From NCBI RefSeq assembly GCF_006346315.1, contig NZ_VDMR01000003.1:62001-126000 (forward strand): 64,000 bases of DNA. The letters run 5' to 3'. Origin of the DNA: Nocardioides litoris (GTDB lineage Bacteria; Actinomycetota; Actinomycetes; Propionibacteriales; Nocardioidaceae). Made by a program: the position numbers and the translations under genes. How positions within the stretch are numbered: the stretch's first letter is position 1; every line of letters begins with the position of its first letter. Under the pieces are notes generated by a model. The model made no database searches and was not told the DNA's origin. It saw only the letters and a list, made by a program, of their open reading frames with translations. Below are positions 1 to 64,000 of this stretch, in pieces.

Positions 1-2
1 CG

Positions 3-332
3 ACCGCTCCCCCGCGCATCGGGGCGTTCGAGGCCCCGGCGCCGGTGCGGCTCGCCCAGAGGGCGCTGCTGACCGCGCGGGCGGCCAGCGTGCTGAGGCT
101 GACGCCGGTCGTCGACCAGATGATCACCCAGAACCTCGGGTGGGTGCCCTACACCCAGCTGGCCAACCTCACCGGACGCCCGGCGATGTCGGTGCCGCTG
201 CACTGGTCGCCCGCCGGCCTGCCCATCGGCTCCCAGCTCGTCGGACGCCTCGGCGCCGACGGCCTGCTGCTGCGGCTCGCCGCGCAGCTCGAGGAGGCCG
301 CGCCCTGGGCCGACCGGCGTCCCCCGCTCTGA
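3..332 (+). CDS. Amidase, C-terminal fragment (cut by window edge)
   Basis: The reading frame is open from the first bases of the window and stops at 332, so only the last ~109 residues of the protein are visible. The sequence with NLTGRPAMSVPL, then GLPIGSQLVGR and a closing LEEAAPW matches the C-terminal end of amidase-signature hydrolases, which cleave C-N amide bonds with a Ser-Ser-Lys triad. The triad itself lies upstream, outside the window, so activity and substrate cannot be judged. The family call rests on this conserved tail. The gene converges on the large phosphoesterase gene that ends at 354. Confidence 0.8.
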   Translation, partial: TAPPRIGAFEAPAPVRLAQRALLTARAASVLRLTPVVDQMITQNLGWVPYTQLANLTGRPAMSVPLHWSPAGLPIGSQLVGRLGADGLLLRLAAQLEEAAPWADRRPPL

Positions 333-353
333 GGGACGCCGGCCCGCTCCGGC

Positions 354-3300
354 TCAGCGGCGGCGGACCCGCACGACCACCTGGTCCTGGCTGGGCAGGA
401 CGGTGGCGGAGCCGGCGTAGCGCAGGGTGAAGGGGCGCCGCCCGGCCGGAGCGTCGACCCGGACCCGCAGCACGGCCCGGCCCCCGGCGAGCGGGGCCGA
501 GGCGACCTGCCGGCCGGCCCGCCACAGGCTGACCCGACCGGTCGGCACGCCCGCCGTCGACCGGACGGTCGCAGCGAACGCCACCCGGGCGCCGCGGCGC
601 ACCGCACCGGGCGTGGCCCGCACGGTCGTGGTCGACGCGACCCGCGGTGCCGGCCGGACGGTCAGCACCACGGAGGTGCGGGCCGCGGCGACCTGCGCGC
701 TGCCGAGGTAGTCGACGACGAGCCGGTGCGGCCCGCTCGCGAGCGTCGCGGGCAGCCCCACCAGCGCCGCGCCGTCGGTGAGCGTGCCCGTGCCGAGCAC
801 CCGGCCGGCCTCGCTGACCCGCACCTCACCGGTCGCGGGGACACCCTCGGCCCCGCTGTCGACCCGGACGGCCACGGTCGGCACCTGGCCCGCCGTGACG
901 CTCGGCGCCGCGGCGACGACCGACGAGGGCGCCGAGCCGACGGTCAGCGCGAAGGCCGACCGACCGTCGCCCACCCAGCCGCTGCCGGCGTACGACGCCA
1001 CGAGGTCGTGGCGACCCGGCGCGAGCCCGGCCGGCACGGTGACCCGGGCGAGCCCGTCGGTGACGGCGGCGGAGCCCAGGACCCGCTCGCCCTCGCGGAC
1101 GGTGACGGTGCCCTCGACCGGGTCGCCCGCGGTGGCGGGGCGCACGGTGACGGGGACGACGACGTCCTCGCCGTACGGCGCGGTGGCGTCGGCGGCGGTG
1201 ACGGTCGCGGCCGGTGCGGGCGCGGTGCGGAAGACCGCCGGCTCGGAGGCGGTGCGGCCGCCGCCGGCGCTGGTGGCACTGACGACCCAGCCGTACGTCG
1301 TGCCCGGGCGCAGGCCCGACCACGTCGTGGTGGCGGTGCCGCCGGAGGCGACCCTGCTGGTGCCCAGGTCCTCGCGCGGGACGAACGCGGCGACGTCGTC
1401 GGTGGTGAACGACGTGGTCCGGCTGGTCAGGTCGACCGGCAGCACCATGTCGTCCTCCGTGCCGTCGTAGCGGAGGTCCTCGTCGTGCTCGGTGGCGTCG
1501 AACTCCTCGAGGAACGGCGAGTAGGTGTCGACGACCATCTCGCCGCGGTCGACGTCGAACTGCAGCAGCCGCAGGAAGCTGGCCCCGAAGCGGAGGCGGT
1601 CGGTGGGCGCGTAGCCCCCGACCTCGGTGAGCCCGAGCCGGTCGGCGCTGACGGTGTAGAACTGGTAGTCGGCCAGCATCTCGACCACGTCGTGCGTCAC
1701 CGTCGCCCCGACGCCGGCCTTCACGTTGGTGCCGACGCCGTGCTCGTGGCCGGCCAGCACGAGGAACACGTTGGGGTTGGACTCCACGACCAGCTTGTAG
1801 AGCAGCGAGCCGTCGGGCGCGGCGAAGGCGGCACCGCGGCCGTCGGGGTTGGTCGAGGGCTTGAGGTAGTCGTGCGAGAGCAGGATGCCGTTGCGCTCGG
1901 GGAAGCGCCGGAACACCGACGCGGCCCAGTCGGCCTCCTCGCGGGTCACGCCGTAGGAGAGCCCGACGGCGACGAACTCCAGCCCGCCGGCGGAGAACAG
2001 GACGTAGTTGTTCTGGTTGTCGCCCTCCTTCCACGGCCCGCCGTAGGACGCCTGGCCCCACGCGTCGTCGGCCGCCTCGTAGCGGCCCGGCCCGTAGTAC
2101 TGGTTGTACGTCGAGGAGGGGCCGGTCTCGAGCCCGCGCTGGTTGTCGTGGTTGCCGGCGATGACCTGGTTGGGCACGCCGGCCCGGTCGAGGGTGCCCT
2201 GCAGCTCGCTGGTCACCTCGAACTCGCCCGTGACCTGCGCCTGCATCTCGGGCGTGGTCGGGGCGCCGATGTTGTTCTCGGTGATGTCGCCGGTGTGGGC
2301 GACGTAGGCGATCTTGCGGTCGCGGGCCTGCTCGGCGATCCACTCCGTCGTGGCGCCGTACGCCGCGCGCCACACGGCCCGCTCGGCCTCGGACTCCTGC
2401 TCGACCGCGCCCTCGGCGAGGTACTGGGTGTCGGTGAAGTGCACGAGCGAGAAGTCGTAGGTCGAGGGGTCGGCGAACCCGTCGGGGTTGCGGGGCTCGA
2501 GGTCGTCGGCGAAGGGGTCCTCGCCGGTCACGAGCACGTGCACCGCACCGCGGTCGACGTAGCGCGCGGGGGCGGGCGCGGTCAGGACGGTGTCGCCCTC
2601 GAGGGCCCCGCGGCTGCTCGCCAGCATGTCCCAGGCCCGGGTGGTGGCGTTCCACGCCCGCAGGGCGACGACCCGCTCCGGGTCGACGGTCCCGGTCCAG
2701 CGGAGCACGGGCGCGGTGGCGCCGGTGCCACCGACGCGGAGGTCGAAGCGCTGGAAGGTGACGTCGCGACCGGCGGGCGCCGCCAGCTCACCCGTGCCGA
2801 GCGGAGTCAGGGAGGACGCGTCGACCTGCTGCTCGCCCGCGACCTCGAGGGTCGTCGGCACGGCGGTGGCGGTGCCCTGGAAGCCGGCGGTCGGGACGAC
2901 CACGTCGGCGGCGGTGAACTGCGCGGTCACGTCACCGCCGCCGGGCACCGCCACGACGGCCGACAGGTCGGCGCTGCGAGCGACGTCGGTCGTGCCGGGG
3001 ACCGGCCGGAGGTCGGTGGGCGCGTCGGGGACGCCGGCGCTGGTGAAGCGGATGCGGCGGGTCGCCCGGTTGCCGAGGGCGTCGACCGCGTCGACGGTGA
3101 TCTCGTGCGGCCCGGCGGCGAGGCCGGGCCCGACCGGGTCACCGGGGGCCAGCGGTTGCCCGTCGAGCAGCGTGGTCGGCGTCCCGGCGACGCCGGCGAG
3201 GTCGTCGAGGTCGAGGTCGAAGGCGACGGCAGAGGTGAGGCGCTGGCCCGTGGCCGGCACGCTGCCGGCCACGACGGGGGCGGTGTTGTCGGTGACCAGC

Positions 3301-5141
3301 GTCCGGGTCGCGGTGGCGCCCGAGCCCGAGGTGGCGCTGACCGTGTGGTCGCCGTCGGCCAGCTGGGCCGTCGGCACGTCGGCCCGCAGGCCCTGCGCCG
3401 GGGCGTCGACGTCGAAGACCAGGCCGACCCGCAGCGTGCCGGTGAAGCTGCTGCCGCAGCTGCCGTCGCCGATCGCGACCGGGACGGCCGCGCCGGCGGC
3501 GGTGACCGACCGGGTGGTCAGGCGGGCCGTGCCGGCGGCCGGGGCCAGCACGATGTCGGCCAGCGAGAAGTCGTCGAAGTTGTCGCCGCACTCCGAGGGG
3601 ATCGAGCCGGCGACGACCTCCACGACGTTGGTGCCGGGCAGCAGCCACTCGTTGGGGATCGCGAGGTCGGCGGTGACGCCGACGTGGTCGGCGAGGTCGT
3701 AGCGGTTGCCGTTGACCAGGACGTGGTTGTAGTAGCGCGCCTCGGTGCCGTTGCCGCCCACGAGGAAGCGAAGGTGCGCCTCGCCCGACCCCAGCGTCGG
3801 CAGGGTCCGCGCGGTCGGGGCGCCCTCGACGGAGAACGACAGGGCCGCCTCGGTCAGCCGGGTCGTGCTGCTGCCGCAGGTGCCGTCACCCATGGCGTAC
3901 GTCGCGGCGGCCGGGCCCGTGACGGTGCCGCCGTCGACGACGAGGGACACGGCGCTGAGGTCGAAGTCGTCGTGGTTGGCGCACAGGGTGGCGCCGGAGC
4001 CGCTGTTGATGTCGCCGGTGACGATGCGGACCTCGTTGGCCCCGGGCAGCAGGTAGTGGCGCGGCACCGGCACCGCGACCGTCTGGCTGACCCACTCGCC
4101 GCCGATCTCGACCCGGTGGCCGTTGACGAGGAGGTGGTTGTAGTAGCGAGCCTCGATCGAGTTGCTGCCGACGGTGAAGCGCACCTCGGCGTCCCCGGCG
4201 GCGAGCGTGGTCGTGGCGGGCGGCACTGCACCGTCGACGAGCAACGACGCCACCGAGCCCGACCCGGACGCGGACGTGGCCGCGGTGACGGTCTGGCGCC
4301 CGGCGACGAGGGTGCCGTCGACCGGGGAGACCCGGGGAGCGCCCTCCGGGGCGTTGTTGACGCGGACGGTGTGGGCGGTGGTCGCCCCCGACGCGGTGGT
4401 CGCGGCGATGCGGTGCCGGCCGTTGGGCAGGGTGCGGGTGTCGAGCTCGGCGGTCAGGCCGGTCGTGGCGCCGGGAGTGCCCATGGCGAAGAAGTGCAGG
4501 GTGGCGCTGGTGAGCAGGGCGGGGTTGGTGCCGCAGCTGCCGTCGCCCATCGCGTAGGTGTACTCGTTGTCCTCGCCGTCGGCCGTCTCGCCCAGCAGCT
4601 CCAGGCGCACCTCGGAGACGGTGAAGTCGTCGTTGTTGAGCCCGCAGCTGCTCTCGATGGCCCCGGTGCGGATCTCCACGACGTTGTCGCCGGTGCGCAG
4701 CGCGGTGTTGGGCACTTCGACGGTCACGCGCTCGGAGATGGCGTCGGTCAGCCCGATCCGGGTGCCGTTGACCAGCAGGTAGTTGCCGAAGCGGGTCTCG
4801 ATGGAGTTGTCGCCGACGTCGAAGGACAGCCGCGACGTGCCGGGCGTGGCCGTCGCCTCGAGCGGCTCGCCGTCGACGGTCAGCGCGGTGACCTCGTCGC
4901 CCGCGGTCGTCGCGTCGGAGGCCACGGTGACCGTGCCCTCCAGCCAGCGTCCGTCGGCCGGGACCAGGGTGGGTGGGGTCGGGTCGGTCACGGCCGCCGC
5001 CGGTGAGGCGGGAGCCGCGGGCACGGCGGGAGCGGGGGCTGCCGAGGCGGGCGGCACGGCGGTGGAGCCGAGGACCGTGGCCAGCACGGCCGTCACGGTC
5101 ACCGCCGCCGCGCGCCCGCGGGGGCGCCAGGGGTGCGTCAT
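354..5141 (-). CDS. Large secreted multidomain metallophosphoesterase
   Basis: The product has 1595 residues with an N-terminal secretion signal (Arg-rich start, hydrophobic stretch, Ala-Pro region to ~residue 50). Residues ~58-570 hold three similar modules, each with a LVNG-x-R motif, an S-x-C or L-C...DDF element and a GDG-S/T-CG motif. Ig-like segments follow. A calcineurin-type phosphoesterase domain spans ~900-1190, with FTDTQY, HTGD, GNHD, LLSHDY and GHEHG metal motifs; the first has Gln where DxH is usual. An FN3-like domain and three Ig-like repeats form the C-terminus (~1250-1595). It probably hydrolyses extracellular phosphoesters, but the substrate is unknown. The ATG at 5141 has a GGAG eight bases upstream. 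No sorting motif is seen. Confidence 0.88.
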   Translation of the reverse strand: MTHPWRPRGRAAAVTVTAVLATVLGSTAVPPASAAPAPAVPAAPASPAAAVTDPTPPTLVPADGRWLEGTVTVASDATTAGDEVTALTVDGEPLEATATPGTSRLSFDVGDNSIETRFGNYLLVNGTRIGLTDAISERVTVEVPNTALRTGDNVVEIRTGAIESSCGLNNDDFTVSEVRLELLGETADGEDNEYTYAMGDGSCGTNPALLTSATLHFFAMGTPGATTGLTAELDTRTLPNGRHRIAATTASGATTAHTVRVNNAPEGAPRVSPVDGTLVAGRQTVTAATSASGSGSVASLLVDGAVPPATTTLAAGDAEVRFTVGSNSIEARYYNHLLVNGHRVEIGGEWVSQTVAVPVPRHYLLPGANEVRIVTGDINSGSGATLCANHDDFDLSAVSLVVDGGTVTGPAAATYAMGDGTCGSSTTRLTEAALSFSVEGAPTARTLPTLGSGEAHLRFLVGGNGTEARYYNHVLVNGNRYDLADHVGVTADLAIPNEWLLPGTNVVEVVAGSIPSECGDNFDDFSLADIVLAPAAGTARLTTRSVTAAGAAVPVAIGDGSCGSSFTGTLRVGLVFDVDAPAQGLRADVPTAQLADGDHTVSATSGSGATATRTLVTDNTAPVVAGSVPATGQRLTSAVAFDLDLDDLAGVAGTPTTLLDGQPLAPGDPVGPGLAAGPHEITVDAVDALGNRATRRIRFTSAGVPDAPTDLRPVPGTTDVARSADLSAVVAVPGGGDVTAQFTAADVVVPTAGFQGTATAVPTTLEVAGEQQVDASSLTPLGTGELAAPAGRDVTFQRFDLRVGGTGATAPVLRWTGTVDPERVVALRAWNATTRAWDMLASSRGALEGDTVLTAPAPARYVDRGAVHVLVTGEDPFADDLEPRNPDGFADPSTYDFSLVHFTDTQYLAEGAVEQESEAERAVWRAAYGATTEWIAEQARDRKIAYVAHTGDITENNIGAPTTPEMQAQVTGEFEVTSELQGTLDRAGVPNQVIAGNHDNQRGLETGPSSTYNQYYGPGRYEAADDAWGQASYGGPWKEGDNQNNYVLFSAGGLEFVAVGLSYGVTREEADWAASVFRRFPERNGILLSHDYLKPSTNPDGRGAAFAAPDGSLLYKLVVESNPNVFLVLAGHEHGVGTNVKAGVGATVTHDVVEMLADYQFYTVSADRLGLTEVGGYAPTDRLRFGASFLRLLQFDVDRGEMVVDTYSPFLEEFDATEHDEDLRYDGTEDDMVLPVDLTSRTTSFTTDDVAAFVPREDLGTSRVASGGTATTTWSGLRPGTTYGWVVSATSAGGGRTASEPAVFRTAPAPAATVTAADATAPYGEDVVVPVTVRPATAGDPVEGTVTVREGERVLGSAAVTDGLARVTVPAGLAPGRHDLVASYAGSGWVGDGRSAFALTVGSAPSSVVAAAPSVTAGQVPTVAVRVDSGAEGVPATGEVRVSEAGRVLGTGTLTDGAALVGLPATLASGPHRLVVDYLGSAQVAAARTSVVLTVRPAPRVASTTTVRATPGAVRRGARVAFAATVRSTAGVPTGRVSLWRAGRQVASAPLAGGRAVLRVRVDAPAGRRPFTLRYAGSATVLPSQDQVVVRVRRR

Positions 5142-5176
5142 GGGGGTGTCTCCTGGTTCGGGGGTCGGGAGGGTCG

Positions 5177-5212
5177 GGTCAGGCGAGGAGGGTCGGTCAG
5201 GCGAGGAGGGTC
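5177..5212. repeat. 18-bp perfect tandem duplication at the end of the NicO gene
   Basis: The unit GGTCAGGCGAGGAGGGTC occurs twice back to back (5177-5194 and 5195-5212). The right copy contains the last codons and stop of the transporter gene; the left copy repeats the same stop just downstream. It looks like a recent slippage duplication that left the protein unchanged. Confidence 0.85.
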
Positions 5213-5991
5213 TGGGCGGACAGGACGGCGAGGGCGGCGCCGACGCCGGTGATGCCGACGGCGGTGACGAGGGGGCCGACGCGGGTCGCGACGGTGAGGG
5301 CGGGCCGCGACTCCGCGGCGCGGGCGATCCAGCCGGACCCGGCGAGCGCGACCAGCCCGACCCCCAGGAGCACGGCGGCCAGGCCGAGCCCGAACGCCAG
5401 CACGAGCACCAGGGCCAGGCCGCTCCGCCCGGTGAAGATGCCGGTCACCAGCAGCAGGAACGCCGTCGGCGACGGCGCCAGCCCACCCGAGACGCCGAGG
5501 AGCAGCACGCCCGGCCGGCTCGCCCCGTGCCCGTGGCCGTGGCCATGGCCGTGGCCGTGGCCGTGGCCGTGGCCGTGGCCGTGGCCGTGGCCGTGCCCGT
5601 GGCCGTGCCCGTGGCCGCGGTGGGCCCGCAGGTGGCGGCGCAGCAGCCACACGCCGGTCGCCACGACGAGCAGCCCGGCCACCAGGCGCAGGCCCGCCGT
5701 CAGCGCCTCGAGCCGCACCAGGTCGGAGAGCGAGAGGAAGGTCCAGGCCACGGCCAGCACGAGCACCGAGACGGTGTGCATGGCCGCGACCGACCCGGCC
5801 ATCCAGACCGCGTCGCGGGCCCGGCCGCCGCTGCCCACGAGGTAGGCCGCGGCCAGGCTCTTGCCGTGCCCGGGCCCCACGGCGTGCGCGGCACCGGCCA
5901 CGAACGCGACCAGCACGGCCAGCGGCACGAACCCCGGGTCGGTGACGAGCTCGGGGAGCCGCTCCCCCAGCGTCGCCGGGACGCCGGTCAC
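5197..5991 (-). CDS. NicO/RcnA-family nickel-cobalt transporter with (Gly-His)15 loop
   Basis: This 264-residue integral membrane protein has about six hydrophobic segments. Near residue 40 a GAAHAVGPGHGKSLAAAYLVG motif matches the HxxGPGHG hallmark of the NicO (HoxN/RcnA-like) nickel-cobalt permeases. The central cytoplasmic or periplasmic loop (residues ~126-155) is a run of fifteen Gly-His pairs, an extreme version of the His-rich metal loop of this family. Start is a GTG overlapping the stop of the upstream gene by four bases (GTGA), so the two are translationally coupled. Whether it imports or exports metal cannot be decided. Import could serve the nickel superoxide dismutase at 12.6 kb. 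Confidence 0.85.
   Translation of the reverse strand: MTGVPATLGERLPELVTDPGFVPLAVLVAFVAGAAHAVGPGHGKSLAAAYLVGSGGRARDAVWMAGSVAAMHTVSVLVLAVAWTFLSLSDLVRLEALTAGLRLVAGLLVVATGVWLLRRHLRAHRGHGHGHGHGHGHGHGHGHGHGHGHGHGHGHGASRPGVLLLGVSGGLAPSPTAFLLLVTGIFTGRSGLALVLVLAFGLGLAAVLLGVGLVALAGSGWIARAAESRPALTVATRVGPLVTAVGITGVGAALAVLSAQTLLA
5527..5616. repeat. 6-bp tandem repeat (15 units) encoding poly(Gly-His)
   Basis: Fifteen consecutive hexamers of the type GTGGCC occur on the plus strand, with one ATGGCC and three GTGCCC variants. On the coding (minus) strand they read Gly-His. All variants are synonymous, so the dipeptide repeat is kept at protein level while the DNA drifts slightly. Confidence 0.93.
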
Positions 5992-6755
5992 GCGACCGCC
6001 GTGGGCTCGGTGCGGCGCCCGCGCCGGCGCACCCAGAACGCCCCGCCGACCCCGGCCGCGCCGGCCAGGCCGAGCACGCCGCCCATCTGCAGGGCGGCCC
6101 CGGCGGCGCTGGACCGGGTCCCGCCGCCGGTTCCGTCGGCCAGCGCGAAGGCGTGGACCGGGTGCCCGGCGTCGTACGCCGCGCGCTGGCCGTCGGGACC
6201 GGTGGCCAGCGTCCGGTAGGCGGGGTGCAGGTCGGTGAGGGTGGTGACCTCGACCTCGGCCGCCCCGACGGGGGCGCCGGTCCCGCAGGCGAACAGCAGG
6301 TCGACCCCGTCGACGGCCAGGTCGGCCACGGGCGCGGTCCGCCCGGGGCAGCCCCGCCCGTCAGCGGTGACGCGCACGTGCCCGAGCAGGTAGCCCGACA
6401 GGGCGTCGGACCCGGCCAGCAGGTCGGCGTCCCCGGGCTCGGTCAGCACCGCGCCGTCGAGCAGCACCCGCTCGGCGGGCAGCAGGCCGAGGTGCTGGGC
6501 CAACGCGGTCAGGTCGTCGCCGGCCCCGGCCCGCCAGCGGACCCGGACCTCACCGTCGCCGGTGCCCGCGACCTCGACGGTCTGCGGGTCGCCGAACGGG
6601 TGGGCGGCGGCCGGCGGTGCGGCCAGGGTGGCGGCCGCGAGCCAGGCGACGAGGGCGGCCGCTGCGGCCACCAGGCCACGGCGCAGCAGGCCGCGGCGCA
6701 GCAGGGCGGGGCGCAGCAGGGCGGGGCGCAGCAGGGCGGGGTCGAGCAGGGACAC
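5988..6755 (-). CDS. Exported, membrane-anchored partner of the NicO transporter
   Basis: The 255-residue product begins at the GTG at 6755. This start excludes 19 unlikely upstream residues and gives a basic, Leu-rich signal peptide ending at PPAAAHPFG. The mature part (~200 residues) carries no recognised enzyme motif. A hydrophobic segment near the C-terminus (MGGVLGLAGAAGVGGAFWV) followed by RRRGRR anchors it with the bulk outside. Exported AHPFG-type proteins next to NicO/HupE-like transporters are common, and a role in metal delivery is inferred from this pairing only. The stop overlaps the transporter's start by four bases. Confidence 0.7.
   Translation of the reverse strand: MSLLDPALLRPALLRPALLRRGLLRRGLVAAAAALVAWLAAATLAAPPAAAHPFGDPQTVEVAGTGDGEVRVRWRAGAGDDLTALAQHLGLLPAERVLLDGAVLTEPGDADLLAGSDALSGYLLGHVRVTADGRGCPGRTAPVADLAVDGVDLLFACGTGAPVGAAEVEVTTLTDLHPAYRTLATGPDGQRAAYDAGHPVHAFALADGTGGGTRSSAAGAALQMGGVLGLAGAAGVGGAFWVRRRGRRTEPTAVA
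6681..6740. repeat. 15-bp tandem repeat inside the signal-peptide coding region
   Basis: Three perfect copies of GCGCAGCAGGGCGGG (6696-6740) follow one diverged copy (6681-6695). On the minus strand they encode LLRPA-type units near the N-terminus of the exported protein. They put extra arginines into the region before the hydrophobic core. Confidence 0.85.
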
Positions 6756-6875
6756 GATCGTGCTCCGAGGGGGTCGGTCGGCTGGGCCGACTTTCGACCG
6801 CGCGGCGTACACAACCCACCACCGGTGGCCGTCGCCCTCCTCCCGCCCGACCGTCGGCCGACCGTCAGGTGAACG

Positions 6876-7565
6876 TCAGGAGCGCGGCACGACCGGCCGC
6901 ACGGTCACCTCGGGGATCGTCGCGTCGGCGGGCAGGTCGAGCACGTGCAGCACCGTCTCGGCCACGGTGGCGGCGCTGATCCACCGCGACGCGTCGTAGG
7001 TGCGGCCCTCCTGCTCGTGCACCTTCTCCTGCATCGGGGTGACGGTGCGGCTGGGGAAGACCGTGGTGACCCGCACGCCGTGCTCGACCTCCTCGGCGCG
7101 CAGCGCGTCGGCGAAGGCGCGCAGGCCGAACTTCGACGCGGCGTACGCCGCCCACCCGGCGTTGGCGGTGAGCCCGGCCGAGGAGTTGACCAGCACCACG
7201 AGCCCGCGGGCCCGGCGCAGCGCGGGCAGCAGCGGACGGGTCAGGGCGGCGGGTGCGACGAGGTTGACCGCCAGGTGCTCCTGCATCGCCCCGACCGTCA
7301 GGTCGGCGACCGGCGCGAGGTCGACGACGCCGGCGACGTGGTGCAGGGAGTCGAGCCGGTCGAGGCCGGACAGGTCGAGGTCCTCGAGCGAGGCGGGGTC
7401 GGCGAGGTCGGCGACGAGGGTGCGGGCCCCTGCGTACCGCTCGGCCAGGGCGGCCGCCCGCTCGTCCGAGCGGGCCAGGAGCACCAGCTCGTCGCCGCGG
7501 GCGTGCAACCGGTCGGCCAGCGCCGCGCCGATGCCCGACCCGGCGCCGGTGACCAGGTGGCGCAT
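6876..7565 (-). CDS. Short-chain dehydrogenase/reductase (SDR)
   Basis: The protein has 229 residues, a usual length for classical SDR enzymes. The N-terminus LVTGAGSGIGAAL is the glycine-rich TGxxxGxG NAD(P) site, and a short D-L-A-D follows the second strand. The catalytic Ser (VNSSAG) and YxxxK (YAASKFG) are present. The substrate is not evident. The start ATG overlaps the stop of the upstream alcohol dehydrogenase gene by one base (TGATG), so the two are very likely co-translated. Confidence 0.9.
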   Translation of the reverse strand: MRHLVTGAGSGIGAALADRLHARGDELVLLARSDERAAALAERYAGARTLVADLADPASLEDLDLSGLDRLDSLHHVAGVVDLAPVADLTVGAMQEHLAVNLVAPAALTRPLLPALRRARGLVVLVNSSAGLTANAGWAAYAASKFGLRAFADALRAEEVEHGVRVTTVFPSRTVTPMQEKVHEQEGRTYDASRWISAATVAETVLHVLDLPADATIPEVTVRPVVPRS

Positions 7566-8533
7566 CAGGCGGTGAAGACGATCTTGCCGAACACGTCGCC
7601 GTCGGCCATGGCCGCGAAGCCCTCGCGGGCGTCGGTCAGCGCGACCTCGCGGTCGATGAGCGGCTTGGTCCCGGTGGCGTCGAGGAGCGTCACGAGCGAG
7701 GCCAGCTCGTCGCGGGTGCCCATGGTCGACCCGACGACCGAGAGCTGGAGGAAGAAGATGCGGGTCAGCTCGGCGTCGTCGAGCTTGGGGCCCGAGGTGG
7801 TGCCGGAGGTGACCAGGACGCCGCCGGGACGCAGCGAGCGGATCGAGTGCGACCAGGTCGCGCGGCCCACCGTCTCCATCACGCCGTCGACCTTGACCGG
7901 CAGCCGGGCACCGGACTCGAAGACCTCGTGGGCGCCGATCTCGAGCGCCTTGGCCCGCTTGGCCTCGTCGCGGGAGGTGGCCAGCACCCTCAGCCCGGCC
8001 GCGCGGGCCAGGATGATGCACGCGGTGGCCACGCCGCCGCCCGCGCCCTGCACGAGCACGGTGTCGCCGGCGGTCAGCCGGCCGCGGGTGAAGAGCATCC
8101 GGTAGGCGGTGAGCCAGGCGGTCGGCAGGCAGGCGGCCTCGGCGAAGGACAGCGAGGCGGGCTTGGGCACGACGTTGCGGCGCGGCACGGCGACCTTCTC
8201 GGCCAGGGTGCCCTGGTGGCGCTCGGAGAGCAGCGAGCGCCTCGGGTCGAGGGTCTCGTCGCCGGTCCACGCCGGGTCGCTGACGACGGCGTGCACGACG
8301 ACCTCGTTGCCGTCCTCGTCGAGGCCCGCGGCGTCGCAGCCGAGGATCATCGGCAGCTGCTCCTCCTTGAGCCCGACCCCCCGCAGCGACCACACGTCGT
8401 GGTGGTTGAGGGAGGCGGCCTTGACCGTGACCGTGGTCCACCCGTCGGGCACCTCGGGGTCGGGGCGCTCGCCGAGCACCAGGCCCTGCAGCGGGTCGTC
8501 GGGGTGGAAGGACTCGGCGTAGACGGCGAACAT
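7565..8533 (-). CDS. Zinc-independent alcohol dehydrogenase / quinone oxidoreductase (MDR family)
   Basis: The product is a 322-residue medium-chain dehydrogenase. It has the GroES-like N-terminal half (VKAASLNHHDVWSLRG, LGCDAAG) and a Rossmann half with VLVQGAGGGVATACIILARAAG. The four-Cys structural zinc motif is absent, which fits the zinc-independent quinone oxidoreductase group. It probably reduces an enone or quinone with NADPH; the true substrate is unknown. It is the first gene of a two-gene unit with the SDR downstream and is divergent from zwf. Confidence 0.88.
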   Translation of the reverse strand: MFAVYAESFHPDDPLQGLVLGERPDPEVPDGWTTVTVKAASLNHHDVWSLRGVGLKEEQLPMILGCDAAGLDEDGNEVVVHAVVSDPAWTGDETLDPRRSLLSERHQGTLAEKVAVPRRNVVPKPASLSFAEAACLPTAWLTAYRMLFTRGRLTAGDTVLVQGAGGGVATACIILARAAGLRVLATSRDEAKRAKALEIGAHEVFESGARLPVKVDGVMETVGRATWSHSIRSLRPGGVLVTSGTTSGPKLDDAELTRIFFLQLSVVGSTMGTRDELASLVTLLDATGTKPLIDREVALTDAREGFAAMADGDVFGKIVFTA

Positions 8534-8590
8534 GGCCCGACCGTACCGACGGGCGGCGCGCCCGGGGGGTGGGAGCCCTACGGTGGACCC

Positions 8591-10030
8591 ATGGACCACC
8601 CGACCGTCGTCGTGCTGTTCGGCGCCACCGGCGACCTCGCCAAGCGCAAGCTGCTCCCCGGCCTGCTCCACCTCCACGAGGCCGAGCTGGTGCCCGAGAT
8701 GCGCATCATCGGCTCCTCGCTGGAGGACCTCGACCGCGAGGCGTTCGACGCGCTCGCCCGCGAGGCGTGCGAGGAGTTCGGCGAGGGCGACATCACCGAC
8801 GAGCGGTGGGCGCGCTTCAGCGAGCGGCTGCACTACCTGCCGACCTCGCAGGGTCCGCAGGCCCTGGCCGCGCTGGTCCGCGAGCTGGAGGACGAGCTCG
8901 GCCCGCGCGACGACGTACGCCGCCTGCACTACCTCAGCGTGCCGCCGAAGGCGGCCCTCGACGTGATCAAGGAGCTGCGCGAGGCCCGGCTCGTCGAGCG
9001 CAGCCGGGTGGTGATGGAGAAGCCGTTCGGCGTCGACCTGGCCAGCGCGCAGCGGCTCAACCACGAGGTCCACCAGGTCTTCAGCGAGGACCAGGTCTTC
9101 CGCATCGACCACTTCCTGGGCAAGGAGGCCGCCCAGAACATCCTCGCCTTCCGGTTCGCCAACGGCCTGTTCGAGCCCATCTGGAACCGCAACTTCATCG
9201 ACCACGTGCAGATCGACGTGCCCGAGACCCTCGGCCTGGAGACCCGCACCGCGTTCTACGAGGGCACCGGCGCCTACCGCGACATGGTCGTCACCCACCT
9301 GATGCAGGTGCTGGCGTTCATGGCGATGGAGCCCCCGACCCGCCTGGAGCCCGCGCCCATCGGCGAGGAGAAGCTCAAGGTCTTCCGCTCGATGCGGCCC
9401 ATCGAGCCCCACAACGTCGTCCGCGGCCAGTACGACGGCTACCGCGGCAAGCAGGGCGTGGCGGAGGACTCCGACACCGAGACCTTCATCGCCCTCAAGG
9501 TCGAGATCGACAACTGGCGGTGGGCCGGCGTGCCCTTCTACCTCCGTACGGGCAAGAAGCTGGCCGAGGGCGCGCGGATCATCTCCATCGCGTTCAAGGA
9601 GCCCCCGCTGTCGATGTTCCCGGCCGGCTCGCACGCCGGCACCGCGGGGCCCGACCACCTCACCTTCGACCTGGCCGACCAGTCGAAGATGTCGCTGTCG
9701 TTCTACGGCAAGCGCCCCGGCACGGGCATGCGCCTGGAGAAGCTCTCGATGCAGTTCGCGACCAGCGACACCGCGAGCACCGGGCTCGTCCTGGAGGCCT
9801 ACGAGCGGCTCATCCACGACGCCATGCGGGGCGACCGCACCCTGTTCACCTCCGCCGAGGGCATCGAGACGCTGTGGGAGAAGTCGCAGCAGCTGCTCGA
9901 CAACCCGCCCCCGGTGCGCACCTACCCGCAGGGCTCCTGGGGCCCCAACGCCATCCACCAGCTCATCGCGCCGCACGCCTGGCGGCTGCCGTTCGAGCGG
10001 GCCTGGCGCGACACCAACACCACGAGCTGA
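8591..10030 (+). CDS. zwf: Glucose-6-phosphate 1-dehydrogenase
   Basis: This 479-residue cytoplasmic enzyme oxidises glucose 6-phosphate with NADP, the entry step of the pentose phosphate pathway. The N-terminal coenzyme motif is VLFGATGDLAKRKLLPGL, and the active site signature RIDHFLGKE lies near residue 175. Further family motifs are MEKPFG and PFYLRTGKK. The ATG at 8591 begins directly at the Rossmann strand, and a much longer in-frame extension upstream is rejected as it is antisense to the dehydrogenase. No partner genes such as opcA, tal or tkt are adjacent, so it seems a stand-alone copy. Confidence 0.96.
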   Translation: MDHPTVVVLFGATGDLAKRKLLPGLLHLHEAELVPEMRIIGSSLEDLDREAFDALAREACEEFGEGDITDERWARFSERLHYLPTSQGPQALAALVRELEDELGPRDDVRRLHYLSVPPKAALDVIKELREARLVERSRVVMEKPFGVDLASAQRLNHEVHQVFSEDQVFRIDHFLGKEAAQNILAFRFANGLFEPIWNRNFIDHVQIDVPETLGLETRTAFYEGTGAYRDMVVTHLMQVLAFMAMEPPTRLEPAPIGEEKLKVFRSMRPIEPHNVVRGQYDGYRGKQGVAEDSDTETFIALKVEIDNWRWAGVPFYLRTGKKLAEGARIISIAFKEPPLSMFPAGSHAGTAGPDHLTFDLADQSKMSLSFYGKRPGTGMRLEKLSMQFATSDTASTGLVLEAYERLIHDAMRGDRTLFTSAEGIETLWEKSQQLLDNPPPVRTYPQGSWGPNAIHQLIAPHAWRLPFERAWRDTNTTS

Positions 10031-10047
10031 CGTCGTCGGGAGCCGCC

Positions 10048-10938
10048 TCAGGTCGCGGCGTAGGCGCGGGCCACGCGCTCGTCCTCGGCGGGGTCGCCCG
10101 TGGCGACGCTGAGCTCCAGGCCGCCGTGGTCGTCGGCGACGACGAGCAGCGTGCGGTCGCCGTCCCGGAGCGGGAGGAGGTAGGCGGGGGCGTCGCCGGA
10201 CAGCACCACCGGGTCGGTCCCCTCCTGCTGCACCATTGCCTCGACGTAGCCGTCGATGCGCCAGCGGCCGAGGTCGCTCGCGATGACCGGCCGACCGCCG
10301 TCCCGGGTCCCCAGGACGCACGCGCCGGGCACGACCGGGTCCGGGCGGACTGGCCGCTCCAGCAACGCCCGGACGCGGTCGACGTCCACCCGGGCGCACA
10401 CCGACGGCGTCGGGCGCACCTCGGTGGGTGCGACGTCGGTCCCCCGCACGACGGTCCACAGCACCTCGGCCAGGCGCGCCTCCTCGGCCCGCGTCGCGGC
10501 GGGCACGGAGAGCCGCCACGTGGCACCGTCGGCCGCCGCGACCGTGACCAGGTGCCGGGCCAGGCCGTCGCGCTGGTCGAACGCGACCGCGTCATCGGCC
10601 CCCACCAGGGTCACCGGCTGCGGTCGCTCCTCGTCGGCAGAGGCGATCGCCCACTCGTCGGCGACGACCTCGTCGTACGGCGTGGTGCTGGCCGACCACC
10701 GCACGCTGCCGCCACCGAAGCACGACCACCGCTCGGCCGACTCCTCGGTGGTGACGTCCCGCAGCTCGCGTCCGAGGGCCGCCGAGAGAGCGGAGGCCCC
10801 CACCCCTGCGCAGACGGGCGGCAGGGTCGGCGGCGCCGGCTCCGCCGCCGGCAGGGGCTGCACGGGTGTGTCCGAGCAGCCGGCGACGACCAGGGCGCAG
10901 ACCGCGGCGGCCGAGGCGGCAGCACGTGGTCGGGACAC
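10048..10938 (-). CDS. Putative secreted lipoprotein, function unknown
   Basis: The 296-residue product starts with a short basic stretch and a hydrophobic core ending in the lipobox LVVAGC (Cys ~21), so it should be lipidated and face the outside. The mature part has two similar halves, each with an L/V-C-A-x-V element (residues ~42 and ~182) followed by a second Cys, consistent with two copies of a DUF3558-like fold. No catalytic motif is seen. It converges with zwf (17-base gap) and lies downstream of the malic enzyme gene's end on the same strand. Confidence 0.75.
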   Translation of the reverse strand: MSRPRAAASAAAVCALVVAGCSDTPVQPLPAAEPAPPTLPPVCAGVGASALSAALGRELRDVTTEESAERWSCFGGGSVRWSASTTPYDEVVADEWAIASADEERPQPVTLVGADDAVAFDQRDGLARHLVTVAAADGATWRLSVPAATRAEEARLAEVLWTVVRGTDVAPTEVRPTPSVCARVDVDRVRALLERPVRPDPVVPGACVLGTRDGGRPVIASDLGRWRIDGYVEAMVQQEGTDPVVLSGDAPAYLLPLRDGDRTLLVVADDHGGLELSVATGDPAEDERVARAYAAT

Positions 10939-11007
10939 CTCTCCCTGCTGCCCCGAACGGGCCGCCCCAACCCCGGGCGCGCGCCGGGCCGGCTCCCTCC
11001 GGGCGAC

Positions 11008-12204
11008 TCAGGCGCGGGCGACGCCGTCGGCGCGCGCGGCCGCGGCCACGGCCGCCGCGACGGCGGGGCCGACGCGGGGGTCGAACGGCGAGGGGATGAC
11101 GTAGTCCTCGCGCAGGTCGTCGCCGACGAGGTCGGCCAGCGCGGTCGCGGCGGCGACCTTCATGCCCTCGGTGATCGCGGTGGCGCGGGCGTCGAAGGCC
11201 CCGCGGAAGATGCCGGGGAACGCCAGGACGTTGTTGATCTGGTTGGGGAAGTCGGACCGGCCGGTGGCCACGACCCGCGCGTAGCGGTGGGCGACCTCGG
11301 GGTGGACCTCGGGCGTCGGGTTGGCCATCGCGAAGATGATCGCGTCGGGCGCCATCCGGGCGACGTCCTCCTCGGGCACGGTGCCGCCGGAGACGCCGAG
11401 GTAGACGTCGGCGCCGTCGAGGGCCTCGGCGAGGGTGCCGGTGCGGCCGGTGCGGTCGGCGGTCAGCTCGGCCAGCGCCTTCTTGACCGGCGTCAGGTCG
11501 GCGCGACCGGAGTGCACGACCCCCTTGCGGTCGGTGACCGCGATGTCGCTGATGCCGGCCTCGAGCAGGATCTTGGCGATCGCGACGCCCGCGGCGCCGG
11601 CACCGGAGATGACGACCCGCGTGGTGCCGGGGTCGCGGCCGGTGAGCTTGAGGGCGTTCTCGAGCGCGGCCAGCGAGACCACGGCGGTGCCGTGCTGGTC
11701 GTCGTGGAAGACCGGGATGTCGAGCCGCTCCTTGAGCCGGTCTTCGATCTCGAAGCAACGCGGGGCGCTGATGTCCTCGAGGTTGATGCCGCCGAAGCTC
11801 GGGGCGAGGCGCACCACCGTCTCGATGATCTCCTCGGTGTCGGTCGTGTCGAGGCAGATCGGCACGCCGTCGACGCCGCCGAACTGCTTGAACAGCACGG
11901 CCTTGCCCTCCATCACCGGCATGGCCGCCGACGGCCCGATGTCGCCGAGGCCGAGCACCGCGGTGCCGTCGGTCACGACGGCGACCACGTTGGGCACCCA
12001 CGTGTAGTGCTGGGTCATGCCCGGGTCGGCCGCGATGGCCTCGCAGACCAGCGCCACGCCCGGCGTGTAGGCCAGGGAGAGCTCCTCCTTGCCGGTCAGC
12101 GGGACCGTCGAGACGGTCTGCATCTTCCCGCCGGCGTGCAGGTCGAAGACGGGGTCACCGGCGTGCGGGTGCTCGTGCTCAGCCACGGTCGGCGATACTT
12201 CCAC
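11008..12204 (-). CDS. NAD(P)-dependent malic enzyme
   Basis: At 398 residues this is a short bacterial malic enzyme, converting malate to pyruvate and CO2. The family motifs are clear: SLAYTPGVA near residue 44, the metal and substrate region VFHDDQHGTA near 165, and the nucleotide fold VISGAGAAGVAIAKIL. A C-terminal phosphotransacetylase domain is absent, as expected for this length. The longest start is a GTG at 12204; another GTG at 12186 also keeps all motifs and may be the real start. NAD versus NADP preference cannot be read reliably. Confidence 0.92.
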   Translation of the reverse strand: MEVSPTVAEHEHPHAGDPVFDLHAGGKMQTVSTVPLTGKEELSLAYTPGVALVCEAIAADPGMTQHYTWVPNVVAVVTDGTAVLGLGDIGPSAAMPVMEGKAVLFKQFGGVDGVPICLDTTDTEEIIETVVRLAPSFGGINLEDISAPRCFEIEDRLKERLDIPVFHDDQHGTAVVSLAALENALKLTGRDPGTTRVVISGAGAAGVAIAKILLEAGISDIAVTDRKGVVHSGRADLTPVKKALAELTADRTGRTGTLAEALDGADVYLGVSGGTVPEEDVARMAPDAIIFAMANPTPEVHPEVAHRYARVVATGRSDFPNQINNVLAFPGIFRGAFDARATAITEGMKVAAATALADLVGDDLREDYVIPSPFDPRVGPAVAAAVAAAARADGVARA

Positions 12205-12222
12205 AGGCGTACCGGGCGGTAG

Positions 12223-14373
<2,151 letters not shown>

Positions 14374-14452
14374 GCGCCGCCGCACCCTTGCTCCGCGGCT
14401 GTCACCACCGAGTAGGGTCGCCTGCGTCGAGCCCGAGCGAAGGACCCGCCCC

Positions 14453-14881
14453 ATGCCTGTGACGTCCCACCCCGTCGACCAGCCTGCCGCCCCCGACGGC
14501 CGCGCCGACGTCGAGCTCCGGGTGCCCGCCGACAGCGCCTACGCCTCGGTCCTGCGCACCACGACCGCGGGCCTGGCCGCGCGCCTGGACTTCACCATCG
14601 ACGACATCGAGGACCTCCGCATCGCCGTCGCCGAGGCCAGCGCGTTGGTGCTCGAGCAGGCCGACACCGGCAGCGACCTCGTGGCGGCGTTCCGGCTCGC
14701 GCCCGGCGCCATCACCATCACGCTCGCGGTGACCGCCGCCGGCAACCCGGTGCCCGACCTCGACAGCTTCGCCTGGCAGGTGCTCACCACGCTGGCCGAC
14801 GACGCCGACATCGAGTCCTCCGGCGGCACGTTCGCCGTGACGATGACGATGACCTCCACCGCCGCCCAGCCCGGCAGCTGA
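14453..14881 (+). CDS. Anti-sigma factor, RsbW/UsfX-like ATPase fold
   Basis: The 142-residue protein has the compact HATPase_c fold of RsbW-type anti-sigma kinases: VPADSAYASVLRTTTAGLAARLDF, then IDDIEDLRIAVAEASALVLEQA, and a C-terminal GTFAVTMTM strand. The Asn normally found in the ATP-binding N-box is replaced (AVAEASALVLEQ), which is also seen in actinobacterial SigF antagonists, and kinase activity may be weak. It ends two bases before the SigF-type sigma gene. It therefore very likely binds that sigma factor and releases it under stress. No anti-anti-sigma gene is adjacent; the STAS gene at 47.5 kb is a candidate partner. Confidence 0.85.
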   Translation: MPVTSHPVDQPAAPDGRADVELRVPADSAYASVLRTTTAGLAARLDFTIDDIEDLRIAVAEASALVLEQADTGSDLVAAFRLAPGAITITLAVTAAGNPVPDLDSFAWQVLTTLADDADIESSGGTFAVTMTMTSTAAQPGS

Positions 14882-14883
14882 GC

Positions 14884-15693
14884 ATGGCGTCGGACCAGCA
14901 GCCGGACGAGGCGCGGCTGACCCGTGTCGAGCTGACCCGCAAGCGCAGCGCCGAGCTGTTCGTCGAGCTGCGCGACGACCTCGGCTCCGAGGCCTCGCGC
15001 GCCCACGCCCGTGACTCCCTCGTGCACCTGCACCTGCCGCTGGTCGAGCACTGCGCCCGCCGCTTCCGCAACCGCGGCGAGCCGTTCGAGGACCTCGTGC
15101 AGGTCGGCACGATCGGCCTGATCAAGTCGATCGACCGCTTCGACACCGAGCGTGGCGTCGAGTTCTCGACGTACGCGACGCCCACGATCATCGGCGAGAT
15201 CAAGCGCTACTTCCGCGACAAGGGCTGGGCCATCCGGGTCCCGCGCCGGCTGCAGGAGCTGCGCATGCAGATCGGCTCTGCCACCGCCGAGCTCACCCAG
15301 AGCCTCGGCCGCTCCCCCACCCCCCGCGAGCTCGCCGAGGCCATCGGGTGCACGGTCGAGGAGATCGTCGAGGGCATCGAGTCGAGCAACGCCTACTCGA
15401 CCCTCTCCCTCGACGCCACCGACAGCTCCGAGGACGGCTCGACCAGCATGCTCGACGCCATCGGCGTCGACGACGAGGGCCTGGAGCACGTCGAGATCCG
15501 CGAGTCGATCAAGCCGCTGCTCGAGGCCCTGCCCGCGCGCGAGAAGAAGATCCTGCTGCTGCGGTTCTTCAAGAACATGACGCAGTCGCAGATCGCCGAG
15601 GAGATCGGCGTCTCCCAGATGCACGTGTCCCGGCTGCTCGCCCGCACGCTCGAGCAGCTGCGCACCTCGCTCGAGGCCCCCGACCCCAGCTGA
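14884..15693 (+). CDS. sigF: RNA polymerase sigma factor, SigB/SigF family
   Basis: This is a 269-residue group 3 sigma-70 factor. Region 2 is seen in FEDLVQVGTIGLIKSIDRFD and VEFSTYATPTIIGEIKRYFRDKGW, region 3 in RVPRRLQELR and region 4 in LLLRFFKNMTQSQIAEEIGVSQMHVSRLLARTLEQL. It directs RNA polymerase to general-stress promoters and has no ECF or group 1 extra regions. It sits two bases after its probable anti-sigma gene and converges on a small membrane-protein gene. Activity is presumably set by partner switching with the upstream antagonist. Confidence 0.94.
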   Translation: MASDQQPDEARLTRVELTRKRSAELFVELRDDLGSEASRAHARDSLVHLHLPLVEHCARRFRNRGEPFEDLVQVGTIGLIKSIDRFDTERGVEFSTYATPTIIGEIKRYFRDKGWAIRVPRRLQELRMQIGSATAELTQSLGRSPTPRELAEAIGCTVEEIVEGIESSNAYSTLSLDATDSSEDGSTSMLDAIGVDDEGLEHVEIRESIKPLLEALPAREKKILLLRFFKNMTQSQIAEEIGVSQMHVSRLLARTLEQLRTSLEAPDPS

Positions 15694-15724
15694 GTCTGTG
15701 GTCGCTCCGGCCTGCGCGCGGCGC

Positions 15725-16120
15725 CTAGGCCGCCGCGTCCCCCTCGTCCTCGCGTACGCCGAGCAGCGCGGCGACCGAGGCGGGGTGCAGCATCGCGGCG
15801 ATCGCGGCCAGGGCGGCCACCGCGAGCGGTGCGGCCAGGGCGGGGTTCTCGCGGGCGTTCCAGGCGATGCCCAGCTGGAGGAGCTGGGTCAGCAGCACCG
15901 GGCCGCGGACCCAGCCCTGCACGCGCAGCAGCGCCACCGTGGCGAACAGCAGCAGCGCGCCGTACGCGCCGAAGAAGACGGCCAGCGACAGGCCCACCTC
16001 GAGGTTGCCCGGGGCCACGTCGAGCAGGCCGAGGACGGCCAGCGCGACGAGCACGAGGCCCTGCAGGGCGACCAGCACGGCGGCGACGGTCAGCGGGGCG
16101 GGGCGGCGGACGTCGGTCAC
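15725..16120 (-). CDS. Small four-helix membrane protein, unknown function
   Basis: With the GTG start at 16120 the protein is 131 residues, with four hydrophobic segments and a short charged C-terminus. The much longer open frame upstream would run antisense through the whiB1 promoter and is rejected. No conserved motif is recognised. It converges with the SigF gene (31-base gap) and is divergent from whiB1. Confidence 0.7.
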   Translation of the reverse strand: MTDVRRPAPLTVAAVLVALQGLVLVALAVLGLLDVAPGNLEVGLSLAVFFGAYGALLLFATVALLRVQGWVRGPVLLTQLLQLGIAWNARENPALAAPLAVAALAAIAAMLHPASVAALLGVREDEGDAAA

Positions 16121-16232
16121 GACCCCGAGCCTACGGTCGGCGGCACTCGGGACCGCGAGCCCCTTGTGACTCAGCAGACCACCCGAAACACTTGAACGTT
16201 CCACCGATAGTTGCGAGAGTTGCGAGGCGCTC

Positions 16233-16246
16233 GTGAAGTCCTTCAC
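16233..16246. promoter_or_regulatory. CRP-type palindrome upstream of whiB1
   Basis: GTGA-AGTCCT-TCAC is a perfect inverted repeat of the CRP core (GTGA-N6-TCAC), extended to CGTGA...TCACA. It lies ~76 bases before the whiB1 ATG. whiB1 is a known target of the cAMP receptor protein in mycobacteria; control here is inferred from the motif and position. Confidence 0.6.
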
Positions 16247-16321
16247 ACACGAGGTTCCGCGCGCGCCCGCAGGCCTGAGCACCCCTGCCTGCACGTGTCT
16301 ACCCCAAAGGATCCACCTTCC

Positions 16322-16573
16322 ATGGATTGGCGTCACCGTTCCGCGTGCCTCGACGAGGACCCGGAGCTGTTCTTCCCCATCGGCAACACCGGCCCGGCCA
16401 TCCTCCAGATCGAGGAGGCCAAGCAGGTGTGCCGACGCTGCGACGTCCGCGAGCAGTGCCTCGCGTGGGCGCTGGAGGCGGGACAGGACCACGGGGTGTG
16501 GGGCGGGCTGAGCGAGGACGAGCGCCGCGCCCTCAAGCGCCGCAACGCCCGCGCTCGCGTGCGCACGGCCTGA
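16322..16573 (+). CDS. whiB1: WhiB1-type iron-sulfur transcriptional regulator
   Basis: The 83-residue protein has the four cluster cysteines (Cys9, Cys37, Cys40, Cys46; C-x27-C-x2-C-x5-C) and the GVWGGLSEDERRALKRR DNA-binding turn and basic tail of WhiB proteins. The start MDWRH and overall length match mycobacterial WhiB1, an NO-sensitive 4Fe-4S protein that binds the primary sigma factor. AAAGGA ten bases before the ATG is a fair ribosome binding site. The gene is followed convergently by a PdtaS-like kinase gene, the same arrangement as in Mycobacterium. Confidence 0.94.
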   Translation: MDWRHRSACLDEDPELFFPIGNTGPAILQIEEAKQVCRRCDVREQCLAWALEAGQDHGVWGGLSEDERRALKRRNARARVRTA

Positions 16574-16603
16574 GGCTGCGGCTGCGGACCTGACGGCAGG
16601 GAG

Positions 16604-18100
16604 CTAGGAGACCTCCGAGACCGCCACGACGACACGCGTGCCGCCCCCGGGCCGGTCCGCCACCGACAGGTGGCCGCCGAGCTCAGACTCAACCAGCGTG
16701 CGCACGATCGAGAGCCCGAGGTTGGTCGACCCGTCGAGGTCGAACCCGGCCGGCAGACCCCGGCCGTCGTCCTCGACCACGACCTCCAGCGGGCCGCCGG
16801 TCCGGTCGACCCGCACGACGATCTCGCCGGGCGCGTCCGGCGACCCCGGGGCCGTCCCCTCGCCGTAGCCGTGCTCGACGGCGTTCTGCAGCAGCTCCGT
16901 CAGCACCATGGCCAGCGCGTTGGCCGCGGCTGAGGACAGGACCCCGAAGTCGCCCTCGCGGCGCACCCGGACCCGTCCGGTCACGGCGCTCACCTCGGTC
17001 ACCATGACGCCGAGCCGGTCGGCGATCTCGTCGAAGGCCACCGTCTCCTCGACGGCCTGGCTGAGCGTCTCGTGCACGATCGCGATCGAGCCGACCCGCC
17101 GCACGGCCTCCTCGAGCGCCAGCGTCGCGGCCTCGTTGTCGACCCGGCGCGCCTGCAGCCGCAGGAGGGCGGCGACGGTCTGCAGGTTGTTCTTCACGCG
17201 GTGGTGGATCTCGCGGATCGTGGCGTCCTTGGTGACCAGCTCGCGGTCGCGGCGCCGGAGGTCGGTGACGTCACGGACCAGGATCAGGCCGCCGATGTGA
17301 CGCCCCTGGGCGCGCAGCGGCACCGAGCGCACGATCAGCGAGACCTCGTCGCCACCGTCGGTGCCGATCTCGACGTCGCGGTGTGCCCGGGCCCCGAGGA
17401 CCGCGCTCAGTGTCTCCTCGTCCGGACGGCGGCGCGGGGGCACGAGGTCGCGCACGACGTCGGCCAGCGCCTGCCCGGCCAGGTCCCCGGACCAGCCGAG
17501 CCGCCGGAAGACCGACTGGGCGTTGGGGCTGGCGTAGGAGACCCGCCCGTCGGCGTCGACGCGGACGAACCCGTCGCCCACCCGCGGCGAGTCGGCGTGG
17601 TCGCTGCGCTGGCCCGTGGCCGGGAAGTCGCCGGTCGCGATCATCTGGGTCAGGTCGGCCGCGGTCTGCAGGTAGGACAGCTCCAGCCGGCTCGGGGTCC
17701 GCACCCCCAGGAGGTTGGTGTGACGACCGATGACGCCGATCACCCGGCCCGCTCGGACCACCGGGATCGACTCCATCCGCACCGGCACCTCGTCGCGCCA
17801 CTCGGGGTCGCCCTCGCGCACCGTGCGGGCCTGGTCGTGGGCCGCGTCGAGCATCGGCCGCCGGCCGCGGGCGACGTGGGTGCCGACCACGTCGTCGACG
17901 TACGCCGTGGGGCCAGTCGTCGGACGCATCTGCGCCGCCGCCCAGAACCCGGCGCCGTCCCGGTCGGGCAGCCACAGCACGAGGTCGGCGAAGGAGAGGT
18001 CGGCGATGATCTGCCAGTCGGCCTGCAGCAGCTGCAGCCAGGCCACGTCGGCCGGGGCGAGCGCCGTGCGGGTGCGGACGATCTCGGCGAAGGACGGCAC
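16604..18100 (-). CDS. pdtaS: PdtaS-like sensor histidine kinase (HisKA_2 type)
   Basis: The 498-residue soluble kinase has an N-terminal GAF-like domain (~1-160), a PAS domain (~175-285) and a HisKA_2/HATPase C-terminus. The phosphoacceptor is in REIHHRVKNNLQTVAALLRLQARR near residue 305. The N-box is LTELLQNAVEHGYG, and the ATP lid is VEDDGRGLPAGF ... NLGLSIVRTLV. There are no membrane segments, so it senses a cytoplasmic signal. In mycobacteria PdtaS acts on the antiterminator PdtaR. PdtaR is not encoded here, as expected for an unlinked partner. The position next to whiB1 supports orthology. Confidence 0.92.
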   Translation of the reverse strand: MPSFAEIVRTRTALAPADVAWLQLLQADWQIIADLSFADLVLWLPDRDGAGFWAAAQMRPTTGPTAYVDDVVGTHVARGRRPMLDAAHDQARTVREGDPEWRDEVPVRMESIPVVRAGRVIGVIGRHTNLLGVRTPSRLELSYLQTAADLTQMIATGDFPATGQRSDHADSPRVGDGFVRVDADGRVSYASPNAQSVFRRLGWSGDLAGQALADVVRDLVPPRRRPDEETLSAVLGARAHRDVEIGTDGGDEVSLIVRSVPLRAQGRHIGGLILVRDVTDLRRRDRELVTKDATIREIHHRVKNNLQTVAALLRLQARRVDNEAATLALEEAVRRVGSIAIVHETLSQAVEETVAFDEIADRLGVMVTEVSAVTGRVRVRREGDFGVLSSAAANALAMVLTELLQNAVEHGYGEGTAPGSPDAPGEIVVRVDRTGGPLEVVVEDDGRGLPAGFDLDGSTNLGLSIVRTLVESELGGHLSVADRPGGGTRVVVAVSEVS

Positions 18101-18186
18101 GCAGCCGAGGATAGGACGGCCGGAACACTCCGGTTCGTCCCGCCCGAGTGGGTGTGTCCCGCCGACTTCTGCGAGGATGGGCGGCG

Positions 18187-19029
18187 ATGAAGCGCGCGTC
18201 TCGGGAGCCCCTCGTCGACTGGCAGCAGGTGCACGACAGCGACTTCCGCGTCCCCGCGGAGGTCGCGTTGAGCGACCTCACCGAAGAGCTGACGATCATG
18301 CTCGGCGACCCCGACCCGGGCCGCCGCGACGAGACCGCCTACCCCACGCTCGCCGCCTGGGTCTCCCGCGGCGTGTACGACGACCTGCTGCCCGGCCTGG
18401 GCGACGGCATGGTCGCCGGGCTGGCCAGCGGGCTGGGCGAGGTCGGCACCGACTCGGTCTTCCGGCGGTCGTTCTCCGCGCTGGTGCTGGCCGAGTGCAT
18501 CGCCCGCGACAACGCCCGGCCGCTGGTGCTCGGTGGCAAGGTGCTGCAGTGGGGTGACGCGCTGGCCACCTGGGTCCTGCGCGAGCAGGACCTGCGCGGC
18601 CACGTCGCCGGCAAGGGCTGGGCCCACGCGGTGGCCCACGGCGCCGACGCGCTCGCCGCCCTGGCCTCCTCCCCCCACCTGGCCCGCCCCGAGCTGACCG
18701 TCGTCCTCGACGTGGTCGCCGACCGCCTGCTGGCCCCCGTGGATGCCGTCTGGGCGCACGGCGAGGCCGACCGGCTGGTCGGCACCACGCTGGCGGTGCT
18801 GCGCCGCGGCCAGGTGCCGCTGACGGTGCTCGAGCCGTGGGTCAACCGCGTCGCCGCCGACGCCGGACCCTCGGTCGAGGCGCGCAGCGCCAACGCCCAG
18901 GCCTTCCTGCGCGGCCTCTACCTCCAGCTCGCCATCGGCAGCCGCCCGCCCTCGGTGCGGGCCGACCTGATGCTCGTGCTCGTCGGCGTCCTGCGGTCCA
19001 CCAACCCGGGGTTCCAGCACCCGCACTAG
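18187..19029 (+). CDS. DUF2785 family protein
   Basis: The 280-residue soluble protein shows the pattern of the DUF2785 family: RDETAYPTLAAWVSRGVYDD, then FRRSFSALVLAECIARD, and LREQDLRGHVAGKGWAHAVAHGADAL. The fold is probably an all-helical repeat. No enzymatic role is known. The ATG at 18187 was chosen over a longer start that would overlap the kinase promoter region. It is nine bases upstream of the TPP enzyme gene and probably co-transcribed with it. Confidence 0.82.
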   Translation: MKRASREPLVDWQQVHDSDFRVPAEVALSDLTEELTIMLGDPDPGRRDETAYPTLAAWVSRGVYDDLLPGLGDGMVAGLASGLGEVGTDSVFRRSFSALVLAECIARDNARPLVLGGKVLQWGDALATWVLREQDLRGHVAGKGWAHAVAHGADALAALASSPHLARPELTVVLDVVADRLLAPVDAVWAHGEADRLVGTTLAVLRRGQVPLTVLEPWVNRVAADAGPSVEARSANAQAFLRGLYLQLAIGSRPPSVRADLMLVLVGVLRSTNPGFQHPH

Positions 19030-19038
19030 CCTTCCCGC

Positions 19039-20721
19039 ATGGACGAGGTCAGCGGGCACGCAGGAGAGCTGGCGGTCGCGGCCGCCCGGGCGCACGGTGT
19101 GGAGACGATGTTCACGCTCTCGGGCGCCCACGTCTTCCCCATGTACGACGGCGCGGTGAAGACCCAGCAGCAGGCCGAGCAGGCCGGGCCCGACGGCGAC
19201 GGCCCCCCGCCGGTCACGCTGCTCGACGTCCGCCACGAGCAGACCGCGGCCTTCGCCGCCGAGGCCACCGGCAAGCTCACGCGGGTGCCGGGCCTGGCCG
19301 TGCTGACCGCCGGACCGGGCGTGACCAACGGCGTCAGCGCGATCGCCCAGGCCCAGTTCGCGGGCTCGCCCATGGTCGTCGTCGGCGGCCGCGCCCCGCA
19401 GAACCGCTGGGGCAGCGGCAGCCTCCAGGAGCTCGACCAGCCGCCGATCGTGGCCTCCATCTCCAAGCACGCCGCGACCCTGGCCACGGCCGGCGACGTC
19501 CTCGGCGGCATGGACGAGGCGTTCCGGCTGGCCGGCAGCTCGCACCGCGGCCCGGTGTTCGTCGACGTGCCGATGGACGAGTTCTTCGCCTCCTCCTCGG
19601 GTCCGGCGCCGACCGGTGAGCGGCCCCGCGGCGCCGACCCCGACCCCGAGGCCGTTGCGCGCCTGGCCGCGCTGCTGGCCGGCGCCTCGCGGCCGGTGCT
19701 GGTGCTCGGCACCGACGTGTGGGCCGACGGCGCCGAGGAAGCCGCGCTGCGCCTCGTCGAGACCGCCGGCGTCCCCGCCATCACCAACGGCATGGGCCGC
19801 GGTGTCGTCCCCGGCGGCCACCGGCTGCTGGTGACCAAGGCCCGCAGCCAGGCGCTGAAGGAGTCCGACCTCGTCGTCGTGGTCGGCACCCCGCTCGACT
19901 TCCGGCTGGGCTACGGCGTCTTCGGCGACCCCGAGTCACCGACCCCCGTCGTCCACGTGGCCGACTCCCCCGGCCAGGTCTCGCGGCACGCCGACCTCGC
20001 CACCTCGGTCGCGGGCGACCTCACCGCGGTGCTCGACGGCGTGCTGGCCGCGCTCGAGCGCGGCCCGCGCTGGGACTTCACCGCCTGGGTCGCGACCCTC
20101 CAGGACACCGTCGCCCAGGCCACCGAGCGCGACCGCGCCCTGCTCACGGCCGAGGCCGACCCGATCCACCCCGCCCGCATCTACGGCGAGCTGGTGCCGC
20201 GCCTGGCCGACGACGCCGTCGTCATCGGCGACGGCGGCGACTTCGTGTCCTTCGCCGGCAAGTACGTCGAGCCCAAGCGCCCCGGCGGCTGGCTCGACCC
20301 CGGCCCCTACGGTTGCCTCGGCGCCGGGCTCGGCGCCGCCATCGCCGCGCGCATCGCCCGCCCGTCGGCGCAGGTCGTGCTGCTGCTCGGCGACGGCGCG
20401 GCCGGCTTCTCGCTCATGGACGTCGACACCCTCGTCCGCCACGGCCTGCCCGTCGTCATGGTCATGGGCAACAACGCCGCGTGGGGCCTGGAGAAGGGCC
20501 CGATGCAGATGCTCTACGGCTACGACGTCGTGGCCGACCTCGCCCCCCGCACGGCCTACGACGGCGTGGTCAAGGCCCTCGGCGGGGCCGGCGAGACCGT
20601 GACCGACCCGCGCCAGATCGGGCCGGCCCTCGACCGCGCCTTCGCCTCCGGCGTGCCCTACCTGGTCAACGTCATCACCGACGTCGACGCGGCCTACCCA
20701 CGCTCCACCTTCGGGATCTGA
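19039..20721 (+). CDS. Thiamine-pyrophosphate enzyme, acetolactate synthase-like
   Basis: The protein has 560 residues with the three-domain layout of the acetolactate synthase/2-hydroxyacyl-CoA lyase family. The N-terminal PYR domain carries the catalytic Glu in DVRHEQTAAFAAEATGKL, and a central domain follows. The PP domain has the TPP motif GDGAAGFSLMDVDTLVRHGLPVVMVMGNN (GDG...NN, around residues 452-480). There is no adjacent ilvN small subunit and no ilvC, which argues against a branched-chain amino acid role. A 2-hydroxyacyl-CoA lyase or other carboligase is equally possible. Confidence 0.85.
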   Translation: MDEVSGHAGELAVAAARAHGVETMFTLSGAHVFPMYDGAVKTQQQAEQAGPDGDGPPPVTLLDVRHEQTAAFAAEATGKLTRVPGLAVLTAGPGVTNGVSAIAQAQFAGSPMVVVGGRAPQNRWGSGSLQELDQPPIVASISKHAATLATAGDVLGGMDEAFRLAGSSHRGPVFVDVPMDEFFASSSGPAPTGERPRGADPDPEAVARLAALLAGASRPVLVLGTDVWADGAEEAALRLVETAGVPAITNGMGRGVVPGGHRLLVTKARSQALKESDLVVVVGTPLDFRLGYGVFGDPESPTPVVHVADSPGQVSRHADLATSVAGDLTAVLDGVLAALERGPRWDFTAWVATLQDTVAQATERDRALLTAEADPIHPARIYGELVPRLADDAVVIGDGGDFVSFAGKYVEPKRPGGWLDPGPYGCLGAGLGAAIAARIARPSAQVVLLLGDGAAGFSLMDVDTLVRHGLPVVMVMGNNAAWGLEKGPMQMLYGYDVVADLAPRTAYDGVVKALGGAGETVTDPRQIGPALDRAFASGVPYLVNVITDVDAAYPRSTFGI

Positions 20722-20732
20722 GCCGGGACCCG

Positions 20733-21221
20733 ATGGCGTTCGACATCCGTCGGATCGCGCCCGCCGACCACGAGGAGGCCGCCGCGGCGCTCCTCGCGGC
20801 GTACGCCGACCACATCCGCGCCGAGCCGGCGTACGCCGAGCGGCTGGCCGACCTGGGCTCGCGCGACCGCGAGGCCGAGGTCTGGGTGGCAGCCGACGGC
20901 CCGCAGGTGCTCGGCACGGTGACGTTCTGCCCGCCCGGGTCGCCCTACCGGGAGGTCGCACGTGACGACGAGGGCGAGTTCCGGATGCTGGCCGTGCACC
21001 CGGCCGCCCAGGGCCGGGGGGTCGGCCGGGCCCTCACCGAGCTGGCGCTCACGGAGTCACGGCGCCGCGGGTTCGCCGCGGTGGCCCTGTCGAGCACCAC
21101 GACCATGACCACCGCCCACCGCCTCTACGAGAGCCTCGGCTTCGTCCGCGACCCCGCCCGCGACTGGACGCCTGCGCCCGGGGTCGACCTGCTCGTCTAC
21201 CGCCTGGAGCTGCACCCGTGA
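20733..21221 (+). CDS. GNAT-family N-acetyltransferase
   Basis: The 162-residue protein has the GNAT core: FRMLAVHPAAQGRGVGRAL is the acetyl-CoA loop (Q/RxxGxG/A), followed by AHRLYESLGFVRD. The acceptor substrate is unknown. It starts 11 bases after the TPP-enzyme stop, and its stop overlaps the next gene's GTG (GTGA), so it belongs to a tight operon. Confidence 0.9.
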   Translation: MAFDIRRIAPADHEEAAAALLAAYADHIRAEPAYAERLADLGSRDREAEVWVAADGPQVLGTVTFCPPGSPYREVARDDEGEFRMLAVHPAAQGRGVGRALTELALTESRRRGFAAVALSSTTTMTTAHRLYESLGFVRDPARDWTPAPGVDLLVYRLELHP

Positions 21222-21586
21222 GCCTCACCTTCACCGTCACCGACGACGACACCGCCGCGGCCCTCGGCTCGGGCTCGCTGCCCGTGCTGGCCACACCGCG
21301 GCTGCTGGCCTGGCTCGAGGCCGCCACCTGCGCCGAGCTCGAGCCGGACCTGGCGGAGGGCTCGACGAGCGTGGGCACGCGGGTCGACCTCCAGCACCAG
21401 GCCGCCTCCCCCGTCGGCCAGCGGGTCGAGGTCACCGCGTCCTCGGCGTACGTCGACGGCCGGCTGCACCGCTTCACCGTCGCGGCCCGCCACGTGGGCG
21501 AGGACGGCGCGGCCGGCAAGGTCGTGGCTTCGGGCGAGGTCACCCGCGTCGTGGTCGACGCCGAGCGCTTCCTGGGCCGCCTCTAG
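21218..21586 (+). CDS. Hotdog-fold thioesterase, FlK-like
   Basis: The 122-residue protein resembles the fluoroacetyl-CoA thioesterase (FlK)-like hotdog family: the ATPRLLAWLEAATCAEL helix, then SVGTRVDLQHQAASPVGQRVEVTA. The position of the Glu/His catalytic residues is only partly recognisable. It presumably hydrolyses an acyl-CoA, with unknown substrate. The GTG start overlaps the acetyltransferase stop by four bases. Confidence 0.8.
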   Translation: MSLTFTVTDDDTAAALGSGSLPVLATPRLLAWLEAATCAELEPDLAEGSTSVGTRVDLQHQAASPVGQRVEVTASSAYVDGRLHRFTVAARHVGEDGAAGKVVASGEVTRVVVDAERFLGRL

Positions 21587-21610
21587 GAACGCAGCGCGGG
21601 GGGAACGCAA

Positions 21611-21638
21611 CGACCCCCGGTCGGAGGACCGGGGGTCG
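21611..21638. terminator. Bidirectional stem-loop terminator
   Basis: CGACCCCCGGTC and GACCGGGGGTCG form a perfect 12-bp stem with a GGAG loop. It lies between the convergent thioesterase and bL37 genes and can serve both. Confidence 0.85.
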
Positions 21639-21656
21639 GGAGCACTGAGCGTCGGC

Positions 21657-21731
21657 TCAGGTGTTGGGGCGCTTGCCGTGGTTGGCGCCCTTCTTGCGAC
21701 GCGAGCGACGCTTGCGGCCGGTCTTGCCCAT
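21657..21731 (-). CDS. Ribosomal protein bL37 (24 residues)
   Basis: A 25-codon frame encodes MGKTGRKRRSRRKKGANHGK followed by RPNT. The very basic composition and the ANHGKRPN ending match bL37, a small actinobacterial 50S protein known from mycobacterial ribosomes. GGGAGGTCATC upstream of the ATG is a strong ribosome binding site. It ends just before a strong terminator and begins ~85 bases downstream of the RsrA stop. It is too short for most automatic gene callers. Confidence 0.9.
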   Translation of the reverse strand: MGKTGRKRRSRRKKGANHGKRPNT

Positions 21732-21816
21732 GATGACCTCCCGGTCGAGCGGTGGTTGTGAACGGTCCAGTGTCCCAGGTGAGCCGGGCGCGGCCCAATC
21801 CGGGGCCTCGGTGCGC

Positions 21817-22134
21817 TCAGCCCTCCACGCGACTGGTGCTGGCGATCTGCACCTGCACCTCGCGGATGCGCAGCCGCACCCGGTCGCGCAGGTCGGCCGG
21901 GGCGACCTCGGTGCACGACCGCGCCACGACCGCCTTCACGGTGCGCTGGAGGTCGTACTTGACCAGGCACGGGTTGCAGGTGTCGAGGTGCACCCGCACC
22001 GCGGCGCAGTCGGCGTCGTCGAGCTCGTTGTCGAGGAAGTAGACGATCTGCTCGAGGAAGTCGGCACAGTCCTGGTCGGCGTGCGCGTGCTCGTGCATCC
22101 GGTCGCTCATCCGGTCGCTCATCGGGTCGCTCAT
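21817..22134 (-). CDS. rsrA: Zinc-binding redox anti-sigma factor, RsrA/RshA type
   Basis: The 105-residue product has the ZAS signature H-x3-C-x2-C in VHLDTCNPC, with an upstream Cys in [19 protein letters not shown] and a His-rich start. In this family zinc is bound until disulfide stress ejects it and frees the sigma factor. The ATG overlaps the sigma stop by four bases, the standard coupling for this pair. The start region is odd: three near-identical 12-bp units give [13 protein letters not shown] with four in-frame ATGs, so the exact start is uncertain. Confidence 0.92.
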
Positions 22135-22772
22135 CGGGTCTTCGCCTCCACGGTCGCGGCGGGCAGCAGGTCGTGGGCACGCACGTGGTCGGCGAGCATG
22201 TCGCGCAGCTGGCGGCGCCCCCGGTGCAGGCGCGACATCACCGTGCCGATGGGCGTCTCCATGATCTCGGCGATCTCCTTGTAGGCGAACCCCTCGACGT
22301 CGGCCAGGTAGACCGCCAGCCGGAACTCCTCGGGCAGCCGCTGCAGGGCGTCCTTGACCTGGGAGTCGGGCAGGTGCTCCAGCGCCTCCATCTCGGCCGA
22401 CTTCAAGCCGCTGGAGCTGTGCGACTCGGCACGGGCGAGCTGCCAGTCCTCCACGTCCTCCGACATCGACTGCTGCGGCTGCCGCTGCTTCTTGCGGTAG
22501 GTGTTGATGAAGGTGTTCGTCAGGATCCGGTAGAGCCAGGCCTTGAGGTTGGTGCCCGGCTTGAACTGGTGGAACGCCGAGTAGGCCTTGGCGAAGGTCT
22601 CCTGCACCAGGTCCTCGGCGTCAGCGGGGTTGCGGGTCATCCGCATCGCCGCGGAGTAGAGCTGGTCGAGGTAGGGCAGCGCGTCGCGCTCGAAGCGCAG
22701 CGAGCGCTCTGCCTCGGTCTCGGTCTCGACGTCCACGGGGACGTCGACGGGGTCGGGCTCGATCTCGGTCAT
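22131..22772 (-). CDS. sigR: ECF sigma factor SigR/SigH (disulfide stress)
   Basis: The 213-residue protein has region 2 ([58 protein letters not shown]) and region 4 ([44 protein letters not shown]), matching SigR/SigH. It turns on thioredoxin and mycothiol genes after thiol oxidation. The ATG at 22772 was chosen because a SigR-type promoter at 22829-22856 would place the transcript start near 22822, leaving little room for the longer start at 22829. It is the first gene of the sigR-rsrA unit. Confidence 0.95.
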
Positions 22773-22828
22773 CGCGTCCCAGCCTACGTCGGCGACCGGG
22801 CGCTCCAGCAGTGCCATCACGACCTGCA

Positions 22829-22856
22829 CAACACCTCACCGGCGCGCGGGATTCCC
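22829..22856 (-). promoter_or_regulatory. SigR-type autoregulatory promoter
   Basis: On the minus strand GGGAAT (22856-22851) is followed after exactly 18 bases by GTTG (22832-22829). This equals the SigR/SigH consensus GGGAAT-N18-GTT. It is ~57 bases upstream of the sigR ATG and lies inside the end of the hydrolase gene. Confidence 0.85.
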
Positions 22857-23486
22857 GACCACCTCGCGCACGATCCAGCCCAGCACCGCCTCGACCAGCA
22901 GGTCGAGCGCGTCGTCCTGCGACAGCACCCCCCGCTTGGGCACCACGAAGGAGTGGTCGGCGCCCGGGACGGGCACGACCTCGACGTCGTCGGGGAACTC
23001 CTCGGGGCGCCCCATCGTGTCCCGCTCGCCCTGCACCACGAGCGTCGGCAGCCGGGCGCCGCGCAGCTCGTCGAGGCGCGACTTCTCCGGCTTGCCCGGC
23101 GGGTGCAGCGGGAACGCCAGGGCCAGCGCCCCGACGGCCCCGAGCCTCCTGGCCGTCCGGCACGCCGACCGGGCGCCGGCCGACCGGCCACCCACCACCA
23201 GCGGCGAGCGGGTGCGCAGCTTGTCGGCCCCCGCGACCAGGGCCGCGTCGAGGGTCGGCGGCGCGGTCGCGACCTTGCGCCCGGCCCGCACCCACGGCTG
23301 CTCGAAGCGCACGACCGTGACGTCGTTGCGCGGCAGGGCGTGGGCCAGCGCGGCCAGGTCGGGCGTCTCGATGCCGGCCCCGGCGCCGTGGCCGAGCAGG
23401 ACGGTCGCGATCGGGCGGCGGGCCCGGTCGGTGACGAGCCGGCCCTCGCCGTACGGCGTGTCGACGAGCAGCTCGGTGCTGGTCAC
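22836..23486 (-). CDS. Alpha/beta hydrolase, KAT (dienelactone hydrolase-like) family
   Basis: The 216-residue protein has the small alpha/beta hydrolase pattern VLLGHGAGAG (oxyanion region), VVGGRSAGARSA with the nucleophile Ser in GxSxG-like GRSAG, and VVPVPGADHSFVVPK with the catalytic His. The family has no firm biochemical role. The GTG start overlaps the SRAP gene stop by four bases, so the two are coupled. Its 3' end contains the sigR promoter. Confidence 0.85.
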   Translation of the reverse strand: MTSTELLVDTPYGEGRLVTDRARRPIATVLLGHGAGAGIETPDLAALAHALPRNDVTVVRFEQPWVRAGRKVATAPPTLDAALVAGADKLRTRSPLVVGGRSAGARSACRTARRLGAVGALALAFPLHPPGKPEKSRLDELRGARLPTLVVQGERDTMGRPEEFPDDVEVVPVPGADHSFVVPKRGVLSQDDALDLLVEAVLGWIVREVVGNPARR

Positions 23487-24253
23487 AGCAGCGTCCCCTC
23501 CTCGCCGTCCCCGTCGAGGGGCAGCGGCTCGACCAGCTCGGGCCCGTTGTTGCGCACGTTGCCGACCGCCGGGGAGACGGGGAACGCCTCGAGCCGGCCC
23601 GGCGCCGCCGGGACCAGCAGGTCGAGCAGGTCGTCGCGCGGGGCGTCCGGGGCCAGCCAGGCCCCCCACTTCTCGCGCTCCACCATCAGCGGCATCCGGT
23701 CGTGGATGCGGCCGAGGTCGTCGGGGGCATCGGTGGTGATGACCGTGCAGGTCCAGCGGAACCGCCGCGGGTCGTCGTCGTCGCGGGTGGGGTCGCGCCA
23801 GATCTCGTAGAGCCCGGCCATGGCCAGGACACCCCCGTTGGCGGGCCGGATGAAGAACGGCTGCTTGGCGCCCTTCCCACCCTTCCCTCCGCCCTCGGTC
23901 GGGTACCACTCGTAGTAGCCGTCGGCGGGGAGCAGGCAGCGCCGCGAGGCGAACGCCTTGCGGAAGGCCGGCTTCTCCGCGACGGTCTCCATCCGGGCGT
24001 TGATCATCCGGCTGCCGATCGCGGGGTCCTTGGCCCACGACGGCACCAGGCCCCACCGCAGCACCCGCAGCTGGCGCTGGGCCGGCTCCGCGCGATCGTC
24101 CTTGGCCGGTCGCTCGAGGACGGCGTACACCGCCTTGGTGGGGGCGACGTTCCAGTCGGGCCCCGGCGGGTCCTCCTCCAGGCGCGTCTCGAGGACGTCG
24201 AACTCCTCCGCGAGGTCGTCGGGGCGCCGCGTCGAGGCGTACCTGCCGCACAT
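23483..24253 (-). CDS. SRAP-family protein (YedK/HMCES), abasic-site DNA shield
   Basis: The 256-residue protein begins MCGRYA; Cys2, exposed after Met removal, forms the thiazolidine crosslink to abasic sites in this family. Other motifs are WNVAPTK, RWGLVPSWAKD, NARMETVAEKPAFRKAF and RCLLPADGYYEWY, and a catalytic His region is in GRIHDRMPLM. The internal segment GGGKGGKGAK is a short flexible insert. It protects single-stranded DNA from breakage at abasic sites. It is divergent from a doxX-like gene, with aroA beyond, as in mycobacteria. Confidence 0.94.
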   Translation of the reverse strand: MCGRYASTRRPDDLAEEFDVLETRLEEDPPGPDWNVAPTKAVYAVLERPAKDDRAEPAQRQLRVLRWGLVPSWAKDPAIGSRMINARMETVAEKPAFRKAFASRRCLLPADGYYEWYPTEGGGKGGKGAKQPFFIRPANGGVLAMAGLYEIWRDPTRDDDDPRRFRWTCTVITTDAPDDLGRIHDRMPLMVEREKWGAWLAPDAPRDDLLDLLVPAAPGRLEAFPVSPAVGNVRNNGPELVEPLPLDGDGEEGTLL

Positions 24254-24415
24254 GGCTCCGATCCTAGGGAACCGCCGACCCGGACGGGGCGGCGCCGGAC
24301 GACGCCGCCCGCCGCCCGCACACCGCCGGCTCCCCTCGGACAGATCGGCGATCCCAGGCGTCCACCTGCCTCGAGGGGTGGCCAGCGGCGGCGCGCGGTC
24401 CCCTAGGTTGGTCGC

Positions 24416-24919
24416 ATGAGCCTGAGCCGCCTCGTCGCCCGTCCCCTCATCGCCTCCGGCATCCTCTACGGAGCCCAGGGCGTGCTGCGCAACCCGGCGC
24501 CGGTCGCGCCCAAGGCCGCCCCGGTGACCGACAAGATCGTCCCGGCGGCCCAGCGTGCGGGCCTGCCGCTGCCCGAGGACACCGTGCAGCTGGTCCGGCT
24601 CAACGCGGCCGCCCAGATCGTCGGCGCGCTCGCCATCGGCACCGGCCGGGCCCCGCGCCTGGGCGCCGCGATCGTCGCCGCCTCCCTGGTGCCGACCACC
24701 ATCGCGGGCCACGCGTTCTGGGCCGAGTCCGACCCGGCGGCCAAGAAGACGCACACCCTGCAGTTCTTCAAGAACCTCACCATGATCGGCTCGCTGATCG
24801 TCGTGGCCGGTGACACCGACGGCAAGCCCGGCGTCGCGTGGCGCACCCGTCGCGCCGCCAAGGACGCCCAGCGCGAGGCCAAGCACCTGCGCACGGTGGC
24901 CAAGGCCAAGGTCTCCTGA
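24416..24919 (+). CDS. DoxX-family membrane protein
   Basis: The 167-residue protein has three to four hydrophobic segments and the DoxX pattern [21 protein letters not shown], then [22 protein letters not shown] and [29 protein letters not shown]. Some DoxX proteins work with superoxide dismutase and thiol systems at the membrane; a role here is not shown. The C-terminal ~30 residues are basic and cytoplasmic. The stop is one base before the aroA start. Confidence 0.88.
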
Positions 24920-24920
24920 G

Positions 24921-26222
24921 TTGGCGGACGCCCCCGCCGCTCGTCCGGTCGACCCCTGGCCGGCTCCCCGCGTGCGGGAGCCGGTCGAGGCGACCGTCTC
25001 CCTGCCGGGCAGCAAGTCGCTGGCCAACCGTGCGCTCGTGCTCGCGGCGATCGCCGACGGGCCCTCCGTCGTACGCCGGGCGCTGCGGTCGCGCGACACG
25101 CTCCTGATGGCGTCCGGGCTGTCCGCGCTCGGCTCGGCCGTCGACACGGCCGAGGCCGACTGGCCGGTCACGCCGGGCCCCTTCGACCGCGACGCCGCGG
25201 TCGACTGCGGGCTCGCGGGGACGGTGATGCGCTTCGTGCCGCCGATCGCCGGGCTGTCCTCCGGGGCGGTGGCCTTCGACGGCGACCCCCACATGCGCCA
25301 GCGACCGGTGGGCGAGGTGCTGACGGCCCTGACGGCCCTGGGCGTCGAGGTCGACGACGGCGGGCGCGGCGGGCTGCCCTTCACCGTGCGCGGCACCGGC
25401 TCGGTGCCCGGCGGCACGGTGACCATCGACGCCTCGGCGTCCTCGCAGTTCGTCTCCGCGCTGCTGCTGGCCGGCGCCCGCTTCGAGCGCGGCGTCGACG
25501 TCCGCCACGACGGCAAGCCGGTCCCCTCCCTCCCCCACATCGAGATGACCGTCGCGGTGCTGCGCGAGCGCGGCGTCGAGGTCGACGACTCCGAGCCCAA
25601 CCGCTGGACCGTCGCGCCCGGCCCCGTCGGTGCCGTCGACACCACCGTCGAGCCCGACCTGTCCAACGCCGCTCCGTTCCTGGCCCTGGCCGCCCTCAGC
25701 GGCGGGCGGGTCACCGTGCGCGACTGGCCGGCGAGCACGACCCAGCCCGGCGACGAGCTGCGCACGATCCTGGCCCTCATGGGCTGCACCGTCGAGACCA
25801 CCGACGACGGCCTGCAGGTCATCGGCGCCGACCGGCTGCAGGGCGTCGACCTCGACCTCCACGACGTCGGCGAGCTCACCCCGGCCGTGGCCGCCCTGTG
25901 CGCCCTGGCCGAGGGGCCGTCCCACCTGCGCGGCATCGCCCACATCCGCGGCCACGAGACCGATCGGCTCGCCGCGCTCGCCACCGAGCTGACCGGCCTC
26001 GGCGCCGAGGTCGTCGAGCACCCCGACGGGCTGTCGATCACGCCGCGTCCGCTGCGGGCTGGGGTCTGGCACACCTACGCCGACCACCGCATGGCCCACG
26101 CCGGGGTGATCATCGGCGCGGCCACCGACGGTGTGCTCGTCGAGGACGTCGCCACCACGAGCAAGACGTTCCCCGACTTCGCGGGCTTCTGGTCCGGGGT
26201 CGTCGGCGCCGGGCCCGCCTGA
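24921..26222 (+). CDS. aroA: 3-phosphoshikimate 1-carboxyvinyltransferase (EPSP synthase)
   Basis: The 433-residue enzyme makes EPSP from shikimate 3-phosphate and phosphoenolpyruvate in aromatic amino acid synthesis. Motifs: [16 protein letters not shown] (residues ~26-41), [31 protein letters not shown], and the C-terminal HETDRLAAL and [12 protein letters not shown]. The start is a TTG at 24921, one base after the DoxX stop; no ATG or GTG in frame gives a full N-terminus. It is followed by rsgA four bases on, the same pairing as in mycobacteria. Confidence 0.96.
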
Positions 26223-26225
26223 GCC

Positions 26226-27227
26226 ATGTCCGGGCGCTACTCCGACCACGACCCCGAGCACTACGAGCGACCCCGCCGCCGCACCCGGCCGCGCACCAAG
26301 GAGCGCCCGACCTACGACGACGCCGTCGACGGCGTGGTCGTCACCGTCGACCGCGGCCGCTTCACGCTGCTGGTCGACGGCACCACGGTGCTCGCGGTCA
26401 AGGCCCGCCCGCTCGGGCGCAAGGGCGTCGTGGTCGGCGACCGGGTGCGGGTCGTCGGCGACACCTCGGGCGAGGAGGGCGCCCTGGCCCGCATCGTCGA
26501 GGTCGTCGACCGCACCACCACCCTGCGGCGCACCGCCGACGACGACGACCCGGTCGAGCGCGTGGTCGTGGCCAACGCCGACCAGCTCGTCGTCGTCACC
26601 GCCCTGGCCGACCCCGACCCGCAGCCGCGCCTCATCGACCGCGCCCTCGTGGCGGCGTACGACGCGGGCATGGCGCCCCTGCTCTGCCTGACCAAGTCCG
26701 ACCTGCGCGGCCCCGACGAGCTCCTCGACACCTACCGTGCGCTCGGGGTGCCGTGGGTGGTCACCCGCCGCGGTGGCGAGCTCGACGCGGTGCGCGAGCG
26801 CCTGGCCGGCCGCACCAGCGTGCTGGTCGGGTCGAGCGGCGTCGGCAAGTCGACGCTGGTCAACGCCCTCGTGCCCGACGCCGGCCGCGAGGTCGGCCGG
26901 GTCAACACCGTCACCGGGCGGGGCCGCCACACCAGCACCTCGGCCTACCTGCTGCCGCTGCCCGACCACGACGGCGTCACCGGGGGCTGGATCATCGACA
27001 CCCCCGGCATCCGCTCCTTCGGCCTCGCGCACGTCAGGCCCGAGGACCTCATCGACGCCTTCCCCGACCTCGCCGAGCTGACCGGGGACTGCCCGCGCGG
27101 CTGCACCCACGGCGACGACGAGCCCGAGTGCGGGCTCGACGACGCGCTCGAGCGCGGCGAGGCCGACCCCGACCGGGTCGCGTCGTTCCGCCGCCTGCTC
27201 GCCGCGCGGTCAGGTCAGGACTGGTAG
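26226..27227 (+). CDS. rsgA: Ribosome small-subunit GTPase RsgA
   Basis: The 333-residue GTPase has the circularly permuted order G4 (TKSD, ~162), G1 (GSSGVGKST, ~203), G3 (DTPGI). The N-terminal OB domain is VDGVVVTVDRGRFTLLVDG, and the C-terminal zinc knuckle has Cys/His residues in DCPRGCTHGDDEPEC. It helps late maturation of the 30S subunit. It begins four bases after the aroA stop. Its 3' end overlaps the DUF2231 gene on the opposite strand by 13 bases. Confidence 0.95.
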   Translation: MSGRYSDHDPEHYERPRRRTRPRTKERPTYDDAVDGVVVTVDRGRFTLLVDGTTVLAVKARPLGRKGVVVGDRVRVVGDTSGEEGALARIVEVVDRTTTLRRTADDDDPVERVVVANADQLVVVTALADPDPQPRLIDRALVAAYDAGMAPLLCLTKSDLRGPDELLDTYRALGVPWVVTRRGGELDAVRERLAGRTSVLVGSSGVGKSTLVNALVPDAGREVGRVNTVTGRGRHTSTSAYLLPLPDHDGVTGGWIIDTPGIRSFGLAHVRPEDLIDAFPDLAELTGDCPRGCTHGDDEPECGLDDALERGEADPDRVASFRRLLAARSGQDW

Positions 27228-27673
27228 CCCGCCCACTTCAGCTCCGCGCCCGCGTCGCCGGTGAGCACGGTGTAGACCAGGGTCAGCACACCGAGCGCGG
27301 CCACGCCGACGCCGAGGGCGATCCGCGTCGCGCCGGTGCGGGTGTGCAGCCAGGCCGCGCCGAAGCTGACCAGCGCCAGCACGGTCACCGAGATGCGCAG
27401 CACCCCGGCCCGCTCCTCGTGGGTCTCCAGCAGCGCCGCCCGGGCGGGGTCGGTGTAGAAGGTCGGGTTGGCCTCCTCCACGCTCTCGCCGGAGAAGTAG
27501 GCCACCCAGATCGAGACCAGGGCGATCGCGGCGACGCCGACCAGCGGCCACCGCAGCCAGTCACGCCACCTCGGCACGGCGGCGTAGAGCACCGCGGCCA
27601 GGCCGGCGAGGGGGCCGAAGACGACGGCCGCGTGGACGACGAGAGCGTGCAGCGGCAGCCCGTTGATCGACAT
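27215..27673 (-). CDS. DUF2231-type small membrane protein
   Basis: The 152-residue protein has four hydrophobic segments and starts MSINGLPLHALVVHAAVVFGPLAG, with the paired His residues typical of DUF2231 membrane proteins. These His could bind heme or metal; function is unknown. It is divergent from hisN and convergent with rsgA. Confidence 0.8.
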   Translation of the reverse strand: MSINGLPLHALVVHAAVVFGPLAGLAAVLYAAVPRWRDWLRWPLVGVAAIALVSIWVAYFSGESVEEANPTFYTDPARAALLETHEERAGVLRISVTVLALVSFGAAWLHTRTGATRIALGVGVAALGVLTLVYTVLTGDAGAELKWAGYQS

Positions 27674-27682
27674 GGATGAAGG

Positions 27683-28669
27683 ATGGACCAGACGGCTGAG
27701 ATTAGGGTGAGCGACGTGCCGGGCTCACCAGTGGACTACACCGACGACCTGCGCCTCGCGCACGTGCTCGCCGACGACGCCGACGCGCTGACCACCGCCC
27801 GGTTCAAGGCGCTCGACCTGCACGTGATGAGCAAGCCGGACCTGACGCCCGTCACCGACGCCGACCAGGCCGTCGAGGAGGGCGTGCGGCGCACCCTGTC
27901 GCGGGTCCGCAGCCGCGACGCCGTCACGGGCGAGGAGCAGGGCTCCAGCGGCCACTCCCAGCGGCGCTGGATCGTCGACCCGATCGACGGCACCAAGAAC
28001 TTCGTGCGCGGCGTCCCGGTCTGGGCCACCCTCATCGCCCTGGCCGTCGACGACGAGGTCGTGCTCGGCGTCGTCTCCGCGCCCCAGCTCCAGCGCCGCT
28101 GGTGGGCCTCGGCGGGCCACGGCGCCTGGACCGGCCGGTCGCTGCTCAAGGCCTCGCGCATGCAGGTCTCCGACGTACGCCGCCTCGAGGACGCCTCGCT
28201 GTCCTACTCCTCCTTCACCGGCTGGGAGGAGCGCGGCCGGCTCGAGGACTTCCACTCCCTGGCCCGCCGCTGCTGGCGCACCCGCGCCTACGGCGACTTC
28301 TGGTCCTACATGCTGCTGGCCGAGGGTGCGGTCGACCTCGCCGCCGAGCCCGAGCTCGAGGTCTACGACATGGCCGCCCTCGACGTCATCGTGCGCGAGG
28401 CGGGCGGACGGTTCACCTCCCTCGACGGCAGCCCCGGCCCCTGGGGCGGCAACGCGCTGGCCTCCAACGGCCACCTCCACGAGGCGGCGCTGTCGTTCCT
28501 CGGCGGCCTGCCCGACGACCACGATGGCGATCCCGACTGGCCGGCCACCGGTCCCGGCAGCGTCAGCCGCCTGCACGCGCCCCGGCCCCGGACCAGTGAC
28601 AGGACCAGTGACAGGACCAGTGACAGGACCAGTGATCGGACCAGTGACAGGGGCGACGACCCGCAGTAG
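27683..28669 (+). CDS. hisN: Histidinol-phosphatase / inositol monophosphatase family
   Basis: The 328-residue Mg-dependent phosphatase has GEEQG, the signature WIVDPIDGTKNFVRGVP and the second metal motif VYDMAALDVIVREAGG. The set fits actinobacterial HisN, which makes histidinol; other inositol-phosphate substrates remain possible. The C-terminal ~40 residues are a low-complexity tail with five tandem TSDR units. Start could be the ATG at 27683 or later GTGs (27707 or 27717). The gene precedes a CBS-domain gene by nine bases. Confidence 0.9.
   Translation: MDQTAEIRVSDVPGSPVDYTDDLRLAHVLADDADALTTARFKALDLHVMSKPDLTPVTDADQAVEEGVRRTLSRVRSRDAVTGEEQGSSGHSQRRWIVDPIDGTKNFVRGVPVWATLIALAVDDEVVLGVVSAPQLQRRWWASAGHGAWTGRSLLKASRMQVSDVRRLEDASLSYSSFTGWEERGRLEDFHSLARRCWRTRAYGDFWSYMLLAEGAVDLAAEPELEVYDMAALDVIVREAGGRFTSLDGSPGPWGGNALASNGHLHEAALSFLGGLPDDHDGDPDWPATGPGSVSRLHAPRPRTSDRTSDRTSDRTSDRTSDRGDDPQ
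28592..28651 (+). repeat. 12-bp tandem repeat (5 units) encoding TSDR repeats
   Basis: Five consecutive copies of ACCAGTGACAGG occur (the fourth is ACCAGTGATCGG). In frame they give five Thr-Ser-Asp-Arg units near the end of HisN. The tail is likely disordered, and copy number may vary between strains. Confidence 0.92.
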
Positions 28670-28678
28670 GTTCCGCGC

Positions 28679-29110
28679 ATGCGCATCGGCGAGATCCTCG
28701 AGGCCAAGGCCAGTGGTGGCGTCGTCACCATCACCCCCGACGCGGGCGTGCGTGAGCTGATCGCGCTGCTCGCCGAGCACAACATCGGGGCCCTCATCGT
28801 CAGTCGCGACGGTGCGAGCGTCGACGGCATCGTCAGCGAGCGCGACGTGGTGCGCCACCTGCACCACGACGGCACGGTCATCAACAACACCGTCGCGGCG
28901 ATCATGACCTCCGCGGTCGAGACCTGCGCTCCCGACGACGACCTCGACGCCGTGATGTCGACCATGACCTCCCGCCGCTTCCGGCACGTCCCCGTCGTCG
29001 ACGGCGACCGGCTCGCCGGCATCGTCTCGATCGGCGACGTCGTCAAGCACAAGATCGACCGGCTGCAGTTCGAGCGCGACCAGCTCGACTCCTACGTCCA
29101 CCAGTCCTGA
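28679..29110 (+). CDS. CBS-pair domain protein
   Basis: The 143-residue protein is a bare pair of CBS motifs (VTITPDAGVRELIALLAEHNIGALIV...GIVSERDVVRHL and VETCAPDDDLDAVMSTMTSRRFRHVPVV...GIVSIGDVVKHKI). Such modules bind adenine nucleotides and often act as energy sensors. No attached catalytic domain exists. It follows hisN by nine bases and probably shares its transcript. Confidence 0.92.
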   Translation: MRIGEILEAKASGGVVTITPDAGVRELIALLAEHNIGALIVSRDGASVDGIVSERDVVRHLHHDGTVINNTVAAIMTSAVETCAPDDDLDAVMSTMTSRRFRHVPVVDGDRLAGIVSIGDVVKHKIDRLQFERDQLDSYVHQS

Positions 29111-29160
29111 GCACCCTCTCGCTCTCCAGCGCCGCCGGGCGCTGGGTCCTGCTCGCGGCC

Positions 29161-30603
29161 GTGCTGGGCTCGGCCCTGGCCGGCATCGACGCCACGGTCG
29201 TCAACGTCGCGCTGCCCGCCCTGGGCGAGTCGCTGGACGCCGGGTTCTCCTCCCTGCAGTGGACGGTCTCGGCGTACGCCCTGACGCTGGCCTCGTTCAT
29301 CCTGCTCGGCGGGACGCTGGGCGACCGGTTCGGACGGCGCCGGGTGTTCGTGGTCGGCGTGGTCTGGTTCGCCGTGGCGTCCCTGGCCTGTGGGCTGGCC
29401 CAGGACGTCGTCGTCCTCGTGGTGGCCCGCGCCGTCCAGGGCGTCGGCGCGGCGCTCCTCACTCCGGCCAGCCTCGCCCTGCTGCAGGTCACCTTCCGCG
29501 CCGAGGACCGGGCCCGGGCCATCGGCGCCTGGTCGGGCCTCGGCGGCGTGGCCACGGCGATCGGGCCGCTGCTCGGCGGCTGGCTGGTCGACGTCGCGTC
29601 GTGGCGCTGGGTGTTCCTCATCAACCTGCCGCTGGCCGCGGTGGTCGTGGTGCTGGCGCTGCGGCACGTGCCCGACTCCCACGACGAGGCGGCGGAGGAC
29701 ACCCCGGTCGACTGGACCGGGGGGCTCCTGGGCGCGGTGGCGCTGGGCGGGGTGACGCTCGCGCTCATCGAGGCCGCCCGCGGACCCGCGGTCGTCGTGC
29801 CGGGCGTGGTGGTGGGCCTCCTCGGCGCCGTCGCGTTCGTGGTCCGCGAGCGCCGGGCCCGCTACCCCGTGCTGCCGCTCGAGGCCTTCCGCACGGCGCA
29901 GTTCAGCGCCGTCAACGGCGTGACCTTCCTGGTGTACGGCGGCGTCGGGGTCGTCTTCTTCCTGCTGGTGCTCCAGCTGCAGGACGCGGCCGGGTTCGGC
30001 CCGGTCGCGGCGGGCTCGTCGCTGCTCCCGGTCACCGGCCTCATGCTGCTGCTCTCCGCCCGCTCGGGGGCGGTGGCGGCGCGCATCGGTCCGCGGCTGC
30101 AGATGACGCTCGGCCCGCTGGTGTGCGCCGGCGCGCTGCTGCTCCTCTCGGGCGTCGGCGACGGCGCCTCCTACGTGCCCGACGTGCTGCCGGGCGTCGT
30201 GCTGCTCGGGCTCGGCCTGGCGACCCTGGTCGCGCCGCTGACCGCGGCCGCGCTGGGCGCGGCCCCCGACGAGCACGCCGGGATGGCCTCGGGGGTCAAC
30301 AACGCGGTGGCCCGCACCGGCGGCCTGGTCGCCGTGGCCGCGATCCCGGTGCTGGCCGGGGTGGCCGACGGGGCCCCCGACGGGTTCCGGCACGCGTGCT
30401 GGATCGCGGCGGGCCTGCTGGTGCTCGGCGGGGTCGTCGCCGCCCTCACGGTGCGGAGCGACGTCCTCGACCCCGACGAGCCGGGCACCACGCCCGACCG
30501 GGGCGCCGCGCCGGCCGAGCCGCCCCACCGGGACTGCTCGGTCGGCGCTCCCCCGCTGCGCCCGGGCACCCGTCGCTCAGCCGGCCCGACGCCCCCGCGG
30601 TGA
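29161..30603 (+). CDS. MFS transporter, DHA2-type (14 TM) multidrug exporter-like
   Basis: The ~480-residue protein has ~14 hydrophobic segments and the first-helix motif [23 protein letters not shown] and [11 protein letters not shown] (motif A). [20 protein letters not shown] is motif C-like. It is a proton-driven efflux family. The GTG at 29161 truncates the first helix: the frame continues upstream with GRWVLLAA to a CTG at 29107 that overlaps the CBS stop, so a non-standard CTG start is likely. The 3' end overlaps the next gene by 27 bases on the opposite strand. Confidence 0.85.
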
Positions 30604-33600
30604 GGACGGGCCCGACCGGACGTCGCTCGGGTCGGCCCGCTTGCGCACCTCGACGCCGTCCCTGACCGCCCCGTTGTCGGTGTCGTAGTCGGTCGGGTCG
30701 GACTTGCGCTTGCGGTGCGCCTTGTTGGCGCTGCCGGTGACCTCCTGCTTGTCGGTCAGGCCGTCGGCGTCGGTGTCGCGTCGCACCGGGTTGGTCACCC
30801 GGCGGCCGATGACGAACGAGCCCTGCCGGGTGCGCACCCGCTGCGCGATGCGGGAGCCGCTGGTCTCCTGGCCGTCGCGCAGGCCGTCCCGGTCGGTGTC
30901 CGCCGCGCAGGGGTTGGGCCGCACGCGACCGATCGTCGACCGGCCGCTGCGGAGCACCAGCTTCTGCTCGAGCACCGGCCCGCGGCGCTCGACGCCGTCG
31001 GCGAGGCCGTCGCGGTCGGTGTCGCGCCGCAGCGGGCTGGTCCGGCAGCCGGCGTACGGCACGACGACCCGGAGCACCTCGACCCCGTCGCCGACGCCGT
31101 CGTCGTCGCTGTCGGCGTCGCGCGGGTCGGTGCCCAGCGCCCGCTCCTGCGCGTCGGTCAGGCCGTCCTTGTCGCGGTCGAGCGAGCCGGGGTCGGCGCG
31201 GTCGTCTGCGGGGGCCTTCGGGTCGGTCCCGGCCGCCACCTCGGCGCCGTCGGTGACCCCGCCGTCGTCGCTGTCCATGTCGAGCGGATCGGTGCCCAGC
31301 GCCGCTTCCTGGGCGTCGGTCAGGCCGTCGCCGTCGCTGTCGGCGACCGTGGGCGTCGAGGCCGGGTCGAGGGGGTCGGTGCCCTCCGAGACCTCCACCC
31401 CGTCGGTGACGTCGTCACCGTCGGTGTCCGGCCGGACCGGCGAGGTGCCGGTGGTGCTGGTCTCGGCGCCGTCCTCCAGCCCGTCGTCGTCGGTGTCGGG
31501 GTCGGCCGGGTCGGTGCCGGCGACCTGCTCGGCGGGCCCGGTGAGCCCGTCCCCGTCGCCGTCGACGGCCGGGTCGTCGGCCGCGACGAGCGGGTCGGTG
31601 CCCAGCCCGACCTCCTGGCCGTCCGGCACGCCCCCGCCGTCGGTGTCGGCCTTCGTCGGGTCCGTCCCGGTCCGGCCGACCTCGACCCCGTCGGCGAGGC
31701 CGTCGCCGTCGGTGTCGGCCTTGGTCGGGTCGGTGCCGGCCCGGGCTTCCTCGGCCGCGGTCAGGCCGTCGCCGTCGGCGTCGCCGGCGGGGCGGTCGTC
31801 GGCGGCGTCGCGCGGGTCGAGGCCGTAGGCCACCTCGACGCCGTCGACCAGGCCGCCGTCGTCGGTGTCGGCATCGAGCGGGTCGGTCCGGCTCCCGCCG
31901 ACCTCGACCCCGTCGGCGAGGCCGTCGTCGTCGGTGTCGGCGTCCGCCGGGTCGGTGCCGAGCTCGGCCTCGCGGGCGTCGGTGAGCCCGTCGCCGTCGC
32001 CGTCCGGGCTGACCGGTCGGTCGTCGGCCCCCTTGCCCGGGCGGGGATCGGTCCCGACCCCGACCTCGGCACCGTCGGGCACGCCGCCGTCGTCGGTGTC
32101 GGCGTCCTTCGGGTCGGTGCCGATGCTCACCTCCACGCCGTCGGGGAGACCGTCGTCGTCGGTGTCGGAGTCGGCCGGGTCGGTGCCGAGCGCGGCCTCG
32201 CGGGCGTCGGTGAGCCCGTCCCCGTCGCGGTCGACCGAGGCCGTGGGCAGGTCGTCGGCCCCGTTGCCCGCTCGCGGGTCGGTGCCGTAGCCCACCTCGG
32301 CCCCGTCGGTCACCCCGCCGTCGTCGGTGTCGGCGTCGGTCGGGTCGGTGTCGGTGCTGCGCACCTCGACCCCGTCGGAGAGGCCGTCGCCGTCGGTGTC
32401 CGGGTCGTCCGGGTCGGTGCCGGCCGCGACCTCCTGGACCACGTCGAGCCCGTCGCCGTCGACGTCGAGGCCGGCGACGGCATCGTCGGCCCCGTTGCCG
32501 GCGCGGGGATCGGTGCCGGCCGCGACCTCGTCACCGTCACGCACCCCACCGTCGTCGGTGTCGGCGTCGAGCGGGTCGGTGTCGGTGGTGTTGACCTCGG
32601 CGCCGTCGGTCAGGCCGTCGTCGTCGCTGTCCGGGTCGCGGGGGTCGGTGCCAGCGGTCTGCTCCTCCGCGTCGCTGAGACCGTCGGCGTCGGTGTCGAC
32701 CGCCGAGCCGCCGCCACCGGCCGGGCACGCCAGCCCGCCGGCCGGGGTCGTCGCGGACACGGCCATCGGCCCGACGGCGAGGGCGAGGTCGACCAGCGGC
32801 CCGGTGGCGGCGGCGACCGAGAGGTCGACCGCGACGACCGACTCGAGGGTCGAGGTGGCCGACGTGGCCGTGGTCGTCGACTGCGGCCGGGCGGCGCGCA
32901 GGCCGAGGTCGACGGTCAGCAACCCGAGGTCGACCGGCACGTCGAGGGTGCCGCCGTCGTTGGGCACGGTCAGGGTCCGCCCGCCGACGACCACGGTGAC
33001 CAGCGGCGCGTCGTAGTCGACCTCGCCGGCCGCGCCGCCCGACGTGGCGGTGAGCACGGCCGGGTCGGCCACCTTGACCACCACGAGGCCGCCGAGCAGC
33101 GAGACGTCGCCCACCTCGGTGGTCGTGGTGGACCGGACGAGGTCGGTGTCCCCGGGCCGGTCGACGACCTCGGTCGTCGACGTGGTCGTGGACGCCGCGA
33201 CCTGCGCCACCGACGCCACCGCCGGCAGCCCGGGCAGGCTGAACCCGGCCAGGGTCAGCGCGGCCAGCTCGGTGCGGGCCGAGCCCAGCTGCGGCAGGCA
33301 GCGCTCGGCGTCGTACGCCGCGGCCAGGTCGGTCGAGAGCAGCCCGACGTCGGCCAGGGAGCCGAGGCGCAGGGGCAGGAGCTCCCGCTCCCGGGGGTCG
33401 CCGCCGGGCGGCGCGGTGACCGTGGCCCGGTCGACCGGCACGTCGGTGCCGCCGACGGCGAGCTCGGCGTTGGCGCCCGTCGACGTGGTGGCCGGGGACG
33501 CGGCCGGGTCGGTGCCGGTCTGCGCGTGGCCGACGGCGACGTCGGCGAGCGACCCGCCGACCAGGTCGGCGTCGACGGACACGATGTCGCCGTGGGCCGC

Positions 33601-33732
33601 AGCGGCGTAGCCACCGGGTGGGGCGGCCGCGCGGGCCGAGTCGGCCGGCGGGGAGACCAGGACGGCGGTGGCCGCGATGGTGACCAGGGCGGTGCCCAGG
33701 ACGGGGAGGGGACGCAGGACGGGCAGGGACAT
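30577..33732 (-). CDS. Secreted protein with 26 thrombospondin-3 calcium repeats
   Basis: The 1051-residue protein has a signal peptide (to ~residue 30). An N-terminal region (~30-340) resembles choice-of-anchor G proteins: [31 protein letters not shown]. Residues ~344-1030 carry 26 DxDxxxxxDxxE motifs of the thrombospondin type-3 kind, alternating [20 protein letters not shown] and [10 protein letters not shown] forms. This should make a stiff, Ca2+-loaded rod. The tail ends in basic residues without LPXTG, so how it attaches is unclear. The ATG at 33732 follows GGAG. Confidence 0.88.
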
Positions 33733-33823
33733 GGGAGCACTCCGAGGGAGGGTGGGGGGAACCTCGCTCGGCCCTGTACCCCCTCGGGCGCCGTCCATGA
33801 ACGGCGTCCCTAGGGTGGAGGGC

Positions 33824-34201
33824 ATGTCAGAAGCCCAGAAGCCCGAGATCGACTTCCCCGGCCCCGAGACGCCGACCGACCTCGTCGTCACCGACGTCAC
33901 CGTCGGCGACGGCCCCGAGGCCGCCGCCGGCCAGACCGTCAAGGTCCACTACGTCGGCGTCGCCCACTCCACCGGCGAGGAGTTCGACGCCTCCTACAAC
34001 CGCGGTGAGCCGCTGCAGTTCCGCCTCGGCATCGGCCAGGTCATCTCCGGCTGGGACCAGGGCGTGCAGGGCATGAAGGTCGGCGGACGCCGCCAGCTCG
34101 TCATCCCGCCGCACCTCGGGTACGGCGACCGCGGCGCCGGCGGTGTCATCAAGCCCGGCGAGACGCTGATCTTCGTCGTCGACCTGCTCGAGGTGCGCTG
34201 A
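33824..34201 (+). CDS. FKBP-type peptidyl-prolyl isomerase
   Basis: The 125-residue cytoplasmic FKBP has the standard pattern [66 protein letters not shown] ending in VVDLLEV, with no signal peptide. It catalyses cis-trans isomerisation of prolyl bonds. It converges with the S4 protein gene (20-base gap). The ATG at 33824 starts just after a TAGGGT-like -10 sequence and may be nearly leaderless. Confidence 0.94.
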
Positions 34202-34221
34202 CCGGTCCGGTCAGCCCCGGT

Positions 34222-34467
34222 CTACCAGGGGAAGTCGTCGGGCGTGGACCCGTCGGCGACCCGCGCCTGCTGGGCGGCGACCTGCACCAGGTCGCCGTTC
34301 ACCAGCGACCGGCCCCGGCGGGTCTCGGGCACGCCGTTGACGCGCACGACGCCCCCGGCCAGCAGCTCCTTGGCCGCCGAGCCCGAGTCGACGAGGTCGG
34401 CCAGCTTGAGGAACTGGCCGAGCTTGATCGACTCGTCCTCGATGCGGACGTTCCTGATCTCAGACAT
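34222..34467 (-). CDS. Small S4-domain RNA-binding protein
   Basis: The 81-residue protein is a single S4 domain (IKLGQFLKLADLVDSGSAAKELLAGGVVRVNGVPETRRGRSL), like YbcJ/YaaA proteins that bind structured RNA. It has no catalytic domain. It lies five bases after the DUF445 gene and is probably translated from the same message. Confidence 0.85.
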   Translation of the reverse strand: MSEIRNVRIEDESIKLGQFLKLADLVDSGSAAKELLAGGVVRVNGVPETRRGRSLVNGDLVQVAAQQARVADGSTPDDFPW

Positions 34468-34472
34468 GGTGA

Positions 34473-35744
34473 CTAGTCAATCACCACGGACACGGCGTGG
34501 ATCAGCACCCCGACCAGTCCGCCGACCACGGTCCCGTTGATCCGGATGAACTGCAGGTCGCGCCCGACGTGCAGCTCGATCCGGTCGGCCGCCTCCTTGC
34601 CGTCCCAGCGCTCGATGGTGCTGGTGATGACGGTGGTCAGCTCGCGTCCGTAGCGGTCGACGACGAACACCACGGCGTCCGCCGCACGGCCGTCGAGGCG
34701 CGCCCGCAGCTCGGCGTCGTCGCCGAGCCGGGTCGCGAAGGCCTCCACCTCGGTCATCAGCCGCAGCCGTACGGCGCCCTGCGGGTCGGCCAGCGACTCC
34801 GAGAGCGCGCGCTGGAGGGCCTGCCACACCGAGATGCCGGTGCGGACGACGGCCGGGTGGTCGAGCAGCCGGTCCTTGAGCCGCTCGGCCCGCTGCTGGG
34901 TGTCCTCGTCCTCGAGGAGGTCGGTGGCCAGCTGCCGCAGCAGCCGGTCGATGGCCTGGCGGGCGCGGTGGTCGGGGTCGGAGCGGATGTCGCCGATCCA
35001 GCGCACGATCTCCACGTGCACCCGGGCGGTGACCCGCTCGTTGACGCTCTCGGGCGCCCACCACGGCGCCCGCTCCCCCAGCACGTCCTGCACGGTGCGC
35101 GGGTTCTCGCGCAGCCAATCGTGCAGCTCGGCCAGGCCGAGGTCGACCAGCTGGTGGTGCAGTCCGTCGTCGAGCACGCTGGTCAGCAGGCCGCCCAGCA
35201 GCGGTGAGATCGGCTCCTCGTGGAACCGCGGCACCAGGGCCTCGGTCACCAGGGCCTCGACGTGCTCGTCGCGCACCTTGGACAGGGCGATCGTGGCCAC
35301 CTCGGCGACCTCGCGCACGACCCGCTCGGCGTGCTCCTCCTCGCCCAGCCAGGCCGACACGCGGGCGGAGACGCCGACGGCGTCGAGGCGCTCGCGGATG
35401 ACCTGCTCCTGCAGGAAGTTGTCGGTGACGAAGTCCTGGAGGCCGCGGCCCAGCTCGTCCTTGCGCCGGGGCACCAGCGCGGTGTGCGGGACGGGCAGGC
35501 CGAGCGGGTGGCGGAAGAGCGCCGTCACGGCGAACCAGTCGGCGATCGCGCCGACCATGGAGGCCTCGGCGCCGGCGTTGACGAAGCCGAGGAACCCGTC
35601 CTGGCCCAGCGTGACGACGTACACGACGGCGGCGAGGGCGAGCAGCCCACCGGCCACGCCGCGCATCCGGCGCAGGGCGCGACGCCGCTCGGCGTCGGCG
35701 GCGGTGTCGCCGGAGACCTGGGGACCCGCGGTCGCGGCGCTCAC
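34473..35744 (-). CDS. DUF445 family membrane protein
   Basis: The 423-residue protein has a hydrophobic segment near residue 30, the family motif EASMVGAIADWFAVTALFRHPLGLPVPHTALVP, a long helical middle and a C-terminal GTVVGGLVGVLIHAVSVVI anchor. This matches DUF445 (YjiN-like) proteins of unknown role. The GTG at 35744 overlaps the next gene's stop by four bases (GTGA), so the two are coupled. Confidence 0.88.
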   Translation of the reverse strand: MSAATAGPQVSGDTAADAERRRALRRMRGVAGGLLALAAVVYVVTLGQDGFLGFVNAGAEASMVGAIADWFAVTALFRHPLGLPVPHTALVPRRKDELGRGLQDFVTDNFLQEQVIRERLDAVGVSARVSAWLGEEEHAERVVREVAEVATIALSKVRDEHVEALVTEALVPRFHEEPISPLLGGLLTSVLDDGLHHQLVDLGLAELHDWLRENPRTVQDVLGERAPWWAPESVNERVTARVHVEIVRWIGDIRSDPDHRARQAIDRLLRQLATDLLEDEDTQQRAERLKDRLLDHPAVVRTGISVWQALQRALSESLADPQGAVRLRLMTEVEAFATRLGDDAELRARLDGRAADAVVFVVDRYGRELTTVITSTIERWDGKEAADRIELHVGRDLQFIRINGTVVGGLVGVLIHAVSVVID

Positions 35745-36310
35745 GGGCGCCCCTGCCGGACGCGCAGGCGGTCGGCCCGGCAGGCGTCGAGGTACGCCGA
35801 GGCCGACGGCCGCCACGACGCGACGACCCCGACCACCCCGATGGCCACCCACAGCCAGGCCTGCGGGCCCAGCACCAGCCACAGCAGCGAGACGACGGCC
35901 AGCACCGTGGCGACCACCCGCGCCCACCCCCGGCCGCGGCGCAGGGCCCGGGCCAGCAGGAGGTAGACCACGCCCGCCAGCAGCGCGAGGACCAGGAACA
36001 CCACCCCGACCACGGTCAGCACCGTGCGCCACCGCTCGTCCGACGCGGCGTCGGCCACCCGGCGGACGACCTCGGCCGAGCGCCCCTCCAGCCCGCGGTC
36101 GTTGATGAAGTCGGCCGCCGAGGCCGCCTTGTCGGCGTCGCCCAGCGTGCCGCGCACCCACAGCAGGAAGGCCGCGGCCGAGCCCACGGCGTACAGGGCG
36201 GCGATGCGGAACGACCAGACCGCGACGGTGACGGAGGTGGGGACCACCGGCGTGCGCCGGTCGTCGTACGACGGCGGCGGGTGGGCCGCGCCGGGCAGGG
36301 GTGTCGACAC
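35741..36310 (-). CDS. Four-TM membrane protein, unknown function
   Basis: With a GTG start at 36310 the product is 189 residues. It has a Pro-rich N-terminus (LPGAAHPPPSYDDRRTP), four hydrophobic segments and a soluble stretch between the first two helices containing ADFINDRGLEGRSAEVVRRVADAASDERWR. No named family is recognised. It is divergent from the cytidylyltransferase gene and coupled to DUF445. Confidence 0.72.
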   Translation of the reverse strand: MSTPLPGAAHPPPSYDDRRTPVVPTSVTVAVWSFRIAALYAVGSAAAFLLWVRGTLGDADKAASAADFINDRGLEGRSAEVVRRVADAASDERWRTVLTVVGVVFLVLALLAGVVYLLLARALRRGRGWARVVATVLAVVSLLWLVLGPQAWLWVAIGVVGVVASWRPSASAYLDACRADRLRVRQGRP

Positions 36311-36407
36311 GGGGGCGAGTCTCCCCCACCGGGCGCGGCGCCGACGCCACCCGCCCGGGGCCGCGCGGGTCCCCGGTCCCAGCGGCCCCACGTGGAACAC
36401 TGCCCCC

Positions 36408-36803
36408 GTGCGTACCGTCATCACCTTTGGCACGTTCGACGTCTTCCACGTCGGGCACCTGCGGGTCATCGAGCGGGCGGCCGCCCTCGGCGACCGACTC
36501 GTGGTCGGGGTCTCCGCCGACGAGCTCAACCTCCGCAAGAAGGGGCGGGCCCCGGTCTTCAGCCAGGCCGAGCGCCTCGAGATCGTCGCCGCCCTGCGGG
36601 CCGTCGACGAGGTCTTCGTCGAGGAGAGCCTCGAGCTCAAGCGCCAGTACGTCACCGAGCACCGCGCCGACGTGCTCGTCATGGGCGACGACTGGGCCGG
36701 GCGCTTCGACGAGCTGAAGGACGCCTGCGAGGTGGTCTACCTCCCCCGCACGCCCGCCATCTCCACCACCGCGCTCATCGAGAAGATCTCCAGCACCGGC
36801 TGA
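36408..36803 (+). CDS. Cytidylyltransferase-like protein (TagD/glycerol-3-phosphate type)
   Basis: The 131-residue protein has VITFGTFDVFHVGHLRVIERAAALGDRLVVGVS with the HxGH motif and the ISTTALIEKI signature. This matches glycerol-3-phosphate cytidylyltransferase, which makes CDP-glycerol for cell-wall teichoic acids; a related CTP:alcohol-phosphate reaction is possible. No teichoic acid polymerase is adjacent. Start is a GTG at 36408. Confidence 0.87.
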   Translation: MRTVITFGTFDVFHVGHLRVIERAAALGDRLVVGVSADELNLRKKGRAPVFSQAERLEIVAALRAVDEVFVEESLELKRQYVTEHRADVLVMGDDWAGRFDELKDACEVVYLPRTPAISTTALIEKISSTG

Positions 36804-36888
36804 TCCACCCCGACCGGCCGGTCCCGCCTCCTCTTCCCCGGAGCAGACCATCCCCTCCCTTTCCTGCCTCCCCGTCCTCGCGGCCTGC

Positions 36889-38397
36889 GTGCTCGCGGCG
36901 CTGCTCCTCCCGGTGGTGCCCGCCTCGGCCGGCCCGGCCCCCGCCCCCGCTGGCGCCGCTGCCGACGTCACCACCGTGCGCGCGAAGCCCGCGCCGACGC
37001 CGCCGCTGGTCGCCGCCGCCCGGGCGCTGGACGAGCCGGGCCGGGAGGCGACCCTGGCGCTGCGCGACCTGTTCCTGGCTCGCCCCACCCTCGGCGGCCT
37101 CGGCGACGACTTCGCCGGCGGGCTGCTGGCCCGGCCCACCGACCGCGGTGGCGACCCCTTCGACGACGGGTACGACACCCCCTCGACCCGGCGCTGCGGC
37201 CCCCGCGTCTGCGTGCACTGGGTGCGCTCCGGGCCCGACGCGCCGCCCTCGGCCCGCTGGGCCGCCACCACGCTCCGGGTGGTGGAGCGCGTGTGGCGCC
37301 ACCACGTGACCCGGATGGGCTTCCGCGCCCCGCGGCCCGACGGCCAGCGCGGCGGCGACGCCCGCTTCGACGTCTACCTCAAGGACCTCGGCGTCCGCGG
37401 CCTGTACGGCTACTGCGCCCCCGAGGCGCTCGTGCCCGGGCAGCCGCGGCAGGCCAGCGGCTTCTGCGTGCTCGACGACGACTTCGCCCGCTCCCAGTTC
37501 GGCCGCGCCCCCCAGCAGACGCTCGAGGTCACCGCCGCCCACGAGTTCTTCCACGCCGTGCAGTTCGCCTACGACGTGCGTGAGGACCCCTGGCTGCTGG
37601 AGTCGACGGCCACCTGGATCGAGGAGCGGTTCGCCGACCGGGTCGACGACAACCGGGCCTACCTGCGCTTCGGGCAGCTCGGCCGGCCCCGCGTCCCCCT
37701 CGACCTGTTCGAGACCACCGGGTACGCCCACTACGGCAACTGGACCTTCTGGGAGCACCTCACCGACCGCTTCGGTCCCGGCCTGGTCCGCCGGGTCATC
37801 GAGCGCGCCGGCACCGGCGACGGGCTGCCCGACGAGTACTCCACCCAGGCGCTGGCGAGCGTCCTCGCGGCCCGCGGCGGCCTCCCCGCGGCCTACGCCT
37901 CCTACGCCGCCGACAACACCGTGCCCGCGCGCACCTACCCCGAGGGCGCCTCCTGGCCCGCGGCCCCCGTGGCGCGGCGCACCCTCTCCCGCACCGACCG
38001 GCGCGCGGTGCTGCGCACCCGCCTGGACCACCTCACGTCCCGCTCGGTGCGCCTCGTCCCGGCCCGCGGCCTCGGCAAGCGGTCGGGTGGGGGCTGGAAG
38101 GTGACCGTGACCGTCGACGCCCCCGACCGGGTCACCGCGCCGGCCGCCCGGCTCCTCGTCGTACGACGGGACGGGCGGGTGCGCGCCCGCCCGATCGCCC
38201 TGACCGAGCGGGGACTGGGTCGGGCCGTCGTGCGCCTCGACCGCCGCCGCGTCCGCTCGGTCACCGTGGCCGTCGTCAACGCCTCGACGCGCTTCCGCTG
38301 CGACCGCAGCTCGACCCTCTCCTGCCGCGGCGTCGCCGTCGACGACCGCCAGCCGTTCGTCGTCGAGGCCGTCCTGCGCCGCGCAGCCCGTCGCTGA
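36889..38397 (+). CDS. Secreted zinc metalloprotease-like protein (MXAN_6640 type)
   Basis: The ~502-residue product has a hydrophobic signal region ending at PASAG and a catalytic-looking HExxH motif AAHEFFHAVQFAYD near residue 216, followed by ESTATWIEERF, like MXAN_6640-family putative metalloproteases. A Cys-poor C-terminal beta domain follows. The GTG at 36889 gives a signal without a positive N-terminus. The frame stays open upstream to an ATC preceded by GGAG (36837 region), so the true start is doubtful. Confidence 0.8.
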   Translation: MLAALLLPVVPASAGPAPAPAGAAADVTTVRAKPAPTPPLVAAARALDEPGREATLALRDLFLARPTLGGLGDDFAGGLLARPTDRGGDPFDDGYDTPSTRRCGPRVCVHWVRSGPDAPPSARWAATTLRVVERVWRHHVTRMGFRAPRPDGQRGGDARFDVYLKDLGVRGLYGYCAPEALVPGQPRQASGFCVLDDDFARSQFGRAPQQTLEVTAAHEFFHAVQFAYDVREDPWLLESTATWIEERFADRVDDNRAYLRFGQLGRPRVPLDLFETTGYAHYGNWTFWEHLTDRFGPGLVRRVIERAGTGDGLPDEYSTQALASVLAARGGLPAAYASYAADNTVPARTYPEGASWPAAPVARRTLSRTDRRAVLRTRLDHLTSRSVRLVPARGLGKRSGGGWKVTVTVDAPDRVTAPAARLLVVRRDGRVRARPIALTERGLGRAVVRLDRRRVRSVTVAVVNASTRFRCDRSSTLSCRGVAVDDRQPFVVEAVLRRAARR

Positions 38398-38421
38398 GTC
38401 CCGCGCGTCCGGTCGCGCCCG

Positions 38422-38557
38422 GGAGTTCCGTCGCAGAAGTGGCAGTTTCTCCGGTTAACCGGAGTTTCTGCCCCCACCGCTGCACTCCCGGCACGAAACT
38501 GCCACTTCTGGCACGGAGTTCCGTGCCAGAAGTGGCAGTTTCTCCGGTCAACCGGAG
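38422..38557. repeat. REP-like palindromic repeat cluster between convergent genes
   Basis: Two 43-bp direct copies (38422-38464 and 38515-38557) share GGAGTTCCG, a variable 4-mer, AGAAGTGGCAGTTTCT and a CCGGT(T/C)AACCGGAG palindrome. Between them is an inverted copy: GAAACTGCCACTTCTGGCACGG (38495-38516) pairs perfectly with 38521-38542 across an AGTT loop, a 22-bp stem. The first copy also holds a 16-bp palindrome CTCCGGTTAACCGGAG. It lies in the 200-base gap between two convergent genes and may terminate both. Confidence 0.92.
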
Positions 38558-38597
38558 ATCTTGCCGGCCGCGCGCACCAGGCGCGGCCGTGCCGCGC

Positions 38598-40415
38598 TCA
38601 GCGCCGCGAGTAGTCCCGGAACCCGCGCTTGGTCTTGCGGCCGAGGTAGCCCGCGGTGACGAGGTGCTCCAGCAGCGGCGCCGGGGCGAAGCCGGGCTCG
38701 CGGAACTCCTGGTAGAGCTCGCGCTGGATGGCCAGCGAGACGTCGTTGCCGACGACGTCGAGCAGCTCGAAGGGGCCCATCGGCAGGGCACAGCCCTGCT
38801 TCATCGCAGTGTCGATGTCGTCGGCGGTGGCGTAGTGCTGCTCGAGCATCTTGACCGCGTCGTTGAGGTAGGGGAACAGCAGCGCGTTGACGATGAACCC
38901 GGCCCGGTCACCGCAGGAGACCGCGACCTTGCCGACCTTCGCGCACAGGGCCCGGGTGGTCTCGGTGACGTCGTCGTCGGTGGAGACGGTCGAGACGACC
39001 TCGACCAGCTTCATGACGGTGGCGGGGTTGAAGAAGTGCATCCCGATGACGTCCTGCGGCCGCTGGGTCACCTTGGCCATCGCGATGATCGGCAGCGAGG
39101 AGGTCGTGGTGGCCAGGATCGCACCGGGCTTGCAGATCTCGTCGAGGTTCTCGAACAGGGTCGTCTTGACCGCGAGGTCCTCGGCGATCGCCTCGACGAC
39201 GATGTCGACGGACCCGAGGTCGTCGAGCTTGATCGAGCCGGTCAGGCGGCCGAGCACCTCGGTCTTGGCCTCCTCGGTGGCCCGACCACGCTGGATCTGC
39301 TTGTCGAAGTTCTTGGTGATGGTGGTGACGACCCCGTCGACCTTGTCCTGGCTGCGGCCGACGTACAGCACGTCGTACCCGGCCTTGGCGAAGACCTCGA
39401 CGATGCCCGCGGCCATGGTGCCGGTGCCGACGACACCGACCTGGCGGATGTCGTGCCGGAGCTGCGGCGCCTCGTCGGCCGACGGCGTGGCGGCGTCGGG
39501 GACGACCACGGGGCTGTCGACCGACTCGTAGGTGTAGAACCCGCGGCCGGTCTTGCGGCCGAGCAGGCCCGCGGTGACCATCTGCTTGAGGATCGGGGTC
39601 GGCGCGTGCAGGCGGTCGCGACCCTGGCGGTACATCGTCTCCAGGATCTCGTACGCCGTGTCGAGGCCGATCAGGTCGAGCAGGGCCAGCGGACCCATCG
39701 GGTAGCCGCAGCCGAAGCGCATGGCGGCGTCGATGTCCTCGCGGGTGGCGTAGCGGCCCTCGAACATCGAGGCCGCGTGGTTGAGGTAGCCGAAGAGCAG
39801 CGTGTTGGCGATGAAGCCGGCCTTGTCGCCGCACACGACCGGGCTCTTGCCGAGCGAGCCGAGCAGCGCCTGCACGTCGGCCAGCACCGACGGCTCGGTG
39901 ACCACGGTGCGCACGACCTCGACGAGGTCCTGGACGGGCGCGGGGTTGAAGAAGTGGACGCCGATGACGCGCCCGGGGGCCGAGGTGGCCGAGGACAGCT
40001 CGGTCACCGACAGCGAGGACGTGTTGGTGGCCAGCACCGTCTCGGGCCGGACGATGCCGTCGAGGTCCTGGAAGATGCCCTTCTTGACGTCCATGGACTC
40101 CACCACGGCCTCGACCACGAGGTCGGCGTCGGCGAGGTCCTTGAGCTCGGTCGTGAACCGCACCCGGTCGAGCAGCGCGGACTGCTCCTCGGCGGTCATC
40201 TTCTCGCGCTTGACGGCGCGGCCGGTGGAGGCGGTGACGTGCTGGCGCCCGCGCTCGACACCGGCGTCGTCCACCTCGACGCCGACGACGTCGTACCCGT
40301 GGCGGGCGAAGACCTCGACGATGCCGGCGCCCATGGTGCCGAGACCGACGACGCCGATCGTGGTGAAGGTGCGGGTGCCGGGCTCGGTGGTCTCCGGGCT
40401 GCTCTGGCTCGTCAT
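38598..40415 (-). CDS. Double 3-hydroxyacyl-CoA dehydrogenase (tandem fusion)
   Basis: The 605-residue product holds two complete 3-hydroxybutyryl-CoA dehydrogenase units in series. Each has the Rossmann motif (IGVVGLGTMGAGIVEVFARHGYDV and VGVVGTGTMAAGIVEVFAKAGYDV), an NTSS/TTSS substrate loop, the HFFNPA motif and a C-terminal YPMGP/LPMGP helix domain. The units are split near residue 305. It acts in beta-oxidation or butyrate/PHB metabolism with NAD(P). The ATG at 40415 gives MTSQSS; two ATGs at 40424 and 40427 are alternatives. Confidence 0.93.
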   Translation of the reverse strand: MTSQSSPETTEPGTRTFTTIGVVGLGTMGAGIVEVFARHGYDVVGVEVDDAGVERGRQHVTASTGRAVKREKMTAEEQSALLDRVRFTTELKDLADADLVVEAVVESMDVKKGIFQDLDGIVRPETVLATNTSSLSVTELSSATSAPGRVIGVHFFNPAPVQDLVEVVRTVVTEPSVLADVQALLGSLGKSPVVCGDKAGFIANTLLFGYLNHAASMFEGRYATREDIDAAMRFGCGYPMGPLALLDLIGLDTAYEILETMYRQGRDRLHAPTPILKQMVTAGLLGRKTGRGFYTYESVDSPVVVPDAATPSADEAPQLRHDIRQVGVVGTGTMAAGIVEVFAKAGYDVLYVGRSQDKVDGVVTTITKNFDKQIQRGRATEEAKTEVLGRLTGSIKLDDLGSVDIVVEAIAEDLAVKTTLFENLDEICKPGAILATTTSSLPIIAMAKVTQRPQDVIGMHFFNPATVMKLVEVVSTVSTDDDVTETTRALCAKVGKVAVSCGDRAGFIVNALLFPYLNDAVKMLEQHYATADDIDTAMKQGCALPMGPFELLDVVGNDVSLAIQRELYQEFREPGFAPAPLLEHLVTAGYLGRKTKRGFRDYSRR

Positions 40416-40482
40416 GGCGCGCATCATGGCACGCAGGAACGGGCCCCGGGACCGATGTTCACTCGTCGGTAACTTGTGACCT

Positions 40483-41025
40483 TCACCGCACTCGAGGACG
40501 GGTCGGACGCACCAGGCGGCGCTCCATCACGACCCGCGGACCGGGCTCGTCGAGCAGCAAGGCCCGCTCCGCCGCACGGAGGTCGCGCTGGAACGGCTCC
40601 CACCGCTCCTCGGGCACCTCGACGAAGCCCAGGCCGAGGTAGAAGGGGCCGTTCCACGGCACGTCGCGGAAGGTGGTGAGCGACATGACGTCGTACCCGG
40701 ATAACCGGGCCTCCTCCATCGCCGCCCGCACCAGCGCGGTGCCGGTGCCCCGCCGCGTGTACGCCGGCAGCACGGAGACCTGGTCGAGGTGGGCGTGCAG
40801 GGCGTGCGGGACGACGTGGGCGAACCCGACGAGCCGTCGGTCCTCGGTGGCCACGAGCAGGTGGCCGACGCTGTCGCGCTCGGCGCCGCTGGGGGCCCGG
40901 GCGAGCAGCGCAGGCACGACCCGGTCGCCGAAGTGCTCGGCGAACATCGCTCCCCCGGCGTCCTCCACCGCCGCCACGCGGCGCAGGTCGGAGGGGCGCG
41001 CGGGACGCACGACCGGGCCGGTCAC
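40483..41025 (-). CDS. GNAT-family N-acetyltransferase
   Basis: The 180-residue protein has the acetyl-CoA motif VLPAYTRRGTGTALVRAAMEEA and the YLGLGFVEVP segment of GNAT enzymes. Start is a GTG at 41025; the open frame continues upstream but would be antisense to the lipoprotein promoter. The substrate is unknown. Confidence 0.85.
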   Translation of the reverse strand: MTGPVVRPARPSDLRRVAAVEDAGGAMFAEHFGDRVVPALLARAPSGAERDSVGHLLVATEDRRLVGFAHVVPHALHAHLDQVSVLPAYTRRGTGTALVRAAMEEARLSGYDVMSLTTFRDVPWNGPFYLGLGFVEVPEERWEPFQRDLRAAERALLLDEPGPRVVMERRLVRPTRPRVR

Positions 41026-41122
41026 GATCCACCTGCTCTCGGTTTGGGGGCGGCCCGACCGGACAGGAGTCGAGGACGCGCGGGCACGACGCCCGGGCGC
41101 CACCCCACGGAAGGACACCCGG

Positions 41123-41584
41123 ATGTTCCACCCTGCCACACGCCGCGTCGCCCCTGGCCTCGCCGGTGCCGCCCTCCTCGTCGCGAGCCTGACCGCCTGC
41201 GGCGGGGGCGGCGACAGCGCCCCGGAGGACGCCTCGCAGGAGGAGTTCTGCCAGGCCTTCAACGCCCGGCCGGGCGACGGCGGTGAACCATCCGTCGACG
41301 AGGTGCACGACTACGCCGACAAGCTCGAGGAGGTCGGGACACCGGAGTCGGTCACGGGTGACGCCCGCAGCGGCTACGAGGTCTTCGTCGACTTCCTCTC
41401 CAGCATCGACGACGGCGACATCGAGGACCTGCAGTCCGATGACCCCGAGAGCTCCTTCAGCGGGGAGGAGGAGAAGCAGGTCGAGGCTTTCTTCTCCTCC
41501 GACGCCCTGACCGAGTGCGTCTCCGCCGACCTGCCGGACACCTCGGACCTGCCGACCGACCTGCCGACCGACCTGCCCAGCTGA
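41123..41584 (+). CDS. Small secreted lipoprotein, paralogue of the one at 43355
   Basis: The 153-residue product has a signal peptide with lipobox LTAC (Cys ~26) followed by GGGG. The mature part SQEEFCQAFN ... YADKLEEVGTPESVTGDARSGYEVFVDFL is similar to SVEEFCTTYYDL...VAQKLAETGTPEGIGEQERDGFELYVDAL at 43355. Two conserved Cys (about 43 and 136) could form a disulfide. A DLPTDLPTDLP tail is repetitive. No function is known. Confidence 0.75.
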   Translation: MFHPATRRVAPGLAGAALLVASLTACGGGGDSAPEDASQEEFCQAFNARPGDGGEPSVDEVHDYADKLEEVGTPESVTGDARSGYEVFVDFLSSIDDGDIEDLQSDDPESSFSGEEEKQVEAFFSSDALTECVSADLPDTSDLPTDLPTDLPS

Positions 41585-41645
41585 TCTGCCCAGCTGATCT
41601 GCCCAGCTGATCTGCCCAGCTGATCTGCCCAGCTGGTCTGCCCAG
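41581..41645. repeat. 13-bp tandem repeat, five copies
   Basis: CTGATCTGCCCAG is repeated four times perfectly, followed by CTGGTCTGCCCAG. The first copy contains the stop codon of the upstream lipoprotein gene (TGA at 41582-41584), and the array fills the gap before nucS. It is not coding beyond the stop. Confidence 0.92.
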
Positions 41646-41695
41646 CTGACCCACCCCGGTGACCCGGGCGCGGGCCACGCGTAGATTCACCCCTC

Positions 41696-42379
41696 GTGAG
41701 ACTCGTCGTGGCCCGCTGCCAGGTCGACTACGCCGGTCGCCTCACCGCGCACCTGCCGATGGCGACCCGGGTGCTGATGATCAAGGCCGACGGCTCGGTC
41801 CTCGTCCACTCCGACGGCGGCTCCTACAAGCCGCTGAACTGGATGAGCCCGCCCTGCACCCTGCGCGAGGGCACGACCGACGACGGCGCCCTCGAGTGGA
41901 CCGTCACCAGCAAGACCGACGACACGCTCCGCATCCTCATCGAGGAGGTCGTCCACGACTCCTCGCACGACCTCGGGGTCGACCCGGGCCTGCGCAAGGA
42001 CGGCGTCGAGAAGCACCTGCAGGAGCTGCTGGCCGAGCACCCGGCGACCCTGGCCGAGGGACTGACCCTCGTGCGCCGCGAGTTCCCGACCGCCATCGGC
42101 CCGGTCGACCTGATGTGCCGCGACGCCGCCGGGTCGAGCGTCGCGGTCGAGATCAAGCGGCGCGGCGAGATCGACGGGGTCGAGCAGCTCACCCGCTACC
42201 TCGAGCTGCTCAACCGCGACCCGCTGCTCACCGCCAACGGCGCGGTCCGCGGCATCCTCGCCGCCCAGGAGATCAAGCCCCAGGCCCGGGTGCTGGCCAC
42301 CGACCGCGGCATCGCGTGCGCGGTCGTCGACTACGACGCCCTGCGCGGCATCGACGACTCCGAGCACCGGCTCTTCTAG
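41696..42379 (+). CDS. nucS: Mismatch-specific endonuclease NucS/EndoMS
   Basis: The 227-residue protein matches actinobacterial NucS, the enzyme of the MutS/MutL-independent mismatch repair. The catalytic residues of the restriction-like domain are visible as Asp138 (GPVDLM), Glu152 and Lys154 ([22 protein letters not shown]), and the N-terminal DNA-binding half holds the [14 protein letters not shown] motif. The C-terminus RLF is like the sliding-clamp-binding end of this family. Start is a GTG at 41696 as MRLVVARC. Confidence 0.96.
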
Positions 42380-42389
42380 GAGACCGGCC

Positions 42390-42983
42390 GTGCGGATCTT
42401 CCACATCGCGACCGTCGCCGACTGGGACGCCGCCCGCGCCACCGGCCGCTACACGACCTCCACCCGGGGCCGCACCCTGGCCGAGGAGGGCTTCATCCAC
42501 GCCAGCCGCGGTGACCAGTGGCAGGCCGTGCGCGAGCGCTGGTACGCCGGCGTCGAGGAGCCGCTGGTGCTGCTCGTCGTCGACCCGGAGCTGCTGACCT
42601 CCCCCGTCATCGAGGAAGAGGTGCCCGGCGGCGAGGTGTTCCCGCACGTCTACGGGCCGATCGACGTCGCCGCGGTGGTCCGCACGATCCCCCTCGACGA
42701 CGCAGCGCCCGCGCCCCAGCCCGCCGCTGTGCCCACCGACCCGGCCGCGCCTGCGCCGGCACCGACGCCGTCCGGGGCACCGTCCGAGGCGTCGTTCAGC
42801 CGCGTCTACTTCCAGGAGATGTTCCGCAACCTGCTCGTCGCGAGCATCGTCCTGGCCGTCGTGGTCGCCGGCACCCTGCTCGGCGGCCTCGCCGGCGAGT
42901 GGGGCCCGATCACCGGGGCCGTCGTCGGCCTGGTGGTCGGGGTCCTGCTGGTCCGACGGCTGCCGCGACCGGCCGGCAGGTAG
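42390..42983 (+). CDS. DUF952 protein with C-terminal membrane segment
   Basis: The N-terminal ~105 residues are DUF952-like (IFHIATVADWDAARATGRYTTSTRG, EEGFIHASRGDQ, EVFPHVYGPIDVAAV). A Pro/Ala-rich linker follows and then two hydrophobic segments with GTLLGGLAGEWGPITGAVVGLVVG ending in RRLPRPAG. The fusion of a soluble DUF952 to a membrane tail is unusual. It begins ten bases after the nucS stop, with a GTG start. Confidence 0.8.
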   Translation: MRIFHIATVADWDAARATGRYTTSTRGRTLAEEGFIHASRGDQWQAVRERWYAGVEEPLVLLVVDPELLTSPVIEEEVPGGEVFPHVYGPIDVAAVVRTIPLDDAAPAPQPAAVPTDPAAPAPAPTPSGAPSEASFSRVYFQEMFRNLLVASIVLAVVVAGTLLGGLAGEWGPITGAVVGLVVGVLLVRRLPRPAGR

Positions 42984-42992
42984 GTTCCCCGC

Positions 42993-43328
42993 GTGCTGCC
43001 CCGACGTCCCGCGCTCGCCGTGCCGGCCCTGCTGATCGCCGTCGCGGCCGCGACGGCCGGCTGCTCCGGCGACGAGGCGAGCGACGTGGCCTCCACGACC
43101 TGCGGCGAGGTCCGGGCGATGACGGCCACCGAGCGCCTCGACCTGCTCGCGGCCCTGGCCCGCAGCCAGGGCGACCCGGGACGCGCGTACGCCGACGCCG
43201 ACACCGCGACGCGCGAGACGATGGCCGCGCGGCTGCTCGAGGGGTGCCGCGACGCCGACGCCGACGAGCCGCTGCAGGAGGTCAGCGCGTTCCCGACCCC
43301 GAGCGCCACCCCCACGGCGTCGCGCTGA
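42993..43328 (+). CDS. Small lipoprotein, unknown function
   Basis: The 111-residue product has a signal with lipobox ATAGC (Cys ~24). Two further Cys (about 37 and 85) may form a disulfide. No family is recognised. The GTG start is nine bases after the DUF952 stop. Confidence 0.7.
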   Translation: MLPRRPALAVPALLIAVAAATAGCSGDEASDVASTTCGEVRAMTATERLDLLAALARSQGDPGRAYADADTATRETMAARLLEGCRDADADEPLQEVSAFPTPSATPTASR

Positions 43329-43354
43329 GCCCGATCCAGGCTAGGTTGAACGCC

Positions 43355-43783
43355 GTGACTGCCGTGACTCCCACCCGAATCCGCCCCGTGCTCCGTGCCG
43401 GCCTCGTCGCCGCGGCCCTCCTCTCCCTCGCCGCCTGTGGTGGCATCGCCGACGACGCGCCCACCAACGCCAGCGTCGAGGAGTTCTGCACCACCTACTA
43501 CGACCTCGAGTCCTCCGCCGAGGACGTCGCCCAGAAGCTGGCCGAGACCGGCACGCCCGAGGGCATCGGCGAGCAGGAGCGCGACGGCTTCGAGCTGTAC
43601 GTCGACGCGCTCAACGACGAGGGCGGCACCGCCAACGGCGACGTCACCAGCGTCGAGGTCCCGCAGGACGACAAGGCCGACGGCGAGGCGTTCATCGCCT
43701 ACGCCGACACCACCTGCGCCGACTACGTGCCCGGCGCCGCCCCGGGTGACGCCCCCTCGGAGCCCACCGAGGGCGCCAGCTGA
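43355..43783 (+). CDS. Small lipoprotein, paralogue of the one at 41123
   Basis: The 142-residue product begins at a GTG, has a basic signal and lipobox LAAC (Cys ~28), and a mature domain related to the 41123 lipoprotein (EEFC ... GTPE ... Y-V-D), with a matching second Cys near the C-terminus (ADTTCADYV). No function is known. The 3' end overlaps the D-amino-acid oxidase gene on the opposite strand by 61 bases. Confidence 0.78.
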   Translation: MTAVTPTRIRPVLRAGLVAAALLSLAACGGIADDAPTNASVEEFCTTYYDLESSAEDVAQKLAETGTPEGIGEQERDGFELYVDALNDEGGTANGDVTSVEVPQDDKADGEAFIAYADTTCADYVPGAAPGDAPSEPTEGAS

Positions 43784-44616
43784 GCGACGACGTCGTCGGC
43801 GCAGCCCCACGACAGCGTCACCCCGGCCCCGCCGTGGCCGTAGCAGTGCACCACCCGGCCGGCCCGGTGCAGACGCACCTCGGGTCGGCCGGGTCGTAGT
43901 CCGACCTTGTGCCGCAGCACCCGCGCTCCCGCCAGGCCCGGCACCAGCTCCGTGGCGCGGGCCAGCAGGTCGCGCGCGACCTCGGGCGACGGCGTACGGC
44001 TCCACTCGCCGTCGTCGGCGGTGCCGCCCACCACGATCTCCTCGCGCCGCGGCACGACGTACGTCGGACCGCGCCCGTCCAGCGCCCAGCGCTCGAGCCC
44101 GACCTGCTCGACCAGCACCACCTGGCCCGCCACCGGGGTGACGGAGCGGTCGTCGCCGAGGAGGCGCGCCCCGAGGCCCGAGCAGTTGACGACCAGGTCG
44201 TCCTCGCCGTCGCCCGGCGGGTCGGGCAGGCGCGCGAGGTTGAGTCGCGTGATCGTGCCGCCGAGGTCCTCGACCCGGGCGACCAGCCAGCGCAGGTAGC
44301 GCGGCATGTCGACGACCGGGGCGGTGACCTCGCCGCGCTGGGCGTCGGTGCCGGGCAGCACCCGCACGCCGTGGTCGCCGTGCTCGTCCGGCCGGCCGGC
44401 GAGGTCGGTGAAGACCTCCTCGCTGCGCGCGGTCCAGCGCGCCACCGCCTCGGGCGGCCCGGCGCGGTAGGGGAAGACCAGGGCGGCGGCGACCGCGGAG
44501 GTCGTCTCGAGCGGCAGGTCGCGGGCGACGACGTCGACCCGGTGACCCGCTTCGAGCAGGCGGACGGCGCAGGTCAGACCGACGACGCCTGCTCCGACGA
44601 CGATGACCCGACCCAT
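43723..44616 (-). CDS. FAD-dependent D-amino-acid oxidase
   Basis: The 297-residue flavoprotein has the dinucleotide motif VIVVGAGVVGLTCAVRLLEAGH at the N-terminus and the DAO C-terminal signature VVHCYGHGGAGVTLSWGCA. Between them GLRPGRPEVRL has the substrate-binding Arg region. It is shorter than eukaryotic oxidases (~345 residues), as typical for actinobacteria. It oxidises D-amino acids to imino acids and H2O2. No targeting signal is present. Confidence 0.92.
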   Translation of the reverse strand: MGRVIVVGAGVVGLTCAVRLLEAGHRVDVVARDLPLETTSAVAAALVFPYRAGPPEAVARWTARSEEVFTDLAGRPDEHGDHGVRVLPGTDAQRGEVTAPVVDMPRYLRWLVARVEDLGGTITRLNLARLPDPPGDGEDDLVVNCSGLGARLLGDDRSVTPVAGQVVLVEQVGLERWALDGRGPTYVVPRREEIVVGGTADDGEWSRTPSPEVARDLLARATELVPGLAGARVLRHKVGLRPGRPEVRLHRAGRVVHCYGHGGAGVTLSWGCADDVVAQLAPSVGSEGASPGAAPGT

Positions 44617-44629
44617 GCGGGCCAGGCTC

Positions 44630-45154
44630 TCACGCGCCGGCGATGCGGGGGGCGGTGGCGTCGGCGCCCTCGGCGGCGTGCTCGCGGGCGACGTAGTCCT
44701 CGATGTCGTCGATGTCGTCGGCGTTGCGTCGTACGACGGCGAGCAGGTCGCTCATCGAGGCGATCTCCTCGACCTGCTCCTTGATGAACCACTGCATGAA
44801 CTGCTCGGAGGCGAAGTCGAGCTCCTCGCGGGCGGTGGCCAGCAGCTGGTTGATCTGCGCGGTGACCCGCTTCTCCTGCTCCAGGGCCAGCTCGACGGGC
44901 GAGACGACGTCGGTGAACGTCGAGACCGGGGCGTCGACGCCGGGGATCGCGACCTCGGCGTCGGTGTCGAGGAGGTACTGCACCATCATCATCGCGTGGT
45001 CCCGCTCCTCGAGGGCCTGGGCGTAGAACAGGCCCGCCATCTGCGGCATCGTCTGGGCGTCGTAGTGCACCGCGATGGCGACGTACTGGTTGTGGGCGGC
45101 GAGCTCGTGGCCGATCTGGGCGTTGAGCAGCGCGGCGAACTTCTCCCCGGGCAT
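44630..45154 (-). CDS. Ferritin (BfrB/FtnA-like)
   Basis: The 174-residue protein forms a four-helix ferritin subunit, with ferroxidase-type residues in LNAQIGHELAAHNQYVAIAVHYD, ALEERDHAMMM and EQEKRVTAQINQL ... FMQWFIKEQVEEI. No heme-binding Met of bacterioferritin at the usual position was confirmed, so a non-heme ferritin is more likely. It oxidises and stores iron. The ATG overlaps the stop of the Cys-rich mini-gene by one base (TGATG), so the two are translated together. Confidence 0.93.
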   Translation of the reverse strand: MPGEKFAALLNAQIGHELAAHNQYVAIAVHYDAQTMPQMAGLFYAQALEERDHAMMMVQYLLDTDAEVAIPGVDAPVSTFTDVVSPVELALEQEKRVTAQINQLLATAREELDFASEQFMQWFIKEQVEEIASMSDLLAVVRRNADDIDDIEDYVAREHAAEGADATAPRIAGA

Positions 45155-45354
45155 CAGGCGGCCTTCGCGAGCTTCTTCTTGGTCACCTTGGTGCCGTCGA
45201 GGCGCACGAGCTGGCGCCGCTTGACGGTGTAGCCGGCGGGCAGGGTGCCCTCCTTCAGCATCCGGAGGGGGCAGCGGCCGCACTTCTTGCGCGACTCGCA
45301 GCACTTCACCTTCGGCAGCTTGGCGACAGTGCCCTTGCCTTTGCTCTTGCCCAC
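45154..45354 (-). CDS. Cys-rich basic mini-protein upstream of ferritin
   Basis: The 66-residue protein is very basic and has KVKCCESRKKCGRCPLRMLKEG with four Cys (two adjacent, then C-x5-C-x2-C), followed by a LPAGYTVKRRQLVRLDGTKVTKKKLAKA tail. This could bind zinc or an iron-sulfur cluster. No family with known function is recognised. It is the first gene of the ferritin pair and has one-base coupling to it. A role in iron release or sensing would be inference. Confidence 0.8.
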   Translation of the reverse strand: MGKSKGKGTVAKLPKVKCCESRKKCGRCPLRMLKEGTLPAGYTVKRRQLVRLDGTKVTKKKLAKAA

Positions 45355-45379
45355 GAAGGCAAGCCTAACCTAGCCAGGG

Positions 45380-47413
45380 TCAGTCGTCATCGAGCCCGTG
45401 TGCGTCCCTGATCACGGTGACGATGCCGCCCATGATCTCGGTCAGGCCGAAGTCCTTGGGCGTGTAGACCGCGGCCACGCCCGCCTCGAGCAGCCGCTTG
45501 CCGTCGGAGTCGGGGATGATGCCGCCGACGATGACCGGGACGTCGTCGAGGCCCTCGGCCCGCAGGCCCTCGAGCACCGCGGGCACCAGCTCCATGTGGC
45601 TGCCGGAGAGGATCGAGAGACCCACGCAGTGCACGTCCTCGGCCACGGCGGCCGAGACGATCTGCTGCGGCGTGAGCCGGATGCCCTGGTAGACGACCTC
45701 GAAGCCGGCGTCGCGGGCGCGGACGGCCACCTGCTCGGCGCCGTTGCTGTGGCCGTCGAGGCCGGGCTTGCCGACGAGCAGGCGCAGCCGGCCACCGAGC
45801 TCCTCGCCCGTGCGACGCACGCGCTCGCGCACCTCGGTGAGCTCGGCGCCCGCCTCGGCCACGCCGACGGCACCGCCGACGCCGGTCGGGGCGCGGAACT
45901 CGCCGAACACCTCTCGCAGCGTGCCGGCCCACTCCCCCGTGGTGGCGCCCGCGCGGGCGGCCTCGAGGGTGGCGGCCATCAGGTTCTGGTCGGTCTTGGC
46001 GTCGTCGGCCAGCCGCTTGAGCGCCGCCTCGACGGCGGCACCGTCGCGCTGGTCCTTCCAGGCCTGCAGGGAGTCGAGCGCCGCCTGCTCGGCCTTCGGA
46101 TCGGCGACCATGATCGCGCCGTCGAGGTCGGCGGTGAGCGGGGACGGCTCGGTGGTCTCGAACTTGTTGACGCCGACGATCACCTCCTCGCCGTTCTCGA
46201 TGCGGGCGCGGCGGGCGGCGTGGGCGGAGACGAGCTCCTGCTTCATGTAGCCGGACTCGACGGCGGCGATGGCGCCGCCCATGGCCTGCACACGGTCCAT
46301 CTCGGCCCGCGCGCTCTCGACGAGCTCGGCCACCTTGGCCTCGATGACGTGGCTGCCCTCGAAGATGTCGTCGTACTCCAGCAGGTCGGACTCGAAGGCG
46401 AGCACCTGCTGCAGGCGCAGCGACCACTGCTGGTCCCAGGGGCGCGGCAGGCCGAGCGCCTCGTTCCACGCCGGCAGCTGCAGCGCGCGGGCGCGGGCGT
46501 TCTTCGACAGCGTCACGCCGAGCATCTCGAGCACGATGCGCTGCACGTTGTTCTCGGGCTGGGCCTCGGTCAGGCCGAGGGAGTTGACCTGCACGCCGTA
46601 GCGGAACCGGCGCATCTTCGGGTCCTGCACGCCGTACCGCTCCCGGGTGATCTCGTCCCACAGCCGGGTGAAGGCCCGCATCTTGCAGGTCTCCTCGATG
46701 AAGCGGACGCCGGCGTTGACGAAGAAGGAGATGCGACCGACGACCTTCTCGAAGTCGTCGTCGGAGACCTGGCCGGAGCTCTTGACCTCGTCGAGCACGG
46801 CGATCGCCGTGCACAGGGCGTAGGCGAGCTCCTGCGTCGGGGTCGCACCCGCCTCCTGCAGGTGGTAGCTGCAGATGTTGATCGGGTTCCACTTGGGGAT
46901 CTCGTGGACGGTGTAGGCGATCATGTCACCGATCAGGCGCAGGGAGTGCTGCGGCGGGAACACGTAGGTGCCCCGCGAGAGGTACTCCTTGATGATGTCG
47001 TTCTGGGTCGTGCCCGCGAGCTGGTGGGCGACCTCCGACGGCTCGAGGTCGCCCCCCGGGACGGCGCCGGCCTGCTCCTCGGCGGCGACCTGGTAGAGGG
47101 CGAGCAGCCACATGGCGGTGGCGTTGATCGTCATCGAGGTGTTCATCCCGGTCAGCGGGATCTCCTCGAAGAGCCGGCGCATCTCGCCCAGGTGCATCAC
47201 GGGCACGCCGACCTTGCCGACCTCGCCGCGCGCGAGCACCGAGTCGGGGTCGTAGCCCGTCTGGGTCGGCAGGTCGAAGGCGACCGACAGGCCGGTCTGC
47301 CCCTTGGCCAGGTTGGTGCGGTAGAGCGCGTTGGACGCGGCGGCCGTGGAGTGGCCGGCGTAGGTGCGCATCACCCAGGGCTTGTCCTTGACGGGCCGCT
47401 CGGTCTCGGTCAT
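45380..47413 (-). CDS. meaA: B12-dependent ethylmalonyl-CoA mutase (MeaA type)
   Basis: The 677-residue single-chain enzyme has the TIM-barrel RTYAGHSTAAASNALYRTNLAKGQTGLSVAFDLPTQTGYD and a C-terminal cobalamin domain with the B12-ligand motif GKPGLDGHSNGAEQVAVRARDAGFEVV (DxHxxG). GLDGHSNG is more like ethylmalonyl-CoA mutase than methylmalonyl-CoA mutase, where GQDGHDRG is usual. It isomerises (2R)-ethylmalonyl-CoA to methylsuccinyl-CoA in acetyl-CoA assimilation. No crotonyl-CoA carboxylase/reductase is in the window. The adenosyltransferase at 48.5 kb could supply its cofactor. Confidence 0.88.
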   Translation of the reverse strand: MTETERPVKDKPWVMRTYAGHSTAAASNALYRTNLAKGQTGLSVAFDLPTQTGYDPDSVLARGEVGKVGVPVMHLGEMRRLFEEIPLTGMNTSMTINATAMWLLALYQVAAEEQAGAVPGGDLEPSEVAHQLAGTTQNDIIKEYLSRGTYVFPPQHSLRLIGDMIAYTVHEIPKWNPINICSYHLQEAGATPTQELAYALCTAIAVLDEVKSSGQVSDDDFEKVVGRISFFVNAGVRFIEETCKMRAFTRLWDEITRERYGVQDPKMRRFRYGVQVNSLGLTEAQPENNVQRIVLEMLGVTLSKNARARALQLPAWNEALGLPRPWDQQWSLRLQQVLAFESDLLEYDDIFEGSHVIEAKVAELVESARAEMDRVQAMGGAIAAVESGYMKQELVSAHAARRARIENGEEVIVGVNKFETTEPSPLTADLDGAIMVADPKAEQAALDSLQAWKDQRDGAAVEAALKRLADDAKTDQNLMAATLEAARAGATTGEWAGTLREVFGEFRAPTGVGGAVGVAEAGAELTEVRERVRRTGEELGGRLRLLVGKPGLDGHSNGAEQVAVRARDAGFEVVYQGIRLTPQQIVSAAVAEDVHCVGLSILSGSHMELVPAVLEGLRAEGLDDVPVIVGGIIPDSDGKRLLEAGVAAVYTPKDFGLTEIMGGIVTVIRDAHGLDDD

Positions 47414-47489
47414 GCGCCGAAGCCTAGGACCGAAGTTACCGGCTGTTAACCGCTTCGCGAGTGAAGTATCCGACAGCCCCGGGCGTTGC

Positions 47490-47795
47490 TCAGACCGCAG
47501 CCGCGTGCCGCTCGACCTCGACCAACCGGATCAGGTGGGTCATGTGGAGCAAGCGACGTACGGCGCCGTTGCAGCCGCGAAGCGTCACGTGGTGGTCGGC
47601 ACGGGCCGCCTGGCGGGAGGCGGCCGCGAGCACCCTGAGGGCGGTCACGTCGACCGAGCCGACCCCGCTGAGGTCGACGACGACCTGGTCGTGCGCGGCC
47701 AGCAGGTCGTAGAGGGCGGTGCGCACCTGCCAGGTGCTGCGGACGTCGAAGTCGCCCGCGAGCACCAGCGTCGGTCCGTCGGTCGCGATGTCCAT
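47490..47795 (-). CDS. STAS-domain anti-sigma factor antagonist-like protein
   Basis: The 101-residue protein is a single STAS domain (LVLAGDFDVRSTWQVRTALYDLL, VVVDLSGVGSVDVTALRVLAAA). The position of the phosphorylatable Ser in D-S-S-G-L is D-V-T-A-L here, so phosphorylation, if any, would be on Thr. It may antagonise the SigF-type anti-sigma factor at 14.4 kb, though they are 33 kb apart; this is inference. It is isolated between ecm and a membrane-protein gene. Confidence 0.82.
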   Translation of the reverse strand: MDIATDGPTLVLAGDFDVRSTWQVRTALYDLLAAHDQVVVDLSGVGSVDVTALRVLAAASRQAARADHHVTLRGCNGAVRRLLHMTHLIRLVEVERHAAAV

Positions 47796-47826
47796 GCCGG
47801 GCCTCCCGTGTGGGCTCTGTCACCCA

Positions 47827-48444
47827 CTATGACGCGGTCAGGCTCCCGGAGGTTGCATTCTCACGCCAGCGAGTTTCCGGAAGGTTCCACGCCAGGGCGC
47901 CCGTCGAGAGCCCGACCAGCGCCGCCCCGAGCGCGCCCTGCGGCGAGAAGATGTGGTCGGCGTGGACCAGGTAGCCCCCGAGCACCATGGGCAGGGCGAG
48001 CGCCGCCACCGCCGGGCCGCGCCGCAGGGTCGTGTCCACGACCAGCACCACCGCCGTCGCGATCAGCGACCACGACCCGACGCGGCCGAGGTCCTCGGCG
48101 GTCCGCAGCATCAGGGTGAAGTCGGCGCTGCGCTGGTAGCCGTCCTCCATCTGCGCGGTCACCCGACCCGCCACGACGCCGTACACGACGTCGAGGGAGG
48201 TGTAGAAGACCGCCCAGCCGAAGGCGCCCACCCGCACCAGCCACGCGAGCGGGTCGACCCGTCCGCGCACCAGCAGCGCCAGGGCGACCCCGACGAGCGG
48301 GAAGAGGACGAGGCCGCCGAGGTGGACGACGTACCACTGGTCGGCGTTGGCGGGCAGCAGGCGGTGCGGGTGGAACAGGCCCGCCGCGCCGAGGCCCACC
48401 CCCGGGACCGCGAGCACGACCGCTGGGAGGAGTCGGGGGCTCAT
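47827..48444 (-). CDS. Integral membrane protein, unknown function
   Basis: The 205-residue protein has six or so hydrophobic segments. A short stretch with conserved-looking His (FHPHRLLPANADQWYVVHLGGL) lies near the N-terminus. No named family is recognised. It is divergent from the cobalamin adenosyltransferase gene, with 18 bases between the starts. Confidence 0.68.
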   Translation of the reverse strand: MSPRLLPAVVLAVPGVGLGAAGLFHPHRLLPANADQWYVVHLGGLVLFPLVGVALALLVRGRVDPLAWLVRVGAFGWAVFYTSLDVVYGVVAGRVTAQMEDGYQRSADFTLMLRTAEDLGRVGSWSLIATAVVLVVDTTLRRGPAVAALALPMVLGGYLVHADHIFSPQGALGAALVGLSTGALAWNLPETRWRENATSGSLTAS

Positions 48445-48462
48445 CTCGCTACTGTGCCCGGC

Positions 48463-49035
48463 ATGGTCAACCTCACCCGGATCTACACGCGCACCGGCGA
48501 CGGCGGGGAGACCCGTCTCGGCGACATGAGCGTGACGACCAAGAACGACCCGCGCCTGCACGCCTACGCCGACGTCGACGAGGCCAACGCGCACCTCGGG
48601 GTCGCGGTGGCCATCGGCGGGCTCGACGACGACGTGGTCCGCATCGTCACACACGTGCAGAACGACCTCTTCGACGTCGGGGCCGACTTCTGCACCCCCG
48701 TCGTCCCCGACCCGGAGTACCCGCCGCTGCGGATCACCCAGGACTACGTCGACCGGCTCGAGGCCTGGTGCGACGAGTACAACGAGCCCCTGGAGAAGCT
48801 GCGCTCCTTCATCATCAACGGCGGCACCCCCGGCGCCGCCCACCTGCACGTCGCCCGGACCGTCGTGCGCCGGGCCGAGCGGTCGGCCTGGGCCGCGTGG
48901 TCGGAGCACGAGGCGAGCATGAACAAGCTCGCGATCACCTACCTCAACCGGCTCTCGGACCTGGTGTTCATCCTGGCCCGGCACGCCAACCGCGAGCGCG
49001 GCGACGTGCTCTGGGTGCCGGGCGGGGAGCGGTAG
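48463..49035 (+). CDS. Cob(I)alamin adenosyltransferase, PduO type
   Basis: The 190-residue enzyme has the PduO signature IYTRTGDGGETRLGDMSVTTKNDPRLHAYADVDEANAHLG, plus HLHVARTVVRRAERSAW and the C-terminal YLNRLSDLVFILARHAN. It transfers adenosine from ATP to cob(I)alamin to make coenzyme B12. The mutase at 45.4-47.4 kb needs this cofactor, so a functional link is plausible though no operon exists. The ATG is at 48463. Confidence 0.94.
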   Translation: MVNLTRIYTRTGDGGETRLGDMSVTTKNDPRLHAYADVDEANAHLGVAVAIGGLDDDVVRIVTHVQNDLFDVGADFCTPVVPDPEYPPLRITQDYVDRLEAWCDEYNEPLEKLRSFIINGGTPGAAHLHVARTVVRRAERSAWAAWSEHEASMNKLAITYLNRLSDLVFILARHANRERGDVLWVPGGER

Positions 49036-49039
49036 CCCG

Positions 49040-49837
49040 CTACGAGACCAGGGTCGGCTGGACCTCGACCACCTGCAGGCCCTGCGGCGTCCCGGGCACG
49101 GTCAGCGTGCCGAGCAGCCCGGTCCACGGTCCGCCGTCGACGCGGTAGCGGCCGGCGTACGTCGTGTCGAGCCGTACCTGCACCGCTCCCTTGCGCAGGT
49201 ACTCGTGGGTGACGTCGCCCGCCGGGTAGGGCGCCCCCGGTCCGGCCGTGGTCGCCTGCTCCCCGTCGCCCCACACCCAGGTGTACGACGCCGGCGTCGC
49301 CTCCACCTCCACCTGGCGGCCGAGCAGCGTGAACGCGTGCGTCACAGGCTCGTCGTCCTCGGTGTAGAAGAAGGTCTCGAAGTTGACCGCCGTGCGGCCG
49401 TTGGGCGGCTGCACCTGCAGCTCGCTGGCCGGCCACGAGTAGGACTCGAACGCCCGCTGCACCATCGCCGGCGTCACCTGCGGCGGCGCGGCCGCGGCCG
49501 GGAGCTCGCGATCGCAGTAGGACCCGCCAGTGTCTGCGCCGTCAACGAAGACCGAGTACTGCGTGCCGAACACGCCGTCGACCGAACAGGGTTGCGCTCC
49601 GTAGCACTGCTGGGCCCCTCCGAGACCGCATGCAACGTCCGGGACGAGCGTCACGCTTCTCCCATCGCCGCTGGTCGGCGCAACTGCGGAAGATTGACTG
49701 GCTGAATCCCGGTCGCCCACTTGTGTATTCATCCACCCAACGTTCGGCGGGCCAGGCGATGGCTCTTTCCCAACACCGACGTTCATTGGCACCAGGGCCA
49801 GGACCTGGCTTACGAATAGGAGCGCAGCGCCCCTCAC
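49040..49837 (-). CDS. Exported PKD-like domain protein
   Basis: The 265-residue product has a signal peptide (RGAALLFVSQVLALVPMNVG) and a C-terminal beta-sandwich: ASYTWVWGDGEQATTAGPG...VTHEYLRKGAVQVRL is the PKD pattern (WxxGDG, HxY). Four Cys in the middle (around 75-115) could form disulfides. The GTG at 49837 overlaps the stop of the upstream lipoprotein by four bases (GTGA). It converges with the adenosyltransferase with a 4-base gap. Base composition in the 5' part is clearly less GC-rich than the surroundings. Confidence 0.78.
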   Translation of the reverse strand: MRGAALLFVSQVLALVPMNVGVGKEPSPGPPNVGWMNTQVGDRDSASQSSAVAPTSGDGRSVTLVPDVACGLGGAQQCYGAQPCSVDGVFGTQYSVFVDGADTGGSYCDRELPAAAAPPQVTPAMVQRAFESYSWPASELQVQPPNGRTAVNFETFFYTEDDEPVTHAFTLLGRQVEVEATPASYTWVWGDGEQATTAGPGAPYPAGDVTHEYLRKGAVQVRLDTTYAGRYRVDGGPWTGLLGTLTVPGTPQGLQVVEVQPTLVS

Positions 49838-50379
49838 GTGAGTTCCGTCAGATCCGTGACAACCCACGTGCCCTTGACCTTGCGCACGCTCACTTGAAAG
49901 GACGACGGCCCTCCATCGAAGCGCTGCACCACCTTGCCGCCCGCATCGAGGATCCGACCCGGCGCGGTGTCGAGGTCGTAATCAAATATCAGGAAGCCGT
50001 TGCGGCGGCCCAGGGGACGGATCGCCGTGACACTTCCTTCGCCAACCTCGGCGGAACCGCCCGAGCGGTAAACGTCGTCGACCGAGTCCGCAAATTGCTT
50101 ACAGGCAGAACATGTCGACGTCATTCGGCGGTAGACGCTCGTGTCCCCCGTCCGCTGCATTTCGAAGGCCTCGGACTGGAACCGCCGGAGGAACTCTTGT
50201 GCTGTTTCGGTGCTCGTTTCCGTGATTGACGGCGTGGGGGGCGCAGAAGTGGGCTGCCCAGATACGGGGGGCGGACTCGCCGTCGGATCGGCGAATCGGG
50301 GTTCCGGGTCGGACTGACAGCCGGTCAGCAGGACCAGACCGGCCAGGGCGGCCGCGAGCGCGGCGCGGTGTGGACGCAT
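49834..50379 (-). CDS. Lipoprotein of DUF6318 type
   Basis: The 181-residue product has a signal with lipobox LLTGC (Cys ~21) and a Pro/Thr-rich spacer. The mature domain ETAQEFLRRFQSEAFEMQRTGDTSVYRRMTSTCSACKQF is similar to DUF6318 proteins, often found with PKD-like exported proteins in actinobacteria. The C-x2-C in STCSACKQF is conserved in the family. It is translationally coupled to the PKD-like gene downstream. Base composition is AT-richer than the flanks. Confidence 0.75.
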   Translation of the reverse strand: MRPHRAALAAALAGLVLLTGCQSDPEPRFADPTASPPPVSGQPTSAPPTPSITETSTETAQEFLRRFQSEAFEMQRTGDTSVYRRMTSTCSACKQFADSVDDVYRSGGSAEVGEGSVTAIRPLGRRNGFLIFDYDLDTAPGRILDAGGKVVQRFDGGPSSFQVSVRKVKGTWVVTDLTELT

Positions 50380-50459
50380 GGTGAGCACTCCCGAGAGAAG
50401 AGGACCTGCGGGCACCGTACCCACGCCCCGCCGCCGGCGTCGATGCCCGCGCCCGCACC

Positions 50460-50596
50460 TGTGGACGACGGCGCTGGGTGGCCGTGCGCAGGCAACTCCC
50501 TCACCGCTGGACCCGCTCACCCGCCCGAATGCGGGCGGGTAGGTGCACCGGACGGTGAGTTGCATGCGCGCGGCCCGGGCACGCACCTGTGGACAA
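50460..50596. other. Intergenic region with DnaA-box-like sites and a hairpin
   Basis: TGTGGACAA at 50588-50596 reads TTGTCCACA on the other strand, the standard actinobacterial DnaA box. TGTGGACGA at 50460-50468 is a one-mismatch variant; both lie in a shared GCACCTGTGGAC context. A 9-bp hairpin ACCCGCCCG-AATG-CGGGCGGGT spans 50519-50540. The region is 269 bases between divergent genes. Confidence 0.45.
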
Positions 50597-50648
50597 CCCG
50601 TTCGGGCCCCCAGGACTGTCCCCGGTGCGTGCCACGATGGACGGCGTC

Positions 50649-53809
<3,161 letters not shown>

Positions 53810-53813
<4 letters not shown>

Positions 53814-54526
53814 CCGGGCAGCCGCCCGACGAAGTCGAGCAGGGCCTGGGCGAAGAGGTCGGGCTGGTCGAGGTTGGCCACGTGGGCCGCGCCCGGGATG
53901 ACACGCACCTCGGCGTGCGGGCAGGCCCGCCGGAAGGTCCGGACACCCAGCCGGAACTGGTCCCAGCGGCCGTTGAGGAACAGCACCGGGCAGCGCACGC
54001 CGTGCAGCATCGACGGCCGGCAGTGGGTCATCACCTCGCGCCACGCGTCGGGCGTGGCGTCGAAGTAGTAGCCGCCGGCGATGACCGGCTCGATCATCTC
54101 GGCGGGGTAGACCCGCCGCAGGACCCGGTCGTTGATGCGCGTCATCCGCTCCGGTCCGATGCGGTCGGTGAGCGCGGCGACCCCGCGGTAGATCGCGGCC
54201 CCGGGGCCGACGGGAGCCGCCGAGCAGTCGGCGAGCACCAGCCCGGCCAGCGAGGCGTGGTGCCGCTGGGCGTGCGCCATGGCGACGTACCCGCCCAGCG
54301 AGTGCCCGACGACCACGGTGGGCGCCGGGTGGGCGGTGACCGCCTCCTGCACCACCTCCGCGCACCGGTCGAGGGTGAACCGCTCCCCCACCCGGCTGCC
54401 GTGCCCCGGCAGGTCGACGCGGACGACGTCGACGTGCGGCTCGAGCAGCGGCACCTGCGGCAGCCACTGGCTGCTCGCCAGCCGCGAGCCGTGCACCAGC
54501 ACGATCCGGGGCCGCGGCCCGCTCAC
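53810..54526 (-). CDS. Alpha/beta hydrolase
   Basis: The 238-residue protein has the canonical HG (VLVHGS), nucleophile elbow VVGHSLGGYVAMAHA, Asp in LNGRWDQFR and His in IPGAAHVANLDQP. The substrate is unknown. The GTG start overlaps the MFS stop by four bases (GTGA), and its stop shares four bases with the SNF2 stop on the other strand. Confidence 0.9.
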
Positions 54527-55665
54527 GCGGAGACCTTGGCCACCGGGGCGCGGGTCGCCAGGGCGAGCAGCGCCGCCGGGACCATGAGCACGGCGATGAC
54601 CTGCAGCGAGTCGAGCGTGCCGACGCGGTCGCCGAGCGCGCCGAGGAGGGGCGGGCCGGCCAGGAACGCGGCGTACCCGATGGTCGAGACCACGCTGACC
54701 CGCGCCGCCGCACCGACCGGGTCGTCGGCCGCCGCGCTCATGCCGACCGGGAAACCGAGCGACGCCCCGAGACCCCACACCAGGCACCCGAGGGCGACGA
54801 GGGGCCAGGCCGGGGCGTGCACGACGAGGACGACCCCGACGGCGACGAGACCGGCCGTGGCCCACAGGGCGGGCACCCGGCCCCACCGGTCGAGCACCTG
54901 GGGGCCGACCAGCCGGCCCAGCGTCATCGCGCTCACGAAGCCGGCGTACCCGGCCACCCCCACCCAGTCGGCCGCCCCGTGGCCGTCGACGAGCGCCAGC
55001 GCGAGCCAGTCGTTGGCCGAGCCCTCGCCCGCGGCGAAGGTCAGCACCATCAGGCCGACCAGCAGGGTGCGCGGCTCGAGCCAGGCCCCCGCGGCGCCCG
55101 AGCCGCCCTCGACCCGCACCGCGGGCAGGAACCCGGCCGTGGCGGCCAGGACCACCGGTACCGACAGCAGAGCGAGCACCGGCAGGTGCACCGACATCGG
55201 TACACCGACCCGGACGACGAGCACGCCGAGAAGCGCCCCGCCGACGGTCCCGAGGCTGAAGGCGGCGTGGAAGCGCGGCATCACCGTGCGCCCGACCCGG
55301 CGCTCGACCTCGGCGCCCTCGACGTTCATCGCCACGTCCCAGACCCCCACCCCGGCGCCGTACAGCACGAGGCCGGCGACCGTCACCGGCACCGAGGCAG
55401 CCAGGTCGGCCCCCAGCGGCGCGAGGACCAACCCGGCCGTGGCCAGGGCGAGGCCGCCGCGCAGCACGGGCGCGGGGCCCCACCGCGCCACGAGCGCGCC
55501 GGTGGTGGGCAGCGCGACCAGCGAGCCGACCGCGATGGCGAGCAGCAGCAGGCCGAGCCCGCCGTTGCCGAGCGAGAGGGCCTCACGCAGGTCGGGGACC
55601 CGCGAGACGAAGGAGGCGAACAACGCGCCGTTGAGCGCGAAGACCGCCGCGACGCGGCCGACCAC
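54523..55665 (-). CDS. MFS transporter (12 TM)
   Basis: The 380-residue protein has ~12 hydrophobic segments and MFS features: FVSRVPDLREAL at the N-terminus, and a motif-A-like region around LVARWGPAPVLRGG. It belongs to the small MFS group often annotated as a sugar or unknown-solute transporter. The GTG start lies immediately after the DUF2550 stop (adjacent, no gap), and the downstream hydrolase is coupled, giving a three-gene unit. Confidence 0.87.
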   Translation of the reverse strand: MVGRVAAVFALNGALFASFVSRVPDLREALSLGNGGLGLLLLAIAVGSLVALPTTGALVARWGPAPVLRGGLALATAGLVLAPLGADLAASVPVTVAGLVLYGAGVGVWDVAMNVEGAEVERRVGRTVMPRFHAAFSLGTVGGALLGVLVVRVGVPMSVHLPVLALLSVPVVLAATAGFLPAVRVEGGSGAAGAWLEPRTLLVGLMVLTFAAGEGSANDWLALALVDGHGAADWVGVAGYAGFVSAMTLGRLVGPQVLDRWGRVPALWATAGLVAVGVVLVVHAPAWPLVALGCLVWGLGASLGFPVGMSAAADDPVGAAARVSVVSTIGYAAFLAGPPLLGALGDRVGTLDSLQVIAVLMVPAALLALATRAPVAKVSA

Positions 55666-56106
55666 TCAGCGGTTCCAGTCGGTGCCGGGAGGCCGGGCCT
55701 CGAGCCAGGACTGGAAGCCGGTCAGCGATGCCTCGCTCATGGCGAGCTCGACCGGGCCGTCGGTCGACTGGCAGCAGATGACGAGGTGGTCGGGGTAGAG
55801 CGAGGTCTGCTCGGCGCCCAGGGGTTGCCGACGACCGTCGTAGCTCAGCGACTCCCGCGGCCACGCCCGGCGGGGCCGCGAGGACAGCGAGAACACCCGG
55901 AACCACTCGAGGGTCTCGCCGGAGTAGCGACCGACCCCGAGAACCCAACCGCGCCCGTCCCCGGAGGGACGGACGCGGTGGCTGAGCTCGAAGGTGCCGC
56001 CCTGGCGGCCGATGACGCGGCGGCGGACCACCAGCGCGAGGCCGTACAGGAGGACGAGGATCAGGAGGGCGCCCGCGACGTCGATGGTCCACTGCCACCA
56101 CGGCAT
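55666..56106 (-). CDS. DUF2550 family protein
   Basis: The 146-residue protein has one N-terminal membrane segment (DVAGALLILVLLYGLALVVRRR) and a soluble domain with GRYSGETLEWFRVFSLSSRPRRAWPRESLSY. This matches DUF2550, a family typically found directly downstream of atpC in actinobacteria, as here. Function is unknown. Confidence 0.87.
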   Translation of the reverse strand: MPWWQWTIDVAGALLILVLLYGLALVVRRRVIGRQGGTFELSHRVRPSGDGRGWVLGVGRYSGETLEWFRVFSLSSRPRRAWPRESLSYDGRRQPLGAEQTSLYPDHLVICCQSTDGPVELAMSEASLTGFQSWLEARPPGTDWNR

Positions 56107-56131
56107 GTCGATGGGTCTGCCCCTCTGCTCC

Positions 56132-56149
56132 CTCCCCGGTGCCGGGGAG
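56132..56149 (-). terminator. Stem-loop between atpC and the DUF2550 gene
   Basis: CTCCCCGG and CCGGGGAG form an 8-bp inverted repeat (about 7 bp with a GTGC loop). It lies between the atpC stop and the next gene on the same strand and could end or weaken the ATP synthase message. Confidence 0.45.
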
Positions 56150-56168
56150 CGTCAGACTAGCGGGTGCC

Positions 56169-56555
56169 TCACCGGGCCCGGTCGACGGCCTGGAGCTGGG
56201 CCTCGTAGTGCCGGATGCGGTCGTCGTCGAGCTCCGCGGCGGTGCGGAGCTCGCCGAGCTCCGCCCGCACCGCGTTCTCGTCGATCTCCTCGGCGAGCAG
56301 GGCCCGGCCCGAGAGGATCGAGACCCGGTCGTCGGCGACCGAGACGAACCCGCCGTCGAGGGCGGCGACGATCTTGCCGTCGACGCCGTCGATCTCCACC
56401 GCCGACTCGGTCAGCAGCGAGAGCAACGGAGCGTGGCCCCGCAGGATGCCGATGTCACCCTCGACGGTGCGGGCGATGACCGACGTGGCCTCGCCGGACC
56501 ACACGGTCCGGTCGGCCGCGACGAGCTCCACCTGGAGCGAGCCTTCGCCTGCCAT
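56169..56555 (-). CDS. atpC: ATP synthase epsilon chain
   Basis: The 128-residue subunit has the N-terminal beta-sandwich LQVELVAADRTVWSGEATSVIARTVEGDIGILRGHAPLLSLL, a match to the epsilon family, and a C-terminal helical hairpin. It couples the central stalk to the ring and can inhibit ATP hydrolysis. It is the last gene of the operon, one base after atpD. Confidence 0.95.
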   Translation of the reverse strand: MAGEGSLQVELVAADRTVWSGEATSVIARTVEGDIGILRGHAPLLSLLTESAVEIDGVDGKIVAALDGGFVSVADDRVSILSGRALLAEEIDENAVRAELGELRTAAELDDDRIRHYEAQLQAVDRAR

Positions 56556-56556
56556 G

Positions 56557-58931
<2,375 letters not shown>

Positions 58932-58939
58932 GGCGGCGC

Positions 58940-60574
58940 TCAGCCCCGCTTCTGCTTGACGACGGTCTCCTGCTCCTCGGAGTCCAGCGCCTCGGCAGCG
59001 GGCTCGGAGCCCGGCTCGACCGAGCTGCCGTCCGAGGGCTCGAACTGGCCGAGGAACTCGTCGTAGGCGGACTCCAGGCCGGCCTCGTCCTCGAACTTCG
59101 TCGACTCGCGGATCGCGTTGAGGATGCCCTCGTGCGAGCGACGGACGTAGTCGATGAACTCGCGCTCGAAGCGCAGCACGTCGTCGACGGCGATCTTGTC
59201 GAGGCGGCCGGTCGTGCCGAGCCACAGCGAGACGGTCATCTCGGGCAGCGGGTACGGCGAGTAGGCGGGCTGCTTGAGCAGGGCCATCAGGCGCTGGCCG
59301 CGGTCGAGCTGCTGCCGGGAGGCGGCGTCGAGGTCGGAGGCGAACATCGCGAACGCCTCCATGGCGCGGAACTGCGCCAGGTCGACCTTGAGCGAGCCGG
59401 TGACGGCCTTCATCGCCTTGGTCATCGCCGCACCACCCACGCGGGAGACCGACACGCCGACGTCGATCGCGGGCCGCTGGTTGGCCGCGAAGAGGTCGGA
59501 CTGCAGGAAGATCTGGCCGTCGGTGATCGAGATGACGTTGGTCGGGATGAACGCCGAGACGTCGTTGGCCTTGGTCTCGATGATCGGCAGACCGGTCATC
59601 GAGCCCGCGCCGAGGTCGTCGGAGAGCTTGGCGCAGCGCTCGAGCAGCCGGCTGTGCAGGTAGAAGACGTCACCCGGGTAGGCCTCGCGGCCCGGCGGGC
59701 GGCGCAGCAGCAGCGAGACCGCGCGGTAGGCCTCGGCCTGCTTGGTCAGGTCGTCGAAGATGATCAGGACGTGCTTGCCGTCGTACATCCACTGCTGGCC
59801 GATGGCCGAGCCGGTGTAGGGGGCGAGGTACTTGAAGCCCGCGCTGTCGGAGGCGGGGGCCGCGACGATGGTGGTGTACTCCAGGGCGCCGGCCTCCTCC
59901 AGGGCACCGCGCACCGCGGCGATGGTGGAGCCCTTCTGGCCGATGGCGACGTAGATGCAGCGGACCTGCTTGGCCGGGTCGCCGGTCTCCCAGTTCTGCT
60001 TCTGGTTGATGATCGTGTCGATCGCGATCGTCGACTTGCCGGTGGCGCGGTCGCCGATGATGAGCTGGCGCTGGCCGCGGCCGATCGGGGTCATCGAGTC
60101 GATGGCCTTGATGCCGGTCGCGAGCGGCTCGTGCACGGACTTGCGCTGCATCACCGACGGCGCCTGCAGCTCCAGGGCACGGCGGGCCTCGGAGGCGATG
60201 TCGCCCAGGCCGTCGATCGGGGCGCCCAGCGGGTCGACCACCCTGCCGAGGAAGGCGTCACCCACGGGGACCGAGAGGATCTCGCCGGTGCGCCGCACCG
60301 TCTGGCCCTCCTCGATCTTGTCGAAGTCGCCGAGCACGACGACGCCGATCTCGCGGGTGTCGAGGTTGAGCGCGAGGCCGAGCGTGCCGTCCTCGAACTC
60401 GAGGAGCTCGTTGGCCATGCAGGAGGGCAGGCCGCTGACGCGGGCGATGCCGTCGGCCGTCTGGGCGACGGTGCCGACCTCCTCCTTGCTGGCGGCGTCG
60501 GGCTGGTAGTCGGCGACGTACTTCTGCAGCGCGTCCCGGATCTCGTCCGGACGGATCGAGAGCTCCGTCATCAT
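58940..60574 (-). CDS. atpA: ATP synthase alpha chain
   Basis: The 544-residue subunit has the P-loop GDRATGKST, the [19 protein letters not shown] region and [16 protein letters not shown]. It forms the alpha3-beta3 head with atpD. The C-terminus (~510-544) has a Glu-rich tail ([23 protein letters not shown]), longer than in most bacteria. AAGG precedes the tandem ATG-ATG start; either may be used. Confidence 0.98.
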
Positions 60575-60616
60575 CTGCCTTCTCTCTTGGGTGGAACGTC
60601 GTGAGTGGTAAAGGGG

Positions 60617-61426
60617 TCAGCCGGCGAGCTGGCGTCGGGCGTCGTCGAGCCGGCTGACGACGGTGCCGTCGATGACGTCGTCACCGATCTCGACCCGGAT
60701 GCCGCCGAGCACCGAGGGGTCGACGAGCAGGTTGAGGTGGACGGGACGGCCGTACTGCGTCGAGAGTACGTCGGCGAGCCGACGCGTCTCGTCCTCGGAG
60801 AGCTCGCGGGCGACCCGCACGGTGGCCACGCCCTCGCCGTGGACGCGGGCGATGGTGCGCTGGTAGTCCTCCAGCGCGGCCGAGACCGTGCGGAAGCTGC
60901 CGGAGAGCGCCTGGACGGCCAGGGTCACCGTCGAGGGCAGGGCACGCCCCTCGAGCAGGCCGCGGACGAGGCCGGCCTTGTCGGCGTTGGAGCGGGCGGG
61001 GTCGGACAGGGCGTCGCGCAGCTCGGGGTTGTCCTTGACCGCACGCGACCAGGCGAACAGCTCATCGGCCAGCCGGGCCCCGTCGGCGTCGGTGGCCTTG
61101 ACCAGCGCGACGACGCTGAGGTGCTCCAGCGAGTCGGCCAGGTCGCGCGTGGCGGTCCACCTGCGGGACACCGCCGAGGTGAGCACCCCCAGGGCGCCCT
61201 CGCCGACCTTGCCACCGAAGACCTGCCCGACCAGGCCCTGCTTGGCCTCGGCCGGGATCGAGCCGTCGGTGGCGAACCGGCGCAGGGTGCCCTCCGCGCG
61301 GAGGGTGCCGGCGACGGAGAACAGCTCGTCGGCCAGCCGTGCGTTGGTCTCGCCCGAGCCCAGGTGCTGCTCGAGCTCGTCGGTGAGGGCGTCGAGCGCC
61401 TCGGCGGAGGCTCCGCGCAGGTCCAT
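60617..61426 (-). CDS. atpH: ATP synthase delta chain (long actinobacterial form)
   Basis: The 269-residue delta subunit connects F1 to the peripheral stalk. Its C-terminal half, with ADVLSTQYGRPVHLNLLVDPSVLGGIRVEIGDDVIDGTV, is the standard delta motif; the extra ~90 N-terminal residues are typical of actinobacteria other than mycobacteria. Unlike mycobacteria, there is no b-delta fusion; atpF is a separate gene just upstream. Confidence 0.95.
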   Translation of the reverse strand: MDLRGASAEALDALTDELEQHLGSGETNARLADELFSVAGTLRAEGTLRRFATDGSIPAEAKQGLVGQVFGGKVGEGALGVLTSAVSRRWTATRDLADSLEHLSVVALVKATDADGARLADELFAWSRAVKDNPELRDALSDPARSNADKAGLVRGLLEGRALPSTVTLAVQALSGSFRTVSAALEDYQRTIARVHGEGVATVRVARELSEDETRRLADVLSTQYGRPVHLNLLVDPSVLGGIRVEIGDDVIDGTVVSRLDDARRQLAG

Positions 61427-61447
61427 CGTCTACCCCTTCTTCTCGCG

Positions 61448-62253
<806 letters not shown>

Positions 62254-62332
62254 CAGGTTTCCCTTTCGGTGGTGGAACTGCGGTGGTGTATCAGAGGTGG
62301 TGCGGGTCGTGCGGCGCCGAGGCCCTGACGGG

Positions 62333-63157
62333 TCAGTGCTCGTCGGCGAGCGCGCTGCCGATGTACATCGCGGTCAGCAGCACGAAGACGTAGGCCTGCA
62401 GGAACTGGATCAGCAGCTCCAGGAAGGCGACGAGGATGAAGAGGATCCAGGCCAGCACGCCCACCGCGGCGTAGGCGCCGCCCATCTCGAGGACGAGGTA
62501 CTCGCCGCCGAGCGCGAAGAGGATGAGCAGCAGGTGGCCGGCGAACATGTTGGCGAACAGACGCAGCGCCAGCGTGACCGGGCGGACCAAGATGTTGGAG
62601 AGGAACTCCAGCGGGACCAGGAGCAGCAGGATCGGGCCCTTGACGCCGTGCGGGACCGACTGGTGCTTGAAGTAGCCCACGAAGCCGTGGCGCTGGATGC
62701 CGACCGCGTTGTAGACGATCCAGGTCAGCGCCGCGAGGGCGTAGACCATGCCCGAGCGGGAGAAGGTCGGGAACTGGATGACCGGGATGGTGGCCATCAG
62801 GTTGTTGAACAGCACGAAGAAGAACAGCGCGAACAGGTAGGGCACGAAGCGCTGGAAGTCGCGGCTGCCGATGATGTCGCGGCCCAGGGAGTTGCGGACG
62901 AAGCCGTAGGCCTCCTCGCCCACGAACTGCAGCTTGCCGGGGACCATCGCCTGCTTGCGCGAGGCGGCGAAGAACAGACCGAAGACGAGGAGGGCCACGA
63001 GGACCAGCTGGATCATCGGCTTGGTGACGCCGATCTCGAAGGTCTGGCCGAAGGCGTCGAAGGAGCCAAGGCTGCCGCCGATGGGCGGGAGGTCGAACTC
63101 AGCGGGGCCGGGCGGGGTGAATCCCCCTTCTTCACCGCTGGCGGCGCGAAGGATCAT
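62333..63157 (-). CDS. atpB: ATP synthase subunit a
   Basis: The ~274-residue membrane subunit has five or more helices. The essential Arg lies in [20 protein letters not shown], and the C-terminal part is [24 protein letters not shown]. It holds the proton half-channels beside the c ring. The ATG at 63157 is preceded by AGGAG with eight-base spacing; a GTG at 63166 overlaps that site and is less likely. Confidence 0.95.
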
Positions 63158-63179
63158 CTCGTGCACTCCTGGTTCTCGG

Positions 63180-63401
63180 CTACGTCTCGTCGGTGGGCGC
63201 CCGGAAGCGCGCGAAAGTCTGGAAGATCGCCAAACCGGCGCCGGTCAGGATGCCGATCACGACCATGAAGCTGGTGCCCCACCAGAGGTCGAGCAGGAAC
63301 CCGACCGCGCCGTAGAGCAGCACTCCCGCGACGAGGTAGCCGAAGGCGAGCCACGGGTCGCCGGTCGGCGTCCCTGCCGGAGCGTCGTCGGGCTGACTCA
63401 T
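63180..63401 (-). CDS. AtpZ/AtpI-like small membrane protein
   Basis: The 73-residue protein has two hydrophobic segments (LAFGYLVAGVLLYGAVGFLLDLWWG and MVVIGILTGAGLAIFQTFARF), like AtpZ proteins that precede atpB. AtpI/AtpZ are linked to c-ring assembly and Mg/Ca transport in other bacteria. It lies 13 bases (in coding direction) from atpB. Confidence 0.82.
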   Translation of the reverse strand: MSQPDDAPAGTPTGDPWLAFGYLVAGVLLYGAVGFLLDLWWGTSFMVVIGILTGAGLAIFQTFARFRAPTDET

Positions 63402-63431
63402 CGCGTGCCGGACGATAGCAGTGACCGCCGG

Positions 63432-63899
63432 TCATCGTTCACTCGCCGTCGCGCGGGGGGACGGGAGGTCGTAGAGGGGCACGCGGGCCCGCGTGGCGTG
63501 CACGAGCAGGCACACCGTCCAGGCCAGCGCGACGCCGATGACGCCGGCGGCGAACCACTCCGGGGACAGCGTCCCGGCGAGGTCGTCGCTGCCCCGCAGG
63601 ACGACCAGCAGGGCGGCCAGGGCGACCATCTGCAGGGTGTAGGTGAGCAGCGCGACGACCATCGAGGCCTGCGGCAGCAGGCCCGCGACCATGTCGACGA
63701 CGGCGAAGCCGGTGGCCAGCACGAGCAGCGTCACCCCCGCGCCGACGAGGGCACCGACGAGGGCAGTCGAGCCGCCGAGCAGCAGGCCGAGCAGGGCCAC
63801 GACCAAGGCCACCGCGACGGCTGCGAGCACCGCCAGGCCGAGCGCGGCCACGCCGTAGGGGCGGGTGCGTCGATCGGCGGAGGGGGCTTCGGTCGTCAT
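63432..63899 (-). CDS. AtpI-like four-TM membrane protein, first gene of atp operon
   Basis: The 155-residue protein has four hydrophobic segments: ~15-37, 44-70, 77-100 and 113-135. Its place at the head of the operon and its hydrophobic plan match actinobacterial ATP synthase I proteins; sequence identity to a named family is weak. The ATG at 63899 is ~67 bases from the CRP-like site. Confidence 0.7.
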   Translation of the reverse strand: MTTEAPSADRRTRPYGVAALGLAVLAAVAVALVVALLGLLLGGSTALVGALVGAGVTLLVLATGFAVVDMVAGLLPQASMVVALLTYTLQMVALAALLVVLRGSDDLAGTLSPEWFAAGVIGVALAWTVCLLVHATRARVPLYDLPSPRATASER

Positions 63900-63965
63900 C
63901 GTCGGCGGCCGTCCTGTGCGGGGTCGGTGCTCGGGGAGGACCCCTCTCAGGAGCCCTTCAGGTGC

Positions 63966-63983
63966 TTGTGAATGCTATCACAA
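63966..63983. promoter_or_regulatory. Perfect CRP/FNR-type palindrome upstream of the atp operon
   Basis: TTGTGA-ATGCTA-TCACAA is a perfect 6+6 inverted repeat, matching TGTGA-N6-TCACA. The spacer on the minus strand reads TAGCAT, itself a fit to a -10 box (TANNNT). It is ~67 bases before the first ATG of the operon. Confidence 0.65.
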
Positions 63984-64000
63984 AGTCTCGTCGGCCAGCA

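Follow-up and report, generated by a model that had tools for sequence, protein, structure and literature searches.

Scattered palindromes that are kept by an enzyme of their own have their standard case in REP elements and RAYT transposases. In that system, many short extragenic palindromes are present singly and in composite arrays, their letters differ between species, and inverted copies bracket a gene. To our knowledge, the way in which REP copies spread is still poorly understood. REP and BIME repeats with a RAYT (TnpA-REP) transposase are described in the accessible parts of PMC2817692 and PMC8266576. Palindromes for which no dedicated transposase is reported, the CGTC-tagged REPs, are described in PMC3733652, whose accessible text names five phyla, Actinobacteria not among them, and units of 20-40 bp. 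In the AbiE system, according to the available part of PMC3985639, the promoter of AbiEi has long inverted repeats to which the protein binds.

The family described here has one copy in the window (the whole stretch of 64,000 nucleotides that was analysed). It resembles REP/RAYT in its many extragenic palindromes, single or composite, in its species-specific letters and in a gene bracketed by inverted copies. It differs in that no Y1 gene was found in its own genome, in that the protein encoded by the bracketed gene joins a PD-(D/E)XK-like motif to an AbiEi_4 domain, and in its unit, which is composed of two palindromes, P and Q, the core-to-core distance being 62 or 93 nt in most cases. Since a RAYT gene was sought and not found, the family is classed here as working like REP/RAYT and not as a member. 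It is probably a system that operates in the same manner on an unrelated AbiEi_4 plus nuclease-like protein, which would do the cutting and copying. As with CGTC-tagged REPs, a cgtc stands behind Q in some relatives, as judged by eye; unlike them, as far as the accessible text of PMC3733652 goes, a bracketed gene exists. Gene-less copies whose ends are common to a gene-bearing element recall the MITEs of IS elements, but here the ends are palindromic, the gene stands at common orthologous sites, and neither a target-site duplication nor a transposase domain was found. The N-terminal AbiEi_4 domain is that of the type IV AbiE antitoxin AbiEi, which binds inverted repeats (PMC3985639, available part), whereas the C-terminal nuclease-like motif, the inverted ends on both sides and the lack of a toxin directly beside the locus in the own genome (L061) set the protein apart. 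No link of AbiEi or DUF559 genes to REP-like repeats or to such inverted ends was found among the matches listed in the open-access literature.

The palindromic element in the window

The element (38422-38565, no strand assigned to it or to its parts) lies in a convergent gap between a plus-strand gene (36889-38397, 502 aa) and a minus-strand fadB-like gene (38598-40427, 609 aa) with 3-hydroxyacyl-CoA dehydrogenase domains. It consists of two tandem units on the minus strand, the second of which is cut short, with P cores 93 nt apart, and is the top-scoring match (85.8 bits) of the genus-level covariance model R2 in both the family and the class searches. The first copy of palindrome P (38441-38472) has the perfect core CTCCGGTTAACCGGAG at 38449-38464 and is followed by a spacer, half-repeat R (38473-38494), which is like a diverged half of Q when copies are compared by eye. 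Palindrome Q (38495-38542) is a perfect inverted repeat with 23-bp arms, 38495-38517 and 38520-38542, set 2 nt apart. The second copy of P (38534-38565, core 38542-38557) forms the outer end of the unit. RNA folding of 38410-38575 gave -102.4 kcal/mol, with a z of -10.06 against 200 shuffles. The word AGAAGTGGCAGTTTC has three exact sites in the window and one with three mismatches, while the shuffled window holds on average 0.33 sites with up to three mismatches, and none of 100 shuffles reached four.

The original prediction had described two direct copies and one inverted copy in a convergent gap, with a hairpin of perfect stem. Both features were recovered: the direct copies (38422-38472 and 38515-38565) are 51 nt long and 88% identical, and the arm of the inverted copy is 38495-38517. 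Of the extent given there, 38422-38557, the start stands, while the element ends about 8 nt further on, at 38565. The proposal that it serves as a bidirectional terminator fared less well; the place behind stop codons fits, but no stem-loop with a T run after it (0), and indeed neither a promoter-like nor a terminator-like site, was found at 38300-38700. An Rfam search for the identity of the element was discarded: its six matches were to microRNA families without exception, and none came near the gathering score. The 502-aa neighbour had no Pfam match at E 0.001; its relatives are common in Nocardioides, most matches in named genomes being to that genus, and its HEFFHAVQ stretch presumably resembles a metallopeptidase motif. 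Taken jointly with the whole explanation proposed below, the element is probably a compact, gene-less copy of a palindromic-unit family.

Dispersed units and the gene that they bracket

In the own genome (4.66 Mb, 22 contigs), AGAAGTGGCAGTTTC with up to one mismatch was matched 25 times (control, 1), and the core CTCCGGTTAACCGGAG with up to two mismatches at 46 sites in 26 stretches (reversed control, 0), so the element does not occur only in the window and the predicted dispersed family exists. One stretch (L047, E 0.13) is probably false and was kept among the 26 and in the gap-context counts. Adjacent cores are spaced by 62 nt (12 cases), 93 nt (six), 92 nt (one) or 109 nt (one), that is, mostly by two or three times 31 nt. 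Reading of the copies defined the unit as palindrome P (about 32 bp, GGCAAAAY-CTCCGGTTAACCGGAG-AAACTGCC), palindrome Q (about 40 bp, CCACTYCTGGYGGGGAACTCCCCACCAGRAGTGG) and a half-copy of Q. Two inverted units with one common Q make up the 62-nt form; the window copy is of the 93-nt form, which has two units in tandem. With genes called by a home-made codon-usage finder, 18 of the 26 stretches fall into convergent gaps, 8 into tandem gaps and none into divergent gaps, compared with 3 convergent (the element's own gap counted among them), 9 tandem and 10 divergent for window gaps of at least 60 nt; the convergent excess has a Fisher p of about 1e-4 in each contrast. Covariation among the copies inside this genome did not rise above shuffles, and the copies there thus seem to decay from shared masters.

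At one locus of the own genome (L061), two inverted units bracket a single gene (5118-6083, minus strand, 321 aa) whose product has an AbiEi_4 domain. Genes for a methyltransferase and an inorganic pyrophosphatase stand next to this gene, and no AbiEii toxin gene stands beside the nuclease gene at this locus, the only one examined in this respect. Homologues of the protein are present in 202 of 215 genomes of the genus. At all but one of the 30 best loci (29 of 30), R2 matched the plus strand on one side and the minus strand on the other; the remaining locus, L335, is at a contig end. Of 20 further loci, 16 have units on both sides, two on one side (L385, L393) and two on neither (L389, L390), which brings both-side units as found by R2 to 45 of 50 loci. 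These 50 are the 51 best homologue matches minus the second locus of genome G099. In most of them, each end matches the P-Q model at full length (1-70). A model-free alignment of the left flank to the reverse-complemented right flank gave scores of 51-142 (median, 91) in all 50 loci and at most 32 in 200 shuffled flank pairs. Because related species contribute near-identical flanks to the cross-locus null (maximum, 710), only its median, 27, is informative. Of 213 control genes called by the home-made finder (length, 600-1500 nt), one reached 51, and this was the nuclease gene itself; none of 212 true controls did so.

Lengths of the gene-bearing form range from 1154 to 1372 bp (median, 1225), and one inverted end lies upstream of the gene in 50 of 50 loci. 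According to the home-made gene finder, 40 of 49 nuclease loci lie in convergent and 9 in tandem gaps. No target-site duplication was detected at 58 loci, the longest flanking repeat averaging 3.7 against 3.9 in the null, and a flanking repeat of at least 6 being present at 1 of 58 loci against a null fraction of 0.10. One TGA was noticed within the matched stretch of the homologues L352, L353, L356, L362, L335 and L375. Some of these may have decayed, or the stop codon itself may simply be included at the end of the match. The viral contigs contained no relative of the nuclease, and the plasmids gave one partial match, in Tsukamurella, with 34% identity over 54% of the query.

In an alignment of 27 homologues, S205, E208, D241, E252, D254, G255, K258, E276, K277 and R279 are invariant. 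We read E208, D241, E252, D254 and K258 as a predicted PD-(D/E)XK-like active-site pattern in the C-terminal part. All 27 proteins matched the N-terminal AbiEi_4 domain at E up to 1 (best, 2.8e-11), and PADLOC AbiEi models matched 26 of 27. At the same threshold, DUF559 gave weak matches in 6 of 27 (best, 0.00098) and the restriction-nuclease model MTES_1575 in 3 of 27 (best, 0.00011). No transposase domain was found in the bracketed protein, and a search of solved structures by sequence returned no relative.

Relatives, cognate ends and orthologous gaps

Exact words are nearly blind in relatives, with matches in 2 of 58 and 1 of 118 genomes, the own genome being counted in both sets. Covariance models, unlike exact words, changed this picture. 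Model R1, built from 37 units of the own genome, matched 119 of 215 genomes of the same genus, and R2 matched 85 of 149 Nocardioidaceae genomes in 11 of 26 genera. Of 296 genomes sampled across the class, 32 had R2 matches, 23 of them members of the family, and the nine outside it had 1 to 5 matches each; the family of elements is thus rarely found outside Nocardioidaceae. The numbers per genome are lower bounds because of strict filters, with up to 23, 33 and 17 candidates scored per genome in the genus, family and class searches, respectively. R1 matched 3 of 13 genomes that lack a homologue of the protein and 116 of 202 that have one (p 0.02). One genome (G108) has ten R2 matches and only a weak protein homologue (E 6e-13).

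An alignment of one copy per genome (28 genomes, 27 distinct rows; by their coordinates at least the rows from L108, L113, L114 and L168 are nuclease ends) showed that the P-Q geometry and the AGTTTC/GAAACT boxes are kept. The letters of the stems vary among species, yet they co-vary: cells changed on both sides number 47 in P (shuffled mean, 17.0) and 122 in Q (shuffled mean, 40.1), with 0 of 500 shuffles reaching either value. R1 as a search model could favour paired matches; pairs outside its structure co-vary too (P 1-8/25-32 and Q 25-30/65-70), columns 3-30 and 30-65 having nine double-change cells each. Covariation of this kind across species would suit a hairpin and a symmetric DNA site alike.

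We compared the Q stems of dispersed copies with the nuclease ends of 47 genomes. The ends from a copy's own genome took first rank for 23 of the 40 copies and one of the first three ranks for 35; at a chance of 1/47, 23 of 40 has a binomial p of 2e-28, a figure that ignores relatedness and the choice of copies. The 40 copies were hand-chosen as strong matches from genomes with a known nuclease locus, and the nuclease ends L108 (first copy), L113 and L114 were excluded. Exceptions, with a poor fit to the nuclease ends of their own genome, include copies from G106 (rank 29), G086 (rank 22) and G064 (rank 8 of 47). The longer unit in the window is identical to each L061 end at 55 of 70 positions, while the L061 ends agree with each other at 59 of 70.

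Nuclease loci of different species share orthologous flanks, which form at least five site groups (home-made gene finder). Many species have nuclease loci at the same orthologous positions, and so no recent movement of the gene-bearing form is seen. At site 2, represented in 18 species, the flanks are 87.5% identical (median) and the gene 74%. Median scores there are 89.5 for the two ends of one locus and 26 and 25 for same-side ends of different species, as compared with 22 for the ends of any two loci and 14 for shuffled ends. Orthologous ends thus resemble each other hardly more than unrelated ends do. The two ends of a locus are closer to each other than to any orthologous end in 14 of 18 cases at site 2 and in 5 of 6 at site 1, while at sites 3 to 5 (1 of 4, 1 of 3 and 1 of 3) joint change is unclear. 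The likeness of paired ends at sites 1 and 2 indicates that both ends change together, as copying between the ends or from dispersed copies would cause.

At four orthologous gaps, different species carry the nuclease form and a compact palindrome form. In two pairs, L378 (the second locus of the own genome) versus L112 (G210) and L363 versus L173, the flanks are 84-89% identical. In the weaker pairs, L391 versus L145 and L390 versus L178, they are 69-76% identical, and one flank match among these spans 97 nt. R2 matches all four compact forms. Seven flank pairs shorter than 900 nt were obtained, of which these four were counted, two pairs involving L061 were dropped for overlapping matches, and L370 versus L316 (from another genus; flanks 71 and 69% identical, with a model match between them) was omitted as weak. 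The four pairs tie compact elements like that of the window to the gene-bearing form, although the compact forms could also be independent arrivals at those gaps.

The two neighbour genes of the window element lie within 11 kb of each other in only 1 of 79 named loci (L180), where they are not adjacent. Since they are so seldom together, only the fadB-like flank was compared for the window copy. Directly behind the fadB-like gene, no element was found in 28 of 29 relatives examined (of 215 genomes with a match), the single exception being G223 (L261), and the element is thus not fixed at this site. The G008 locus (L280) contains a weak match (24.7 bits) at a different place. Behind an FKBP gene, a P palindrome is present in N. 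rubriscoriae and N. abyssi (L180 and L188), with differing letters, that is, in 2 of 35 named loci in which the gene end was found; in many others the next gene differs. The window's own FKBP gene has no P palindrome behind it. Over the 79 named loci, R1 gave five matches, in L180, L188 and L181.

Candidate mechanism and alternative explanations

Comparison of the sequences establishes the dispersal of the units, the association of ends and gene, the fit of dispersed copies to the ends in their own genome, the joint change of paired ends and the two forms at orthologous gaps; the mechanism that we propose on this basis is a prediction. In the own genome and across the genus, a 1.2-kb locus with one gene has such units as its two inverted ends, and the gene product combines an N-terminal AbiEi-type DNA-binding domain with a C-terminal PD-(D/E)XK-like nuclease motif. 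The AbiEi-like domain may recognise the palindromes, and the binding of inverted repeats by AbiEi, as given in the available part of PMC3985639, makes recognition of P or Q plausible. The protein would then nick or cut at the palindromes, and repair from another copy would both spread units to new sites and keep the copies of one genome alike. At several sites the nuclease gene itself appears to follow vertical descent, and it may have been domesticated. Copies would survive behind stop codons, mostly in convergent gaps, where insertions may be least harmful or may help to end transcripts.

What this reading shares with its competitors, and what separates it from them, is best seen by taking the same observations under each. 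Were the palindromes operator-like sites of an AbiEi-type regulator, the locus would be regulatory, a toxin-antitoxin or a defence locus, and the scattered sites would be targets and not mobile copies. The binding of inverted repeats by AbiEi at its own promoter (PMC3985639, available part), the end upstream of the gene at every one of the 50 loci and the PADLOC AbiEi matches agree with this. However, the scattered sites lie behind stop codons and not at promoters (no divergent gap among the 26), units stand at both ends of the gene, the nuclease-like motif is left unexplained, and the methyltransferase and inorganic pyrophosphatase genes beside L061 include no toxin; we regard such a regulator as unlikely. 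A homing-type process, in which a nuclease gene inserts into existing palindromes at its cutting site and splits one, the palindromes being spread otherwise, would account for the occurrence of both forms, compact and gene-bearing, at the four orthologous gaps and for the missing target-site duplication. A split palindrome should leave half a unit at each end, but in most loci each end matches the whole P-Q model, and the agreement of ends and dispersed copies within genomes would need continued copying, so that homing, too, is a doubtful explanation.

Ordinary bidirectional transcription terminators, held by selection and non-mobile, would be expected to form strong hairpins behind stop codons with an excess in convergent gaps, all of which is seen. 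Against them stand the stem without a T run at 38300-38700, letters that are common within a genome and with its nuclease ends, the absence of the element at most orthologous gaps examined and the lack of covariation among within-genome copies, and we consider this account improbable. The original prediction had named a RAYT transposase as the possible mover. A genuine REP family mobilised by such a Y1/HUH enzyme is suggested by REP-like palindromes, composite arrays and extragenic placement, and is the least credible of all: PF01797 had no match in the own genome, while 5 of 14 control genomes were positive, and for the own genome the RAYT reading is largely refuted. The further expectation of a gene flanked by copies was right as to the inverted copies that bracket a gene and wrong as to its kind, which is AbiEi_4/PD-(D/E)XK-like and not Y1.

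We tentatively suggest that copying of palindromes by an AbiEi-PD-(D/E)XK fusion could represent a new class of bacterial selfish or domesticated system, one that does without Y1, DDE or recombinase chemistry and in which the nuclease drives the joint replacement of palindromes. With each nuclease replacing its own palindromes jointly, recognition letters would turn over between species at fixed sites. If this holds, it is a second system with an unrelated enzyme, and the REP/RAYT style of life would have arisen more than once; it would also explain why genes matched by AbiEi models stand between long inverted repeats. The system offers a nuclease-like protein together with a predicted cognate site, which can be tested directly, and orthologous loci with changed palindrome letters make co-evolution of protein and site testable.

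A search of four genomes with PF13338 gave 21 matches. At these loci, R2 marks both ends in L329, L330, L334, L338, L343 and L346 and one end in L335. The model-free end test could be applied to 19 of the 21 loci, 12 of which reached 51; L343 fell below this value because of a wrong gene boundary, R2 marking both its ends. Other AbiEi_4 loci (L332, L336, L337, L340, L342, L344 and L347) have inverted ends of quite different sequence, with scores of 68-113. AbiEi_4 genes with such differing, unrelated ends suggest further repeat families of the same logic, possibly as members of a large superfamily that comprises many distinct ones.

A second, larger repeat of the own genome occurs at 21 loci (L120-L139 and L045:1712-1775), with a Q-like core within inverted arms, which have a CGCCGCCGCTGGCGCGGCC-like sequence in most copies; 9 of its copies lie in convergent, 11 in tandem and 1 in divergent gaps. 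Words similar to GCCGAGTCGGCGCATCTGC recur beside AbiEi_4 genes and in intergenic gaps, namely at the ends of L340 and L347, in the FKBP gap of L191 and upstream of the element in L152.
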